DNA of 64,000 bases, from the NCBI RefSeq assembly GCF_014396585.1, contig NZ_CP060717.1, forward strand, positions 806,001 through 870,000. The letters run 5' to 3'. The stretch comes from Sphingomonas rhizophila. Its GTDB lineage: Bacteria; Pseudomonadota; Alphaproteobacteria; Sphingomonadales; Sphingomonadaceae. Position 1 is the stretch's first letter, and the number at the start of each line of letters is the position of its first letter. Below are positions 1 through 64,000 of the stretch, in pieces. The translations under genes and the position numbers were made by a program. The notes under the pieces are model-generated. The model was not told where the DNA came from. It did no database searches and saw only the letters and a list, made by a program, of their open reading frames with translations.

Positions 1-1074
1 CGTCATAGATGGTCGGCAGGTCGGGTATGACCGCAAGCGCTTCATCCGCATCGACATAATGCTCGGTGTGTTCGGTGCCCAGATGGGCGGCCACCCGCCG
101 CGCGAAGTCGGCCTCGTCGAAACCGGCTTCGGCGAAACCAAGCGTGAAGCTTCGCACCCGGCCCGGCGCGATTGCCTGGTAGAGCGCGGTCACGGTCGAG
201 GAGTCGATGCCGCCGGACAGGAAAGAACCGACCGACACGTCCGCCACCGATTGGCCGCCGATCGATTGCCGGAGCACGGCGTCGAGACCTTCCAGCGCCT
301 CCGCCTCGTCCTCGATCGGATCGCGAAGTCCTTCGACGATCTGGTCGCGATAGGACCAGTAACGCTTCACCGTCACGCCTGGACCTGGCGCGGTTTCGGT
401 CGGAGCGGCGTGGCAAGGGTGCTCGTTGGCGCGGCGGGTGGCTGTAAGGACGTGCCCGGGGGCAGTTTGAAAATGCCCTCGTGGATCGACATGGGCGCCG
501 GAATGTAGCCGCGGGCGCAAAGCGCGTGGATCGCCGGACGATTCAGCGAATTGTCGAAACCTGCGTGGACGCGAACGGCCTTCAATTCCGATGCGAAGAC
601 AAAATCCGTCCCGACCCAGCCGTAATAGAGGGGCTTCTCGCCAAAGCGGTCGCGGACGAGCCTGACCGTGCGCTCGCGCGCGTCCCACAGGGCAAAGGCG
701 AACATCCCGATCAGCTTGTCGAGCGTCCCTTCGATCCCCCACCGCGCAATCGCCTCGACCAGTGTTTCGGTATCGCTGTGGCCACGCCATTCGATCCCGC
801 CTGACCGGTCGAGCTCGGCTCGGACAGCCCCATGATTGTAGATCTCGCCGTTGTAGCAGAGCGTGAAACGCCCGTCGGCGCTCACCATCGGCTGGTGTCC
901 TGCGGCCGACAGGTCGACAATCGCCAGTCGGCGGTGGACGAAAGCCACCGGATTTTCGCTGTCCGCCCAGATGCCGTGATCGCCCGGACCGCGATGGGCA
1001 ATGCTGATACCCATTCGCCGTAATAATGCGGTGTCGCGGCTCGACGGCCCGATGATGCCTGCGATGCCGCACAT
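1..1074 (-). CDS. asnB: Asparagine synthase (glutamine-hydrolysing), partial, frameshifted
   Basis: Class II glutamine amidotransferase of the asparagine-synthetase type: it hydrolyses glutamine and amidates an aspartyl or sugar-acid substrate. The start MCGIAG exposes the catalytic Cys2, followed by HRGP and the CYNGEIYN and RDRFGEKPLYY motifs of the N-terminal domain. The synthetase domain begins with YWSYRDQIV and carries the PP-loop SGGIDSS, but in another reading frame; the gene then runs off the window at base 1. One base appears to be missing near 401-412, within a Thr/Pro/Ala-rich linker. It lies 6 bp after the ABC transporter stop, as the last visible gene of a five-gene polysaccharide operon, so it more likely serves glycan biosynthesis than bulk asparagine supply (inference). 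Confidence 0.85.
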
Positions 1075-1080
1075 GACCGG

Positions 1081-2894
1081 TCAGTCGGCTCCCCGCCACC
1101 GTTCCGGACCTACGACCTGTTCGTAGCTGCCCTGGTCGGCGATGCGCCCATCAACCAGCCGGTAAATGCGGTCGCAATTGGCGACGGTCGAAAGGCGATG
1201 CGCAATAAGGATGATCGTCAGGTCACTCGACAGGCCCGCGACCGCGTCCATCACTGCCGCCTCGGTCTCGTCATCAAGGGCGCTGGTTGCCTCGTCGAGC
1301 ACCAGCAGGCTGGCGCGCTTGTAAAGCGCGCGGGCGATGCCGATGCGTTGCCGCTGTCCGCCGGAAAGGCGAATGCCCCGCTCCCCACAAGCGTTTCCAG
1401 TCCGTCGGGAAGTGTGTTCACGAAATCGCCTAGTCCAGCCTTCCGGGCCGCATCCCGGACGCGATCTTGATCGACGTCCTCGTCCGCAAGTCCGAATGCG
1501 ATGTTCGACGCAATGCTGTTGTCGGTGAGGAATATCGCCTGTGGAACATGGGCGATCTGAGCCTGCCAGCGGGCGAGGTTTTCCCAGCCGATCGTCTCAC
1601 CGTCGATCGCCAATCGACCGCGTTCGGGCTGAAGCAGGCCCATGATGAGGTCGACTGTCGTGCTCTTGCCGCTGCCCGTCTTGCCGATCAGTCCGATCCG
1701 CTCGCCCTTGCGGATGACGAGGTCGATGTCGCTCAGGGCGTTCTGCCCGCGGCCATATCCGAACGTCACGCCTTCCAGCGCAATCGACCGTTCGAAAGGC
1801 TCGACAACCGCTCCGGGTTGCAGCCGGACGGTCGGATCGATCGGCGTGTCGAGCAGGCTGACGACCCGGTGCAGGCTTTCGTTGTGAAGCGACGTGCCGG
1901 ACCACCCCTGGTACACCGCCTGGATCATCGGCAGCAATCGCTGCGCGCCCAGCGCCAGCGCACCGAGAACGGGAATGGCGGCGATCACTCCGCCCTCCCG
2001 CGTGCCGTACCAGACGGCGAATAATGCCACCATGATGATGACCCCGCCTTCGACCACCAGCCGCGGCGCCGCCTGCAGCACGTTGGCTGTGACCATGAGG
2101 CGCTGCTGCTGGTCTTCCAGCCGGCGCATTCGTTCTTCGAAGATGGGCTGTGACTGGTCGAGCAGGATGTCGCGCATCCCGCCAAGCGTTTCCTGCATCG
2201 TGCGGATCCGACCGTCCCAGATCTCGCCGATCCCGACCGACACGCGATTGACTGTCCCGCGGATGACGAGGCTGATGCCGATGTAGATCAGGCCGATGAA
2301 GCCAGCCGCCACCAGGGCACTCGCCGGGTCGACTGCAATGAGGAAGGCAATGACGACGATTGCCATCACGGCCGAGGTGATCGCGGTAAGCATCGGCAGG
2401 ATGATCCCCACTGTCACCATGTGAACCTGGCTGAAGGCCGCGATCAGCGCGCTACTGTTTTGCTTGAGGTACCAGCCGTATGGTTGACGAAGAACCCGGC
2501 CAAAAATCCGCATCACGAGTTCGTTCTGGAGGCCGAAGGCAAATTGCTGGGTCACCCAGGACAAAAGCAGGCGAATGGCCGTCGCGCAGGCCGCGGCGAC
2601 CGCCAGCGCCAGCGCGGCGGCGGCAATCGGACTGACATTGAGCGCCCGCGACACGTCGCCGAGCATCTCGCCGACATAAGGCAGCCGGCCGATCGATTCT
2701 GGAGCGGCGGCAATCGCCAGAACCGGCAGGACAGCGCCGATGGTGACCAGTTCAGCAGCGGCGCCCAACAAGCTCAGGATGAGGGTGAGTGCGAGCAACG
2801 ATCTCGTTCGTCCGCTTGCCCCGACTAATAGGCGGCGCAGTCCGGAAGCCGCCGAGCGCGGCCCTGTGTAGGCGGAAGCGGGAGAATTCGTCAC
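1081..2894 (-). CDS. ABC transporter, fused permease and ATPase (PglK/MsbA-like exporter), frameshifted
   Basis: Half-transporter with an N-terminal six-helix membrane domain (about residues 25-330) and a C-terminal nucleotide-binding domain, restored length about 604 aa. Walker A is GKTGSGKST; the signature LSGGQ and Walker [12 protein letters not shown] lie in a different frame, as does the H-loop AHRLS. A run of four Gs on the coding strand (1383-1386) should be five: adding one base turns LVGSGAF into [13 protein letters not shown]. The N-terminal segment [15 protein letters not shown] resembles PglK-type lipid-linked oligosaccharide flippases. GTG start at 2894, 5 bp after the upstream glycosyltransferase stop. 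Probably flips the lipid-linked glycan built by its operon neighbours across the inner membrane (inference). Confidence 0.85.
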
Positions 2895-2899
2895 TGCAA

Positions 2900-3952
2900 T
2901 TAACTAGACGGACGTCTGCGCGCCGCCAAGGCGACGGCGGCCGCGCTGACGTCGTCGGCGTAGAGTGGCGCATCCGCCCAGCGTGCAATGGCGGCGGACC
3001 GAATCGCGGCGTAGGCTTTCGGGTCGGCAAGCAGGGCCATCACGCGATCGGTGGCGGCCGCCGGGTCATTCGGATCGATGAGGACACCCGACACGCCCGG
3101 CATGACATAGCGGCCCATTTCGCCGGCCGGCGTAACGACCGGGACCAGTCCCAACTGCATCGCTTCGACGCACGACATCGCCATGCCTTCCATGTCGCTT
3201 GGCAGCAGGAAGAAACTGGCGCCACGGGCGATACTGGGAAGGTCGGATCGGGCGACAGGGCCATGGAAGCGAATCCGATGGCCGAGCGGAGAGGCTTTGG
3301 CGACGAGCGACTCCCTCTCGCCATCGTCAGGCCCGTAAATGTCGAACTCGGCATCGATTCCACGTTCGACCAGTTGGGCAATCAGGTCGATTGCCCGGTC
3401 TACCCGCTTCTGCCGGCTGAGCCGCGACCACAGGACAAAGCGGGGGACCGGCGGGATCGCCGGGACGGGCGGCAATCGATCGCTGACGAAACTGATCGTC
3501 CTGCTGGTGCCGCGAAAGGAAGGCGAAAGCCTCGCCCCGAGCGTCGCTTCGCTGTCGGCCCAGACCTCGTCGGCGGCGGCCACGGCGGCGGCGGCGGCGG
3601 TGGCTTCGACCCGATGAAACGTCCGTTCGTTATTGAGGGTGTAGACGAGGCGAATCGCCGGACGCAGCCGCTTCAGGGCAAGCATCACCGGGACCGTGCG
3701 CCACAGCGAGAATATCGCGACGTCGGGCGGGTGGCGAAGGACTTGCCGAAGGACGCGGGCGTGGGCCAGCGGATTGCTGGCCGATCGAAACGGCGATGAG
3801 AGAATGTTGGACGCAGACCCGCCGATGGGCCCGCCCGCAAGAAACACGAGCCGAAAGTCGCACCCTCGTGGCGGCTTGGCCGCCATCGACCGCGCGGCGA
3901 TTTCGACGCCGCCCATCCCGTCGTGGGGAATGAGGTGAAGCAGCCTGACCAT
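2900..3952 (-). CDS. Glycosyltransferase family 4 protein
   Basis: GT-B fold glycosyltransferase, about 350 aa, that would transfer a sugar from a nucleotide-sugar donor to a lipid-linked acceptor at the cytoplasmic membrane. N-terminal GGVEIAARSM resembles the acceptor-domain loop of GT4 enzymes; the donor domain begins at RFVLWSRLSRQKRVDRAIDL and has the end motif LLPSDMEGMAMSCVEAMQ with the E-x7-E type spacing. The start ATG at 3952 overlaps the stop of the previous gene (TGATG), which is why I reject the longer upstream in-frame extension. Operon with two further glycosyltransferases and an ABC exporter. Donor and linkage cannot be read from sequence. Confidence 0.85.
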   Translation of the reverse strand: MVRLLHLIPHDGMGGVEIAARSMAAKPPRGCDFRLVFLAGGPIGGSASNILSSPFRSASNPLAHARVLRQVLRHPPDVAIFSLWRTVPVMLALKRLRPAIRLVYTLNNERTFHRVEATAAAAAVAAADEVWADSEATLGARLSPSFRGTSRTISFVSDRLPPVPAIPPVPRFVLWSRLSRQKRVDRAIDLIAQLVERGIDAEFDIYGPDDGERESLVAKASPLGHRIRFHGPVARSDLPSIARGASFFLLPSDMEGMAMSCVEAMQLGLVPVVTPAGEMGRYVMPGVSGVLIDPNDPAAATDRVMALLADPKAYAAIRSAAIARWADAPLYADDVSAAAVALAARRRPSS

Positions 3953-5094
3953 CAGGATCGGTCGACCCCGAGCATTTCGAAGTGACGCGCGATCACCCTG
4001 TCGGCGGTGAAAGGTCGGACGGCCTCGGCCAAGGTTGCCGCCGGGATGGGATGGTCGATCGCCTGGACGATCGCGTCTGCCATTGCCCGCGCATCCCCAA
4101 CCGGCACGAGAATGCCGTATCTGCCATCCTGAAGGAGCTCGCGAGGGCCGGTTTCGCAATCGGTGGAAACCGGGGTCGCGCCGCACATCATCGCTTCGAC
4201 GAGGACATTGGGCATTCCCTCGACCGTGGATGACAGGGCGAACACATCTGCCTTCACGAAATATTTGAGCGGATTATAGGTGAATCCGGCGAGCTTGATC
4301 CGGTCGGTGAGGCCGAACTGTTCGATCTGAGCCTGCAGGTCGGCGTAAAGGGGGCCTTCACCAAGGATGATCAATCGGGCGTCGCGCCCGTCCTTCGCGA
4401 CCAGCGCCATCGCCTCGACCAGCGTGCCGAAGTCCTTCCAGGGTTGCAGGCTGCCAGCAGCGAGCACCATCGGCACGGCTTTTTCAATCAACCAGGGCTC
4501 GTCGACGGCTTCGGCCATCCGTTCCCGCGATTCCCGGTCGTCGACGATGTTGTAGACATGGGTGTGTGGCGGATTGCGGAAGACCCGCCGGTATTGCCCC
4601 ACCATGTCCTTCGACACGCACGTCAGCGCGTCGGCCCGCCACGACAGCGTGCGCATGACCTGTTTCAGAATCCAGCGCTTCGAAAGCGGCGGCCCGCGAT
4701 AGGTGTCGAACGGAGTGACCCGGCATGAACCGCTGATTTTGGCTTTCGAGCCGGTGATGGCCGCCGCCGCGAGGACAAGGGCGTTCAGATGATCCTCGGC
4801 GCTGAAAACGACATCGGGTCGTTCGCGCCGCAGGTACGTGCACAACGGCATGAACATGCCGGCGGTGCGGTGCTTGCCGAGGATGCGGATGTCGATACCG
4901 GGAATGGCCGGCGGCTGGAGATGCGGATCGATGCGGCCGATCATCAGCGTCACATCATGTCCCGCCTCCGCCAGCGCACGGGCGAACCGCGTTTGGGCAA
5001 GCGCAACGCCAGAGATCATGTATCGCGGGGTGACGACCAGGATTTTCTGGCGCGCGTGACCGGCGATATGCTGCTCGTCGGCCATCCCGGTCAT
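3952..5094 (-). CDS. Glycosyltransferase family 4 protein
   Basis: GT-B glycosyltransferase of about 380 aa. The N-terminal domain starts KILVVTPRYMISGVALAQTR; the donor-binding domain runs from VLAAGSLQPWKDFGTLVEAM through LGEGPLYADL and ends with SSTVEGMPNVLVEAMMCG, the usual GT4 nucleotide-sugar signature. The ATG at 5094 overlaps the upstream stop as ATGA, which sets the start (a longer in-frame extension to 5241 would lie inside the upstream gene). Cytoplasmic enzyme in the same exopolysaccharide or O-antigen-like operon. Substrate unknown. Confidence 0.88.
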   Translation of the reverse strand: MTGMADEQHIAGHARQKILVVTPRYMISGVALAQTRFARALAEAGHDVTLMIGRIDPHLQPPAIPGIDIRILGKHRTAGMFMPLCTYLRRERPDVVFSAEDHLNALVLAAAAITGSKAKISGSCRVTPFDTYRGPPLSKRWILKQVMRTLSWRADALTCVSKDMVGQYRRVFRNPPHTHVYNIVDDRESRERMAEAVDEPWLIEKAVPMVLAAGSLQPWKDFGTLVEAMALVAKDGRDARLIILGEGPLYADLQAQIEQFGLTDRIKLAGFTYNPLKYFVKADVFALSSTVEGMPNVLVEAMMCGATPVSTDCETGPRELLQDGRYGILVPVGDARAMADAIVQAIDHPIPAATLAEAVRPFTADRVIARHFEMLGVDRS

Positions 5095-6175
5095 TGCCTC
5101 CCCATCGCATGGGCCAGCCGATCGGTCAGCCGGCGAAGGGAATGATGTCGCTCGAATTGCTTGCGAAGCGCGGAATCGAACGCCGGGGCGGTTGGCGGAA
5201 GGGCGCGAATGGCTGCGATAAATTCGTCGGCCGTTTCGCAAATCGTGCCGGCTTCCGGAACGGCGTTGTCGTAACCGGAAAAGGCTTCGCCGCTGCCGAT
5301 GACTTTCTTGCCGAACATCAGCGCCTCGGCGACCTTGGTCTTCATGCCGGAGCCGCCGAAAATCGGGGCGACCACCGCACGCGCCTCGACATAATAAGGG
5401 GCAAGGGCGGCGGCCGGACCGATAACCTGCACATTCCTGACCGCCTCGAGCTCGGGGCGCAGCTCATCCATGCCGTGCCCGACGACGACCGTCTTCCGAT
5501 CGATGGCGGGTGCGACGTGGCGGGCGAACCAGCGGATGCCCGCCTTGTTCGCGTAGAAATCACCGCCGACGAACAGGAGAGGCGCATCCGCGCTCACGAC
5601 TTGATCGGATGGCGGCACTGAACCGAGGCGATCGTCGACCGAAATCGGCACGATGTCCGTGCCACCGATGCCGTACGTTTCGTGGAGGGCCTTTGACTCG
5701 CGGTTGCTGAGCACCAATCGCTGGTCGCTGAATCGCGCCGCAGCCGCTTCCGCCGACCGCACGGCGAGAAGCGTGGCCAGCGCGCGCGGGGAGCGAGATT
5801 GTCTGAAGGCGTCGGCAAAAAACCGAGCCTCCACATTGTGGAAGAAGGTAGAGACACGAACGTGCGGAGCGGCGCGTTTGACGGCTCGCGCCAAGATGCC
5901 GAGATTGGATCCGTTGAAATAGACCGTGCCGATGTCACCTTCGGCAACGCGCCCAACAGCGCGCCTTCTGCAGTCGTGGTCGCGCCGTCAATCCGCCCGC
6001 CGAGCATCGCCGGAAGACGGGTCAGCGTCGGCGGGGTCCTCGCGGGGAGCTCGAACAGCTCGAAATCTTCCGCGAAAATGGACGCAAGTGCGCGCCGGTG
6101 CAGGTCGGAAAGCTGCGCGCGGCCGCCCAGGGGCGGGTCGCCAACCGGCGGCGTGACGAACAGAAGGCGACGCAT
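5091..6175 (-). CDS. Glycosyltransferase (GT4/GT1-like), frameshifted
   Basis: First gene of the minus-strand polysaccharide operon. The N-terminal part, MRRLLFVTPPVGDPP, reads in one frame to about 5955 and the rest, starting IGTVYFNGSNLGILARAVK, in another. One extra G in the run at 5952-5954 (coding strand GGG) joins them as ALLGRVAEGDIGTVYFNG and gives about 361 aa. The C-terminal half has LLFVGGDFYANKAG, VVVGHGMDELRPEL and the sugar-nucleotide signature IFGGSGMKTKVAEALMFGK, close to GT4 proteins annotated as glycosyltransferases of exopolysaccharide clusters. It is divergent from the methyltransferase at 6241 with 65 bp between, so both promoters must lie in that gap. Confidence 0.82.
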
Positions 6176-6240
6176 CGTGCCCTTCCTAGAGCGGCGTCCT
6201 TGCTTGCGCCACTCCTTGCCGGTCGCCTAGGAACCGGCCG

Positions 6241-6858
6241 ATGATCGCCGCCGCCGCCCGGAAATTCGGCACTTTTCGCCGCCAGTTGAGCGCGCAGGGG
6301 CCGCTGCGCCTCGCCCGCATCAAGTTCGACGAGGCGGTGACTTGGATGTTGGCCAAACGCTTCGGGTTTCCGCCGAAATGGCACAATCCGACCAGTGCCA
6401 GACCGTACCGGCTGCTGGTCGCGGAGATGATCAATCGCCGTGATCCGCGGGTGGTGGTAGAAGTCGGCTGCGGACTCGGCGCGATCCTGGCGCGACTGAA
6501 GGCACCGCATCGCATTGGCTACGACACCGATGCGGGCGCCTTGCGCGCCGCACGGCTGCTGCGGTCGGGCGGCATCGAATTCAAGCAAGGTTCGCTGGCC
6601 GAGGTCGGCGAACCCGCAATGGATATCCTGGTACTGGTGAACTGGATTCACGACGTGTCGCCGGCCGACCTGCGGGAAGGGATCATGCCGCTGATCGCCC
6701 GCACGAGGTTTCTGATGGTCGACGCCATCGACCCGGGCAGCGATGGCTATCGCTTTTCTCATGACTTCGCGTTTCTTTCGTCCGGCGCGCGGGAAATCGA
6801 GCGCAGGCGGGTCGAGGGGGAAAAGCGCGACTTTATCCTGTTCGAGGTTGGTCGATGA
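6241..6858 (+). CDS. Class I SAM-dependent methyltransferase
   Basis: 205 aa protein with the Rossmann motif I VVVEVGCGLGAIL (about residues 76-88), the acidic residue that binds the SAM ribose in GYDTD, and the post-motif stretch MDILVLVNWIHDV. Such small methyltransferases in polysaccharide clusters typically methylate a sugar or lipid-linked intermediate; the substrate cannot be told here. First gene of a plus-strand run: its stop overlaps the next start (ATGA at 6855), so it is co-transcribed with the deacetylase-like gene and the glycosyltransferase that follow. A single uninterrupted frame. Confidence 0.8.
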   Translation: MIAAAARKFGTFRRQLSAQGPLRLARIKFDEAVTWMLAKRFGFPPKWHNPTSARPYRLLVAEMINRRDPRVVVEVGCGLGAILARLKAPHRIGYDTDAGALRAARLLRSGGIEFKQGSLAEVGEPAMDILVLVNWIHDVSPADLREGIMPLIARTRFLMVDAIDPGSDGYRFSHDFAFLSSGAREIERRRVEGEKRDFILFEVGR

Positions 6859-7618
6859 GCGCGCGGTACCTGCTTCGTCTCGATGACGCGTGCCCGACGA
6901 TGAAGCGGGACGGCTGGCAGCGGCTCGAGGATCTTTTCGACGAGCTTCGGATCAAGCCCATTGTCGCGGTCGTCCCCGATAACCAGGATCCGGCGCTTCA
7001 TTACGACGATGCCGACCCGGGCTTCTGGGACAGGGTCCGCCAATGGCGCAACAAGGGTTGGACGATCGCCCAGCATGGCTATCGACATATCTTGAAGCCA
7101 ACGCGGGCGTCGCAGTACCTGCCGATCAATCCGGGATCGGAGTTCGCCGGCCTCCCGCTTGCCGAGCAGCAGGAGAAGATCGCGAAAGGCTGGGCACTCC
7201 TCGCGAGCGAGGGAGTCGAGCCCACGGTATGGGTCGCGCCGGCCCATTCGTTCGACCGGACGACGCTTTGGGCAATCGAGCGGTCGACACCCATCCGAAT
7301 CGTCTCCGATGGCTTGGCGCGAAATCCGTTCGCCGCCGACGGCTTTCGCTGGATACCGCAAACGTTGTGGTCGCTGACCCCGAAAGACGATGGTGTGTGG
7401 ACGGTCTGCCTTCACCCCAGCACGATGGGGGACGATGAATTTGCACGGCTCGCTGGGGCACTTCGTGGCCCTATCGCGGGAAGCTGACATCAGTCGACGA
7501 ACTGGATCTAAGTGATCGACCGAAGACGGCCGGCGACTGGCTGGAGACGGCAGATTTCTGGCGTCGGCATTTCATGCAGCGCGCCGTTTCGAAGGCTGTC
7601 CGGCTTGTCCGCAGATAG
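6855..7618 (+). CDS. DUF2334 / polysaccharide-deacetylase-like protein, frameshifted near C-terminus
   Basis: Restored length about 254 aa. It begins YLLRLDDACPTM, giving the paired Asp of NodB-like and DUF2334 deacetylase folds, then has AQHGYRH (HGxxH metal-binding motif) and the later VAPAHSFD and CLHPSTM elements. Probably removes acetyl groups from a sugar in the glycan made by the neighbouring genes (inference). As sequenced it stops at 7487 with GPIAGS, but adding one C to the CCC at 7469-7471 continues it as PYRGKLTSVDELDLSDRP to a stop at 7616-7618, just before the glycosyltransferase. ATGA overlap with the upstream methyltransferase. Confidence 0.72.
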
Positions 7619-8672
7619 CGGCACCAGGCGAAGCATTGCACTGCTGCTGCCCAGCTTGAAGTTCGGTGGCGCGGAACGGGTTGCACTCGCCCTGGCCGAT
7701 GCCTTCGTCGCCGCGGGTCACAAGGTCAGCATTCTGCTGATGAGCGCGGAGGGCGAGTTCCTGGCTGAAGCGCGCGATCGTTTCGAAGTGGTCGACCTGC
7801 AATGCAATCGCACTCGGAAGCTTCCGCTGAGACTGGCGAATTATTTGAGGGACGCCAGTCCGGACTTGCTGGTCTCCAGTTTCTGGAAGCTCAACCTGTG
7901 CGCCTGCCTTGCGAGAGTGGCCCATCCATCAACCCGGCTGCTGCTGTGGGAACATTCGCCGCCGAGCCTAAGCAAGCAGAGCCCGAGCCTGCTCTACGGC
8001 GTGTCGTCGACTCTCCTCTATCGATTGGCGACGGGTATCGTCTGCGTTTCGCGAGGCGTGCGCGACGATGTCCTCTCGCTGACCACCGGTCTCGAGGATC
8101 GTCTGGTCGTCATTCACAATCCCATCCCCGCACCCCGAAACCTGCCGCGACGTTCGGCGAAGACCCGCAGGAAGCGGATCGCGTGGATCGGGCGGCTGGA
8201 CGAACCCAAGAACCCGGGCTTGATGATCGAGACCCTAGCGATGCTGCCGGATCTCGATTTGGTCATGGCCGGGGAAGGGCGCTTGCGGGCCGACCTCGAA
8301 CGTTCAGCGAACGCGCTAGGGCTTGACGCTCGCGTTCAATTCCTCGGCTTCGTACCCAACGCATACGCTGTCCTTGCCGAGGCCGACCTGCTGGTGCTGA
8401 CATCCGACCGCGAAGGGCTTCCCAGCGTTCTGGTCGAGGCGATGCATGCCGGGATCGGCGTTGTCGCCACCGATTGCGGAACAGGCGTTCGCGACATCAT
8501 TCGGATGCCCGAGCACGGGCTCGTGTGCGCCAAACGTAATCCTGAGGCGCTGGCGGCTGCCATCAACGAGGCGCTGTCACGCACATTCGCACCGGACCAT
8601 CAGCGGAAGCGGGCGGAGGCGTTCGATCCCGCCGTAATCGCCGGCCAATTTCTGGAAATGGCCCGGCTTTAG
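7605..8672 (+). CDS. Glycosyltransferase family 4 protein
   Basis: GT-B glycosyltransferase, about 355 aa. N-terminal LLLPSLKFGGAERVALALA is the classic GT4 opening; the donor domain starts RIAWIGRLDEPKNPGLMIE and ends with LTSDREGLPSVLVEAMHAG. The start is uncertain: an in-frame GTG at 7512 would overlap the restored upstream gene by about 100 bp, whereas TTG at 7605 overlaps it by 14 bp and puts the family N-terminus near residue 10, so I prefer 7605. Last gene of the plus-strand run; it converges on the GT2 gene with about 67 bp between and no clear terminator there. Confidence 0.82.
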   Translation: MSADSGTRRSIALLLPSLKFGGAERVALALADAFVAAGHKVSILLMSAEGEFLAEARDRFEVVDLQCNRTRKLPLRLANYLRDASPDLLVSSFWKLNLCACLARVAHPSTRLLLWEHSPPSLSKQSPSLLYGVSSTLLYRLATGIVCVSRGVRDDVLSLTTGLEDRLVVIHNPIPAPRNLPRRSAKTRRKRIAWIGRLDEPKNPGLMIETLAMLPDLDLVMAGEGRLRADLERSANALGLDARVQFLGFVPNAYAVLAEADLLVLTSDREGLPSVLVEAMHAGIGVVATDCGTGVRDIIRMPEHGLVCAKRNPEALAAAINEALSRTFAPDHQRKRAEAFDPAVIAGQFLEMARL

Positions 8673-8739
8673 GGGCTGCCCCTGAGCCAAGTCGACGTGA
8701 CGGTGGCGTCGCGGTTTGCAAGAAACTCGCGATGGGTTT

Positions 8740-9641
8740 TTACGACTTTGCCCGCAGATGATCGAACACCGCCAACGCCACGGCCAGTGGCAGCGCCGCG
8801 CAGAAACTGGCGGTGCTGTCTAGCGTTCCCCACAACGTCCGAGCCTCGCGAAGCGGCACGTCGCCGTGAATGCTCCAGCGCAAGTAGGTGATAAGGTCGC
8901 GACAGCGGAGCGATGCCGGACGCGGATAGCGGGTGGTCATTTGCCGGCTGATTGCCAGTGATCGCGCCCGTCCCCGGTTGTAACTCATCGTGTTGCTGAA
9001 AGAGATCGCGTTGGGCGACCGGTATTCGACCCGCCGCAATATCTCCGGGGTGTAACGCGCCGGCGCGTCACCGATCTGCGACCACACCACGCTTTCCGGA
9101 ATGACGAGATCGATCTCGGGAAAGGGTGGGCGCGAAGGGTCGTCGTTCGGGCGGCGAAAAACATGTCACCTACAACACGGTGAATTTCGGCGAGGTCGTT
9201 CCAACTCACGTCGCGAACGCCACTGCCGTCGAACGGGTCGGCGACCACGCCCTCGCTGGTTGCTACGAGTGCGGTAATCCCAACGAAGTCGGCTCGTTCG
9301 TGTTCGGGAATGGAGCGCCAGATCTCCGTTAGGCGGCGAACGGCATCAGGCTCCATCTGATCGTCGGAATCGCACCAGGCAGTGATCTCTCCACGTGCCC
9401 GACGGATCGCTTCATTGTCGATCCGCGCCTTACCGACATGGCGGTCGGCGCGGATGTAAAGGATCGGGAAATCGGAAGCTTTCGCGAGGTTGGCGACGAT
9501 GGCCGGTGTTTCGTCGGTCGACCCGTCGTCACCGATGATCCATTCGAAGTCGCGCGATGTCTGGCTGGCAAGACTGCGCCATACCCGCTCGAGATAGTCG
9601 CCGCGATTCCACGTCGGCGTCAGGATCGACAGGAACGGCAT
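8740..9641 (-). CDS. Glycosyltransferase family 2 protein, frameshifted
   Basis: GT-A fold glycosyltransferase, about 300 aa restored. MPFLSILTPTWNRGDYLE opens the nucleotide-binding domain, followed by WIIGDDGSTDET and the DSDDQ metal-binding DxD equivalent. The frame breaks after the first 175 residues: adding one base at the run 9118-9120 turns HPFPRSIS into HPFPEIDLVIPESVVWSQ and joins the C-terminal part that ends DHLRAKS. A longer in-frame upstream extension to 9809 overlaps the FkbM gene and has no family similarity, so I start at 9641, 11 bp after that gene. Likely adds a residue to the same glycan. Confidence 0.8.
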
Positions 9642-9652
9642 CGCCGCCAGCC

Positions 9653-10432
9653 TTACAGCGGGCTGGCCATGCTGACGGCATAGCCGTCGAAATGCATGAA
9701 GTCGCGCTGGCGCCGTGCGATCTCGGTGAGGAAATTGCGGGTCACCTGGCGACCCGGAAGCATCCAGTCGTGGAGTTCGATCAACAGGATCGGGAAACTG
9801 TCGATCCAACCCGTGTCGCCAGTGAACAGGTCTTCCTCGAACCCCTCGATGTCGATCTTGATCAGGAAGGGCTCAGCTGTGTCGGCCTGCGCGATAATGT
9901 CGGCCACGGTGACGAAGCGGACGGCGCCGCCATCGGCCTCGACAACCTGGAAACCGCAGTTGCGACCGGTGTCGATGAGGTCGCCCGAGCCGGCATGGCT
10001 GGCAACGGCGGCCTCGATCAGTGTCGCGGCCGCCGGAAGGTTCTGGCGGGCGATGGCGCAATTCCCCGAGTCCGGCTCGACCGAAAGGATCCGGGCTTCG
10101 GGATAGGCTTGGTGAAAGTAAGCCGATGCCAGCCCGATGTTGGCGCCCAGATCGACGATCAACGGAGTCTTTCCCGCCGCCAGGAGCTCGCGATAGCGCC
10201 GCTCGACTTCCTTGGTCCGCGCGGTGGGCGTCAGATCGAATTCGTCGTTCAGGAAGATATGCTCGACCTGGATCCAGTCGTCATGATCGCGGATCATGAA
10301 GCGAACCCACTTCTTCCCGACACGGTCATATAGCCGCTGTCGGCGCACATTCGGTGGCGTCAGCGGGATGAATCGCCGCCTGCCGAGAAGGCCGCGGAGC
10401 AGATAGGAGAACCAGATCAGCCAAATCTTCAC
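9653..10432 (-). CDS. FkbM family methyltransferase
   Basis: 259 aa SAM-dependent methyltransferase. Motif I is IVDLGANIGLASAYF, followed by ILSVEPDSGN and the FkbM-type LIKIDIEGFEEDLF. FkbM proteins O-methylate sugars in surface polysaccharides and antibiotics; beside a GT2 gene the role here is probably capping or decorating a glycan (inference). N-terminal residues 1-20 include a short hydrophobic, Arg-flanked stretch that may associate with the membrane. Located 34 bp after surE on the same strand, so it may share that transcript. Confidence 0.85.
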   Translation of the reverse strand: MKIWLIWFSYLLRGLLGRRRFIPLTPPNVRRQRLYDRVGKKWVRFMIRDHDDWIQVEHIFLNDEFDLTPTARTKEVERRYRELLAAGKTPLIVDLGANIGLASAYFHQAYPEARILSVEPDSGNCAIARQNLPAAATLIEAAVASHAGSGDLIDTGRNCGFQVVEADGGAVRFVTVADIIAQADTAEPFLIKIDIEGFEEDLFTGDTGWIDSFPILLIELHDWMLPGRQVTRNFLTEIARRQRDFMHFDGYAVSMASPL

Positions 10433-10466
10433 GCGCCACTCCGAACGGCTGCAAGGGCCGACTGCG

Positions 10467-11240
10467 TCAATCTAACGCGGCAAAGCGATCTGCCAATCCG
10501 GCGATTGACGGATCATGGGTCAGGTCGAGGTGAAGCGGGGTGACCGAAATGAAGCCGTCGGCGACCGTCTCGAGGTCCGTGATGTGGCCCGGGGTCGTCA
10601 CCGTCGTGTCCAGCCCGAACCAGAAATAGGGAAATCCGCGCGGATCCGTTCGCCGCTCTATATTCAGACGGCCATGATCGCGAAATCCCTGCCGGCAGAC
10701 GCGGATGCCGCGCACATCCTTCGGCGCGAGGGCAGGGAAGTTCACATTGACGAGCGTCCCGCGTTCCATCGGCTCCGCGATCAGCGGCGCGAGCACCCGC
10801 TCCGCCCAGGCATCGGCAGCAGCGAAGGGCACGGATTCCCCCATGCCCTGCCGCGCATATACCTGGCTAAGCGCGATCGACGGGACGCCGGCCAGCGACC
10901 CTTCGATCGCCGCCGATACGGTGCCCGAATAGGTCATGTCCTCGCCAAGGTTGGCACCGCGGTTGACGCCGGACAGGATCAGGTCGGGCGGGGAATCCTT
11001 CATCAGGTAGCCAAGGGCCATCATCACCGCGTCGGTGGGCGTCCCGTTCACCGAATAGCGGCGATCTTCCCATTGGCGGAGGCGGAGCGGGTGCGACAGG
11101 CTGAGCGAATGGCCGGCACCCGACTGTTCGTCGGTCGGGGCGACGACCCAGACTTCGTCCGCCAACCGCAGTGCGATTTCACGCAGAAGCTTGAGCCCAG
11201 GGGCGTGGATGCCGTCGTCGTTCGTTACCAGGATGCGCAT
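10467..11240 (-). CDS. surE: 5'/3'-nucleotidase SurE
   Basis: 257 aa, the family's usual length. The N-terminus MRILVTNDDGIHAPG supplies the metal-binding Asp pair; SGAGHSLSLSHPLRL, NGTPTDAV and SGVNRGANLGEDMTYSGTVSAA are all standard SurE motifs. It dephosphorylates nucleoside monophosphates (and exopolyphosphate in some species) in the cytoplasm, in housecleaning and stationary-phase survival. ATG at 11240 chosen because it begins exactly at the conserved N-terminus; the upstream in-frame ATG would add seven unconserved residues. In many proteobacteria it pairs with pcm, which is not present here. Confidence 0.95.
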   Translation of the reverse strand: MRILVTNDDGIHAPGLKLLREIALRLADEVWVVAPTDEQSGAGHSLSLSHPLRLRQWEDRRYSVNGTPTDAVMMALGYLMKDSPPDLILSGVNRGANLGEDMTYSGTVSAAIEGSLAGVPSIALSQVYARQGMGESVPFAAADAWAERVLAPLIAEPMERGTLVNVNFPALAPKDVRGIRVCRQGFRDHGRLNIERRTDPRGFPYFWFGLDTTVTTPGHITDLETVADGFISVTPLHLDLTHDPSIAGLADRFAALD

Positions 11241-11482
11241 CAGGTCGCCATGGCGGAGCAAAAGGGGTGCCGCAAGTTGTTGCGCCTTTCGGGCAACAAT
11301 CCACAGCTTTTCGTCACACAGCCTCCGGTCAGTTCTTGTTAAGCCTTAGTGCTTTAATTATGAGCGCGGTCGGGGATGCTGGCTCTCTCGCTAAGTGTCG
11401 AGAAAAAGCCAGTATATTTGCCTCCGGCCGCACCGGTGGGCCCGGTCGCGGAAGCGGCAGGCGCGCGTTCGGGAGGGTGAAG

Positions 11483-11947
11483 ATGGCAACTGCACTTGTT
11501 GACCTATACGGTGATGGTTCGAATAATTTCGACGCCATTATCCTTGCCGATGACTATCGGCCCTCGGAAAGCGAAGAATTTATGTGTGCTGTTCAGCGCG
11601 CATACTTCCTCGCGAAACTCCGCGCCTGGAAAGATTCGATCATCGAGGAAAGCCGGGCGACCATGGCCCAGCTCCAGATCGATTCGCTTCGTGAAAGCGA
11701 TATCGCCGACCGCGCGTCAAGCGAAACGGACTGGTCAATCGAGCTTCGGACCCGTGATCGCCAGCGCAAGCTGATCTCCAAGATCGATGCCGCCATTCGT
11801 CGCCTGTACGAGGGCGAGTACGGCTATTGCGAAGTGACCGGCGATCCGATTTCGCTGGCGCGTCTAGAGGCCCGTCCGATTGCGACGATGACTCTCGAGG
11901 CACAGGAAAAGCATGAGCGGACCGAGCGCGTTTCGCGCGACGATTGA
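11483..11947 (+). CDS. dksA: RNA polymerase-binding transcription factor DksA
   Basis: 154 aa. DksA inserts a coiled-coil into the RNA polymerase secondary channel and acts with ppGpp in the stringent response. Visible: the long helical segment YFLAKLRAWKDSIIEES with its partner RKLISKIDAAIRRL, then YGYCEVTGDPISLARLEARP and the C-terminal TLEAQEKHERTER helix. Only one Cys remains of the classical four-Cys zinc finger, which is normal for alphaproteobacterial DksA. ATG at 11483 is preceded by GGGAGG at a good distance. A strong hairpin terminator follows. Divergent from surE across a 242 bp gap that must hold its promoter. Confidence 0.93.
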   Translation: MATALVDLYGDGSNNFDAIILADDYRPSESEEFMCAVQRAYFLAKLRAWKDSIIEESRATMAQLQIDSLRESDIADRASSETDWSIELRTRDRQRKLISKIDAAIRRLYEGEYGYCEVTGDPISLARLEARPIATMTLEAQEKHERTERVSRDD

Positions 11948-11971
11948 GCTTTGACGCTTTTGAATGGGAAA

Positions 11972-12004
11972 GGGCCGGATCGCGTTCGTCGCGCCGGCCC
12001 TTTT
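11972..12004 (+). terminator. Intrinsic terminator after dksA
   Basis: Inverted repeat GGGCCGG (11972-11978) and CCGGCCC (11994-12000), extended by inner CGCG pairing, followed by TTTT. It is 25 bp after the dksA stop and just before the end of the minus-strand small gene, so it separates converging transcripts. Confidence 0.8.
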
Positions 12005-12014
12005 CGTTGGTCGC

Positions 12015-12170
12015 TTAATGCCCGACCAAGGCATCCTTCAGTCGAAGCTTCTCTTTTTTTAATCGTGCCAGCAGGTCCATATCCGGGTGGGGGCGATGCT
12101 CTTCGGCGTCGACTTGCGCATGAAGCGCAGCATGTTTGGATGCGATTGCCTCGACATGGGCCTTGTCCAT
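12015..12170 (-). CDS. YdcH family (DUF465) small protein
   Basis: 51 aa protein starting MDKAHVEAIASKHAALHAQV and ending with the basic helix LLARLKKEKLRLKDAL, the hallmark of the DUF465/YdcH family of short coiled-coil proteins. Function unknown; the family is widespread in alphaproteobacteria, often as several copies near dksA-like genes. Not annotated by simple length cut-offs, but the reading frame, the ATG at 12170 preceded by GGAAA, and the family-typical C-terminus support it. A second, divergent homologue lies at 12333. Confidence 0.72.
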   Translation of the reverse strand: MDKAHVEAIASKHAALHAQVDAEEHRPHPDMDLLARLKKEKLRLKDALVGH

Positions 12171-12332
12171 CGGTCAATTTCCTTTCGTTGGCTGACACGT
12201 GACGGTCACAATAAATCACGAATCGGCGGCCGTGTCGCTACCCAATCGAATCGGCTCGACGCCGCGCTGGAGCGGACCGTCGTTGACCGCCACGCGGGTG
12301 ACGGCGGCAGGTTCGCAGGCTAGGACGAGCCG

Positions 12333-12530
12333 ATGAACGACGACGATCCCGCCGCCATCCTCGCCTTGCTTCGCGCCGATCATCGGCGATTGGACGAGGA
12401 GATTGAGGCGCTTCGGCTCGACGGGGCCGCCGACCAGATCGAACTGGCGCGGCTCAAGAAGCGGAAGTTGCGATTGCGGGACGAGATCGAGGCGCTGTCC
12501 GACCGTATCGTGCCAGACATCATCGCCTGA
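12333..12530 (+). CDS. YdcH family (DUF465) small protein
   Basis: 65 aa, starting MNDDDPAAILALLRADHRRL and continuing through a charged helix to LARLKKRKLRLRDEIEAL, the DUF465 C-terminal signature shared with the protein encoded at 12015-12170. Predicted entirely helical, probably a two-helix coiled coil. Followed after about 100 bp by a DUF1465 gene on the same strand; this neighbourhood is common in sphingomonads as far as I recall. No function is known for the family. Confidence 0.72.
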   Translation: MNDDDPAAILALLRADHRRLDEEIEALRLDGAADQIELARLKKRKLRLRDEIEALSDRIVPDIIA

Positions 12531-12628
12531 TTGTCGTCCCTTGACGGGACATGGACAGCGTCGTCAACGAACCGCTGACCGCATCGGGCGTTTCTTCCTT
12601 CATGATCACATGGCAAAACCGGTGCGGA

Positions 12629-13111
12629 ATGGACGACTCGACTAACGCCAATGCGCGCATCACACCGCGCCTTATCGACTCGCTTTATACCGAGGCGATG
12701 CTGCTGGCGGACGAAGCGCGGGGTTATTTCGACGAGGCGGGACGCGACGAGCGTCAGCAACTCGAGCCGTTCGTTCGCGTCGGGTTCGCCTGCGAATCAC
12801 TGAAGGTCACCACGCGCATCATGCACATCGTCGCTTGGCTGTTGACGCAGCGCGCGGTCGAGACCGGCGAGATCAAGTCGCCGGACGGGCGGCGCCCGGA
12901 ACGGCGTCTCGGCCACGCGAACGATAGCGACCCGGCGGTGGTCGACCAGTTGCCGGAAGCGGCGCAGCGGCTCGTCTTGTCGAGCGCCGATCTCTATGCG
13001 CGAATCAAACGCCTCGACGAGGGCCAGATGGATGACCAGCCGGCACCAAGTCCCGCGAGGGCGCTGATGGGTCGGCTGGAGCGTGACCTTATCTGGAACC
13101 GGGACCGCTGA
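12629..13111 (+). CDS. DUF1465 family protein
   Basis: 160 aa protein of a family found in alphaproteobacteria and of unassigned molecular function. Conserved-looking blocks are LIDSLYTEAMLLADEARGYFDE, the FACESLKVTTRIMHIVAWLLTQRAVE helix and a C-terminal VLSSADLYARIKRLDEG. No signal peptide or membrane segment; mostly helical and probably cytoplasmic. I take ATG at 12629 because the family similarity begins there; the in-frame ATG at 12551 adds 26 residues without that character. It precedes the alcohol dehydrogenase by about 20 bp and may be co-transcribed with it. Confidence 0.75.
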   Translation: MDDSTNANARITPRLIDSLYTEAMLLADEARGYFDEAGRDERQQLEPFVRVGFACESLKVTTRIMHIVAWLLTQRAVETGEIKSPDGRRPERRLGHANDSDPAVVDQLPEAAQRLVLSSADLYARIKRLDEGQMDDQPAPSPARALMGRLERDLIWNRDR

Positions 13112-13130
13112 CGCGGTAAGGGTCGCCGCC

Positions 13131-14273
13131 ATGCGGCCCTTCAATTTCTCCTACGGTCCTCGCGTTTTCTCGACGCCAGAAGGTGCGACGGCGCTTCCGG
13201 ACTTGCTTCCCAACGGTCCGGTCCTGCTGGTCACCGATGCGCAAATCGTTTCGCTCGGACTGGTCCAGCCGTGGATCGAGGCGCTGCGGACAAAACGCGA
13301 TGTCGTCGTTTTCGACGCGGTGGAAGCAGACCCGTCGCGCGCCACGTTGCTGGCGGCGGTTCAGATGGGCCGAGAGGCCGGCGTTGCCTCGGTGGTTGGC
13401 TTCGGTGGGGGCAGCCCTATGGATGTTGCCAAGCTTGCCGCATATCTGCTCGGATCGGGCGACGAACTCGACGCGATCTGGGGTGTCGAGAATGCGACCG
13501 GCCGGCGCTTGCCGTTGGTGCTTGTGCCCACCACGGCGGGGACCGGATCCGAAGCGACCCCGATTTCGATCATCACGCTGGAAGGCGGGACCAAGATGGG
13601 CGTCAACGCGCGCGCGCTGACCGCCGATGTCGCCATCCTCGATCCGACGTTGACCGAGGGTCTGCCGCGCCATGTCACGGCAGCGACCGGAATCGACGCG
13701 ATGGTGCATGCGATCGAGGCGTTCACCTCGGCTCGGCTGAAGAATCCGCTCTCCGACGCCCTAGCCAAGGAGGCGCTTCGCCTGTTGAGCGCGAACCTTC
13801 TTCGCGCCTGCAAGCATCCCGACGATTTGGCCGCGCGGTCGGCAATGTTGCTCGGCGCGCACCTCGCGGGGGTCGCCTTCAGCAATGCGCCCGTGGCGGG
13901 CGTGCACGCGTTGGCCTATCCACTCGGAGGGCTGTTCCATCTCCCGCACGGTCTTTCCAATGCACTGATGCTCCGGCCTGTGCTGGAGCATAACGCCGAA
14001 GCGGCGCGCGAGCTTTATGCGGAACTCGCGCCGATCGTCGCGCCGCATTGCGAAGCTGACGGTAGCCAGTCGAAAGTCAGGGCGTTGATCGACGGGCTCG
14101 AGCAGTTGGCGCTCAAGTCCGGCCTGCCCCTACGCCTCACGGACCATGGCATTGGCAGGGGTGATCTTGACCATCTCGCCGACGAGGCGATGAAGCAGAC
14201 TCGCCTGCTGGTGAATAATCCGTGCCCGATCGATCGCGACGACGCTCGGAGACTATACGAGGCAGCGCTTTGA
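13131..14273 (+). CDS. Iron-containing alcohol dehydrogenase (group III ADH)
   Basis: 380 aa NAD(P)-dependent dehydrogenase. The N-terminal domain has the nucleotide-binding stretch VVGFGGGSPMDVAKLAAYL and the LVPTTAGTGSEATPISII block; the metal site is supplied by D and H residues in GIDAMVHAIEAF, NAPVAGVHALAYPLGG and LPHGLSNALM. Members oxidise alcohols or reduce aldehydes and ketones with Fe2+ or Zn2+; maleylacetate reductases are the main alternative. It starts at ATG 13131, where homology begins, rather than at 13083. Its stop overlaps the next gene's start by a few bases, suggesting a shared operon with a thioesterase. Confidence 0.88.
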   Translation: MRPFNFSYGPRVFSTPEGATALPDLLPNGPVLLVTDAQIVSLGLVQPWIEALRTKRDVVVFDAVEADPSRATLLAAVQMGREAGVASVVGFGGGSPMDVAKLAAYLLGSGDELDAIWGVENATGRRLPLVLVPTTAGTGSEATPISIITLEGGTKMGVNARALTADVAILDPTLTEGLPRHVTAATGIDAMVHAIEAFTSARLKNPLSDALAKEALRLLSANLLRACKHPDDLAARSAMLLGAHLAGVAFSNAPVAGVHALAYPLGGLFHLPHGLSNALMLRPVLEHNAEAARELYAELAPIVAPHCEADGSQSKVRALIDGLEQLALKSGLPLRLTDHGIGRGDLDHLADEAMKQTRLLVNNPCPIDRDDARRLYEAAL

Positions 14274-14701
14274 CCCGCGCAGCACCGCGCGAGCGCGAGG
14301 TCTATCGCTGGTGGCATCGGGTCGGTTTTCGCTGGGGCGACAACGATGCCTACGGGCACGTCAACAACGCCATTCACTACCAATGGTTCGACAGCGCGGT
14401 GAACCAGTGGCTGATCGATACCGGCCTGCTCGATATCGAGAACGGCGACCCGATCGGGTTAGTGGTCGAAACGGGGTGCCGCTACTTCGCGTCGCTGACC
14501 TACCCGGGCGAGGCGGAGGTCGGTATCAGGGTCGACCGCATCGGTTCGTCGAGCGTGACGTATCATATCGGCATTTTCCCGCCCGATAGCAAAGGCGCTG
14601 CCGCGGAGGGACATTTCACGCACGTCTATGTTGGCCGGCGCGATCGTCGTCCCGTTGCCATTCCGGAAGAGTGGCGCGGAAAACTAGCCGAGTTGGCCTA
14701 G
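14270..14701 (+). CDS. Acyl-CoA thioesterase (4HBT, hotdog fold)
   Basis: About 143 aa. The motif FRWGDNDAYGHVNNAIHYQWFD is the signature of 4-hydroxybenzoyl-CoA-type thioesterases: the Asp before YGHVNN is catalytic. It would hydrolyse acyl-CoA thioesters in the cytoplasm. The start is not certain: TTG at 14270 overlaps the dehydrogenase stop (TTGA), and an ATG at 14222 is also in frame but deep in that gene. The 3' end overlaps the converging flavoprotein gene by 18 bp. Operon with the alcohol dehydrogenase suggests shared acyl or aldehyde metabolism (inference). Confidence 0.82.
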   Translation: MTRAAPREREVYRWWHRVGFRWGDNDAYGHVNNAIHYQWFDSAVNQWLIDTGLLDIENGDPIGLVVETGCRYFASLTYPGEAEVGIRVDRIGSSSVTYHIGIFPPDSKGAAAEGHFTHVYVGRRDRRPVAIPEEWRGKLAELA

Positions 14702-15643
14702 CCGCTGGCGCGCCGCCGCATATTCACTGGCCAGGCGAGCGACCAGTTCGCCAGCGGGCTGCACCTTGTCGACCGACCCGATACCCTGGCCCGATCCCCA
14801 GATGTCGCGCCATGCCTTGGCGCCCGTCGCCGACTGGAAGTTCATCGCTTCCGGCCCGGCTTCGGGAAGGTTGTCCGGGTCCATCCCCGCCGCGACGATC
14901 GAGGCGCGGAGGTAATTGCCGTGAATGCCGGTGAACAGGTTGGAGTAGACGATGTCGGCGGCGCGGCCGGCGACGATTCCTTCCTTGTAGGCCTGGTCGG
15001 CCCGTGCTTCGTCGGTCGCGATGAAAGGCGATCCGATGTAGGCGAAATCGGCGCCCATTGCCTGCGCGGCCAGGATTGCGCCGCCCGTGGCAATCGAACC
15101 CGACAGTGCCAGCGGGCCGTCGAACCACTGGCGGATTTCCTGAACCAGAGCGAACGGCGACCAGCGTCCGGCGTGGCCGCCTGCGCCGGCCGCGACCGCG
15201 ATGAGGCCATCGGCACCCTTTTCGATCGCTTTCCGCGCGAAGCGGTCGTCGATGATGTCGTGCAGCGTGATCCCGCCCCAAGCATGGACCGCGTGGTTGA
15301 GTTCCTCGCGAGCGCCCAGCGAGGTGATGACGATCGGCACTTTCCACTTGGCGCAGGTCTCGACGTCCTGCTCGAACCGGTCGTTGGATCGATGGACGAT
15401 CTGATTGACCGCGAATGGCGCGGAGGGCGCCTCGGGATGGTCGCGATCGTGGACCGCCAGCTCCTCGGTGATCTGGTGAATCCACTCGTCGAGCTGGCTT
15501 TGCGGCCGCGCGTTGAGCGACGGAAAGCTACCGACGATACCGGCCTTGCACTGGGCGATGACGAGAGCCGGATTGGAGACAATGAACAGCGGCGCGCCGA
15601 TGACGGGAAGCCGAAGGTGGGACAGGGCGGCGGGGAGGGGCAT
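14684..15643 (-). CDS. Nitronate monooxygenase / FMN-dependent oxidoreductase
   Basis: 319 aa TIM-barrel flavoprotein of the 2-nitropropane dioxygenase (NMO) family. Visible: LPVIGAPLFIVSNPALVIAQ at the N-terminus, SLGAREELNHAVHAWGG, the FMN phosphate-binding GADGLIAVAAGAGGHAG (with the GGH of family members) and ALSGSIATGGAILAAQAMGADFAYIGSPF. It would oxidise alkyl nitronates or reduce an enone-like substrate with FMN. Other family members are FabK-type enoyl-ACP reductases, but length and motifs favour the NMO group. Monocistronic by context, converging on the thioesterase. Confidence 0.87.
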   Translation of the reverse strand: MPLPAALSHLRLPVIGAPLFIVSNPALVIAQCKAGIVGSFPSLNARPQSQLDEWIHQITEELAVHDRDHPEAPSAPFAVNQIVHRSNDRFEQDVETCAKWKVPIVITSLGAREELNHAVHAWGGITLHDIIDDRFARKAIEKGADGLIAVAAGAGGHAGRWSPFALVQEIRQWFDGPLALSGSIATGGAILAAQAMGADFAYIGSPFIATDEARADQAYKEGIVAGRAADIVYSNLFTGIHGNYLRASIVAAGMDPDNLPEAGPEAMNFQSATGAKAWRDIWGSGQGIGSVDKVQPAGELVARLASEYAAARQRLGQLG

Positions 15644-15794
15644 GGACTCTCCTGCGTCAAGGATCGCGTTTCAATCCGCAACAGGTCTATGGGCAAGCCG
15701 TGGCAAAGCAAGGGGCAGCGGATAAACAAGCCGTTGCGTCCGTAAGGCCTGCTCGCCATAGGATCCTGACATTCGAACAGGATCGCCCAGCCCC

Positions 15795-16832
15795 ATGAAG
15801 TTTTTCGACGACGATTTCGAAGCCCAGGTCCGTTCCGAACGCCGCCGCTGGCTGGTGACGGGCGCCGCCGGCTTCATTGGCTCGAACATTGCCGAAGCAC
15901 TGCTTCGCGCCGACCAGGAAGTGGTCGCGTTCGACAATTTCGCGACGGGGCACCAGCGCAATCTTGATGAACTGCTCGCCGGACTGACCGACGCGCAGCG
16001 CGACAGCTTCCATTTCGCCGAGGCGGACATCCGCAACCGCGACGATTGCATGGAAGCGGTCAAGGGCGTCGACTTCATCCTGCACCAGGCGGCGCTGGGG
16101 TCGGTGCCTCGCTCGCTGGCCGATCCGCTGTCCTCGCATGACGCCAACGTCAACGGCTTCATCAACATGCTGGAAGCGGCCCGGCAGGCAAATGTGTCGC
16201 GGTTCGTCTATGCGGCGTCGAGCTCGACCTATGGTGACGAGCCGAATCTTCCCAAGCGCGAGGACCGCATCGGCAACGCGCTTTCGCCTTATGCCGCAAC
16301 CAAGCTGATCAACGAGATCTATGCCGGCGTCTATGCCCGAAGCTACGGCTTCAAGGCCGCCGGCCTTCGCTATTTCAACGTGTTCGGACCGCGCCAGGAC
16401 CCGGATGGCGCCTACGCCGCGGTGATCCCGGCCTGGGCCCGGGCGATGCTGACCGATCAGGACGTCATCGTGAATGGCGATGGAGAGACCAGCCGCGATT
16501 TCTGTTTCGTTGCCAACGCAGTGCAGGCCAATGTCCGCGCCGCTCTGGCGCCGGAAGTTGCGCAGAACGAGGTTTACAATGTCGCGGTCGGCGATCGCTC
16601 GACGCTCAACGACCTATTCAAGCTCATCCGCTCGGAACTGGAGCAGCACCAGATCAGCTACAAGAAGGACCCGGTGTACCGCGACTTCCGGCCGGGCGAC
16701 GTTCGCCACAGCCTCGCCGACATTTCAAAGGCCGGTCGATTGATGGGCTATCGGCCCACGCATACGCTGGAAAGCGGCATGCGCATCGCGCTGCCGTGGT
16801 ACATCCAGCATTTCCGCCGCGGCGGGTTCTAA
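15795..16832 (+). CDS. UDP-N-acetylglucosamine 4-epimerase-like SDR
   Basis: 345 aa extended short-chain dehydrogenase. NAD-binding [19 protein letters not shown], the [12 protein letters not shown] block and catalytic YAATK with SSSTYGDEP resemble WbpP/TviC-type UDP-GlcNAc (or UDP-GlcNAcA) 4-epimerases rather than GalE. The characteristic [21 protein letters not shown] follows. The product would supply UDP-GalNAc-type sugars for surface glycans, consistent with the polysaccharide genes at 1-9.6 kb but not adjacent to them. Its stop is 4 bp from the end of the converging CAP gene. Confidence 0.86.
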
Positions 16833-16836
16833 AGGG

Positions 16837-17421
16837 TCAGACCGCCGCGCGGCCCATGACGTTGCCCGCAGGGAAATAGCGGCAGACGAGGACGTCTGAC
16901 GATCCCGACGAGCGGATCGCGCAGCCGACGCGCTGCGAACCGCTCCACACCATCTGGGTGTAATGGCCGACGGCCGCCCAATTGCCGTTGCGGCTGACGT
17001 TGGGAAAGACACCGGCGCGGTATAGCGACTTCTCGCTCAGCCAGCCGTCATACTTTTCCTGCGTGCTGTAGGCGCCGCGAGTGCCCATCCACAGGTTTTC
17101 GCCCTGGTTCGGGCGGGCGCTCATGGGCGAATGACGGAAGTCGTTCTTTCGCGCCAGTTCGTCGGCGTAGGCGGCGGCGGCTCGCGCCAGTTCTGGGTCC
17201 CACGCCAGCGGCGCGACTCCCATCCGGGCGCGCTCACTGTTGTGCAGCGCCAGCGTGTCCTGAACAAACGCGGCGTTCATCATGTACGACGGCGGAGTTT
17301 CGGTGCGCGAGATGGTCGCGGCGGAGACGGTGACGGAGGGAACGACGGCAACCGTAACGGCAGCGATCGCCGCGAGGCCAAGCGCGCCGCGACGCGCGAT
17401 CGAACGATACAAGCCGGTCAT
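16837..17421 (-). CDS. CAP (SCP-like) domain secreted protein
   Basis: 194 aa. An N-terminal signal peptide (basic MTGLYRSIARRG, hydrophobic LGLAAIAAVTVAVV, probable cleavage after VSA) precedes a CAP domain: LALHNSERARMGVAPLAWDPELARAAAAYADEL, ENLWMG, VGHYTQMVWSGSQRVGCA and a closing CRYFPAGNV. Bacterial CAP proteins are periplasmic or extracellular and of largely unknown function, with a His/Glu cavity that may bind divalent metal. Divergent from the hydroxylase-like gene, separated by about 77 bp. Confidence 0.9.
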   Translation of the reverse strand: MTGLYRSIARRGALGLAAIAAVTVAVVPSVTVSAATISRTETPPSYMMNAAFVQDTLALHNSERARMGVAPLAWDPELARAAAAYADELARKNDFRHSPMSARPNQGENLWMGTRGAYSTQEKYDGWLSEKSLYRAGVFPNVSRNGNWAAVGHYTQMVWSGSQRVGCAIRSSGSSDVLVCRYFPAGNVMGRAAV

Positions 17422-17498
17422 CCCCCCGCGATACGCACGAATGCTTAATCATTCGTATGCGGGAGGAAACTATCCGAAGGTGGTCACGTTCAAACCCG

Positions 17499-18191
17499 AT
17501 GCTCACAGTTGCAGACGACAAAGACCATCCGCTCGCCGATAACTTCGTTAAATTTATCTCGGCTAAAGATTTCCCCTGTGTCGGCGCCAAGGCGGCGCTC
17601 AACCGCGGTGGCATGCACTTCGTCGTTGCGCGCGATTTTCGGTCGGCGTGGGATGATCTCAGGATTCTCCCGACGCTGCTCGAAATCGCCCGCGACTATC
17701 GCGCAGATCCGGAACCTTTCCGCTCGCTCGTCGTGCTGTTCCAGAACGGCGCGCCGAAGGATGAGGCCAGCTTTGAGGCCGGACTTTGGGAACGGCTGCA
17801 ATCGCTTTCCGACAAAGACGACTGGCTTGGCCAGCTGCCGGACCCGCGGGTCTCGCACGATCCCGATGATCCGCATTTCGCCGTCAGTTTCGGAGGTGAG
17901 GGATTTTTCATCGTCGGCCTCCACCCACGGTCGAGCCGCCCTGCGCGCCGTTTTGCGATGCCTGCGCTCGTGTTTAATCTCCACGACCAGTTCGAGCGGT
18001 TGCGGGAGGAGGGGCGCTACCAGGCGCTGCGGGAGGCGATCATCGCCCGCGACGTCGCCATGGCGGGGACAGCGAACCCGATGCTGGCCCAGCACGGCAG
18101 CGTTTCGGCCGCACGGCAGTATAGTGGCCGGGCAGTAGGCGCCGACTGGCAATGCCCGTTCAGCCGAAAGTCGACCAGCCGTGCCGCATGA
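17499..18191 (+). CDS. GntA/YqcI-YcgG family protein, putative heme-dependent N-hydroxylase
   Basis: About 230 aa protein of the YqcI/YcgG family, which includes the guanitoxin enzyme GntA and belongs to the heme-dependent oxidase group that N-hydroxylates guanidine-type and related nitrogen compounds. Visible: FPCVGAKAALNRGGMHFVV near the N-terminus, the conserved FFIVGLHPRSSRPARRF block whose His is the expected heme ligand, and a C-terminal ARQYSGRAV followed by DWQCPF. Start taken at ATG 17499; ATG 17457 is a possible longer start. Its stop overlaps the next start by 11 bp. The substrate is unknown; function is by family only. Confidence 0.75.
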   Translation: MLTVADDKDHPLADNFVKFISAKDFPCVGAKAALNRGGMHFVVARDFRSAWDDLRILPTLLEIARDYRADPEPFRSLVVLFQNGAPKDEASFEAGLWERLQSLSDKDDWLGQLPDPRVSHDPDDPHFAVSFGGEGFFIVGLHPRSSRPARRFAMPALVFNLHDQFERLREEGRYQALREAIIARDVAMAGTANPMLAQHGSVSAARQYSGRAVGADWQCPFSRKSTSRAA

Positions 18192-18762
18192 AATCGCGCC
18201 CCGCTCGGGGGTCGCCTTCACCATCGACAAGGGCCAGACGCTCACCGTGATCGATCCGCGCGGTGAACAGGTCGCCGATCTTCTCGCCTTCAATCGTGAC
18301 GACATCGGCGAGGTCATTTCGTCGGGGCGCACGCTGGATTACGCCAGCCGCATTTATCTTACGACCGGAGACCCGCTCTATTCCAACCGGTCCAATGTCA
18401 TGCTGACGATCGTGGAAGACGACGTGGGTCGCCATGATTTCCTGCTGACTCCCTGCTCGAAAGATACCTTCCGCATCATCTACGGCGATACCGATCCGCA
18501 TCGCGGCTGTTTCGGCAATCTTGCCGAGGCGCTAGCGCCGCATGGCGTGACACCGGACATGATCCCGATCGCCTTCAACGTCTTCATGAATGTGCCGATC
18601 GACGGGACAACCGGCGAACTCAAGGTCGAGCCGCCGCTAAGCAAAGCGGGTGATCGTCTGGTGCTCCGCGCCGAAATGGACCTAATCATCGGCCTGACCG
18701 CCTGCTCCGCGCTGCAATCGAACAACGGTTCATTCAAGCCGATCCACTGGATGGTGGAATGA
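18181..18762 (+). CDS. DUF1989 (urea carboxylase-associated / carboxyguanidine deiminase-like) protein
   Basis: 193 aa. It has the DUF1989 fold signatures GQTLTVIDPRGEQVADLLAFN, SSGRTLDYASRIYL, and the likely metal-binding segment LLTPCSKDTF followed by DPHRGCFGNL, then PIAFNVFMNVPIDG. DUF1989 proteins were long linked to urea carboxylase and some (CgdA/CgdB) are subunits of carboxyguanidine deiminase. No carboxylase gene is nearby, so a different substrate is likely. GTG start at 18181 overlaps the upstream hydroxylase; ATGA overlap with the following ATP-grasp gene. Translational coupling implies the three act together. Confidence 0.82.
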   Translation: MPHEIAPRSGVAFTIDKGQTLTVIDPRGEQVADLLAFNRDDIGEVISSGRTLDYASRIYLTTGDPLYSNRSNVMLTIVEDDVGRHDFLLTPCSKDTFRIIYGDTDPHRGCFGNLAEALAPHGVTPDMIPIAFNVFMNVPIDGTTGELKVEPPLSKAGDRLVLRAEMDLIIGLTACSALQSNNGSFKPIHWMVE

Positions 18763-19703
18763 CGTCGGTTTCGCCGGCGCTAACGGTGCCGGCGCAGGCC
18801 CGAACCGGATTGCCCCTTGCGATCAGGTCGGCGCGGGTCGCGCTCACCTATTTCTGGCGGCATCGGCGCTGGCCATCCCTCAGCGGGCCTCGGTTGTTCA
18901 CTGAGTGGGTCCAGTGGAGAAAGCTCCACGACCGGCGGGACGGCCTCGCCCGCCTGACCGACAAGCTGAAGTCGAAGTTGATCGCTTCATCAGCTTTGGG
19001 ACCCGCGATGGTCGTCCCGACACTGTGGAGCGGGAAGGAATTGCCGTCGGTGCCGCCAGGGCCGTATCCCCTGATGGTCAAGGCCAATCATGGGTGCGGC
19101 CATCATGTCGTTGTCCGAAGCGATGCCGACTGGCAACGAGCCCGGCGGCGATCCCGGGATTGGATGCGCGTCAGCTACGGGGCGTGGCTCGATGAATGGC
19201 ATTATGGCGCCGCGCGGCGGCTTTTGATCGTCGAACCGATGCTCGGGGAAGGCGGCGGGTTGCCCGTCGACTTCAAAATTTACGTCCTGGGAGGACGCGC
19301 GGTGATCGTTCAGGTCCACGAGGGGCGCGGCGGCAATCACCGCTGGGCGCAGATGGACCTGGACTGGCGGCCGCTGTCGCGCCGGACGACGTCAGTCGTG
19401 CGCCCCGCCAGCCTCGAGGCGATGATCGACGCTGCGGAGCGATTGTCGAGCGGCCATGACATGCTCCGGGTCGATTTCTACGAGATCGCCGGCCAGCCGC
19501 TGTTCGGTGAATTCTGCCTCTTCCCCGGATCAGGCCTCGACCCCTTCGATCCGCCGGAACTCGACGATTGGCTCGGGATGCTGTGGACCGAAGCCCGTGG
19601 CTTATCCGGAATTGCGGAGCGCGGTTGCGATGGCGTTGATGGACAGCTGGATCCCGTCGCGGACGCGATGATCGGTTTCGCCGCTCCGATGCCGCTTCAG
19701 TAA
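18759..19703 (+). CDS. TupA-like ATP-grasp ligase
   Basis: 314 aa protein resembling teichuronopeptide-biosynthesis (TupA-like) ATP-grasp enzymes: MVKANHGCGHHVVVRSDAD is the ATP-binding lid region, RLLIVEPMLGEGGGLPVDFKIYVLGG carries the PxDFKxYxF-type signature, and DMLRVDFYEIAGQPLFGEFC holds the metal-binding D and E residues. The family joins a carboxylate to an amine, often adding amino acids to polysaccharides or peptides. ATGA overlap with the DUF1989 gene. The last 30 or so residues are antisense to the end of ppc and look unlike the family; the true stop may be earlier (lost stop or indel). Confidence 0.75.
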   Translation: MTSVSPALTVPAQARTGLPLAIRSARVALTYFWRHRRWPSLSGPRLFTEWVQWRKLHDRRDGLARLTDKLKSKLIASSALGPAMVVPTLWSGKELPSVPPGPYPLMVKANHGCGHHVVVRSDADWQRARRRSRDWMRVSYGAWLDEWHYGAARRLLIVEPMLGEGGGLPVDFKIYVLGGRAVIVQVHEGRGGNHRWAQMDLDWRPLSRRTTSVVRPASLEAMIDAAERLSSGHDMLRVDFYEIAGQPLFGEFCLFPGSGLDPFDPPELDDWLGMLWTEARGLSGIAERGCDGVDGQLDPVADAMIGFAAPMPLQ

Positions 19704-22373
19704 TTCGATCTGCAAATGGTTGAGCGGCTCGATGTAGGGCAGGCGCAGCCGGATCGAGCTGTCGAGCGAGGCATTGCGTTCCAGCAGCCGTGATTGCTCG
19801 GTGACCGCCAGCAGGCAGTCGCGGGTCCGTTCCCATTCCGACCGGATCTCGCCGAACAGCCGATCGGCTGCCGAATGATCGTGGACAAGGCGCGAATATA
19901 GCTGGGCAATCCCCATGTCCGACTTCGCCAGCACCATTTCCAGGTTAGACAGCGTCACCCGGAAGAACGGCCATTCGCGATACATCTCCCGCAAGAGCGG
20001 CAGGTCGTCGAAGCCGGACAGCGCGCTTCCGACCCCGAACCAGCCGGGCAGCATCACCCGGGCCTGCGACCAGCTGAAGACCCACGGGATCGCGCGCAAA
20101 TCCTCGATCCGGTCCGACTTGGTCCGGCTTGCCGGCCTGGACCCGATCTTGAGGTCGGCGATTTCCGCGATCGGGGTCATTTGGCGGAAGAAGTGGTTGA
20201 AGCCCTTCGTGTCGTAAACCAGTGCCCGGTAGGCGTGAAAGGCGCGATCGGCGAGGTCCGACGCGGCCTCCGAGAAACGTGGCCGGTTGGTGAGGGAGCG
20301 CGGCTTCAGGCTGGCCAGGAACGTCGCGGCGGCCATCGCCTCGAGGTTGCTGGCCGTGCTCTGACGCGTGCCATATTTTGCGGCGATGACCTCGCCCTGT
20401 TCCGTGATGCGGATTCGCCCTTGGACCGTTCCCGCCGGCTGGGCGCGAATGGCGGCGAACGCCGACCCGCCGCCGCGGCCGACGGCGCCGCCTCGACCGT
20501 GGAAAATCTGGAGCGTCGTTCCGGCCCTGGCGAACACCTGCTCCAATTCCTGGCTGGTGCGATGCAATCCCCAGACCGACGCGAGATAGCCGCCGTCCTT
20601 GTTGCTGTCGGAATATCCGACCATCACTTCCTGAAACCCGCGCGCGATCGACAGCGGGGCAAGGTCCGACAGGCTGAACCATTCCGACATGATGCCCGCG
20701 GCGCGGTCCAGATCCGAAATCGTTTCGAACAGCGGCACGACCATGATCGGGCATTGCGGCGGACTGCCCGCGCGCCACAGGCCCGCTTCGCGGAGAATGA
20801 CGTAGACTTCGAGCAGGTCGGAGACGCTGGCCGCCTTTGAAATGATATAGGTGGTGATGCAGCCCGGCCCGAAGGTCGCCAGCGCTTCCGCCGCTGCGCG
20901 GACGATGGCGAGTTCGCTCGCCGTTTCCTCGTTATAATCTCCGTGGGGAGTCGAAAGCAGCCGGTCACCGGCCAACTCACGGCGAAGCAGGGCGGCGCGG
21001 GAAACGTCGTCCAGCGACAGATAGTCGTCGTGGACCCCCGCGGTCTTGAGCAAGTTCGCCACGACGCGTTCGTGGACGTCGGCGTTCTGGCGAAGGTCGA
21101 GCGTCGCGAGGTGGAAACCGAAGGTTTCGATCGCGCGGATCAGCCTGTCGAGGGAACCGGCGCTGAGCTCGCCCTTGCCGGTCTGGTCGAGCGATTGCGC
21201 GAGGATTTCCAGATCCGCCCGGAAATCGGCGGGACCCGCATAACGTTCGCCGGCCAATGGGGTCGGGCGCTGCGGCGGCTTGCCGACGAGCGCCGCAAAC
21301 GTTGCCGCCAGCCGACCGTAAATGCCGCGCAACGCCTGCCGGTACGGTTCGTCAAAGCGCGAAGAGCCCGTGTCGCCAGATCGTTTCGCAAGGTCGGCCA
21401 GTTCGGGCGTTACCCGGGCCAACTCGCTGGAGATGGAGAGTTCGGCGCCAAGCTGGTGAACTTCGTCAAGGTAATGCGACAGCACGGCCTCGGCCGCGCC
21501 GCGAAGCGCAAATTTCAGGGATTCCGCGTTGACGAAGGGATTGCCGTCGCGGTCGCCGCCAATCCAGCTACCGGGGCGAAGGAAACTTGCGATCCGCTCG
21601 CCAAGCAGCCGCTCCCATCGCGCGTAGAGCGTCGGCAGGACCGGAAGGAAACTATCGCGCAGATAGGACAGGGCCGTTTCCACTTCGTCGGCGACGTAGA
21701 GTCGCTCGCGGCGAAGCGGTCGCGTTTCCCAGAGCAGCGCAATTTGACGCCGAATGGCGGGTTCGATTTCTTCCCCATCCTCGGTTTCCCGAACGCCCGC
21801 ATCGCGAAGAGCCATCAGGTCGGCGATCCGGTTGCGATGGTCGATCATGCTCTTGCGCCGCACCTCGGTCGGATGCGCCGTGAGCACGGGCGCGATCAAC
21901 GCGCGCTGCGCCAGATCGGCGACTGCTCTTTTCCCGACCCCATCCTTCTCCAGCGACCGCAGGGCCTCTTCCATCGTCGCGCCGGGTTCGGCCGCACTCG
22001 CCTGACGGTCCTCGGCAAGGTTCGCGAGCATCGAGAACAGCATGAAGCCTCGCGTGAAGGCGAGCGTCTCATCCAGCGTCAGGGCGCCAAGGCCCGGATC
22101 GGTCGCCCGCGGGTCGACGACGCCACGATGACGGTCGACGGACGCAGAGCGAATATATTCGATGCGCCGGTAAAGGGGTTCACCGCCGTAATCGCGGATG
22201 ACGTCGCCCAGCAGCCGACCAAGGAATCGGATATCCGGGTTCTGAGCGATTTGCGCCGGACGGCTGCTTCGCGACTGCGGCGGGTCGACCAACGGCCCTT
22301 TACTGAGCGACCCTTCGGGCCGCTGCTCGTTCGTGGTGCGGTTCACGGGCGTAATGAACACCCATCCGCCCAT
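19602..22373 (-). CDS. ppc: Phosphoenolpyruvate carboxylase
   Basis: Up to 923 aa; carboxylates PEP with bicarbonate to oxaloacetate, replenishing the citric acid cycle. All key motifs are seen: LTAHPTEVRRKS with the catalytic His, SWIGGDRDGNPFV, GYSDSNKDGGYLAS, the FHGRGGAVGRGGG loop and the C-terminal QLSINAIATALRNSG ending. The family similarity starts at about IAQNPDIRFLG, roughly 40 residues in; ATG 22373 is the first start but a GTG near 22345 is also possible. Its 3' end overlaps the converging ATP-grasp gene by 102 bp. Confidence 0.95.
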   Translation of the reverse strand: MGGWVFITPVNRTTNEQRPEGSLSKGPLVDPPQSRSSRPAQIAQNPDIRFLGRLLGDVIRDYGGEPLYRRIEYIRSASVDRHRGVVDPRATDPGLGALTLDETLAFTRGFMLFSMLANLAEDRQASAAEPGATMEEALRSLEKDGVGKRAVADLAQRALIAPVLTAHPTEVRRKSMIDHRNRIADLMALRDAGVRETEDGEEIEPAIRRQIALLWETRPLRRERLYVADEVETALSYLRDSFLPVLPTLYARWERLLGERIASFLRPGSWIGGDRDGNPFVNAESLKFALRGAAEAVLSHYLDEVHQLGAELSISSELARVTPELADLAKRSGDTGSSRFDEPYRQALRGIYGRLAATFAALVGKPPQRPTPLAGERYAGPADFRADLEILAQSLDQTGKGELSAGSLDRLIRAIETFGFHLATLDLRQNADVHERVVANLLKTAGVHDDYLSLDDVSRAALLRRELAGDRLLSTPHGDYNEETASELAIVRAAAEALATFGPGCITTYIISKAASVSDLLEVYVILREAGLWRAGSPPQCPIMVVPLFETISDLDRAAGIMSEWFSLSDLAPLSIARGFQEVMVGYSDSNKDGGYLASVWGLHRTSQELEQVFARAGTTLQIFHGRGGAVGRGGGSAFAAIRAQPAGTVQGRIRITEQGEVIAAKYGTRQSTASNLEAMAAATFLASLKPRSLTNRPRFSEAASDLADRAFHAYRALVYDTKGFNHFFRQMTPIAEIADLKIGSRPASRTKSDRIEDLRAIPWVFSWSQARVMLPGWFGVGSALSGFDDLPLLREMYREWPFFRVTLSNLEMVLAKSDMGIAQLYSRLVHDHSAADRLFGEIRSEWERTRDCLLAVTEQSRLLERNASLDSSIRLRLPYIEPLNHLQIELLKRHRSGETDHRVRDGIQLSINAIATALRNSG

Positions 22374-22427
22374 CGGCGCAATGGCAGAGCGCCGGTGAGA
22401 AACTCACGATCTTCACGGGGAGGAGGA

Positions 22428-22503
<76 letters not shown>

Positions 22504-22552
22504 ATGCCTGTCAGGCAGTGCGCGGGCCGCAAGAGCGGTGGCGCGGGCGGGC

Positions 22553-22580
22553 CTCTAACAGCGATTGGCGAGGGGCGCAA
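22553..22580 (-). promoter_or_regulatory. Possible promoter of tRNA-Lys
   Basis: On the minus strand, TTGCGC (22580-22575) and TTAGAG (22558-22553) are separated by 16 bp, about 50 bp before the tRNA 5' end. They resemble -35 and -10 elements. No experimental support; the gap to the tRNA would be a roughly 40 nt leader. Confidence 0.4.
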
Positions 22581-22599
22581 CGCCTGATTCATTCAATCG

Positions 22600-23712
22600 T
22601 CAACTCAGCCGCGACTTCGTCCGTTGCTGCCGCTCGAGGCCCATCAGCACGCCGAGGCACAGCATCACGGTCATCACCGCCGAACCGCCGTAACTCACGA
22701 GGGGGAGGGGAATGCCGACGACCGGCGCCAGGCCCATGACCATCAACAGATTGACCGAAAAATAGAAGAAGATCGTCGTCGACAGGCCGGCGGCGGTCAA
22801 TTGGCCGAAGCGGGTTGGCGAGCGCTTTGAAACCTGCATTCCCCAGCGAACGACCATCAAAAAGGCGAGGATCAGGACTGTTCCGCCGATCAGGCCCCAT
22901 TCTTCGACCATCGCCGCGAAGACAAAATCGGTATGACCTTCGGGCAGGTAGTCGAGGTGGCTTTGGCTGCCGTTGAGGTACCCCTTGCCGGCAATCCCGC
23001 CCGATCCAATCGCGATCTTGGATTGCGCGAGGTGATAGCCCGATCCGAGCGGGTCGCTTTCCGGGTCGAGGAAGATGAGCACCCGCTTGCGCTGATAATC
23101 GTGCATCATCGAATAAAGGATCGGCATCGCGACCGCGACGGCGCCGGCGGCCGACATGAAATACCACATCGGCAAACCGGCCAGGAACATGACGGTCACG
23201 CCGGACAGTAGCACCATTGTTGCCGTTCCCAGATCGGGCTGGACGAGGATGAGAGCCCATGGAACCAGCACCAACAGGGCAGCGGGCCACAGGCCGCGCC
23301 ATCTCCGGACGTCACCCGCGGGAAGCAGGTCGTAAAATCGTGCGAGGGTCAGGACAATCGCCGGCTTCATGAACTCGGATGGCTGCAGCCGAATGAAGCC
23401 AAGGTCGACCCAGCGCTGTGCCCCCTTGCCGACAAACCCGACCGCCTCGACAATGATCAGCAGAATCAGGATCGCGGCGTAGGCGGGGAAAGTGAGCTGC
23501 TTGATCGTGTTCTCGGGAATCCACGAGACGGCGAGCGCGACGCAGAAAAAGAAGACGATCGTCACGCCCTGGCGAAGTGCCCAAGGCGAGGCCGAACCGC
23601 CGGCTGCCGAGTACAGCGTAGTGAGTCCGACGAGGCAAATTCCGAACACGAGGAAGATCAGCTTCCAGGGAAGGCGGGCCAGCGGCTGGGGGATGATGGC
23701 GGAGCTGATCAT
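22600..23712 (-). CDS. rodA: Rod shape-determining protein RodA
   Basis: 370 aa SEDS-family peptidoglycan glycosyltransferase with about ten membrane helices. It polymerises lipid II in the elongasome together with PBP2. Motifs: LGFIRLQPSEFMKPAIVLTLA, LVQPDLGTATM, the QSKIAIGSGGIAGKGYLNGSQ loop, LPEGHTDFVFA with the catalytic Asp region, and GIPLPLVSYGGSA near the C-terminus. The ATG at 23712 overlaps the PBP2 stop as ATGA, which fixes the start and shows coupling. Last gene of mreB-mreC-mreD-mrdA-rodA, followed by tRNA-Lys on the same strand. Confidence 0.95.
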   Translation of the reverse strand: MISSAIIPQPLARLPWKLIFLVFGICLVGLTTLYSAAGGSASPWALRQGVTIVFFFCVALAVSWIPENTIKQLTFPAYAAILILLIIVEAVGFVGKGAQRWVDLGFIRLQPSEFMKPAIVLTLARFYDLLPAGDVRRWRGLWPAALLVLVPWALILVQPDLGTATMVLLSGVTVMFLAGLPMWYFMSAAGAVAVAMPILYSMMHDYQRKRVLIFLDPESDPLGSGYHLAQSKIAIGSGGIAGKGYLNGSQSHLDYLPEGHTDFVFAAMVEEWGLIGGTVLILAFLMVVRWGMQVSKRSPTRFGQLTAAGLSTTIFFYFSVNLLMVMGLAPVVGIPLPLVSYGGSAVMTVMLCLGVLMGLERQQRTKSRLS

Positions 23713-25647
23713 ACGTTTTTCGCGGCGGCGGCAGTAACGAGCGCTGCACGGCGCGCCATCCGTTCGGCGAGCGTTCCGCCCCAGCCGGCTTCCAGCTCGG
23801 ACAAGCGCGCCATCGCCTGGTCCGGCGCGAACAGGTAGGTCAGCACGTCCTTGGCCACCGGGGCGGCAGCCTTCGCGCCGCCAAGTCCATGTTCGATGAC
23901 GACCGCACCGGCGTAGCGCGGCGCGGAGTAGGGCGCGAAGAACACGAACAGGCCGTGATCGCGATATTTCCAGTCGCCCGACTGGCCCCGCTGCGACCCG
24001 ACGATTTTCCGCACCTGCGCCGTGCCGGTTTTGCCACAGAGCTCGATACCGGGCAGGGTGATCCGGCTTGCTCCGGCGGTGCCGTCGCCGTTGACGACTT
24101 CCCACATTCCGCCGCGCACCGCGTCAAGATGTTCCTGCGGGATGCCGAGCATCGGTGCAGCCTTCTTGTGAACGCCGAGCAAATGCGGCTGAACGTCGCG
24201 GCCCGAAGCGATGCGTGCTGCCATGACAGCGAGCTGGAGGGGATTCAGGATCAGGTATCCCTGTCCGATCGATGCGTTGAGCGTGTCCGATGCGGTCCAG
24301 TCCGGGCGCTCGATCAGGCGCTTGTTCTCCTTGTAGCGCCGCGCTTTCCACGCGCTGTCGGGAACGGTGCCGTAGCTCTGGCTGACGACCGGAAGGTCGA
24401 ACTTCTGGCCGAGGCCGAGCCGCCGCGCCATCGGCGCGATGGCGTCGTAGCCGATGCGATGTCCCATCGCGTAGAAGTAGGTGTTGCAGCTTTTGGCGAT
24501 CGCCCGCCGCATGTTGACCGTGCCGTGCCGTCCCAGGCAGCGGAAGAAGCGATTGCCGAGCCGATAGCCGCCCGGGCAGAATATCGTCTCATCGGGATCG
24601 ATGCCGGCAGCCTGGATGGCGAGCGCCCCCATCGGCTTGATGGTCGAACCAGGGGGTAAAGCGCGTTGAGCGTCTTATTGACCAGTGGGCGCCGCTCGTC
24701 TTCGGACAAAATGGCCCATTCGCTTCGGCCAATCCCGTCCGAGAAGCTGTTCGGATCGTAGGCCGGCATTGACGCATTGCAGAGGATGTCGCCGGTCAGG
24801 CAGTCGAGGATGACGCAGCTGCCCGATTCTTCCCCCAGTCTGCGGGCGGCATATTCCTGAAGTCCGGCGTTGATCGCCAGTTGGACCGTCTCGCCGGAGC
24901 GGTCGGGCTTGGGCTCCAGTTCCCGGACCAGTTTGCCCGCGCCGTCAATTCCACGCGCTGGCCGCCCGGCAGGCCACGCAGCCGTTGTTCGAGGGTCTTC
25001 TCAAGTCCTTCCTTGCCGATCTTGTAGCCCGGGGTCACCAGCAGGGGATTGCGATCCTCGGCCTCGAATTCCTTCGCATTTGCGGCCCCGACATAGCCGA
25101 CCAGATGGCCGACCGCGGCGCCCGCCGGGTAAAATCGCGAAAAGCCGCGCATGGGCTGGACGCCGGGGAGCTCGGGGAGCCGCACCGTGACAGCGGCATA
25201 GCGGTCGTACGGCACATTCTCCGCCACCTGCACCGGCTGGTAGCCCTTCGCCGCTTTCAGGTCGCGGATAATGCGGTCCACCTCGTCGGGTTGGAGCGCG
25301 AGGACCTGGCTGAGAATCTTAAGCGTCCGCGTCGGATCCTCGACCTGTTCGGGGATGATGTCGACGCGGAAGTCGGACCTGTTGATCGCGATCGGCTTGC
25401 CCGTGCGATCGACCAGCCAGCCGCGGCGGGGCGGGACGACGATCAGCTGGACGCGGTTGCTTTCGCTTAGCAGACGGTAATGCTCGTTCTGGCTGATCGA
25501 CAGATAGCCGAGGCGGGCGATCAGCGCTCCGCCGATGGCAGCCTGTGCACCGCCGACCAGAAGCATCCTGCGCGAAAAAGTGAGCGCTTGGTGAGCGCCG
25601 GTGAAGCGAGTTGCCTTGCGCCGCTTGGACTTCATCGGGCCGATCAT
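23709..25647 (-). CDS. mrdA: Penicillin-binding protein 2, frameshifted (two sites)
   Basis: Elongasome transpeptidase, about 646 aa restored. One N-terminal membrane helix (LLVGGAQAAIGGALIARLG), the dimerisation domain, then the transpeptidase: catalytic serine in PPGSTIKPMGA, SCN in AIAKSCNTYF and LCGKTGTAQV. The reading frame breaks twice: near 24945-24947 (adding a base gives QRVELDGAGKLVRELEP) and in the G run at 24652-24656 (adding one gives ALYPPGSTIKP, which restores the active-site serine motif). With both repaired the protein is full length. ATGA overlaps with mreD upstream and rodA downstream. An essential gene, so a real double frameshift is improbable. Confidence 0.9.
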
Positions 25648-26171
25648 TGCCCGAGCCTCCACCGATCAAGCCGAGCCACGAGATACGCGGCAATCGGGAA
25701 CAGCAACGCCGATACAAGGACGGCAGGCCAGATGGTCGCGAACCGCACCGGTGCCCCGGCAATGGCGGCCGCGCGCCACTGGGCGATCTCCGCAACTGCG
25801 ATGAACGCCGCCGCCAAGGCCCATTCGATCCAGTAATCACGCCACATGGTCCGGCGATCCACCACGTCCATCGCCAGCATCATCGCGGTCCACAGGGCGA
25901 CTGACAGGCCGACCGGCGATCCGGTGACCAGGTCATTCCACAATCCCAGCGGCGCCGCGACCCAGGCCGCCCAGGCGTCGGCTCGGAGCAGTCGCCAGGA
26001 CAGGAGCATGACCAGCCCGAAGTTCGGCCACCAGCCGTTCTGCGAAATGATCGGCAGGACCGCCAAGGATGAAGCGAGCACGACGGAGATGGCCGGATAA
26101 AGCTCGTGGCTCGCGCGCGGTCCCTTCGACAGCGGGCGATGCTTGTTCGTCGCGAGGGCCGAACGCGGCAC
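25644..26171 (-). CDS. mreD: Rod shape-determining protein MreD
   Basis: 175 aa integral membrane protein with about five helices, for example LYPAISVVLASSLAVLPII, AAWVAAPLGLWNDLVTGSPVG and FATIWPAVLVSALLFPIAAYLVA. MreD links MreC to the RodA/PBP2 synthase. Sequence is poorly conserved in the family, so the call rests on topology, length and position between mreC and mrdA. GTG start at 26171 begins right after the mreC stop; an upstream ATG at 26288 would sit inside mreC. Stop overlaps the PBP2 start (ATGA). Confidence 0.85.
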   Translation of the reverse strand: MPRSALATNKHRPLSKGPRASHELYPAISVVLASSLAVLPIISQNGWWPNFGLVMLLSWRLLRADAWAAWVAAPLGLWNDLVTGSPVGLSVALWTAMMLAMDVVDRRTMWRDYWIEWALAAAFIAVAEIAQWRAAAIAGAPVRFATIWPAVLVSALLFPIAAYLVARLDRWRLGQ

Positions 26172-26172
26172 G

Positions 26173-27054
26173 CTACGGCTCCACTGTCCCGCGCGCAGCT
26201 TCGGCGAGGGCGGCCGGCTCGAACGGCGGTTCGACCAGGGCGAAACTGACCCGCCCGGGATCAGCGAGGGGGAGAGCGATCGCCCCATCGTCGTCGAGCC
26301 GGATGATTTTCGCGATCGGAACTAGCGGCGGGTAGAGGCCGCCGGTCCCCGAGGTGATGATGAGGTCGCCGCGAATGAACGGGTTCTTGCCGACTTCCAG
26401 CGGCCGGACGTCGATCGTTCCGTCGCCGCGGCCGGTGGCGATCACCGGCTGTCCGCCGCGCATCAGGCGCGCCGGCACGATGTTGGCCCGGTCGGTGACC
26501 AGCAGGACGCGGCTGGCGAGACGGCCGGTTTCGACCACCCGCCCGATCAGCCCGTCGGCGGCCCGCACCGGCATTCCGACCTGTACGCCGTCACTCGACC
26601 CAATCGAGAGGACCGCAAAGCGGCGGGGGCTATCGAACGAAGATCCGACGATGCGTCCGGTCGCTACGGTGCGGCGGTCGCGCTCGCGAAGAGCCAGGGC
26701 CTTTTTCAGCTCGGCGTTCTCAAGCGTGATCGCCTTCGCCTCGACCATGCGTCGCATCATCGCCGCGCGCTGTCGCTTGAGTTCGCCATTCTGCTGTGCG
26801 GCGTTCCAGTAATCGCCCGCTCCGCTGACGATACCCGTCGTGGTCGTCACGACCTCCCGCAAGGCTCCGGTAATTGGGGCCGTGACGTCCAGGGCGGCGC
26901 CCCGGATCGTCGCGTAGCTCTTTGGCGCGACCAGCGAGAGGGTGAGCATGACGAGGCCCACGATGATCGCCGCGACGGCAACCACGAAGCCGAAGAACAG
27001 TCCGTATTGAGCGCGCCTCGACCAACCGGGGCGTGGTCTCGCTCCCGCGGCCAT
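26173..27054 (-). CDS. mreC: Rod shape-determining protein MreC
   Basis: 293 aa. A single N-terminal transmembrane helix (YGLFFGFVVAVAAIIVGLVM) is followed by a coiled-coil (LKRQRAAMMRRMVEAKAITL) and the periplasmic beta-rich MreC domain: VATGRIVGSSFDSPRRFAVL, GVQVGMPVRAADGLIGRVVE, RANIVPARLMRGGQPVI and LIITSGTGGLYPPLVPIAKI. It tethers MreB to PBP2/RodA in the elongasome. It starts 10 bp after the mreB stop, in the same operon. Confidence 0.94.
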   Translation of the reverse strand: MAAGARPRPGWSRRAQYGLFFGFVVAVAAIIVGLVMLTLSLVAPKSYATIRGAALDVTAPITGALREVVTTTTGIVSGAGDYWNAAQQNGELKRQRAAMMRRMVEAKAITLENAELKKALALRERDRRTVATGRIVGSSFDSPRRFAVLSIGSSDGVQVGMPVRAADGLIGRVVETGRLASRVLLVTDRANIVPARLMRGGQPVIATGRGDGTIDVRPLEVGKNPFIRGDLIITSGTGGLYPPLVPIAKIIRLDDDGAIALPLADPGRVSFALVEPPFEPAALAEAARGTVEP

Positions 27055-27063
27055 GAAGTGTCC

Positions 27064-28121
<1,058 letters not shown>

Positions 28122-28255
28122 TCACCCATGGGCACCGACGCGAATAGCCGCGGCCGATTCACCCTCCCTTAACCCGTATCCCTTGAAACAATTGTGAATT
28201 TTCCGAGAAAATCAGCGCTTCGCGGGGTGCCTCCGATTGGGCTAGGAGTCCTGCC

Positions 28256-30016
28256 ATGTCAATAAGAAGGCTGCCCTCCGAACTGATCGATCGCATCGCC
28301 GCCGGCGAGGTGGTCGAAAGGCCGGCTAGCGCGTTGAAAGAATTGATCGAAAATGCGCTCGACGCCGGCGCTAGGGCGGTCTCGGTCCGGCTTGCCGCGG
28401 GCGGCCTGGATCTCGTCGAGGTCAGCGACGACGGTTCCGGCATGAACCCGTCCGACATGCACCTCGCGTTGGAGCGGCATGCAACCTCGAAGCTGCCCGA
28501 CGATCACATCGAAAACGTGGTCAGCTTCGGCTTCCGCGGAGAGGCGCTGCCGTCAATCGCCAGCGTTTCGCGGCTGACCCTGGAAAGCCGCCCACGGGAC
28601 GGTGAGGGATGGCGAGTCACGATCGACCATGGCGCAAAGGCGGGCGAGGGGCCCGCCGCGCTGCCGCCGGGGACCCGGGTCAGGGTAGAGGGACTGTTCG
28701 ACAAGGTGCCCGCCCGGCGCAAATTCCTCCGCACCGCCCGTGCCGAATATGCTGCCTGTCTCGACGGGGTGAAGCGGCTGGCGATGGCCAGACCCGATGT
28801 GGCTTTCAGTCTCGATCATGACGGACGACGGGTCCTGTCGGTCCAGCCGAGCGACGGGCCGGCGCGGGTCGCCGCGCTGCTCAGCCACGAACTCGACCGG
28901 CACGGTCTGGGCATCGACACGGTGCGCGATGGGCTAGCCCTGTCGGGGGTCGTGAGCTTGCCGACCTTCAACCGCGGGATGGCCGACCAGCAGTTCCTGT
29001 TCGTCAACCGGCGTCCGGTGAAGGACCGATTGCTCGTCGGCGCCTTGCGCGCGGCCTATCGCGACATGCTTCCTCGAGATCGCCACCCGGTTGCAGCGCT
29101 TTTCCTCGATGTCCCGACCGCGGAGGTGGACATCAACGTCCACCCGGCCAAGACCGAAGTCCGCTTTCGCGACCCTTCCGCGGTTCGCGGCTTGATCGTC
29201 GGCGGATTACGTGCCGCGCTCGACGAGGCCGGCCACCGCAGCGCCGCCCGTGAGCAATTCGCGCAGCCCGCAGCCTGGCAGGCGGAGCCGATTCGAGACG
29301 AGCAGCCGGCGCGCAGCTTTTTCGATTCCGCACCGTCCGGATTCGCCGCGGCGGTCGTCGCCGAACGACCGGCCGTCTTCGCGCCGCCGCAGGGCCGAGC
29401 GGAACCTGCTGCGCCGGTCGCCCTGGCGGAGCAGCAATATCCGCTAGGTGTTGCCCGCGGCCAAGTGGCGGCGACCTACATCGTCGCCGAAGCGAAGGAC
29501 GGCCTGGTGATCGTCGACCAGCATGCCGCGCACGAACGGCTGGTCCTTGAACGCATGCGCGCCGGGTCGTCAGGCGGGCCGGTCGCCCGGCAGGCGCTGC
29601 TGATCCCCGACGTGGTCGAGTTGGAGGAGACCGAATGCGATCGGCTGGAGGGCGCCGCAGGGGAGCTTGCCATGTTGGGACTCGAGCTGGAGCGTTTCGG
29701 ACCGACGGCAATCCTTGTCCGGGCCACGCCGGCGCCGTTGGGAAAGACGGACATCCCAGCCTTGCTGACGGATCTTGCCGCCGAGATTGCCGAGCTTGGC
29801 GGCGCGTTGGCGCTGCGCGAACGGCTTGACCTCGTCGCTGCGACGATGGCTTGCCACGGTTCGGTACGTGCCGGCCGTGTCCTGACTGTCGCCGAGATGA
29901 ATGCGCTGCTCCGCGAAATGGAGGTCACGCCGCGGTCGGGGCAGTGCAATCACGGCCGTCCAACCTGGGTCAAATTGGCGCACGGCGACATCGAAAAGCT
30001 GTTTGGAAGGCGTTGA
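28256..30016 (+). CDS. mutL: DNA mismatch repair protein MutL
   Basis: 586 aa GHKL ATPase that couples MutS mismatch recognition to strand incision. N-terminal ATPase motifs: ELIENALDAGA, VSDDGSGM, ATSKL, GFRGEAL. The C-terminal domain contains VDQHAAHERLVLE, which matches the DQHA(X)2E(X)4E endonuclease motif, and the closing CNHGRPTWVKL. So this MutL should itself nick DNA, as in most bacteria lacking MutH. ATG at 28256 in the right context. A small unknown gene follows 57 bp downstream. Confidence 0.95.
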   Translation: MSIRRLPSELIDRIAAGEVVERPASALKELIENALDAGARAVSVRLAAGGLDLVEVSDDGSGMNPSDMHLALERHATSKLPDDHIENVVSFGFRGEALPSIASVSRLTLESRPRDGEGWRVTIDHGAKAGEGPAALPPGTRVRVEGLFDKVPARRKFLRTARAEYAACLDGVKRLAMARPDVAFSLDHDGRRVLSVQPSDGPARVAALLSHELDRHGLGIDTVRDGLALSGVVSLPTFNRGMADQQFLFVNRRPVKDRLLVGALRAAYRDMLPRDRHPVAALFLDVPTAEVDINVHPAKTEVRFRDPSAVRGLIVGGLRAALDEAGHRSAAREQFAQPAAWQAEPIRDEQPARSFFDSAPSGFAAAVVAERPAVFAPPQGRAEPAAPVALAEQQYPLGVARGQVAATYIVAEAKDGLVIVDQHAAHERLVLERMRAGSSGGPVARQALLIPDVVELEETECDRLEGAAGELAMLGLELERFGPTAILVRATPAPLGKTDIPALLTDLAAEIAELGGALALRERLDLVAATMACHGSVRAGRVLTVAEMNALLREMEVTPRSGQCNHGRPTWVKLAHGDIEKLFGRR

Positions 30017-30073
30017 CCTGACAAATGCTAAAGGAATTGCTATAAGGTTGCAGCCTCTTCGGGAGTCCGCGCC

Positions 30074-30247
30074 ATGAGCACGCAGGATCGCATCTACTTC
30101 GTTCGTCGCGCGGCCGAGGAAATGGAACTGGCCGAATCCGCGACCGACCCAACCGCGATCGAGGCGCACCGCGTCCTCCAGCGCAAATATGTCGAGCGCG
30201 CTTCTATCGGAGAACGCGCACACGAGGCGCGCGACCCGATCGGTTAG
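30074..30247 (+). CDS. Small hypothetical protein (57 aa)
   Basis: Starts MSTQDRIYFVRRAAEEMELA and ends ERAHEARDPIG. It is charged, probably fully helical (EEMELAESATDPTAIEAHRV and LQRKYVERASIGERAHEA), with no signal or membrane segment. A GGGAG sequence sits about 10 bp before the ATG. Codon use has the GC-rich third positions of the neighbours. The stop interlocks with that of the converging ketol-acid reductoisomerase-like gene (TTAG). I do not recognise a family; similar small proteins of unknown function are common in sphingomonads. Confidence 0.6.
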   Translation: MSTQDRIYFVRRAAEEMELAESATDPTAIEAHRVLQRKYVERASIGERAHEARDPIG

Positions 30248-31215
30248 CCTTTCGGCTCCAGCGACAATCTCGCCTGTTCGACCGCCGCTTCGCGCGCCCT
30301 TCGCCGCGCCTCCGTGAGCTTGGGATAGCCCGAGCCGGCCTCCTGTTTCAGCGCCTCGGCGAAGCTGCCGCTGCGGACCTCGTGCATAATCGACCGCATC
30401 GTCTGGCGCGTCCGGTCGTCGACGATCCGCGGCCCGCCGATGACCGCGCCCAGTTCCGCCGTGTTGCTGATCGCCTCGCGCATTCCGGCGATGCCGCGGG
30501 CGGCGATCAGGTCGGCCAGCAACCGCAATTCGCCGACGCACTCCATATAAGCGATTTCCGGTTTGACACCGGCCTCGACGAGCGTGTCGAACCCGGCCGC
30601 GAGTATCTCGGGCACCGGTCCCCAAACCACGGCGAGCTCGTTGAACAGGTCGGCCTCGCATTCTTCGGCGAAGCTTGTTTCCAGAAGGCCGGCCCGGCCG
30701 CACCCGATCGCGCGGCCGTAGGCGAGGGCGATTCCACGCGCATGACCGGTTGCGTCCTGTTCGGCCGCGAACAGGCCCATCATTCCCCTGCCTTCGGCGA
30801 ACAGGGAACGGAGCGCACTGCCTGGACCCTTGGGTGCGACCATGAAGACGTCCAAGTCCGCTCGCGGCTTCAGTAGCCCGAACCTGATCGCCAAGCCGTG
30901 CGAGAAGCCCAGCGCGGCGCCGGCTTTCAGGCGTGGCTCGATCGACCGGTAGAGCTCGCCCAAGGTTTCATCCGGGGCGAGGAGCATGACGACATCGGCG
31001 CCGTCGACGGCGTCGCCGAGGGACAGGGCGGCAAGCCCGTCGACCTCCACCCTGGCGAGGCTTTGCGAACGATCGCGAAGGCCGACCACCACGTCGTAGC
31101 CGCCATCGGCAAGGTTCAGGGCCTGCGCGCGTCCCTGGTTGCCGTAGCCGAGGATCGCAATCCTTTTGCCGGCGAGCGGAGTGGGATCGATGGCATCGTC
31201 TCGGATGAGGTCCAT
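30244..31215 (-). CDS. ilvC: Ketol-acid reductoisomerase-like protein
   Basis: 323 aa. The NADPH Rossmann domain has ILGYGNQGRAQALNL and GLRDRSQSLARVE; the catalytic domain keeps the key acids in ADLFNELAVVWG and AYMECVGELRLLADL and the serine in AISNTAELGAVIGG, plus SHGLAIRFG with its His. It would rearrange and reduce acetolactate in valine/isoleucine synthesis. It differs from canonical class I IlvC in several motifs: GNQGRAQA for GSQGHAHA, and KGPGSALRSLFAEG for the usual KGPGHTVR. It may be a divergent paralogue with another substrate; the symbol is tentative. Converges with the small gene upstream on the plus strand. Confidence 0.75.
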   Translation of the reverse strand: MDLIRDDAIDPTPLAGKRIAILGYGNQGRAQALNLADGGYDVVVGLRDRSQSLARVEVDGLAALSLGDAVDGADVVMLLAPDETLGELYRSIEPRLKAGAALGFSHGLAIRFGLLKPRADLDVFMVAPKGPGSALRSLFAEGRGMMGLFAAEQDATGHARGIALAYGRAIGCGRAGLLETSFAEECEADLFNELAVVWGPVPEILAAGFDTLVEAGVKPEIAYMECVGELRLLADLIAARGIAGMREAISNTAELGAVIGGPRIVDDRTRQTMRSIMHEVRSGSFAEALKQEAGSGYPKLTEARRRAREAAVEQARLSLEPKG

Positions 31216-31224
31216 CGCTCGACA

Positions 31225-32157
31225 CTACTGCCTCGGGTCGAGCAGGGCCAGCGCCGCTTCGATGGCGTTTGGGTCGTCCAACGGCCTGGTGAAGCGCGGC
31301 CATGCCGCCGGCGGCTGGTGGGCGAACCATGTATACTGCCGCTTCGCATATCGACGGGTCGCTTGCGCTCCGGCAGCGAGCGCCTGACCGCGATCGATCT
31401 CGCCAGCCAGGAGCCTGCGAAGCTCCGGGACGCCGATGGCGCGCATGACGGGCAGGTTGGGGTCAAGATTTCGATCCGCCAACTTGCTGACTTCGCTTAA
31501 GGCACCGGCGTCGACCATGGTCATGAACCGCTGGTCGCATCGCGCGTAGAGCCAGTCGCGCGGCGGCAAAAGGATGAGCGGGCGCAGGGACACCATGGCG
31601 ACGATGCCGCCGACCTTGTCCGATTGCCATGATTTCAACGTGCGGCCCGTGGAGCGGATGACCTCCAGTGCACGCGCGACGCGGGTAGCGTCGGCGGCAT
31701 GGAGCGACGCTGCGGCCGCGGGATCGAGCCTCGAAAGCTCTCCGTAGTTTCGGGCCGTTGCGGCCGACCTGACAGCCAGGCGCACCTCGGGATCTATCGA
31801 AGGTACGGGGGCGATACCGTCCAGCAGTGTCCGGATGTAGAGCCCCGTCCCGCCGACCAGGATCGGCAGGCGACCCTGTGCGTGGACCTTGTCGATCTCG
31901 GCTTTGGCTAGTTTTGCCCATTCCGCGGCCGAGCATGGCGTGGCCCCATCGCGGACCCCGTAGAGCCGATGTTCCACGCGAGCCTGCTCTCCGGCCGACG
32001 GCATGGCGCTCAGGATCGGCAAGTCGCGGTAAATCTGCGCGCTATCGGCATTAATGATGACGCCGCCCGTCCGTTCGGCGAGCGCCAGCGCCAGCGCGCT
32101 CTTGCCGCTGGCGGTTGGACCGGCGATGAGGGCGAGAGGAGGAAGGCCGTTGACCAT
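31225..32157 (-). CDS. miaA: tRNA dimethylallyltransferase MiaA
   Basis: 310 aa; adds dimethylallyl to A37 of tRNAs reading UNN codons. P-loop LIAGPTASGKSALAL, DSAQIYRDLPI, PILVGGTGLYIRTLLDGI and the C-terminal YAKRQYTWF are characteristic. I start at ATG 32157 (MVNGLPPLALIAGPTASG); the longer in-frame start at 32427 would lie wholly inside serB. Divergent from serB with the two start codons overlapping. Followed by the KARI-like gene 9 bp downstream of its stop. Confidence 0.93.
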   Translation of the reverse strand: MVNGLPPLALIAGPTASGKSALALALAERTGGVIINADSAQIYRDLPILSAMPSAGEQARVEHRLYGVRDGATPCSAAEWAKLAKAEIDKVHAQGRLPILVGGTGLYIRTLLDGIAPVPSIDPEVRLAVRSAATARNYGELSRLDPAAAASLHAADATRVARALEVIRSTGRTLKSWQSDKVGGIVAMVSLRPLILLPPRDWLYARCDQRFMTMVDAGALSEVSKLADRNLDPNLPVMRAIGVPELRRLLAGEIDRGQALAAGAQATRRYAKRQYTWFAHQPPAAWPRFTRPLDDPNAIEAALALLDPRQ

Positions 32158-33030
32158 CGCGACGCTGATAGCAGCCGGCCGGCTCGATGAAAGCTTGCTG
32201 CATGGCGCTTTGGATCGCCTGTCCGCCGCCGGGCTGGCCGCGGAAGTGTCGAGCTGGATCGATGAAGGCGACGCGGTCGACCTTGCCATCGCTGGAGGCG
32301 GGGAAGCCATCCGCTCGGCGTTGGAAGGGTGGGAATCGGTCGACATCATTCCCCATGCCGATGGCGACCGTTCGAAACGGCTGTTCGTCGCCGACATGGA
32401 TTCGACGATGATCGGCCAGGAATGCATCGACGAGCTTGCCGACTATGCCGGTGTGAAGCCGCAGGTCGCGGACATTACCGAGCGGGCCATGCGCGGCGAG
32501 CTCGATTTCGGCGGGGCGCTTGCGGAGCGGGTCGCGCTGCTGAGAGGGCTGGACGAGAACGTCATCGGCCGCTGCCTTACCGAACGCGTTTCCCCCAATC
32601 CGGGCGCGGCGACACTGGTGGGAACGCTGAACGCGCGGGACGTGACGACCGTTCTCGTCACCGGCGGGTTCACCGCATTCGCGGAGCCGGTCGCGCGCGA
32701 TCTCGGTTATGCCTACGTCTACGCCAACCGGCTGGAGGTCGAAAAGGGAAAGCTGACCGGCCGCACCGTCGGTGGCATCGTTGATGGTGCGCGCAAGGCC
32801 TCCGTTCTTCGGGAAACGAAAGAGTCACTGCAGCTTGGACGTTCGCAGACCATGGCGATCGGCGACGGAGCCAACGATTCGGCGATGATCAAGCTGGCCG
32901 GGCTTGGGATAGGCTACCGGCCCAAGCCGGCGCTGGCGGAGGTCGCCGACGCGGTCCTGCTCAATCATTCCCTCGACGCGCTCCTCTGGTCGCTGGGAAT
33001 TCCCGCGCGGATTGGATCGAGCGCGGCTAG
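32150..33030 (+). CDS. serB: Phosphoserine phosphatase SerB, frameshifted at C-terminus
   Basis: HAD-superfamily phosphatase completing serine biosynthesis. HAD motif I is FVADMDSTMIGQECIDELA, motif II is in VTGGFTAF and motif III GDGANDSAMI; a short N-terminal domain (ATLIAAGRLDESLLHG) precedes it. The start seems to be TTG at 32150, overlapping the miaA start. After LWSLGIP the frame reads into the converging SPOR gene; one more C in CCC at 33002-33004 gives LGIPRADWIERG and a stop at 33028-33030, sharing CTAG with the other gene. That yields 293 aa. The 34-residue tail of the unrepaired frame looks random. Confidence 0.9.
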
Positions 33031-33917
33031 CGCGCCGGCACTTCGAAACAGGCCTGGCCGCGCCCTTGGAGGCGCTTGCACGCGGCGGATGCTTCGGCGC
33101 GACTGGCGAAGGGGCCGACCTGGAGGCGGGTGACGGCGCCCGCTTGCACGTAAAAGGCTTGGCGCCCGCTCAACGAGCCCGAGACGCTTCGAAACAGGGA
33201 TTCGGCGGACGACCGTTTCGAAAAAGCTCCGAGTTGGATGCGCCAGCCGCCGGACACCGGCGCAGTTTTTAATGCCGTTGGTGCAGGAGCGATCTTCGCC
33301 GGCGCTTCATTCGCGACCGGCCGGGCACTTGTTTTCGCCGCCGCCGCCGCCGCCCTGGCCAGGGCCAGTCCTTTCTGGCGCTGCTTGAGCGGGATCATCG
33401 CATCCATGTCGGCCAGCGTGGCGCGGGCGGGGGCAAGTCCCTGCGCCGCGGCTCTGCTGACGTAGGCGTAGGCCGTGACCGGATCGGCCTTGACTCCGTC
33501 GCCATTAAACAGCGCTGTCCCGTAAAGCAGCAGGGCCCGTGGTTCCCCGGCAACCGCCGCCTGCTGGAGCCAGCGCATCGCACCCGCGCGGTCACCATTC
33601 TGGAAAAGCAGGATTCCCAGGCTGGTGGCGGCGTCGACATGTCCGGCCTTCGCGGCTTTTTCATACAGGCTCTGCGCGGTCGACAGGTTGACAGGCACGC
33701 CCTTGCCGAGGCGGTAGGCCTGGGCGAGATTGAAGGCGGCGTCGGCGTCACCCCTGGCGGCGAGCGGCTTCCATGCCGCGACTGCGGCGGCGAATTCGCC
33801 CTTTTGCCACGCCTGGATGCCGGAATTGACGGTTTGCGCCGCGACGAACGTTGACGTCATGAGCGCAAAAAATCCCGCCGCGCCCATCGTCAGTCGTGCA
33901 AGTCGTGTTGCGGCCAT
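33027..33917 (-). CDS. SEL1-like repeat / SPOR domain protein
   Basis: 296 aa. Signal peptide (MAATRLARLTMGAAGFFALMTSTFVAA), then SEL1-type tetratricopeptide repeats (AAWKPLAARGDADAAFNLAQAY, AAKAGHVDAATSLGILLF), an Ala/Pro linker and a C-terminal SPOR domain (GGWRIQLGAFSKRSSAESLF to VTRLQVGPFASRAEA). SPOR domains bind denuded glycan strands at the septum, so it is probably a periplasmic cell-envelope protein. It resembles the SPOR gene at 35479-36896 in architecture but not in the repeat region. Convergent with serB. Confidence 0.85.
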   Translation of the reverse strand: MAATRLARLTMGAAGFFALMTSTFVAAQTVNSGIQAWQKGEFAAAVAAWKPLAARGDADAAFNLAQAYRLGKGVPVNLSTAQSLYEKAAKAGHVDAATSLGILLFQNGDRAGAMRWLQQAAVAGEPRALLLYGTALFNGDGVKADPVTAYAYVSRAAAQGLAPARATLADMDAMIPLKQRQKGLALARAAAAAAKTSARPVANEAPAKIAPAPTALKTAPVSGGWRIQLGAFSKRSSAESLFRSVSGSLSGRQAFYVQAGAVTRLQVGPFASRAEASAACKRLQGRGQACFEVPAR

Positions 33918-34037
33918 GGCCTACCCTAATCGCCGGTGCGGCATCGGCAACAGGGTCGTGAGCACATTAACCAATAATTAGAGCCTTTGGCGGCAAGTGG
34001 CAGCTTCGAACATGCGTCACATGACGAGGGGAATAGA

Positions 34038-34757
34038 ATGCGCGTTCTGGCAATGGCATCGCAGAAGGGCGGTTCGGGCAAAACGACCCTGTCCGGCCAT
34101 CTTGCGGTGCAAGCGCAGCTGGCAGGGGCCGGTCCGGTCTGCTTGATCGATATCGACCCGCAGGGCTCTCTCGCCGACTGGTGGAATGAACGGCAGGACG
34201 ACATGCCCGCCTTTGCGCAGACCACGGTCGCGCGGCTCGCGTCGGATCTTGAAGTTCTTCGCCAGCAAGGCTTCCGGCTGGCGGTCATCGATACACCGCC
34301 GGCGATCACCATGGCGATCCAGTCGGTCATCGCGGTCGCCGAACTGATCGTCATCCCGACCCGCCCGTCGCCGCACGACCTGCGCGCCGTCGGCGCCACC
34401 GTCGACCTTTGCGACCGCGCCGGCAAGCCGCTGATTTTCGTCGTCAACGCTGCGACGCCCAAGGCCAAGATCACCTATGAAGCGGCGGTCGCCCTGTCGC
34501 AGCATGGCACGGTTGCCCCCGTCACCGTCCATCACCGCACCGACTTCGCTGCCTCGATGATCGACGGCCGCACCGTGATGGAAATCGATCCCACCGGCCG
34601 CTCGGCCCGCGAGATCGTCGAGCTTTGGGATTACATTTCCGACCGGCTTGAGAAGAATTTCCGCCGTACCGTCTTTGCCGCGCCGAACGCCGCTCCGGGC
34701 ATCAGCGCGGCCAGTCCGCGCCCCGTCGGCGGCTTCGGTCGCCGGGTCGTCGGTTAA
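34038..34757 (+). CDS. ParA-family ATPase
   Basis: 239 aa. Deviant Walker A KGGSGKTT (SQKGGSGKTTLSGHL), IDIDPQGSLADWW and VIDTPPAI are the classic ParA/MinD motifs; the C-terminal stretch IPTRPSPHDLRAVGATVDL fits short ParA proteins of the ParF/orphan type. It has no HTH N-terminal domain and no parB gene next to it. It would use ATP to position a cargo on the nucleoid or membrane. The ATG at 34038 is chosen because it starts at MRVLAMASQKGG; the ORF begins earlier at 33987. Operon with the RHH-like and TPR-SPOR genes. Confidence 0.85.
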   Translation: MRVLAMASQKGGSGKTTLSGHLAVQAQLAGAGPVCLIDIDPQGSLADWWNERQDDMPAFAQTTVARLASDLEVLRQQGFRLAVIDTPPAITMAIQSVIAVAELIVIPTRPSPHDLRAVGATVDLCDRAGKPLIFVVNAATPKAKITYEAAVALSQHGTVAPVTVHHRTDFAASMIDGRTVMEIDPTGRSAREIVELWDYISDRLEKNFRRTVFAAPNAAPGISAASPRPVGGFGRRVVG

Positions 34758-34775
34758 GTTCGGAGGCATACCCAC

Positions 34776-35459
34776 ATGTCCAGTGAACCCAAGGCCTTCG
34801 CATCGCTCTCCTCCGGGCTGCTTGCCCGCAAGGGTGCGGCGCGTCCCGCCATGCGTCCCCAGGGTTTCGGCCAAATCGGATCCGCCGGTCTTGAAGACCT
34901 CGGCTGGAACGACATGGGCTTCGAAGCCCCCAAGCCCGCCGTCACTCCGATCCGCGACGACGAACATGATGCGTTCGGCGAGGAGATCGGCAATCCGTCG
35001 CTGCGCAATCCGATTGCTGCGCTGACCCCCGTCGCTTCGCCGGTCCATGACCAGCAGGCCGAGATCGTCGGTCGCATGGGGATCGAGGAAGGGGCCGTCG
35101 ACGAGGAAGAAATCGACGAGACCGCCGAAGCCTATGATCCGGAGACCGACGGCGATGTGTCGCCCCTGCAGGTCAAGCCGTCCGAGCGGAAGGCGGAAAA
35201 CCCGCCCGTGCCGTTCCCGGCCGTTGCCGTCCGCCACGCCCGCCCGCGCCGTCCGCGCGCTGCGCCGGGGAGCAAGGGCAAGGCCGCGTTCACGCTTCGG
35301 CTGGACGCTGCCCGCCACCTGAAACTGCGCCTGGCGTGCGCGGTCGATGGTCGGTCGGCCCAGATGCTGGTGACTGAAGCGTTGGATTCGCTGCTGGCGG
35401 CAATGCCCGAACTGGACGGAATGGCCGAACGGGCGCCAAAGAAGCACGCGAGCAAATAA
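34776..35459 (+). CDS. Conserved hypothetical with C-terminal ribbon-helix-helix-like segment
   Basis: 227 aa. The first 150 residues are low-complexity, acidic and Pro-rich (AGEEID-type stretches such as EEGAVDEEEIDETAEAYDPE). A basic RPRRPRAAPGSKGKAAF region leads into FTLRLDAARHLKLRLACAVD followed by SAQMLVTEALDSLLAAM, which looks like a ribbon-helix-helix (CopG/ParG-like) DNA-binding or dimerisation unit. Located 18 bp after the parA-family gene and 19 bp before the TPR-SPOR gene. I infer a partner of the ParA protein, by analogy with ParF-ParG. No signal peptide. Confidence 0.6.
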   Translation: MSSEPKAFASLSSGLLARKGAARPAMRPQGFGQIGSAGLEDLGWNDMGFEAPKPAVTPIRDDEHDAFGEEIGNPSLRNPIAALTPVASPVHDQQAEIVGRMGIEEGAVDEEEIDETAEAYDPETDGDVSPLQVKPSERKAENPPVPFPAVAVRHARPRRPRAAPGSKGKAAFTLRLDAARHLKLRLACAVDGRSAQMLVTEALDSLLAAMPELDGMAERAPKKHASK

Positions 35460-35478
35460 TACTCGAGGGAGTGGGGAC

Positions 35479-36896
35479 ATGAAGCCGTATCGACTGGGAG
35501 TTACCCTTACCGCGATCGGCCTCGTCGGGGCATTGGCCGGCTGCGCAAGCCCCGGGACCAAGTCCGCGATGTATGGCAAGACGATTTTCGGGCAGAAGAT
35601 CGACAGCTCCAACATCGGCCTGGCAACCCGCGCGCAGATGGCGCTGGCGTCGAACGACGTTCCCACGGCCATCAAGTTGGCCGAGCGTGCGGTCGAAAAC
35701 AGCCCGACCGACGCCGGCTTCCGGGCCTTGCTCGGTAACGCTTACCTCGCCGCCGGACGGTTCGCGTCGGCTGAAGCGGCGTATGCCGATTCGCTGTCGC
35801 TATTCGCCAACCAGCCGCAGGTCGCGCTGAAGCTGGCGCTGGTGCAGACCGCGCAGGGCAAGAATGCCGACGCGCTCGCCAACCTCACCGCTTCGCAGGA
35901 ACTGCTCGATCCGGCCGACCTCGGCCTCGCGGTCGCGCTCGCCGGACGCCCTGACCAGGCCGTACAGGTCATGGAGCCGGCGGCCCGCGCTCAGAACGCC
36001 GATCCACGTCTTCGCCAGAACCTGGCGCTGGCCTATGCGCTTGCTGGCAACTGGGTAATGTCGCGCACGGTCGTCGAACAGGACGTCCCGGGCGACCAGG
36101 TTGAGGAACGCCTGGAACAATTCCGCGCGCTGACGAAGCCGGGCAAACCCGGCGTCGCGGTCGCAAGCTTCATCGGCGTCAGCCCGGCCGCGTCTGATGC
36201 GGGCCAGCCGATCCGTCTCGCCGTGAAGAAGGCCGCCGCCAAGGCACGCATGGCCGCGGCCAAGGCCCCGTCGCCGCCCCCGCACCAGTCGCCGTGGTCA
36301 AGGCAGCGCCGGCGCCTGCGCCGGTCGTCGTGGTCAAGGCAGAGCCGATTCCCGCGCCGGTCTCTGTTGCCGCGACTGCTCCCGCGACGCCTGTCCGTGT
36401 CGCGCCGATCGCACCGATGGCGCCGGTCGCGGTCGCCGCCGCTCCGGCCTCGGTTAAAATTGCACCGGTGACTCCGGCCGTAGCACCGGTTCGCGTCGCT
36501 TCGGTTCCGAAGCCCCAGCCGGTCAAGCTCAACCAGGCTCGCCCGGCGTTGAGCCCGGCCGCGGTCCGGCTATCGGAATCGATCCCGCAGTTCCGCCATG
36601 CTGCACTCCGCACCGGTGGGAGTCGTGCGGTCGTCCAGCTTGGGGCCTACTCGTCTCGCGACCGGATCAGCACCGCCTGGAACACGGCGAGCGCCAAGTT
36701 CGCGTCGCTGCGTGGCTATCAGCCGCACTCCGCCCGCTTCGAAGGCGCTCGCGGCACCTTCTACCGCCTGTCGGTGAAGGGTTTCGCCAGCAACCGCGAA
36801 GCGATCGCCCTGTGCGCGTCGCTCAAGCGTTCCGGCCGCGCCTGCTTCGTTCGCAACGAATCGGGTGACGCGCCGGTCGAGTTCGCCTCGCGCTAA
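35479..36896 (+). CDS. TPR and SPOR domain lipoprotein-like protein, frameshifted
   Basis: About 472 aa restored. The N-terminus MKPYRLGVTLTAIGLVGALAGCAS has a lipobox (LAGC), so it is probably a lipoprotein. TPR-like repeats follow (AIKLAERAVENSPTDAGFRA, ASAEAAYADSLSLFANQPQV, LAYALAGNWVMSRT), then a long Pro/Ala/Val-rich linker and a C-terminal SPOR domain (VQLGAYSSRDRISTAWN to FYRLSVKGFASNREA). The frame slips near 36266-36269: one extra C gives KAPVAAPAPVAVVKA and joins the two halves. Last gene of the ParA operon. Confidence 0.8.
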
Positions 36897-36899
36897 TCT

Positions 36900-37805
36900 C
36901 TAGCTGCCTCGATCGGCCGTCAGCAGGTCGAGGCACGCCATCCGGACCGCAACGCCCATTTCAACTTGCCGGACGATCAGCGATCGCTCGGCATGGTCTG
37001 CCAATGTGCCGTCGATCTCCACGCCGCGGTTGATCGGACCGGGGTGCATCACTACCGCATTGGCATTGGCGCGGGCGAAACGATCGAGGGTCAATCCGTA
37101 GCGCGCCAGGAATTCTCCCGGCGCGTCGCCCAGTTCCTCATCCAGCCGCTCGCGCTGGATCCGGAGCATCATCACGACGTCCGCGCCGTCGACGGCATCG
37201 TCGATCGACAGGTTGGCGACATTTGCTTCGGCCAGGGGAGGCGGGGCGGCGAAGCGGAGTTCGGCGCCAAAGCGCTGCAACAGCTTCGCGTTGCTGTGGG
37301 CGACACGGCTGTGGCGGATATCGCCGCAAATCGCGACCTTAAGTCCTTCGATCCGACCGAAATGTTGGCGAATGGTTGCCGCATCGAGTAGCGCCTGGGT
37401 CGGATGCTCGCCCGTACCGTCGCCGGCATTGATCACCGGGCAATCCATCAGCCGGGCGATGTTCGCCGGGGCGCCGGTCAACGCGTGGCGGATGACGATG
37501 GCGTCGGGCCTCATCGCGTTGAGCGTCCGGGCGGTATCGTCGAGGGTCTCGCCCTTCTTGATCGAGCTCATTTCGACCTGCATCGTCACGACCTGCGCGC
37601 CGAGGCGGTTGGCGGCGATCTCGAACGACAGCAGGGTCCGCGTCGAATTTTCGAAGAAGGCGTTGATAACCGTCAGGCCGTCGAGACGATGATCGTTGCG
37701 TCGCCGCTGGCGGTTATAGTCGAACCAGCGCTCGCCCTCGTCGAGGATCGTCGCGATGGTCGCGTCATCCAGGTCGTCGATCGAAATCAGGTCCATCGAC
37801 CGCAT
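36900..37805 (-). CDS. pyrB: Aspartate carbamoyltransferase catalytic subunit
   Basis: About 301 aa; condenses carbamoyl phosphate with aspartate in pyrimidine synthesis. Conserved: FFENSTRTLLSFEIAANRLGA (carbamoyl-phosphate binding STRT), RHALTGAPANIA, GDGTGEHPTQALLDA, DIRHSRVAHSNAKLL and MHPGPINRGVEI. The start could be ATG 37805 or ATG 37796 (MDLISIDD). It begins just after the ruvX stop and is probably co-transcribed. No regulatory chain gene (pyrI) is visible, as expected outside gammaproteobacteria. Confidence 0.93.
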   Translation of the reverse strand: MRSMDLISIDDLDDATIATILDEGERWFDYNRQRRRNDHRLDGLTVINAFFENSTRTLLSFEIAANRLGAQVVTMQVEMSSIKKGETLDDTARTLNAMRPDAIVIRHALTGAPANIARLMDCPVINAGDGTGEHPTQALLDAATIRQHFGRIEGLKVAICGDIRHSRVAHSNAKLLQRFGAELRFAAPPPLAEANVANLSIDDAVDGADVVMMLRIQRERLDEELGDAPGEFLARYGLTLDRFARANANAVVMHPGPINRGVEIDGTLADHAERSLIVRQVEMGVAVRMACLDLLTADRGS

Positions 37806-37808
37806 CGC

Positions 37809-38285
37809 CTAGCGGGCGTCCGGCAAATGCGCCAGCGCATCGATCGCGCCTTGCAGGATGTGGGCGGCGGCGTGGGCGTCGACCTTTTCGGCGCGCTTGG
37901 CGCGGCTCATGTCCGCTTCCAGCATCGCGCGTTCGACCGCGACCGTCGACCAGCGCTCGTCCCACAGCAGGATGGGGAGGGCGAGTGGCGCCAGGTTGCG
38001 GGCAAAGGCGCGTACCGATTGAGTCCGCGGGGAATCACTGCCGTCCATGTTGAGCGGCAGGCCGACCACCAGGCCCTTCAGGTCATGATCGGCGACAAAG
38101 CGGCGCAGCGCTTCGAGGTCGGCGGTGAACTTTGTGCGCTTCAGCACGCCAGATGGCGTGGCGAATGCCCAGCCCGCATCGCACGTCGCCAGCCCCACCG
38201 TCTTGGTCCCGATGTCGAGGCCACCCAGCCGCCCGCCATCCGGACCGAGGGCTTCGGCGAAGGTGATCGCCGAGGCGTGGATCAC
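37809..38285 (-). CDS. ruvX: Holliday junction resolvase RuvX (YqgF)
   Basis: 158 aa RNase H-like nuclease. Motifs [55 protein letters not shown] and the C-terminal [16 protein letters not shown] carry the expected Asp residues. The family acts in Holliday-junction resolution and 16S rRNA 5' maturation. GTG start at 38285 overlaps the upstream DUF3089 stop (GTGA), which fixes it; the longer ORF start lies inside that gene. Followed directly by pyrB. Confidence 0.92.
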
Positions 38286-39379
38286 TTCGCGGCCTCGAAG
38301 GCGTTCGTGCGTCGGGCCACGTCGGCCCGCAGCGCGCCCCAATAGAGCGCGTAATCATAGGGATGGAGGTTGTTGCCGGGCAGGGCGAAATTGCCGAGCG
38401 ACGGAATGTTGCCGTCGGCCGTCAGGAAGCCGTGATCGCACGCCGCGCCGACCTGGCCGCGCTCGAGCGTCGCGGTGGTGAAGGCGGCATCTGGGGCCAA
38501 TGTCCCGGGATTGGCGCTGGCCGCGCTCCTCCCGTTGATCGAACCACTCACCGGGTCGACGCACAATATATCCGCGCGAGTGCGGGGCCTGCCGGCGAGC
38601 CCTTCAGTGCCGACCCAGCTGTTGAGCACGAGCGCCGGGTTGGCCGGCGCCTTGAAGGTCTGCCAGCTCAGCACGCATCCAGTGCTGTTGGCGAGTTGGC
38701 ACGGGGCGAGGCCGGTGGCCGGCAGGTCGGCGGTGATTCCGACCGGCCAGCCGATCACGTAGGCAGCGATCAACCGCCCTTTCAGTATGTCTTTCTTGTC
38801 TTTCAGCAGGCGCAGGAGGTGGAGCGCACCTTGGCTGTGCCCGGCCAGAATGATGGGCCGTCCACCATTCGCGGCAAGGAAGGTCTCGAACGCCCTGGCC
38901 ACGTCCCCGTAGGCGAGGTCGAGCGCCTTCTTCGCATCGGCGGTCCTGAGCAGGAACGCACCAAAGGCGGCCTGCCGATATCGCGGTGCCCAGACCTGGC
39001 TTTCCCCAGTGAATGCGCTCGCCTGGTGGCGGACAAATAGCTGGGTCCGCGCCTCGGTTTCGCCGTCGGGCAGGAGTGGCGCGTTCCAGCGGTCCGTTTC
39101 AAGGTATGTCGTCGGGTGGATGTAGAAGGTCGCGGCGGGTGCCGGACCGACACGCTTGTCGATGGGCGCGCCGTCGGGTTCCCAGCTTGCCGCCGAGTCC
39201 AGCCAGTTCGCGGTCTGTGCATAATCCGGGCCACTGCCGGGCGGCTGCGGTTCGAAGTGGCCGTGCGGGGTACTCATCCTGACAAGCGCCCGGCCGCCGA
39301 ACTGATACACCGCAAACCCGCCGGCCACGGCCAGCAGGGCAAGGACGAAGACGCAACCAAGGAAGCGGCGAGCAAGCAT
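38282..39379 (-). CDS. DUF3089 domain alpha/beta hydrolase
   Basis: 365 aa. An N-terminal membrane anchor or signal ([22 protein letters not shown]) precedes a hydrolase domain with the nucleophile elbow [14 protein letters not shown]. Flanking blocks [20 protein letters not shown] and the C-terminal [20 protein letters not shown] match DUF3089 proteins, thought to be lipase- or esterase-like. Substrate unknown; location is probably periplasmic or membrane-bound. First gene of a short operon with ruvX and pyrB (GTGA overlap). Confidence 0.85.
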
Positions 39380-39535
39380 CGGCGCCGCCTAGCGGGGCGC
39401 CTCGGCATCGGCAACCCGAGCGATCAGCGGCGATTTCACCGAATCCTCACCCCGGGCTCATGTTTCCCTGCCACCTCTGCCGCATTGCGAACCGAAATTT
39501 CGGACGGCACATTCCGCACGAACAGGGGGACAGGC

Positions 39536-41242
39536 ATGACTGCACAGAACGGGACGGAACGGGAAGATTGGCCACAGCGCCCGTGGATCATGGCCGCGAT
39601 AGGCGCGGCCTCAGCCTTCATCTTCTACCTTCTGGTCGACGACCTCAATTACGAACAGCCGATTTCGGCGACCGTCCTCCTGCGTCAGGCCGCCGCGGCG
39701 GGGTTCGGCGTGGCAGCCCTCTCGTTCCTGATCACCGCCGAAAAGACCCGCTGGACCTGGGCGGCGGCGTTCGCGCTTTGCTGGGGAATGGTCATCGCCC
39801 TCGTCGGCTATTCGACCGGGGCTTATTCCCGCGCGGGCGACGTCGTTGAATTCCCCTTCCTGTCGGGATTGCTCGCCGTCGGAATTGCCGCGCCGCTGTT
39901 CCAGACCATGCGTGACGAAGGCGGGCGTTCGCTTCCGTACGAAAAGGTCCATCGTTACGCCTGGACGGACGGCATCATCGGCGGGGCCAGCCTGGCGTTT
40001 ACCGGCCTTACGTTCTCGGTCGCCTTCCTGCTGGGCTCGCTCTTCGACGCCATCGGCATTTCCCTATTGAAGGACCTGCTTGAAGAAGGCCTGTTCGCAT
40101 TCTCGATGGCAGGGGCGGCGTTCGGCGCCGCCAGCGCGGTCCTTCGCGAACGCGACCCGCTGCTTGGCACTCTCCAACGGCTGGTGATGCTGGTCTTTTC
40201 GGTCCTGGCGCCGGTCCTGGCATGCGCCCTTGCCGTTTACCTAGTGGCCTTGCCCGTGACCGGGTTCGGTGGCCTGTGGAAATCGGGGCTTCCCGAGACG
40301 CCTCTGCTGCTATCGGCCGCCGGTTTCGCCTTTGTCTTCCTCAACGCGGTGATCGGCGATTCGCGCGACGACCGTGGCCAAGGAAAGTTATGGCGCTTCA
40401 CCGAAGTCGTCTTGCTGGTCGCGGTATTGCCGCTTGGCACCCTGGCGCTGGTGTCGATGGGTATGCGTGTCGGCCAATATGGCTGGACGCCCGAGCGGCT
40501 GTGGGGGGTCACTGCTTGCCTGATTGCCATCGCCTTCGGCGTTTCCAACTGGTGGGCGCTGTGGCGCGGCCGTGGCCAATTCGATGGGGTGGTTCGGGCG
40601 AACCAGAAACGCCTAGCGGTGGGCCTCTGCGGCCTCGCGCTGTTTCTAGCCCTGCCGATTGTCGATTTCGGCGCGATCAGCACCAGGTCGCAGGTCGCGC
40701 GACTGCAAGGCGGAAAGGTGCCGCCGGCCGAGTTCGATTGGACCGCGTTGGCGTTCGATTTCGGACCTGCTGGCCGCGAAGCGTTGCAGCGGATCGCGAC
40801 AAATCCCGCCACCGAACTGGGCCGGATGGCCAGTGCGGCATTGACAGCCACCAACCGGTACAAGCTTTATGAAACGACCGAGAAAGTCCGCCATCAGGCC
40901 ACTATCGACCGCCGGGTACGGCTGCTTTCGCCTGACATCGAACTGACCCCGAACGTCCGGCAGCATCTGGCCGACTTCGGGGGGTGCATCGAGCAGTCGC
41001 CATGTTCGGTGATGCGTATCGACGCAACCAGGCTGTTGGTGGTGTGGCAGGGAGGCGGAAAGGTCGCGATGGCGAATGTCGTCGATCTTTCCCGCAATCC
41101 GGGCGACATCGAGACTGCCGCCGCCGACCGGAACCTGTTCCCGAAGGTCGACAATCTGGAAAAGGCGCGGATCGAGGTGCGGACGGTTAAACGGCGGCAG
41201 GCCTTTGTCGACGGGAAGCCCGTCGGCGATCCGTTCGAATAG
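39536..41242 (+). CDS. DUF4153 family membrane protein
   Basis: 568 aa. About ten predicted membrane helices (AIGAASAFIFYLLVDDL, VAALSFLITAEKTRWTWAAAFALCWGMVIALV, FPFLSGLLAVGIAAPLF and others) fill the first two thirds and a soluble tail of about 160 aa follows (from STRSQVARLQGGKVPPAEFD). DUF4153 proteins have unknown function. ATG at 39536 has AGGGGGA about 10 bp upstream. Divergent from the DUF3089 gene across 156 bp. The gene precedes gatC by 39 bp and could be co-transcribed with it. Confidence 0.82.
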   Translation: MTAQNGTEREDWPQRPWIMAAIGAASAFIFYLLVDDLNYEQPISATVLLRQAAAAGFGVAALSFLITAEKTRWTWAAAFALCWGMVIALVGYSTGAYSRAGDVVEFPFLSGLLAVGIAAPLFQTMRDEGGRSLPYEKVHRYAWTDGIIGGASLAFTGLTFSVAFLLGSLFDAIGISLLKDLLEEGLFAFSMAGAAFGAASAVLRERDPLLGTLQRLVMLVFSVLAPVLACALAVYLVALPVTGFGGLWKSGLPETPLLLSAAGFAFVFLNAVIGDSRDDRGQGKLWRFTEVVLLVAVLPLGTLALVSMGMRVGQYGWTPERLWGVTACLIAIAFGVSNWWALWRGRGQFDGVVRANQKRLAVGLCGLALFLALPIVDFGAISTRSQVARLQGGKVPPAEFDWTALAFDFGPAGREALQRIATNPATELGRMASAALTATNRYKLYETTEKVRHQATIDRRVRLLSPDIELTPNVRQHLADFGGCIEQSPCSVMRIDATRLLVVWQGGGKVAMANVVDLSRNPGDIETAAADRNLFPKVDNLEKARIEVRTVKRRQAFVDGKPVGDPFE

Positions 41243-41281
41243 GCGGTTGATGGGGTGGGGGCGTCCTGCTAGCCGCGCCCC

Positions 41282-41569
41282 ATGTCTGTCACCGAAAAAG
41301 ATGTGCTCCACGTCGCCAAGCTCGCCCGGCTCGCGCTGGGCGATGCGGAGATCGAACGAATGGTGCCGGAGCTGAACAACATCCTCGGCTGGGTCGAACA
41401 GCTGGGCGAGGTCAACACCGACGGCGTCGAGCCGCTGACCGCGGTCATCGACAACCAGCTTCGCCTTCGCGACGACGTCGTCAACGACGGCGATTGCCGC
41501 GACGCGGTGCTCAGCAACGCGCCGGACGCGCAACACGGCTTCTTCGCCGTGCCGAAGGTGATCGAATAG
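41282..41569 (+). CDS. gatC: Glutamyl-tRNA(Gln)/aspartyl-tRNA(Asn) amidotransferase subunit C
   Basis: 95 aa, with the typical [20 protein letters not shown] and [13 protein letters not shown]. GatC stabilises the GatA-GatB complex, which amidates misacylated Glu-tRNA(Gln) (and Asp-tRNA(Asn)). Its stop overlaps the GTG of gatA by one base. First gene of the gatCAB operon. Confidence 0.95.
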
Positions 41570-43050
41570 TGGGCGACCTCAACCTCAAGACGCTGACCGA
41601 GCTTCGCGACGGCTTCCGCGCCGGCGAATTCAGCGCGCGCGAAATCGCGACCAGCTTCAACGATGCCATCGTCGCGGCCCGCTCGCTCAACGCCTACACT
41701 ATTGAGACGCCGGACGCGGCGCTGGTCGCGGCTGACGCTGCCGATGCGGCGCGCGCTTCGGGCGACCTCAAGCCGCTGTCGGGCATTCCGCTGGGCATCA
41801 AGGACCTGTTCGCGACCGAGGGCGTGGACAGCACGTCGGGGTCGAACATCTTGCGTGGCTTCAAGCCGCCCTATGAATCCACCGTGTCGGGCAAGCTCAA
41901 GGCCGCCGGCGCCGGCATGCTCGGCAAGCTCAACATGGACGAGTTCGCGATGGGCTCGTCGAACGAAACCAGCGCCTACGGCCCGGTGATCAGCCCGTGG
42001 AAGCGCAACGACGGCGGCAATGCCGCGCTGACCCCAGGCGGAAGCTCGGGCGGATCGGCGGCGGCGGTGTCGGCGGGCCTCGCGCCGGGCGTGACCGGCA
42101 CCGACACCGGCGGCTCGATCCGCCAGCCGGCGGCTTTCACCGGGATTTCGGGTATCAAGCCGACCTACGGACGTTGCAGCCGTTGGGGCATCGTCGCCTT
42201 CGCCTCGTCGCTCGACCAGGCCGGGCCGATGGCACGGACGGTACGCGATTGCGCGATCTTGCTGGAAAATATGACCGGCTTCGATCCGAAGGACGCGACC
42301 TCGCTCGACCTGCCGGTGCCGCAGTGGGAAGCGGGATTGTCGAGCGACCTCAAGGGCAAGAAGGTCGGAATTCCCAAGGAATATCGCATCGACGGCGTTC
42401 CCGACGAGATCAACGCGATCTGGGACCGCGGCATCGAATGGCTGAAGGATGCCGGCGCGGAAGTCGTGCCGATCAGCCTGCCGCACACCAAATATGCGCT
42501 GCCGACCTATTACATCATCGCCCCCGCCGAGGCGTCGTCGAACCTCGCGCGGTACGACGGGGTTCGCTACGGTCTGCGGGAGACGCCGGAGGGCGGGAAC
42601 CTCGACGCGATGTATTCCGCTACGCGCGAGGCCGGTTTCGGCGCAGAGGTGAAGCGCCGCATCATGATCGGCACTTACGTTCTGTCGGCCGGTTTCTACG
42701 ACGCTTATTTCAACAAGGCGCAGAAGGTCCGCACCCTGATCAAGCGGGATTTCCGCGACGCCTTCCGCCAGTGCGACCTGATCCTGACCCCGACCGCGCC
42801 GTCGGCGGCATTCGGATTGAACGAGAAGATGAGCGATCCGCTGGCGATGTACCTCAATGATGTGTTCGCGGTCCCGGCGAGCCTTGCGGGTCTTCCGGCG
42901 ATGAGCGTTCCGGGCGGGCTGGACGGGCAGGGGCTGCCGCTCGGCCTGCACCTCATCGGCAATGAACTGGACGAACAGGGCGTGCTCAATGCCGGCCTGG
43001 CGATCGAGGAACGCGCCGGCTTCACGGCGCGCGCGGAGAAGTGGTGGTGA
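41569..43050 (+). CDS. gatA: Glutamyl-tRNA(Gln) amidotransferase subunit A
   Basis: 493 aa amidase that releases ammonia from glutamine for GatB. The Ser-cisSer-Lys triad is present: Lys in [14 protein letters not shown], Ser in [14 protein letters not shown] and in [14 protein letters not shown], with the conserved [13 protein letters not shown] after. GTG start at 41569 overlaps the gatC stop and begins at [14 protein letters not shown]. Stop overlaps the gatB start. Confidence 0.96.
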
Positions 43051-44510
43051 GCGACTATCGGATCAAAGGCGAAACCGGCGAATGGGAGGTCGTGATCGGC
43101 CTCGAAGTCCACGCGCAGGTCGTCAGCAACGCCAAGTTGTTCAGCGGCGCGGCGACCGCCTTCGGTGCGGAGCCGAACACGCAGGTGTCGCTGGTGGACG
43201 CGGCGATGCCGGGGATGTTGCCGGTGCCGAACCGCGAGTGCATCCGGCAGGCGGTGCGCACCGGCATGGCGATCGACGCCAAGATCAACAAATGGTCGCG
43301 CTTCGACCGGAAGAACTATTTCTACGCCGACCTTCCGCAGGGCTACCAGATTTCGCAGCTCTACCATCCGCTGGTGGGCGAGGGCGAAGTGACCGTCCTC
43401 CTCGATGAGAAGGACGAGAGCAGCGCGCGGACGATCGGCGTCGAGCGGATCCACGTCGAGCAGGATGCGGGCAAGCTGATGCACGACCAGCATCCGACGA
43501 TGAGCTACGTCGATCTCAACCGCTCGGGCGTCGCGCTGATGGAAATCGTGTCGAAGCCCGACATGCGCTCGCCGGCCGAGGCGGGGGCTTACCTGCGCAA
43601 GCTGCGCGCCATTCTGCGTTACGTCGGCTCGTGCGACGGGAACATGGAAGAAGGCTCGATGCGCGCCGACGTCAACGTCAGCGTGCGCAAGCCGGGTGAC
43701 GAATTCGGTACCCGGACCGAGACCAAGAACGTCAACTCGGTCCGCTTCGTCATGGCGGTGATCGAGCATGAGGCGCGGCGTCAGGTCGACTTGATCGAAG
43801 AGGGCGGCACCGTCGCCCAGGAAACGCGACTCTACGATCCGGACAAGAACGTCACGCGCACGCTTCGGTCGAAGGAAGACGCGCATGACTATCGCTACTT
43901 CCCCGATCCTGACTTGTTGCCGCTCGAGCTGGACGACGCATTCCTCGATGAGTGCCGCAAGTCGCTGCCGGAGCTGCCGGACGCGAAGCGCAAGCGCTAC
44001 GAGTTGATGGGCATTTCCGCCTACAATGCCTCGGTGCTGACCGCCGAGGTGGAGACCGCGGGCTGGTTCGACGCCTTGCTGTCCAACGACGTCGATCCGA
44101 AACAGGCGTCGAACTGGGTAGTCGCCGAGCTATTCGGCGCGCTCAACCGGCTTGGCGTATCGATCGCCGAGTGCCCGGTGTCGCCGGCGCACGCGGCGGA
44201 CCTCCTCAAGCTGGTAGCCGACGGGACGATCAGCGGATCGATCGCCAAGACGGTCTTCGAAAAGATGCTGGAGAGCGGCGACCCCGCTGGCGCCATCGTC
44301 GAACGCGAGGGTCTGAAGCAGACGAGCGACACCGGCGCGATTGATGCCGAGATCGACAGAATCCTCGCCGCCAATGCCGACAAGGTGGAGCAATATAAGG
44401 CGGGCAAGGAGCAGTTGTTCGGCTTCTTCGTGGGCCAGACGATGAAGGCGATGGCGGGCAAGGCCAATCCCCAGATCGTCAACGAGCGATTGCGGGCCAA
44501 GCTAAGCTAG
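43047..44510 (+). CDS. gatB: Aspartyl/glutamyl-tRNA amidotransferase subunit B
   Basis: 487 aa; phosphorylates and amidates the misacylated tRNA. Visible: [96 protein letters not shown] and the tail-helical YqeY-like domain at the C-terminus. Three consecutive GTG codons end the gatA gene; I take 43047, whose GTGA overlaps the gatA stop. Confidence 0.96.
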
Positions 44511-44617
44511 GGCCTTGTTTTACTTCAAAGGTTCGCGCAGTTTCGCGGCGTTCCGGGGCGGCTGTCGCTTCGGTCCATGCGGGGCGACTGTCTTGGCGCG
44601 CTCCAGAGGAGGCCCGT

Positions 44618-45390
44618 ATGCGTAAGGTGGGCGTGGTCCTGATGTTGAGCGTTTCGCTTTCCGCGTGCGTGTCGACCCGGCAATTCGCTGACGTTCACTT
44701 CTCTCCGCCATCGGGTGACTACAAGTTGCTCGTCATGAGGCCCGACGTGTCGGTCGGATCCGTGACGACCGGAGGAATGGTTGAGCCGCGGGCCGACTGG
44801 ACGGAACAGTCGCGCCGCAATCTCCTCGCCGCGTTGCGGGCGCAGCAGGCGACGCGCGGGGGAACGCCATGATTCTCGAAAAGCGCGATGCGATCGCCGG
44901 CGTCAGCGCAAGCGAAATCGCGGAGTTGGAGCGTCTCCACAACGCAGTCGGCAATTCGATCGCCCTTCACAAATACATGGGATACGGACTTCCGACCAAG
45001 CGGGGGCGGGGCCTCGACTGGACGCTGGGCGAGGACGCCGTGAAGCTCGGCCAGCGGTCCGGCTATGATTATGCGTTGTTCATGTACGCCGAGGACAACT
45101 TCGCCTCGACGGGTCGCGTTGCCCTCCAGGTGCTCGGGATCGCCGGTTGCTTCGTCGGCTTCTGCGCGCCCAACGTCGGTGGCGGCGGTCAATTCGCCTA
45201 CGCGTCACTGGTCGACCTCAGGACCGGCAAGGTCGTCTGGTTCAACATCGTCCAGGCCGGCAGCCAGATCGCCGGGATCAAGATGGGCGACATCCGGACC
45301 GAAGCGGGCGCGGCGCAACTCGTCGATCGGCTGCTCGACCGCATGAAGCCGGGCAAGGCCGTTCGCGCAGCGCAGAAGAACAAGTCATGA
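44618..45390 (+). CDS. Lipoprotein of unknown function, probably one gene split by a frameshift
   Basis: As sequenced, an 84 aa lipoprotein precursor (VVLMLSVSLSACVS, lipobox LSAC) ends at 44872 and a second frame starts at ATG 44869 with a signal-less 173 aa segment. One extra G in GGGGG at 44858-44862 turns RGGTP-stop into RGGNAMILEKRD and gives a single 257 aa lipoprotein, the more sensible gene. The second half contains SGYDYALFMYAEDNFASTGRVAL, NVGGGGQFAYASLVDLRTGKVVWFN and AAQLVDRLLDRM, like envelope proteins with a central beta core. No function known. Overlaps the M48 gene start (ATGA). Confidence 0.65.
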
Positions 45391-46603
45391 TCGAGATCAG
45401 CCGCCGTGCGGTGCTTGGCGCGGGCGGGGCGGCCGTGGCGGCCCTGGCCGCGGGTCAGGGGAACGCCCGTATCCCACCGTCGACGATGGTGCCTTTGATC
45501 GGTCCCGGCTACCGGCCGGTGGACGCCGATGAAAAAGGCATGTGGCAGCAGATGGAGCGCGTCGAGGAGGAAATCGCCGCCTCGAACATTCTCATCACCG
45601 ATGAGCGGACAACGGGCTACCTGCGCGAACTGATCGCCCGGGTCGGCGGGCCGGCCGCGAAGGATTTCCGGATCTACCTGGCGCGCGTCCCTGATTTCAA
45701 CGCGATGATGTTCCCGACCGGCTTCTCGGTCGTCTTTTCCGGTTTGCTGCTGCGCATGCGCAACGAGGCGCAACTTGCCGGGGTGATTGCGCACGAGGCG
45801 GCGCACTTCCTGCGCAAGCACCAGATCCGGCAGTGGCGCGACATGCGTACGAAGACCGACATCTTCGCTCTGCTATCGATGGCCGGGGGAATGGCGGGCG
45901 GCGCGGCTGGAATCTATACCGGTGACCTGCAGCAGTTGGCGCAGCTTGGCACGATCCTCTCGCTCCTCCGCTACAATCGCACGCTGGAGGCGGAAGCCGA
46001 TGCGATGGGGATCAAGCTGATGTCGGAAGCGGGCTACAATCCGATGGCGATGCCGCAAACGTGGGAGCAGCTGATCGCCGAGGAGACCGAGGCCGCCCGC
46101 TACCGGCGCAAGCGGAGAGAGCGTCGCTTTTCGCTGTTCGAAACCCACCCGGTGCCGGAAACGCGGATGGCCGACCTGAAGCTGTCGGCACGCGAGGTGA
46201 CCGTGCCTGGCAAGAACTACAGCGATTTCCGCGCCCGCTACCTGGCGAGCATCGGCAATATCCGCCAGACGTTGCTCGATGATCAGATCAAGCTGAACGA
46301 TCCGGGGCCAGCCAGTACATCATCTACACCTTGGCGCAGGACGGCTGGAACGGGCAGCTTCGCTACTATGAGGGCGAGATCTGGCGCTTGCGGAACCGCG
46401 ACGGGGACGATCTTCGCGCAGCGCAGGGCTATGCGGCGGCGGTGACCTATCCCGATGCACCCGCCGATGCATGGCGGTGGCACGGAATCATGCTCGACAA
46501 ACGAGGTCGTAAACCCGAGTCCCGCGCTGCCCTGACGCGTTACCTGATGTTGGCGCCGAATGCGCCTGACGCCGCCTTCGTTCGCCAGATGCTGGTCAGT
46601 TGA
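45387..46603 (+). CDS. M48 family metalloprotease, frameshifted
   Basis: About 405 aa restored. A Tat-like signal (ISRRAVLGAGGAAVAALAAG) begins it. The M48 zinc site is HEAAH in LAGVIAHEAAHFLRKHQ, with EAEADAMGIKL supplying the third ligand Glu. Such periplasmic proteases degrade or process envelope proteins (BepA/LoiP type). The frame breaks at GGGG (46304-46307): an extra G gives LNDPGASQYIIYTLAQDGWNG and a C-terminal repeat-like extension (ALTRYLMLAPNAPD, TPR-like). BepA also has a TPR domain after the protease, consistent with the join. ATGA overlap with the upstream lipoprotein gene. Confidence 0.85.
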
Positions 46604-46614
46604 GGAGACAATCC

Positions 46615-47238
46615 ATGGTGCGCCGGTCTTCTCTTCTCGTATTTGGTCTTGCCGCCCTTTCGGTCAGCGCCTGCGCGCCCGGATTGTCGGGCATCGACAA
46701 CGGGACGTACAGGCTGGTTCGAGCGCGGCCAATCGCGGTCGGAAACAACCGTCTGGAGGTGACCCCGCCGCGCGAATGGAATCGAGTGTCGTCGCGCCTG
46801 TTCTTCGACATTTCGGAGGTCGAGGACTGGACCCAGAATGGCCCGCTGCTTGACGGCATGACCTTCGTGACGGGCCTCAAGGGCGGATCCTTCGTCGTCC
46901 GCCAGGACAAGCGCGAATATCGCCAGATCCCCAAGTATCGGTCGAACATGACTGCCCCGGAAATCGCGTCGATGCTGGAAAGCATCTATAGAGTGAAGGG
47001 CGGCGCGGTCGACTTCAAAACGACCAACCTCTCGCCAAGGGCTTTCCTCGGCTACCCCGGCTTCCAGCTGGACTTCGAGCATCTGGACGGTGACGAAGTC
47101 TGGCGGAAAGGGCGGGCAGTCGGCGCGAACATCGACGGGCGCCTCTACCTGATCATGTTGGATGCGGCTCGGGCGCACTACTATGCTGCGTCGCTGCCCG
47201 ATTTCGAGGCCATCGTCGCCTCGGCGCGCCGTCGCTAG
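46615..47238 (+). CDS. Lipoprotein of unknown function
   Basis: 207 aa. N-terminus MVRRSSLLVFGLAALSVSAC with lipobox SVSAC at the end of the signal. The mature region has YRLVRARPIAVGNNRLEVTPPREWNRV, GPLLDGMTFVTGLKGG and the tail LDAARAHYYAASLPDFEAIV. I recognise no domain. It sits directly after the M48 protease on the same strand, so the three genes form an envelope operon. The ATG at 46615 is preferred to 46600 since GAGGAGA precedes it and the hydrophobic core starts correctly. Confidence 0.75.
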   Translation: MVRRSSLLVFGLAALSVSACAPGLSGIDNGTYRLVRARPIAVGNNRLEVTPPREWNRVSSRLFFDISEVEDWTQNGPLLDGMTFVTGLKGGSFVVRQDKREYRQIPKYRSNMTAPEIASMLESIYRVKGGAVDFKTTNLSPRAFLGYPGFQLDFEHLDGDEVWRKGRAVGANIDGRLYLIMLDAARAHYYAASLPDFEAIVASARRR

Positions 47239-47351
47239 CCGGCGACGGGATCAGGAGGAGGCGGCTCGACCGGCTCGCCCGGTAGCGGCGGGATTTCGCC
47301 GGGCGGGGAGGCGGGCGGCGCTTCGCCGGGGCGGGGTGGCCGGCTGGCCAT
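47235..47351 (-). CDS. Small proline-rich hypothetical protein (38 aa)
   Basis: Starts MASRPPRPGEAPPASPPGE and is almost half proline, with two PGE repeats (GEIPPLPGEP) and a tail EPPPPDPVAG. It begins 2 bp after the stop of a similar protein on the same strand and ends on a CTAG shared with the converging lipoprotein gene. Neither homologous domain nor signal is visible; probably disordered. Its reality rests on the tandem pairing with the next gene, so confidence is modest. Confidence 0.45.
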   Translation of the reverse strand: MASRPPRPGEAPPASPPGEIPPLPGEPVEPPPPDPVAG

Positions 47352-47353
47352 GC

Positions 47354-47478
47354 TTAACGTTCCGGTGCCGGCGAGGCAGGCGAGGGGATATCGACGTCAC
47401 CGGGCAATGATGGCGCTTCGGCCGGAGGCGTGGTCGGCTGCGGGCGGGGTTGGGGTCGGGTTCGGGCTGGGTGGCCAT
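47354..47478 (-). CDS. Small proline-rich hypothetical protein (41 aa), frameshifted
   Basis: Begins MATQPEPDPNP and, after adding one base within the G-rich run at 47442-47449, continues RPQPTTPPAEAPSLPGDVDI to SPASPAPER and a TAA stop. The result is a 41 aa acidic, Pro-rich peptide that closely resembles the 38 aa protein just downstream. Unrepaired, the frame runs on through arginine-rich text (typical of out-of-frame GC-rich DNA). Tandem proline-rich peptides like these occur in sphingomonads, but I cannot assign a role. Confidence 0.5.
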
Positions 47479-47553
47479 CGGTCATTCTCCTCGCCGCCTA
47501 GAACCCCCGTCGCGGCCAATCGGTTGCTCGTCCCGCCGCGCTGCCATCCGCAC

Positions 47554-47581
47554 TTGCCCCACGCCTGATCCTTGCTATAGG
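47554..47581 (+). promoter_or_regulatory. Probable promoter of tRNA-Leu
   Basis: TTGCCC (47554-47559), a 16 bp spacer and TATAGG (47576-47581), about 26 bp upstream of the mature tRNA-Leu 5' end. This fits a housekeeping sigma promoter for a tRNA gene. Confidence 0.5.
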
Positions 47582-47606
47582 CCGCGCACCTCAAAGGAGC
47601 GTCCGC

Positions 47607-47691
47607 GCGGGCGTGGCGGAATTGGTAGACGCAGCAGGTTTAGGTCCTGCCATCGCAAGATGTGGGGGTTCGAGTCCCTTCGCCCGCACCA
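47607..47691 (+). tRNA. tRNA-Leu (TAG)
   Basis: Class II tRNA: acceptor GCGGGCG/CGCCCGC, anticodon arm GCAGG-TTTAGGT-CCTGC with anticodon TAG, a short variable arm, T-arm GGGTTCGAGTCCC and an encoded CCA at the end. Leucine CUA/CUN. The trigger factor gene starts 54 bp downstream. Confidence 0.94.
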
Positions 47692-47745
47692 CCCGCTTCG
47701 GCGCAGCCGCTCCTGGCACTAATATTCACGGGTAGACGCAAGATC

Positions 47746-49314
47746 ATGAAGACCGTCGAGACGGAGAACGCAGGCCTGAAGCGGGCCTACACCCTGACCA
47801 TTCCGGCCAAGGACATCGACGCGCGGGTCGATCGCGAAGTGAAGCGCATCGCGCCGCAGGTCCGCATGCCGGGCTTCCGTCCGGGCAAGGTCCCGAGCAA
47901 CCTCATCCGCAAGATGCACGGTGAGAGCCTGCACGCCGACGCGCTGAACGCGACCGTCCAGGACAGCGTGCAGCAGCTGATCGCCGAGCAGAAGCTTCGT
48001 CCGGCGCTGCAGCCGGAAGTCGAACTCAGCGAGGGCTACGCGGCCGGCAAGGATGCGGAGGTCAAGGTTCGCCTCGAAACGCTGCCGGAAATGCCGGCGC
48101 CGAAGATCGAAGGCCTGAAGCTAGAGCGCCTCACCGCCGAAGTCGATGACAGCGCACTCGACGAGCAGCTCAGCCTGCTGGCGCAGAGCCAGACCCGCTA
48201 CGAAGACGCCAAGAAGGGCCATAAGGCGGCCAACGGCGACCAGGTCGTGATCGATTTCGTCGGCAAGGTCGATGGCGTTGCCTTTGACGGCGGCACCGGC
48301 CAGGACATGGCCGTCGTGCTCGGCTCGGGCAACCTGATCCCTGGTTTCGAAGAGCAGATGGTCGGCCTGAAGCAGGGTGACGAAAAGACGCTCAACCTGA
48401 CCTTCCCGGCCGACTATCCGGCCGAGAACCTCAAGGGCAAGGACGCCACGTTCGACATCAAGGTGACCGCGGTGAAGACCGCCGCCGAGACCAAGATCGA
48501 CGACGATTTCGCCAAGGCGATGGGTCTCAAGGACCTGGAGCAGCTCAAGGGCCTGCTGCGCGACCAGCACCAGCAGGAACTCAATGGCCTCACCCGCACG
48601 CACATGAAGCGCCGCCTGCTCGACCAGCTGGCCGACACCCATGATTTTCCGGTGCCGGAATCGATGGTCGAAGCGGAATTCGAGCAGATCATGGGCCAGC
48701 TTCGTCACGAAGCCAGCCACGAGGACGACAAGGACGCGGCACTCGCTGAAATCGAAAAGGACGCTGCCGAATATCGCGGCATCGCGGAACGTCGCGTCCG
48801 CCTCGGCCTCCTGCTCAGCGAAATCGGTGCCGCCAACGGTATCGACATTAGCCAGCAGGAAATGAACCGCCTGATCGGCCAGGCTGCTGCACAGTACCAG
48901 CCGTCGGACCGCGACCGGTTCATCCAGTACGTCCAGGAAAACCCGATGGCGGCCGCGCAGCTCCGCGCTCCGCTGTACGAGGACAAGGTCGTCGACTTCC
49001 TCTTCTCAAAAGCGGAAGTGACTGAGCGCGCATCGACCCGCGCTGAGATCGAAGCCGAATTGGAGAGCGAAGAAGGCCACGTTCACGGACCGGGATGTGG
49101 CCACGACCATGCGGACGCCAAGCCGTCGAAGGCCAAGAAGGCGCCGGCAAAGAAAGCCGAAGCCAAGGGCGAGGCACCCGCGAAGGGCATGGTCGACGCG
49201 AAGGCCGATGCCAAGCCCAAGCCCGCCAAGCCGGTCAAGGACGCGGCTCCGGCCAAGGCTGCCGACACCAAGCCTGCGGCGGCAAAGAAGGCCCCGGCCA
49301 AGAAGGCCAAGTAA
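47746..49314 (+). CDS. tig: Trigger factor
   Basis: 522 aa ribosome-associated chaperone and peptidyl-prolyl isomerase; most are about 430-450 aa. N-terminal ribosome-binding domain has VRMPGFRPGKVPSNLI (the GFRxGKxP loop), then the FKBP domain (DQVVIDFVGKVDGVAFDGG to TLNLTFPADYP), then the C-terminal arm. It then carries an extra tail: a His/Cys-rich segment GHVHGPGCGHDHA and about 60 residues of Lys/Ala/Pro repeats (KKAPAKKAEAKGE, AKPKPAKPVKDAAP, KKAPAKKAK), histone H1-like. Start ATG 47746 is set by MKTVETENAG. Downstream neighbours are two glycosyltransferases, then clpP. Confidence 0.95.
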   Translation: MKTVETENAGLKRAYTLTIPAKDIDARVDREVKRIAPQVRMPGFRPGKVPSNLIRKMHGESLHADALNATVQDSVQQLIAEQKLRPALQPEVELSEGYAAGKDAEVKVRLETLPEMPAPKIEGLKLERLTAEVDDSALDEQLSLLAQSQTRYEDAKKGHKAANGDQVVIDFVGKVDGVAFDGGTGQDMAVVLGSGNLIPGFEEQMVGLKQGDEKTLNLTFPADYPAENLKGKDATFDIKVTAVKTAAETKIDDDFAKAMGLKDLEQLKGLLRDQHQQELNGLTRTHMKRRLLDQLADTHDFPVPESMVEAEFEQIMGQLRHEASHEDDKDAALAEIEKDAAEYRGIAERRVRLGLLLSEIGAANGIDISQQEMNRLIGQAAAQYQPSDRDRFIQYVQENPMAAAQLRAPLYEDKVVDFLFSKAEVTERASTRAEIEAELESEEGHVHGPGCGHDHADAKPSKAKKAPAKKAEAKGEAPAKGMVDAKADAKPKPAKPVKDAAPAKAADTKPAAAKKAPAKKAK

Positions 49315-49317
49315 GGT

Positions 49318-50261
49318 ATGACGCCGGGGGCGAGGCGCCAAGGGTCGCGGTCCTGCTGCCCTGCTACAACGAGGAAGCGGCGATCGCGCAGACGGTCGCC
49401 GGTTTCCGCGCAGCGCTCCCCGACGCCACCATCTACGTCTACGACAACAACAGCCGGGACCGCACGGTTGAGGTCGCGCGTGGCGCCGGCGCGGTGGTCC
49501 GCTCCGAGCGCCAGCAGGGCAAAGGCAACGTCGTGCGGCGGATGTTCGCGGACATCGACGCCGACGTCTACGTCATGGCCGATGGAGACCTGACCTATGA
49601 CCCGAAGTCCGCGCCGGAGATGGTCCGGATGCTGGTCCAGGACGAACTCGACATGGTCGTCGGCACTCGCCAGCACGTCGCCGCCGAGGCGTATCGGGGC
49701 GGGCACGTGCTCGGCAACAAGCTGTTCACCGGCCTGCTGTCGAAACTTTTCGGCCGCAGCTTCACCGATATCTTCTCGGGCTATCGGGTCTTTTCCCGGC
49801 GATTCGTGAAAAGCTTTCCGGTCCTTTCGGCCGGCTTCGAGATCGAGACCGAGATCAGCGTCCACGCACTCGAACTGCGAATGCCGGTCGGCGAGATCGT
49901 CACCGCCTACGGCGCACGCCTTGAAGGGTCGGAATCGAAACTGTCGACCTACGCAGATGGCTGGCGGATCCTGAAAACCATCGTGACGCTTTACCGGATC
50001 GAGCGGCCGGTGCTGTTTTACGGCAGCTGCGCCGCACTGCTCATCCTGCTGGCGCTCGCGCTCTCGGTGCCCCTCGTGGTTACCTACATCGACACCGGCC
50101 TGGTCCCCCGATTTCCGACGGCAATCCTCGTGACGGGCATGGTCATCGTTGCCGTGCTAAGCTTTTTCGCGGGCCTGATCCTCGATACCGTCACGCGGGG
50201 ACGGCGCGAACTTCGGCGATTGTTTTATCTTCAGTATCCCTCGCCCTCCGCGAAACGATAA
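49318..50261 (+). CDS. Family 2 glycosyltransferase with C-terminal membrane helices (DPM1-like), frameshifted start
   Basis: About 314 aa. The GT-A domain starts VAVLLPCYNEEAAIAQTV, with YVYDNNSRDRT, YVMADGDLTYDP and the FGRSFTDIFSGYRVFSRRF segment. Two C-terminal hydrophobic stretches (LFYGSCAALLILLALALSVPL, FPTAILVTGMVIVAVLSFFAGL) anchor it. Its frame lacks a start codon; ATG 49318 becomes usable if the GGGGG at 49326-49330 has one more G, giving MTPGGEAPRVAVLLP. It starts 3 bp after tig. It probably glycosylates polyprenyl phosphate (inference). Confidence 0.8.
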
Positions 50262-51469
50262 TCATCGCCGCTACAAAAAAGCAGAGGCAGGCCACGGTTG
50301 GTAACGTCCCGGGCAGCAGGCTCGGTAGGCCAAGTTTTTGCAGAATGGTCGCCAGGTTTTCGGGCCGGAACAGCAGAAACGCACCGATCGTCACCAAGAC
50401 GGTAGGGATGCGTCCCCCGAAAGCCGCCAGTGCGACCAGCGGCAACAGAATGCCCAGGTCGTAGGCATGCAATCGCACAAAAAGGGTCGTTGTCGCGAGG
50501 GAGGCGAATAGCGTCGCGATGGACAAGTGCAGATCATCCGGGGCCGGTCTCTTCCATCGTGCGATCAAAACTAGCACTGCGGAAGTAATGGCCGCAGCCA
50601 CGATGAGGAAACTTCCGGGAATCGTGACGCCGCCGAATAGGTAAGCGAGGTGGGCGACCCCGGTCTGGCTTGGCGGGCTGTTGACGGCGTAACTCTCATA
50701 GAGACTCGCGGTCTCCGAAAGGCCCCGCAAAATGCCCATCGGACTGGTGGTCAGCAGGGCGGGAAGCGCAAGAACTCCGGAAATCAAGCCACTGACGACC
50801 GCCGTCACGAAGTGTGGTCTCAGCAGCGCGATCGCGCAGTAAATTGGCACACCAATATTGGGTTTGAGCGCCAGGAGCACGAGGGCCGCGCCGAGGGTTA
50901 GTCGATGGTTCGTCACCAAGCCGAGCGCGAGGAGGCAGGAGGCCGCTGTCATCAATAGCGCGACATTCCCCCACATCATGGATGTCGAGGCGACGGAGGA
51001 GAGGCCGGCATAAGCGAAGAGAATTAGGAGGTGATCCGGAGTTCCCCCAGCCCCAGCCGCTGACGCGACCGGCGAAGCATTTCGCAGCCTGCCAAGAGGC
51101 CCGCCCCGGACAGGACTGCCCAGAACTGCATGCCGACTTTCAACGGCAGAAAGCTCAGCAAGTTCGAGATCGTCCACCAATTCGGTGGATAGGCAAAGAA
51201 AACCGGGGATAATTCTCGATGCCTAGAGTGGCGCCGGCGGCCGCGAATGCGGGACCGTAGGGGTCGACCCCGTCGCGCCAAAGGTTCCCGGCCAGCCAGT
51301 AGTAAGCAAAGTCGGCGTGCGGCGAACTCGCACGTACGCTCACCCATACCAAGTATCCAACCGTCAAAAGAGCCGCTGCGACCAACGCGCTGGTGCGAAG
51401 CGGATAGTGGCGTTCGAATTCGAAGATCGAGGGCGGCGTCACCGCTCCGTTCTGTCGCAAATTAGGCAC
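50191..51469 (-). CDS. DUF2029 / GT87-like membrane glycosyltransferase, frameshifted (two sites)
   Basis: Reconstructed about 426 aa with about ten membrane helices. Segments in three frames join after two single-base additions in Gs/Cs: at 51205-51208 (giving IENYPPVFFAYPPNWW) and at 51044-51048 (giving LGLGGTPDHLLILFAYAG). The first loop contains ASSPHADFAYYWLAG, with the DF of GT-C mannosyltransferases that use polyprenyl-phosphate sugars, and DPYGPA. It may use the lipid-linked sugar produced by the GT2 gene that converges on it (overlap 50191-50261). Start GTG 51469 or GTG 51442; uncertain. Base composition looks a little lower in GC. Confidence 0.65.
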
Positions 51470-51683
51470 GATCAAGAATCCCCTTTGTCGGAGATGGTAC
51501 AAAGCCTGACGACCATTGGAATGTAATTTGTGCCTACCGATGCATTCTGGGACGCAACCGCAAGCCATAGCGACACGTGGTTGCCGGACACCCCAATGCC
51601 CTAGCGCCGCAAACGTGCCCTTGAACCTTGTTGCGAACCGCCCGATGTAGGCGCCACCCAATTCGAAGGACTTCGCCATTCTC

Positions 51684-52337
51684 ATGGATCATCAGGACAT
51701 CGCCTCCGCCCTCGTTCCAATCGTTATCGAACAGTCGAATCGCGGCGAGCGGTCGTTCGACATCTATTCGCGCCTGCTGCGGGAGCGGATCATCTTCATC
51801 ACCGGGCCGATCGAGGATCACATGGCCTCGCTGATCACCGCCCAGCTGCTTTTCCTCGAGTCCGAGAACCCGAAGAAGGACATCTTCATGTACATCAACT
51901 CGCCGGGCGGCGTGGTGACGGCCGGCCTCGCGATCCACGACACGATGCAGTACATTCGGCCGCGCGTCGGCACGGTCTGCATCGGCCAGGCCGCATCAAT
52001 GGGCAGCTTCCTGCTAGCCGCGGGCGAACCGGGCATGCGCGTCGCGCTGACGAACAGCCGCATCATGGTCCACCAGCCGTCGGGCGGTGCCCAGGGCATG
52101 GCGGCGGATATCGAGATCCAGGCCCGTGAGATCCTGCGCATGCGCAGCCGCCTCAACGCGCTCTATGCCAAGTACACCGGCCAGCCGATCGAGGAGATCG
52201 AGAAGGCGATGGACCGCGACAAGTTCCTCGAGGCGGACGAGGCCAAGGCCTTCGGCCTGATCGACGAAGTGTTCGAGAAGCGCCCCGACCAGGGCGAGGA
52301 TTCGGGCACGTCCGCCGGCGATGTGACCCCGGCGTAA
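51684..52337 (+). CDS. clpP: ATP-dependent Clp protease proteolytic subunit ClpP
   Basis: 217 aa serine protease forming a double heptamer that degrades proteins fed by ClpX or ClpA. Catalytic Ser lies in [16 protein letters not shown], His in [12 protein letters not shown] and Asp further on. The N-terminus [22 protein letters not shown] is standard. ATG at 51684. Its terminator-like hairpin follows (52380-52410), so clpP and clpX are not in one transcript here, with Nudix-DUF47 and pit between them. Confidence 0.95.
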
Positions 52338-52348
52338 CAAAACTGTCA

Positions 52349-52420
52349 TTTTTCTTGCCGCGGAAAGAGCGGAGGATTAGGCCCCGTCGCATCGTCGGCG
52401 GGGCCTTTTTCTTGCCGCGG
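52349..52420. repeat. 15-bp direct repeat around the clpP terminator
   Basis: TTTTTCTTGCCGCGG occurs at 52349-52363 and 52406-52420, 57 bp apart and flanking the terminator hairpin. It may be a duplication of a terminator tail. No known role. Confidence 0.6.
52380..52410 (+). terminator. Intrinsic terminator after clpP
   Basis: GGCCCCG (52380-52386) pairs with CGGGGCC (52399-52405), a loop of about 12 nt, followed by TTTTT. It lies 42 bp after the clpP stop and 18 bp before the Nudix start. Confidence 0.82.
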
Positions 52421-52427
52421 CAGGGGA

Positions 52428-53558
52428 GTGTTCGTCATCCGCCAGATTGCTGCCTTGCCGTATCGGAGTACGGGCCCGGGTCTCGATGCGCCGGTGTCGG
52501 TGTTGCTCGTCACCAGCCGGGAATCGAAGCGGTGGGTCATCCCCAAGGGAAATCCGCAGGCCGGGACCCCGCCGCATATCGCCGCCGCCGTCGAAGCCGA
52601 GGACGAGGCCGGAGTGGTCGGCGTCGTTTGTCCGACCCCGCTTGGCAGCTATCGCTATCGCAAACGGCGCGGCAGCGGCGCCTCGCTGATGGCCGATGTC
52701 GATGTCTTCCCGCTCGCGGTCAGCGACGAACTCGCCGAATGGAAAGAGCAGTCTGAACGCGAGCGGCGCTGGTTCAGCCTCGCCGAGGCCGCCGAGTGCG
52801 TCGAAGAGCCTGACCTGCGCGACCTCATCCGGTCCTTCGGCGCGTCAGAATTCAACAAGGCGGCGCAGCGCGACATGCTGTCAATCGTCGCCGAAAAGTC
52901 GAAAGTAGGTCCGATGTTCGCCTGGTTCCAACGACTGCTGCCCAAGACCGGCGGCTTTTTCGAGTTGTTCGAAGCCCATGCGGTCGCGTTGGTCGCGGCC
53001 GCCGATGCGACCGGGCGCCTGTTCCAGGGCACTGGAAAGTCGGCGGACCATATCCGCGAGATTTACGAGCGCGAGCATGACGCCGACGAGATCATCCGAC
53101 AGACGTTGAAAGAGGTCCGGCAAACCTTCCTGACGCCGTTCGATCGCGGGGCGATCACCTCGCTGATCGGGGCCATGGACAATGCCGTCGACGAGATGCA
53201 GGCATCGGCGTCGGCGGTCGACCTCTATCAGATCAGGACATTCTCGCCGGAAATGCGCGATATGGCGGCGATCATCGTCGACGCCGCGCGCCTGGTTGCC
53301 GAGGCCATGCCGCTACTGCGCGACGTCGCCCGCAATGGCGGCCGGTTGCACGAACTGACCGAGCGACTGGTACGCATGGAAGGCCATGCCGACGAAATTC
53401 ATTCTGCCGGCCTGAAGTCGGCGTTCGAACGGCACCGCGACGGAAAGCCGATCGAATTCATCGTCGAGCGGGAAATCTTCAAGCATCTGGAACGGATCGC
53501 CGACGCCTTCGAGGATGTCGCCAACCAGATCGACTCCATCGTCATCGACCACGCCTGA
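52428..53558 (+). CDS. Nudix hydrolase fused to DUF47 (PhoU-like) domain
   Basis: 376 aa in one frame. Residues 1-150 are a Nudix domain (VSVLLVTSRESKRWVIPKGN, then a degenerate Nudix box GNPQAGTPPHIAAAVEAEDEAG with Val and Asp for the usual Arg and Glu). From about MFAWFQRLLPKTGGFFELFE the rest is a complete DUF47 protein (HDADEIIRQTLKEVRQTFLTPFDRGAI, LYQIRTFSPEMRDMAAIIVDA). DUF47 proteins partner Pit phosphate transporters, and pit follows 9 bp downstream. The linker is only VAEKSKVGP, so the fusion may be genuine or two genes joined by an indel, given the error rate of this sequence. GTG start at 52428. Confidence 0.75.
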   Translation: MFVIRQIAALPYRSTGPGLDAPVSVLLVTSRESKRWVIPKGNPQAGTPPHIAAAVEAEDEAGVVGVVCPTPLGSYRYRKRRGSGASLMADVDVFPLAVSDELAEWKEQSERERRWFSLAEAAECVEEPDLRDLIRSFGASEFNKAAQRDMLSIVAEKSKVGPMFAWFQRLLPKTGGFFELFEAHAVALVAAADATGRLFQGTGKSADHIREIYEREHDADEIIRQTLKEVRQTFLTPFDRGAITSLIGAMDNAVDEMQASASAVDLYQIRTFSPEMRDMAAIIVDAARLVAEAMPLLRDVARNGGRLHELTERLVRMEGHADEIHSAGLKSAFERHRDGKPIEFIVEREIFKHLERIADAFEDVANQIDSIVIDHA

Positions 53559-53567
53559 TCCGCCCGG

Positions 53568-54581
53568 ATGCACGAACTCGCCTTTCCGCTGCTCGTCGGG
53601 CTGATTATCCTGGCGCTCGCGTTCGATTATCTGAACGGGCTTCATGACGCGGCCAATTCGATCGCGACCGTCGTCGCGACCAAATTGCTTGGCCCGGTGC
53701 AAGCGGTGGCCTTTGCTGCCTTCTTCAATTTCTCGGCCTACTTCCTGACGCTGGCCTATCCTGAGCTTCACAAGGTTGCGGATACGATCGGCAAGGGGCT
53801 TATCGACAAGGACCTGGTGACGCCTGCCGTAGTGTTCGGCGCGCTGGTGGGGGCCATGTTCTGGAACGTCGTCACCTGGCTCAAGGGCATCCCGTCCTCC
53901 TCCAGCCATGCGTTGGTCGGCGGCCTGATCGGGGCAGGGGTCGCCCACGCCGGGCTCACTGGCGTCCAATGGACCGGCCTCAACAAGACGCTCATCGCGA
54001 TCGTCCTGTCGCCGCTGCTGGGCATGATGCTGGCGATGCTGATCATGCTCGTCACCAGCTGGCTGGCCGCCGGGGCACGGTCGCGAGGGGCTGAGCGAAG
54101 CTTTAAACTGCTCCACCTGATTTCGTCCGCCGGCTATTCGCTCGGCCACGGTCTTAACGACGCGCAGAAGACGATGGGGATCATCACCGTCCTGCTCTAT
54201 TCGACCGGCTATCTCCATGGCGACTTCGAAGTGCCGCACTGGGTCGCGATCAGCTGTTACATCGCCATCGGCCTCGGCACGTTGACCGGCGGCTGGCGAA
54301 TCATCGAGACGATGGGGAGCCGCATCACCAAACTGTCGCAGCACCAGGGATTCAGCGCTTCTGCCGCCGGTTCGGTCATGCTGTTCACCGCCAGCGCGCT
54401 CGGCATCCCGGTGTCGACCACACACACCATTACCGGCTCGATCATCGGCGCGGGCGTGGCGCGCCGCGAGTCTGCCGTGCGGTGGGGCGTGGCGCAGAAT
54501 GTCGTGACCGCCTGGGTCATCACCATCCCCGCATCGGCGGCCGTCGGCGCTTTGTTCTATTGGTTGACGACCCTGTTCTAG
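53568..54581 (+). CDS. pit: Inorganic phosphate transporter, PiT family
   Basis: 337 aa, about ten helices. Signature repeats: LNGLHDAANSIATVVATK near the N-terminus and HGLNDAQKTMGII in the second half, plus WLKGIPSSSSHALVGGLIGAG and GIPVSTTHTITGSIIGAG. Low-affinity proton- or metal-coupled phosphate uptake at the inner membrane. It is 9 bp downstream of the Nudix-DUF47 gene; DUF47 is the usual Pit regulator. Confidence 0.94.
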   Translation: MHELAFPLLVGLIILALAFDYLNGLHDAANSIATVVATKLLGPVQAVAFAAFFNFSAYFLTLAYPELHKVADTIGKGLIDKDLVTPAVVFGALVGAMFWNVVTWLKGIPSSSSHALVGGLIGAGVAHAGLTGVQWTGLNKTLIAIVLSPLLGMMLAMLIMLVTSWLAAGARSRGAERSFKLLHLISSAGYSLGHGLNDAQKTMGIITVLLYSTGYLHGDFEVPHWVAISCYIAIGLGTLTGGWRIIETMGSRITKLSQHQGFSASAAGSVMLFTASALGIPVSTTHTITGSIIGAGVARRESAVRWGVAQNVVTAWVITIPASAAVGALFYWLTTLF

Positions 54582-54747
54582 GTCGCGAGCGGCGGGCCTT
54601 GTGCCGCGTTAACACCTTGCCCATATTCGGGACGCACCGAATTCCTCGGGAGCGCGTTAACGTTCCTAACAGTTTGAATGTGCGAAAAACCGAGCTAGCA
54701 TGGCTCGACGACGAGGGCGCTTGCCGCCCTCAAGGACAAGGACCAAT

Positions 54748-56027
54748 ATGACCAAGCTTTCCGGCGGCGATAGCAAGAGCACGCTATACTGCAGCTTCTG
54801 CGGCAAGTCGCAGCACGAGGTGAGGAAGCTCATCGCCGGCCCGACCGTCTTCATCTGCGATGAATGCGTCGAACTGTGCAACGACATCATCCGCGAAGAG
54901 ACCAAGTCGGCGCTGGTGAAGACCCGCGACGGCGTCCCGACGCCGGCGGAAATCTGCAAGGTGCTGGACGATTATGTGATCGGCCAGGCCCGCGCCAAGC
55001 GCGTCCTGTCGGTCGCGGTCCATAATCATTACAAGCGCTTGAACCACGGAACGAAGAACGGGTCCGAGGTCGAGCTCGCCAAGTCGAACATCCTGCTGAT
55101 CGGCCCGACTGGCTGCGGCAAGACGCTGCTCGCCCAGACGCTGGCGCGCATCCTCGACGTGCCGTTCACGATGGCCGATGCGACGACGCTGACCGAGGCC
55201 GGCTACGTCGGTGAGGATGTCGAGAACATCATTCTCAAGCTGCTTCAGGCGTCCGATTACAACGTCGAGAAGGCGCAGCGCGGCATCGTCTACATCGACG
55301 AAATCGACAAGATCAGCCGCAAGTCGGACAATCCGTCGATCACTCGCGACGTATCGGGCGAGGGCGTCCAGCAGGCGCTGCTCAAGCTGATGGAAGGCAC
55401 CACCGCCTCCGTTCCGCCGCAGGGTGGCCGCAAGCATCCGCAGCAGGAATTCCTGCAGGTCGACACCACCAACATCCTGTTCATCTGCGGCGGCGCGTTT
55501 GCGGGTCTCGAAAAGATCATCGGCGACCGCTTGCAGGGCAAGTCGATTGGCTTCGGCGCTTATGTCGCCGCGCCGGAAGAACGCCGCACGGGCGAGACGC
55601 TGAAGTCGACCGAGCCCGAAGACTTGCTGAAGTTCGGCCTTATCCCGAATTCATCGGGCGGCTGCCGGTCATCGCGACGCTCGAGGATCTCGATGAGGAC
55701 GCGCTGGTCAAGATCTTGGTCGAGCCGAAGAACGCGCTGGTGAAACAGTATCAGAAGTTGTTCGACATGGAGGACGTGGAACTCGCCTTCTCCGACGAGG
55801 CTCTTCACACCGTCGCCAAGAAAGCGATCGAGCGGAAGACCGGCGCCCGCGGCCTCCGGTCGATCCTCGAATCGATCCTGCTCGACACCATGTTCGACCT
55901 CCCGTCGATGGAGGGCGTCGACGAGGTCCATGTCGACAAGGATGTGGTCGATCTTCGCAAGGAACCGGTGCGCGTCTATTCCAAGAAGGAAAAGGCTGCC
56001 GCTGGAACGACGGGCGACGCCGCATAA
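54748..56027 (+). CDS. clpX: ATP-dependent Clp protease ATP-binding subunit ClpX, frameshifted
   Basis: AAA+ unfoldase for ClpP; 426 aa restored, the family length. Zinc finger [14 protein letters not shown] and CDECVEL, Walker [16 protein letters not shown], Walker [11 protein letters not shown], and the pore loop GYVGED. The frame is lost after LKFGLIP: adding a base at 55644-55648 restores [19 protein letters not shown] and the rest (from [16 protein letters not shown] to the stop 56027). An essential-type gene in sphingomonads, so the defect is probably a sequencing error. The start ATG 54748 precedes [12 protein letters not shown]. Confidence 0.95.
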
Positions 56028-56043
56028 TTCGAGCTGACGTCGG

Positions 56044-56571
56044 ATGGCGTCGTCAAATTCCCTTACCGAGGAATGGCGGTCGCGGCCGCCTTTCTCCTGG
56101 CTTCCGCAATCCGTTCGCGAACCTCAAGAGCCGCTCAGGGCCATCCTGACCGGCTATTTATTGACGTTCGTCGGCAGCATCCTGCTGTCTGCCACAGTCC
56201 AAGGCATTCTGGCGCTTGTGGGCAGTTCCGCGCCGCGCGAGGTCCCCGACTTCGGATCCGGCTGGATGATGCTGTTCGGTGTCGTCGTCTTCGCGCCGGT
56301 CGTCGAGACGCTGATCATGGCGTCGGTCTTATCAGCGCTCTTGACGCTTGTGTCGCCATCCGTGGCGATCGTGGTGAGCGCGGTCGGGTGGGGCATCGCC
56401 CACTCCCTGTTGGTGCCGACCTGGGGTCTGGTCATCTGGTGGCCATTCCTGATCTTCTCGACATTATTCGTCGTTTGGCGAGAGCGAGGGTGGGGCGCGG
56501 CTTTGGCTGTCCCGGCTGGCGCGCACGCCCTGCATAACCTCGTCCCAGCTCTCACCCTGCAACTCTGGTAG
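56044..56571 (+). CDS. CPBP family intramembrane metalloprotease
   Basis: 175 aa with about four helices. The CPBP (type II CAAX prenyl endopeptidase-like) features are a glutamate helix FAPVVETLIMASVLSALL, a His helix VGWGIAHSLL and the C-terminal AHALHNLVPALTL. The pair E-E-x-x-x-R is incomplete (ETLIM), so the catalytic motif is atypical. It probably cleaves a membrane protein or is a non-proteolytic relative. It starts 16 bp after clpX. Confidence 0.75.
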   Translation: MASSNSLTEEWRSRPPFSWLPQSVREPQEPLRAILTGYLLTFVGSILLSATVQGILALVGSSAPREVPDFGSGWMMLFGVVVFAPVVETLIMASVLSALLTLVSPSVAIVVSAVGWGIAHSLLVPTWGLVIWWPFLIFSTLFVVWRERGWGAALAVPAGAHALHNLVPALTLQLW

Positions 56572-56667
56572 ACATTTCTTCACGCACATTAACCATCCCG
56601 ATTATTTTCTGGTTGAAAATTCGGGTGATAACGAAGAAATTGTTGCGGATTGCCGGGGGTATGAGTC

Positions 56668-57684
56668 GTGGCAGAGTTTCAACCGCGTCTGGAACTGCAG
56701 ACCGTGCGGGGCGTGGCTTGCGTCCTTCTCGTCGCCTACCACGTTATCGGCGCTGATCCGACAGTTGGCCTCCGTTTGCCGGAAGATTCATTCTGGCATC
56801 AAGGCATGGCTACCTTCGAATTCCTTCGAATGCCACTGTTCACCATCTTGTCAGGTTACCTGTACGCCGTGTGGCGGCCTGGGCGCGGCGACCTAGCGTT
56901 GTTCTGGCAAAAGAAGTTCCGTCGCATCGTACTCCCGCTGCTCTTCGCGACGTTGGTGACCCTCGTCCTGCGTGAGCTCGTGTACGGAGATCGAACGGCG
57001 GTGCTGACCGCTATCTTCTTTCATTACCAGCACTTCTGGTTCCTTCAGTCGTTGCTGGTGATATTTGCGGTCATTTCGTTGTGGGACGCGTTTAGGCCTG
57101 CAAGATGGGAGGCGCTGTGCATCGCCGCCTTCATTTGCCTGATGTTCTCGAGGTCCTTTTCGCTGCCCTCGTTCCTAAGCCTCAATGGCGCGGCCTATCT
57201 AGCGCCATTCTTCCTATTCGGCATGATTCTGCGACTGGAAGAGGGGCTGCTCCGCAATCACTCGGTCATAGTGATCGCGTCGTGGCTGTTGATTGTCGTC
57301 ACCACGTTGCAGCAGGTAGGGTTGGCCGAGATGGGGCAGCCCATCGAGCGCACATCCTTGTCGGCGGCACTATGCGGTGCGTCTGCAGGCGTGGTGCTCT
57401 TGGCCAAGCTTCCGTATAGCTTGATTTTGGCCAAGATCGGCGAAGCGAGCTATGCAATATATCTATGGCACTCGATCGCGGGAGCAGCCGTCCGGGAGTC
57501 GCTGGAAGGCTTGGGCGTACCGGTCGCGGTATTGTTCGTCGTGCTCCTGTTGGCGGGCATCGCAATCCCGATGGGAATGCGAATTCTACTGAGATCGCAT
57601 GCGCCGGCATCCATTCTTCTGTTCGGGGAAATGCCTCGGGAACGTCTGCCAAACACGGCGACGGCGATGACGGGCCCCAAATGA
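56668..57684 (+). CDS. Acyltransferase 3 family protein
   Basis: 338 aa, about ten helices. The N-terminal RGVACVLLVAYHVIGADP has the catalytic His-containing motif of acyltransferase 3 (OafA/NodX type), and the tail has IGEASYAIYLWHSIAG. These inner-membrane proteins O-acetylate polysaccharides or lipids. GTG start at 56668. Codon use and base composition look less GC-rich than neighbouring lon and clpX, hinting at transfer or weak expression. Genomic role probably surface-glycan modification. Confidence 0.85.
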   Translation: MAEFQPRLELQTVRGVACVLLVAYHVIGADPTVGLRLPEDSFWHQGMATFEFLRMPLFTILSGYLYAVWRPGRGDLALFWQKKFRRIVLPLLFATLVTLVLRELVYGDRTAVLTAIFFHYQHFWFLQSLLVIFAVISLWDAFRPARWEALCIAAFICLMFSRSFSLPSFLSLNGAAYLAPFFLFGMILRLEEGLLRNHSVIVIASWLLIVVTTLQQVGLAEMGQPIERTSLSAALCGASAGVVLLAKLPYSLILAKIGEASYAIYLWHSIAGAAVRESLEGLGVPVAVLFVVLLLAGIAIPMGMRILLRSHAPASILLFGEMPRERLPNTATAMTGPK

Positions 57685-57749
57685 CAAGCGCGTGATTGTG
57701 AAATCCCAGCGCCGTTGCGCTTGCAGGGGCCCCTGCCCATATAGGACGC

Positions 57750-60152
57750 ATGAGTAATCTGACCCTCCCGATCCTTCCGCTTCGCGACATCGTCGTCTTC
57801 CCGCATCGAATCGTTCCGCTTTTTGTGGGCCGCGAGAAGTCCGTCGCTGCGCTGGAGGCGGCGATGGGCGCCGACAAGCAGCTATTCCTCGTCGCGCAGC
57901 TCGATCCGGGTGAGGATGACCCTGATCGCGACGCCATGTACGACCTTGGCGTCGTCGCAACGGCGATGCAGTTGCTCAAGCTGCCCGACGGTACCGTCCG
58001 CGTGCTGGTCGAGGGCGTCCAGCGCGCGCGCCTCGTCAACCTCAAGGAGGCCGACGGCTACACGACGGCCGAGGTCGAACTTGTCGACGAAGACGAGACA
58101 GAAGGGCCCGAGGCTGGCGCCCTGATGCGCTCGGTGATTGACCAGTTCGAGAATTACGCCAAGCTCAACAAGCGGCTTCCAGCCGAAACGTCGGTGCAGC
58201 TGAGCGAGATTGAAGACGCCTCGATCCTCGCCGACGCGGTGGCGTCGAACCTGTCGATCAAGGTGTCCGACAAGCAGGCGTTGCTGGCGGAGCTTCACCC
58301 CGCCCGGCGGCTGGAGATGGTGTTCGCCTTCATGGAGGGGGAACTCGGTGTCCTCCAGGTCGAGAAGAAAATCCGCAGCCGCGTGAAGCGGCAGATGGAG
58401 AAGACCCAGCGGGAATATTACCTCAACGAGCAGCTGAAGGCGATCCAGCGCGAGCTCGGCAACGAGAGCGAAGACGGCGGCGACGAGCTCAACGAACTCG
58501 CCGCCAAGATCCGGAAAACGCGGCTCAGCAAGGAAGCGCGCAATCGCGCGAATGCCGAGCTCAAGAAGCTGCGCGCGATGGCGCCGATGTCGGCCGAGGC
58601 CACCGTCGCTCGAAATTATCTCGACGTGTTGCTTGGCCTGCCGTGGGGCAAGAAGAGCCGCCTGAAGCGCGACATCGCCGAAGCCCAGGCGGTGCTCGAC
58701 GAGGACCATTATGGCCTGGAAAAGGTCAAGGACCGGATTGTCGAATATCTCGCGGTCCAGGCGCGAACCAACCGCCTAAAGGGGCCGATTCTCTGCCTCG
58801 TGGGCCCTCCGGGCGTCGGCAAGACTTCCCTGGGTCGCTCGATCGCCCGTGCCACCGGGCGCGAGTTCGTACGCCAGTCGCTGGGCGGCGTCCGAGACGA
58901 GGCCGAAATCCGCGGTCACCGCCGGACCTACATCGGTTCGCTTCCCGGCAAGATCATCTCCAACCTGAAAAAGGCCGGCACCAGCAACCCGCTGTTCCTG
59001 CTCGACGAGATCGACAAGCTGGGCCAGGATTTCCGTGGCGATCCGGCATCGGCGCTGCTGGAAGTTCTCGACCCCGAGCAGAATTCGAAATTCCAGGATC
59101 ACTACCTGGAGCTCGACTACGACCTTAGCGACGTGATGTTTGTCACCACGGCGAACTCGCTCGACATGCCTCAGCCGTTGCTCGACCGGATGGAGATCAT
59201 CCGGCTCGAAGGCTACACCGAGGATGAAAAGGTCGAAATCGCGCGCCGTCACCTCATCCCCAAACAGATGGAAGCGCACGGACTGAAGGCTGAGGAAATG
59301 ACCTTCACGGACGAAGGCCTCCGCTCGGTCATTCGCCACTACACCCGCGAAGCCGGCGTCCGGACCCTTGAGCGCGAATTGGCCAAGGTGGCGCGCAAGT
59401 CTCTGCGCCAGATCCTCGAGAACAAGGTCGAGAAGGTCGAACTGACCCCCAGCAATGTCGCCGAGTTCCTCGGCGTCAGCCGTTTCCGCCATGGTGTGGG
59501 GGAGGAAGAAGACCAGATCGGTGCCGTCACCGGCCTTGCCTGGACGGAAGTCGGCGGCGAATTGCTCACCATTGAGGCGGTCACCGTGCCCGGCAAGGGC
59601 CAGATCAAGACGACCGGCAAGCTTGGCGACGTCATGCAGGAATCGATTGCGACGGCGATGAGCTTCGTGAAGGCGCGCTCGCCGAGCTATGGAGTGAAGC
59701 CGTCGATATTCGCCCGCAAGGACATCCACGTCCATTTGCCCGAAGGCGCCGTTCCCAAGGATGGTCCCTCGGCCGGTATCGGCATGGTCACGGCGATGAT
59801 TTCGACCCTGACCGGGATTCCAGTCCGCCGCGACGTCGCCATGACCGGGGAGGTCACGCTTCGCGGGCGGGTGCTCCCGATCGGTGGGCTGAAGGAAAAG
59901 CTGCTTGCGGCGCTCCGCGGCGGGATCAAGACAGTGTTGATCCCCGCCGAGAACGAAAAGGACCTCGCGGAAATTCCGGAGTCAGTGAAATCCGCTCTGG
60001 AGATCGTCCCGGTCGCCCATGTCGACGAGGTGCTGTCGCGGGCAATGACCCAGGCGATCGAGGCGATCGAATGGTCTGACCCGGACGAACACGCCACCGA
60101 GCCCCTGTCACATCCGACTGGCGGTGCCGAAGGGGCGGCGGTTCGCCACTGA
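57750..60152 (+). CDS. lon: ATP-dependent protease Lon
   Basis: 800 aa, standard for Lon. The N-terminal substrate domain starts [25 protein letters not shown]+ Walker A is [21 protein letters not shown], Walker B in FLLDEIDKL; the serine-lysine dyad is in [11 protein letters not shown] and [14 protein letters not shown]. Degrades misfolded and regulatory proteins. A complete frame. Conserved neighbours clpX upstream and hupB downstream, with the CPBP and acyltransferase genes intervening. Confidence 0.97.
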
Positions 60153-60235
60153 AGCCTTTGACTCACGACCTAAGTCTTGCCTTAAATCAACCTGATCGCC
60201 GCGCGAGTCTCGCGGTCCCGATGGGAGCCAATTGA

Positions 60236-60508
60236 ATGAATAAGCAGGAACTCATCGGCCATGTTGCCGATCGCGCCGGCCTTTCCCGCAACGACGCCAG
60301 CCGGGCGATCGAGACGATGCTCGAGATTGTCACGGCAACCTTGAAGCGTGGCGATGAGGTCCGGCTCGTCGGCTTTGGCAATTTTTCCGTCACGCGCCGC
60401 AAGGCATCGACGGGCCGCAATCCGCGCACTGGCGAGCCGATGCAGATCAAGGCCAGCTCGCAGCCGAAGTTTCGTCCGGGCAAGATCCTCAAGGACGCCG
60501 TTCAATAG
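60236..60508 (+). CDS. hupB: HU family DNA-binding protein
   Basis: 90 aa. HU beta-type nucleoid protein: MNKQELIGHVADRAGLSRND, VRLVGFGNFSVTRRKA and the DNA-binding arm GRNPRTGEPMQIKAS, then QPKFRPGKILKDAVQ. It bends and compacts DNA non-specifically. Lies 84 bp after lon, the classical lon-hupB order, with room for its own promoter. Confidence 0.95.
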   Translation: MNKQELIGHVADRAGLSRNDASRAIETMLEIVTATLKRGDEVRLVGFGNFSVTRRKASTGRNPRTGEPMQIKASSQPKFRPGKILKDAVQ

Positions 60509-60578
60509 TCTGGACAGGGGCGGGCGGCTCGCCTAACAGCCGCGCCGTCCGTTGTTCGCAACAGACAATCCCTGGCAT

Positions 60579-60653
60579 GGGCGCGTAGCTCAGCGGTAGA
60601 GCACACCCTTCACACGGGTGGGGTCACAGGTTCAATCCCTGTCGCGCCCACCA
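60579..60653 (+). tRNA. tRNA-Val (CAC)
   Basis: Acceptor GGGCGCG/CGCGCCC, D-arm GCTC-GAGC, anticodon arm CACCC-TTCACAC-GGGTG with anticodon CAC, T-arm with GTTCAATCCC, and encoded CCA at 60651-60653. Located 70 bp after hupB. Confidence 0.95.
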
Positions 60654-60672
60654 TGCCCCGGGCACAAAAAAA

Positions 60673-60706
60673 GGCCGCAATCCCATCGGGAATGCGGCCC
60701 TTTCTT
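60673..60706. terminator. Bidirectional terminator between tRNA-Val and crp
   Basis: Inverted repeat GGCCGCAATCCC with GGGAATGCGGCC around ATC (60673-60699), followed by TTTCTTT on the plus strand and preceded by a run of seven As, which act as a U-tract for the other strand. It serves tRNA-Val on one side and the converging Crp-family gene on the other. Confidence 0.85.
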
Positions 60707-60728
60707 TATGCAGGAAGCAGCGCGCCGA

Positions 60729-61444
60729 CTATTGAAGGTAGCCCGGCTGAAAGCTGCCGACCCGACGCAGCTCGTTCCAGTCTTCGAAGAAAATATGCTT
60801 TCCTTCGCGGCGGATCAGGCCTTGACGCTCCAGGTCCGCGAACACGCGATTGACGTTGACCGACGTCTGGCCCGTGATGTCGGCAATCTGCTGCTGGGTA
60901 AACGGATTGGCGAGCCCGTCTGCGAGCACGTCGGCGCCGGAGCGCTCGGCGGTTTCACACAGGAGGTGAGCGACACGCGCGACCGAATCGCGGCGTCCGC
61001 AATTGACCAGCCATTCGTAGCCGATGGAATTATGGCGCTGCGTCAGCTTCCAGAAAAACTTGGCCATTTCCGGATTCTGCTCGACGATTGGGTCGAAGTC
61101 CTCGGCGCGGCCGACCAGCACTTCGCTGCGAACGATCGCCTGGATGCCATAATCCGCCTCGCCCTCGCGCGGGAGGATGCCATCACCCGGGAAGCGGAGT
61201 GCGACAATCTGCCGCCGGCCAGCGCCGTCTGTCTTGAACTTGCTGAGGAGCCCGGACCGGACGAACATCACTTCGTCACGGGCGACGCCAGGTTCGCGGA
61301 ACGCACGGCGCGGTTCAACCGTCACCAGACGGTGGGGCATGTCTACCAGGACTTTCGCGAGCTTGGGATCGAGGCCAGCCTTGATCAGCGTATCCCGAGC
61401 GTCACGCCCTCACCCGATCCCTGCCGAGCGGTCCGACTCATCAT
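60729..61444 (-). CDS. Crp/Fnr family transcriptional regulator, frameshifted
   Basis: About 238 aa. N-terminal cyclic-nucleotide-binding-like sensor fold (VTVEPRRAFREPGVARDEVM, FRSGLLSKFKTDGAGRRQIVA, FPGDGILPREGEA) and a C-terminal winged helix with the HTH TQQQIADITGQTSVNVNRVFAD. No Fnr cysteine set is visible. The frame breaks near 61394-61396: one added G gives VTLGDTLIKAGLDPKLAKVLVDMPH and links to the ATG at 61444 preceded by GAGGTG. It responds to an unknown ligand and would control its own or nearby genes. Confidence 0.82.
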
Positions 61445-61812
61445 TCAATCACCTCAATCCGCGACCTGAGAATGCTCGCAGAGCTTCCGTTTCGCAAGTA
61501 TAATAACATGGATAAAGTTTTGGGATTTCCAACGTTTCGACTTGGCCGTCTCAACGTCAGCCAGGCGACGCGTTGCAATATTTTCGCAGCGGTCGCAACC
61601 ACTTCGGCGGGTCGAAATTTGCGTCCCGATATGGGCCTGACGAGGGGGAGGACGCGCACCATCGCAGGAGCCTGACAGACCGTTCGGACAATGCGCAATT
61701 GCTGCGCGGGAAAGCGTTGCGATTGTGCGATGAATGTCGAGAGGCGGGGCATTGCTTGCCAAGCGGGGCCGGTCGACATAATAGGCCCGCGCGCCTTTCC
61801 ACGGCGCTCAAT
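61445..61812. other. Intergenic region (368 bp) between crp and tRNA-His
   Basis: I see no convincing gene. A plus-strand frame of 55 codons (61508-61675) is uninterrupted but has no recognisable features or ribosome site. The AT-rich stretch at 61494-61530 probably holds the crp-family promoter. A weak promoter for tRNA-His may include TTGCCA near 61756 and CATAAT at 61777-61782, with imperfect spacing. Confidence 0.4.
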
Positions 61813-61890
61813 GGCGATCGTAGCTCAGCTGGTTAGAGCATCGGTTTGTGGTACCGAGGGTCGCGGGTTCAAGTCCCGTCGATCGCCCCA
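61813..61890 (+). tRNA. tRNA-His (GTG)
   Basis: Eight-bp acceptor stem GGCGATCG/CGATCGCC including the extra G-1:C73 pair characteristic of tRNA-His, anticodon arm TCGGT-TTGTGGT-ACCGA with anticodon GTG, T-arm GGGTTCAAGTCCC, and encoded CCA at 61888-61890. Confidence 0.95.
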
Positions 61891-61922
61891 TTTCCTTCCG
61901 CGGACGCGAGCTTGGCCATCCA

Positions 61923-62972
61923 ATGAATATTCCCTGGGGTTACCCCGACTTCGACGCGCATGAAGCGCTCTACTTCGTTACCGACGAAAAGAGCGGCCTG
62001 CGTGCCATCATCGCCATGCATTCGACCCATCTCGGGCCGGCGGCGGGCGGCACGCGTTTCTGGCACTATGCTGACGACGCCGACGCCCTGACCGACGCGC
62101 TGCGCCTGTCGCGCGGCATGAGCTACAAGAACGCAATGGCGGGCCTGCCGCTGGGCGGGGGCAAGGCGGTAATCCTGGCTGACGCCAATCGCTCCAAGAC
62201 CCCCGAGATGATCGCCGCGTTCGGGCGCGCCGTGAACGATCTCGGCGGCAAGTATGTCACCGCCGAAGATGTCGGCATGAGCGTCGCCGACATGATCGGG
62301 ATCAGCAAGCAGACCCGATTTGTCGCCGGCTTGCCGGTCGACGGCGGCGCGGTCGGGGGCGATCCCGGTCCGCACACGTCGCTCGGCGTGTTCCTTGGAA
62401 TCAAGGCTGCGGTGAAGCGTGCGCTGGGCAAGGACAGCCTGCAAGGCCTCCACATCGCGCTGCAGGGCGCCGGAAGCGTTGCCGGTGGCGTCGCGCGTCA
62501 CGCGGCCGCCGAAGGGGCGCGACTGACCATTGCCGACGTTGACGCCGGGCGCGTCGAGCGACTGGCGGCGGAGACGGGCGCCGCGATCGCAGCGCCCGAT
62601 GAGCTCCTGTCCATCGAGGCCGATGTCATCAGCCCCTGCGCGCTTGGAGCGATCCTCACCGAGGAGAGCATCGCGGCTCTTAAGGCACCGATCGTCGCCG
62701 GTGGGGCCAACAACCAACTCGCCACTCCACAAGACGGGGAGCGCATCCACGCGCGCGGGATCCTGTATGCGCCGGACTATGTCATCAACGGTGGCGGCAT
62801 CATCAACGTGTCGACCGAGTATCTGGGCGACGGCGATTATTCGTTAGTGCGCGAACGGATCGAGGCAATTCCGGTCAAGCTCGAAACGATTTGGGCGGAA
62901 AGCGCAAAGTCCGGCCGCAATCCGGCCGCGGTCGCTGACGCGATGGCCCAGCGGCTGATCGGCCGAGACTAA
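61923..62972 (+). CDS. Leu/Phe/Val dehydrogenase (Glu/Leu/Phe/Val dehydrogenase family)
   Basis: 349 aa NAD-dependent amino acid dehydrogenase. Dimerisation and substrate domain has LGPAAGGTRFWHYAD and the catalytic lysine in GLPLGGGKAVIL; the nucleotide domain has IALQGAGSVAGGVARHAA, and the C-terminal NGGGIINVSTEYLG is typical of leucine or phenylalanine dehydrogenases. It oxidatively deaminates branched-chain or aromatic amino acids in the cytoplasm. ATG at 61923 gives MNIPWGYPDFDAHEAL. Located 33 bp downstream of tRNA-His. Stop interlocks with the converging GT14 gene (CTAA). Confidence 0.88.
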   Translation: MNIPWGYPDFDAHEALYFVTDEKSGLRAIIAMHSTHLGPAAGGTRFWHYADDADALTDALRLSRGMSYKNAMAGLPLGGGKAVILADANRSKTPEMIAAFGRAVNDLGGKYVTAEDVGMSVADMIGISKQTRFVAGLPVDGGAVGGDPGPHTSLGVFLGIKAAVKRALGKDSLQGLHIALQGAGSVAGGVARHAAAEGARLTIADVDAGRVERLAAETGAAIAAPDELLSIEADVISPCALGAILTEESIAALKAPIVAGGANNQLATPQDGERIHARGILYAPDYVINGGGIINVSTEYLGDGDYSLVRERIEAIPVKLETIWAESAKSGRNPAAVADAMAQRLIGRD

Positions 62973-63898
62973 GTGCGGGCGAGCCGGGCGTCGATTTGGT
63001 CGCGGACGCTACTCCCGGCCTCGAATTTTCTCGCGAAGTAGGCGCCCGAAGCGAACATCGCGTCGAGGTCGGCTTCGGTCAGAGATTGCGGATGGGCGCC
63101 GCCACCGTTCCATTCGGCGAAGCGGCGGTTGTCGAGGCTGAGCGTCATGTCCTCGCGAGCGGCTAGGACCGTGCAGTAATAGCTCTCGTCAGGTTGGGTG
63201 CGCATCCGCAAATGGCGCCGCAATCGTGCCGCGAATCCGCCTGGGTCGAGCACGGCTTCGACTGCCCGGCGATTTCCGGCCCACCAATGATCGCCATAGA
63301 AAGCGGGGCGCTCTTCTGTAAACGGGTGGCGTCCCGCGAAGGGCGGGCGATAGGTTAGCCGGCCGACCCGCCAGCGCGGTTTCCTCCGGACAATCGGGAA
63401 CCATAGTTGCGGCGACATCGTGAAGCGCGTCTTCAACGCGTGATTGCCCGGCGTATCCATGAACGACATGACCGGATTCGTTTTGCCGATGGTCTGTGCA
63501 CGCGGTCGCTTGCCCGGAAGGCAAGGCCGCATGTCGATGAGCGCGTCGCACCGCTCCCTCGCCAACTCGTCGCGGACATCCGATCCCCTGCGTATCGGAT
63601 AATCGGCGGCGCTGAGAAGGAAGACCCACTCAGCGTTCGAGCGGGCAAGTATCGACCGGTATGCTCGCAACGCGCCGTCAACCACCGACCAGTTCGCCCA
63701 ACTCGTTCGAGTCCAATCCTCAACGAAGCGACAATTGGAGGGAAAGGGCGTGCGGTCGACCGGCGCCTGGGAAAAGTCGTGGTGGACGACAACTGGCGGC
63801 GAATCATATTCGCGGTTCAGGGACGCAACCAGCCGCAACAACCTGTCGTCATCCTGGTGCGACAGAATAACGAAACCGACGACTGGCCTATCGCTCAT
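62969..63898 (-). CDS. Core-2/I-branching beta-1,6-N-acetylglucosaminyltransferase-like (GT14)
   Basis: 309 aa. N-terminal VVGFVILSHQDDDRLLRLVASL and the WANWSVVDGALRAYRSILA, VFLLSAADYPIRRGSD (SxxDYP) motifs match GT14-like enzymes; later FYGDHWWAGNRRAVEAVL and TQPDESYYCTVLA (the E of ESYYCT is the family acid). Likely transfers a sugar in surface-glycan synthesis. ATGA overlap with the partial gene upstream, so they form an operon. Acceptor unknown. Confidence 0.82.
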   Translation of the reverse strand: MSDRPVVGFVILSHQDDDRLLRLVASLNREYDSPPVVVHHDFSQAPVDRTPFPSNCRFVEDWTRTSWANWSVVDGALRAYRSILARSNAEWVFLLSAADYPIRRGSDVRDELARERCDALIDMRPCLPGKRPRAQTIGKTNPVMSFMDTPGNHALKTRFTMSPQLWFPIVRRKPRWRVGRLTYRPPFAGRHPFTEERPAFYGDHWWAGNRRAVEAVLDPGGFAARLRRHLRMRTQPDESYYCTVLAAREDMTLSLDNRRFAEWNGGGAHPQSLTEADLDAMFASGAYFARKFEAGSSVRDQIDARLART

Positions 63899-64000
63899 CG
63901 TGCGACCTGACGCCGGAAATAGCAGTCGAGTTCCAACACCTCCGGCTCGTCGGGGTTCACCGCGTAGAGCCCCGCCAAGGCGAAGCCTGCGTCCTGATAC
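63895..64000 (-). CDS. C-terminal fragment of an unknown gene, cut by the window end
   Basis: Only the last 34 codons are in the window: it ends GLYAVNPDEPEVLELDCYF then RRQVAR, with TGA overlapping the GT14 start. The frame is open to the window edge. The fragment is too short to assign; context suggests a surface-glycan gene. Confidence 0.5.
   Translation of the reverse strand, partial: YQDAGFALAGLYAVNPDEPEVLELDCYFRRQVAR

Follow-up and report, generated by a model that had tools for sequence, protein, structure and literature searches.

A conserved gntA–DUF1989 gene pair in Sphingomonas rhizophila and other prokaryotes that may act in N-hydroxylation and C-N cleavage of guanidine-type compounds

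Three overlapping genes in the genome of Sphingomonas rhizophila raise the question of whether they form one pathway, and if so, which of them belong to it and what it might do. They lie in a 64,000-nucleotide stretch of DNA (bases 806001-870000 of the contig), analysed as a whole and referred to here as the window:

17499..18191, plus strand: GntA-type YqcI/YcgG gene (gntA); start ATG 17499, with an alternative ATG 17457 upstream
18181..18762, plus strand: DUF1989 gene; GTG start, 11-bp overlap with gntA
18759..19703, plus strand: TupA-like ATP-grasp gene; ATG start, ATGA overlap with the DUF1989 gene

The open reading frame coordinates agree with the overlaps described in the initial annotation of this locus, and such overlaps make translational coupling likely. 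The three families, PF08892, PF09347 and PF14305, are each represented by one copy in the 2.56-Mb single-contig genome. Of seven proteins scanned at the locus, those encoded closest to the three genes are an epimerase, a divergently encoded CAP-domain protein and a convergently encoded PEP carboxylase; a urea carboxylase or transporter does not adjoin the three genes, as had been noted at the outset. The last 102 bp of the TupA frame (19602-19703) overlap the 3' end of the PEP carboxylase gene, and the TupA C-terminus looks extended, since in relatives most TupA matches stop at around residues 276-294 of 314.

The assignment of the first protein to an N-hydroxylase family held up: it scores 183 bits against PF08892 (curated cut-off 27) and 243 bits against NCBIfam NF041366 (cut-off 145), and is predicted from its sequence to be a heme-thiolate N-oxygenase. 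The initial annotation had expected a histidine as heme ligand. This has to be revised, as the ligand in the family is a cysteine, Cys44 in the argolaphos N-hydroxylase AglA (PMC12866846) and Cys47 in ChmN. The aligned residue, Cys27 (numbered from ATG 17499), is invariant in 59 of 59 sequences and is the predicted heme ligand of the window protein. AglA (PDB 9ub3) further shares with it a pair of Phe residues that contact the substrate in AglA and the heme-propionate Arg: Arg166 and Phe182 align with invariant Arg150 and Phe165, and Phe152 aligns with Phe137, which is kept in at least 90% of the sequences. Nevertheless, the profile match between AglA and the window family reaches only E 2e-5, and Gln177 and Arg179, which contact the guanidine and backbone of the AglA substrate, correspond to Asn160 and His162, both invariant, suggesting that substrate recognition differs. 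In the part of the AglA cluster table that was accessible, no DUF1989 gene was seen. Six YqcI/YcgG enzymes are said to have been characterised by late 2025, in natural-product pathways (PMC12866846). The known ones hydroxylate arginine-type guanidines. The closest relatives that we found for gntA are from Sphingomonadales. While the window protein passes the NF041366 cut-off for GntA of guanitoxin biosynthesis, its partner is a DUF1989 protein, and no guanitoxin biosynthesis gene stands beside it, its neighbours being the DUF1989, TupA, CAP-domain, epimerase and PEP carboxylase genes. 'GntA/guanitoxin' is a family label, and the automatic annotation as 'guanitoxin biosynthesis GntA' is probably misleading.

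The second protein matches PF09347 with 202 bits and carries DUF1989 as its only domain in the Pfam scan, without GcvT. Profile, fold and a Cys3 metal site formed by Cys92, Cys110 and Cys175 all place it in this family, and it is predicted to be a metalloenzyme. The originally proposed kinship with carboxyguanidine deiminase-type proteins is borne out, in that UAAP2 has the same three metal cysteines, while UAAP1 lacks them. Identity with either subunit can be dismissed, both scores falling well short of the TIGR03424 and TIGR03425 cut-offs, with 123 bits where 285 are required and 85 where 206 are, and so can a two-subunit enzyme of this kind: the window protein is encoded by a single gene, a second DUF1989 protein is absent from the genome and the carboxylase gene is not adjacent. 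The DUF1989 domain of TMAO demethylase likewise aligns its zinc-binding cysteines and a histidine with the window protein, but that enzyme also has a GcvT domain. It is not the same protein, as the match to NF053776 amounts to 77 bits against a cut-off of 1100 and is confined to the DUF1989 region. The matches listed for the DUF1989 model include no chains of TMAO demethylase, although a sequence search finds them; a literature search on the mechanism of this enzyme gave nothing relevant.

If the genes belong together, they should recur together, a test that the initial annotation itself had proposed, and this is what we find for the first two. Of 61 genomes of the genus, 19 contain PF08892 and 20 contain PF09347, and all 19 are among the 20 (Fisher test, p 7e-15, ignoring relatedness; a gntA gene with two matches and one stop in G004 and a DUF1989 gene with one stop in G041 were taken as present). 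In the extra genome, G027, TupA comes after a DUF1989 gene that is truncated where the contig ends. At 19 extended loci from 18 genomes of the genus, not counting the window, the DUF1989 gene directly follows gntA in 15 and lies within about 3 kb in the other four. A set of 80 loci from named genomes, which includes three duplicates of genus genomes (L041, L042, L044), shows direct succession in 62, a nearby DUF1989 gene in five and none nearby in 13. All 13 genomes of the last kind encode a DUF1989 protein elsewhere, with 60-83% identity to that of the window in 12 of them; in the remaining one, G590, the best-scoring copies are 29-35% identical and a further copy 76%. In two of these genomes (G589, G591) the distant DUF1989 gene adjoins a second gntA copy. 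The neighbours of the unlinked Sphingopyxis DUF1989 genes gave no clear functional hint.

The pairing extends well beyond the genus. Among genomes drawn more widely, PF08892 occurs in 16 of 299 of the phylum and 8 of 240 of the class. They yielded 19 loci with a match to the window GntA, and at 18 of these a DUF1989 gene directly follows gntA, a count that excludes three loci of a deep YqcI/YcgG clade with no match to the window GntA (L121, L122, L128) and one (L129) from the same place as L127. An unpaired second gntA copy occurs in G436 (L158). PF09347 was also present in 20 of 20 further genomes of these draws, surveyed only where they had PF08892, including two (G093, G222) that contain only the other YqcI/YcgG clade. 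The distance matrices of GntA and DUF1989 proteins correlate with r 0.81 over 63 pairs, a value reached by none of 2000 permutations, although shared species history inflates both this correlation and the Fisher value. On a 66-row tree, the label paired or unpaired needs five changes, compared to 20 with shuffled labels, where split loci of the genus were labelled as paired and Sphingopyxis as unpaired, though some of the latter have a DUF1989 gene within 7 kb. The control genome of Bacillus subtilis contains both PF08892 and PF09347, in genes (ycgG and ycgI) that we take to lie close together on its chromosome; literature searches added nothing on this point.

On plasmids the same arrangement is found. 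The window gntA matches 19 plasmid records, and in 12 of the 15 that were opened, which leave out H5, H8 and two Pseudoalteromonas records with 27% identity, the DUF1989 gene lies directly downstream. These paired loci come from Novosphingobium, Sphingomonas, Skermanella, Sphingobium, Comamonadaceae, Comamonas, Deinococcus, Chryseobacterium and Hymenobacter, so that adjacency spans both alpha- and betaproteobacteria as well as Deinococcus and Bacteroidota; the Hymenobacter match to DUF1989 comes in two pieces. H5 and H8 have the two genes adjacent by coordinates, and in the stretches opened from two Streptomyces and one Rahnella record no DUF1989 gene was seen beside gntA. Searching from the other side, DUF1989 matches 458 plasmid records, of which the best 14 (52-72% identity) all adjoin gntA, the next match being at 40%. 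The order is reversed on plasmids of Halomarina BND7, Halomarina PSR21 and Halorussus limi, where the DUF1989 gene is followed by a YqcI/YcgG gene whose product belongs to a deeply separated clade. No such pair was found within 3.5 kb on plasmids of Halocatena, Haladaptatus, Natrinema and Salinigranum, and on one of Halalkalicoccus a DUF1989 gene lies near a gene annotated as agmatinase, without YqcI/YcgG. Taken over all these genomes, gntA and the DUF1989 gene form a conserved unit that recurs across phyla and is more than a chance adjacency.

The third gene behaves differently. TupA is a sound family member (70 bits against PF14305, curated cut-off 25), and its gene comes immediately after the pair both in the window and at L028, L035, L037, L038, L039, L045, L049 and L088, and follows DUF1989 in L198, as it does in G027. 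Within the genus, this amounts to six of the 19 genomes with gntA, the window counted, and the arrangement is limited to some Sphingomonadales loci. PF14305 occurs in 23 of the 61 genomes of the genus, namely in 9 of 20 with the module and 14 of 41 without it (p 0.57). TupA is thus a recurrent but optional neighbour of the pair. Of the original proposal that the three genes act as one system, the part concerning gntA and DUF1989 stands, while the trio as a conserved unit does not, most pairs being without TupA and PF14305 not being enriched in genomes with the module. With TupA optional, the suggested attachment to an envelope polymer is left unsupported, and a three-step pathway, in which TupA would ligate the N-hydroxylated product to a carboxylate or such a polymer, is improbable despite the ATGA coupling in the window and the recurrences just listed.

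What, then, could the pair do? The recurrence of the two genes as a pair, in many bacteria and also in some archaea, suggests a shared two-step reaction, and we propose, with a probability of roughly one half, that they encode a two-enzyme module for guanidine-type N-hydroxylation followed by metal-dependent C-N cleavage. Judging from family biochemistry and the kept residues, the thiolate-heme GntA protein would N-hydroxylate a small compound of the guanidine type, for which arginine or a relative is the most likely candidate, with a housekeeping reductase as the presumed electron donor. The single-gene Cys3-metal DUF1989 protein would then break a C-N bond of the compound that GntA has N-hydroxylated, just as other DUF1989 enzymes cleave carboxyguanidine and TMAO. 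The outcome would be hydroxylamine, a hydroxylated compound of the urea type, or else an amine together with a carbonyl compound. We infer substrate, order and product of this relay.

In its logic, such a relay would resemble D-cycloserine biosynthesis, where DcsB is reportedly the hydroxyarginase that acts after DcsA. The hydrolase of that pathway is of the arginase type and not a DUF1989 protein. DcsA is a YqcI/YcgG heme protein like the window GntA (PMC8976061, PMC10849742). The relay consists of this heme protein and a hydrolase that splits the N-hydroxyguanidine; unlike the window genes, the system sits in an antibiotic cluster, and its partner protein differs from DUF1989.

The same genes can be read as a route for oxidative N-dealkylation, in which GntA forms an N-hydroxyl or N-oxide and DUF1989, in the manner of TMAO demethylase, breaks it down into an aldehyde plus an amine or guanidine that is shorter than before, salvaging alkylated nitrogen compounds. 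TMAO demethylase, with its DUF1989 domain, does act on an N-oxide, and an oxygenase-then-lyase route for methylguanidine has been published, in the available part of which we found no mention of a DUF family. However, the known YqcI/YcgG reaction takes place at a guanidine N-H and the window DUF1989 protein has no GcvT domain, so that we regard this route as doubtful. Somewhat less likely again is that the two enzymes work in parallel or in the reverse order, with DUF1989 making or trimming a substrate that GntA then oxidises in a small natural-product pathway. The reversed gene order in haloarchaea and the biosynthetic clusters in which the characterised YqcI/YcgG enzymes act would fit such an arrangement, but by eye no further biosynthetic gene was recognised among the recurrent neighbours.

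DUF1989 is seldom named as such in the literature searched, and we found no report linking it with YqcI/YcgG in the full texts covered by our search, most subscription papers lying outside them, so that the pairing may be noted elsewhere; 'urea carboxylase-associated' together with 'N-hydroxylase' gave no match in the same kind of full-text search. Finding the two genes so tightly paired, in archaea as well as in several phyla of bacteria, provides each family with a partner and with a product that can be tested directly. It also suggests a role for guanidine N-oxidation outside antibiotics, perhaps in stress.

Of the other YqcI/YcgG clade, 10 of 49 records were opened: neighbouring genes encode a LysE exporter in three, an amino-acid permease in three and an Lrp regulator in two, which suggests that the family acts on amino acids. 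In Rahnella and in one Streptomyces, gntA likewise has a LysE gene nearby. In L188, on a Priestia plasmid, the YqcI/YcgG and LysE exporter genes are followed by genes for an MFS transporter, an ornithine carbamoyltransferase and an ATP-grasp protein. An amino-acid permease gene follows the YqcI/YcgG gene in L190, L191 and L194, with a cupin gene in between and an Lrp regulator upstream in L190 and L194. Haloarchaeal genes in L185, L186 and L187 stand beside sulfotransferase and adenylyl-sulfate kinase genes, for which sulfation of an N-hydroxyl group is a possible explanation, and in L128 (G222:C1:415193-415819) the domain lies inside an 8199-codon open frame, perhaps a giant peptide synthetase.

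A possible link to stress lies in the region upstream of gntA, where we noticed a candidate promoter:

17465..17490, plus strand: candidate EcfG-type general-stress promoter, GGAAA-N17-CGTT, one mismatch to GGAAC-N16-17-CGTT

We take GGAAC-N16-17-CGTT to be the EcfG promoter consensus and GGAAC-N15-18-GTT to be EcfG-like. The window site itself is weak, as it begins 34 bp before ATG 17499 and the message would be almost leaderless. An inverted repeat, ACGAATG-6-CATTCGT, at 17437-17456 lies just before it, within the 77 bp that separate the divergent CAP-domain gene from ATG 17499, and may be an operator. Across loci, in 280-bp stretches that begin 250 bp upstream of the assumed gntA start and end 30 bp downstream of it, GGAAC-N15-18-GTT occurs at 25 of 86 non-redundant loci, compared to 27 of 1720 equally long random stretches and 5 of 159 stretches at other recurrent neighbouring frames; the remaining 61 gntA loci lack it. 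The stricter GGAAC-N16-17-CGTT is found at 11 of 86 loci and in 4 of 1720 random stretches. Judged by these motifs, the pair is probably part of the general stress response in some alphaproteobacteria. EcfG control of the unlinked copies was considered and dropped, the motif being present at none of 12 DUF1989 genes and one of 14 gntA genes. A still bolder scenario, widespread stress-induced guanidine N-oxidation and cleavage that releases NO, HNO or hydroxylamine, as a NOS-independent counterpart to nitric-oxide synthase in bacteria and haloarchaea, strikes us as a long shot.

Clustering of the neighbouring frames at 96 loci (without L041, L042 and L044) yielded no third core partner, the clusters otherwise reflecting mostly lineage-bound synteny, and no arginine or guanidine genes were recognised among the 70 recurrent clusters listed, whose representatives were judged by eye from their first 50 residues. 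A Crp/Fnr-type regulator gene, the family assignment of which was checked on L079:909-1652, lies directly upstream of and divergent from gntA at 25 of the 96 loci (9 of 42 non-redundant ones). In Methylobacterium (L093, L107), a histidine-methyltransferase-like gene (Methyltransf_33, checked on L093) is located downstream of gntA, and on a Sphingomonas insulae plasmid a cytidine-deaminase-family gene (L132:6370-6864) follows the pair with a 4-bp overlap. In L024 and L029, the pair is split by two membrane-protein-like genes; Ku-like proteins are encoded nearby in both and a ferritin-like protein in L029, all recognised by eye, which fits a stress neighbourhood.
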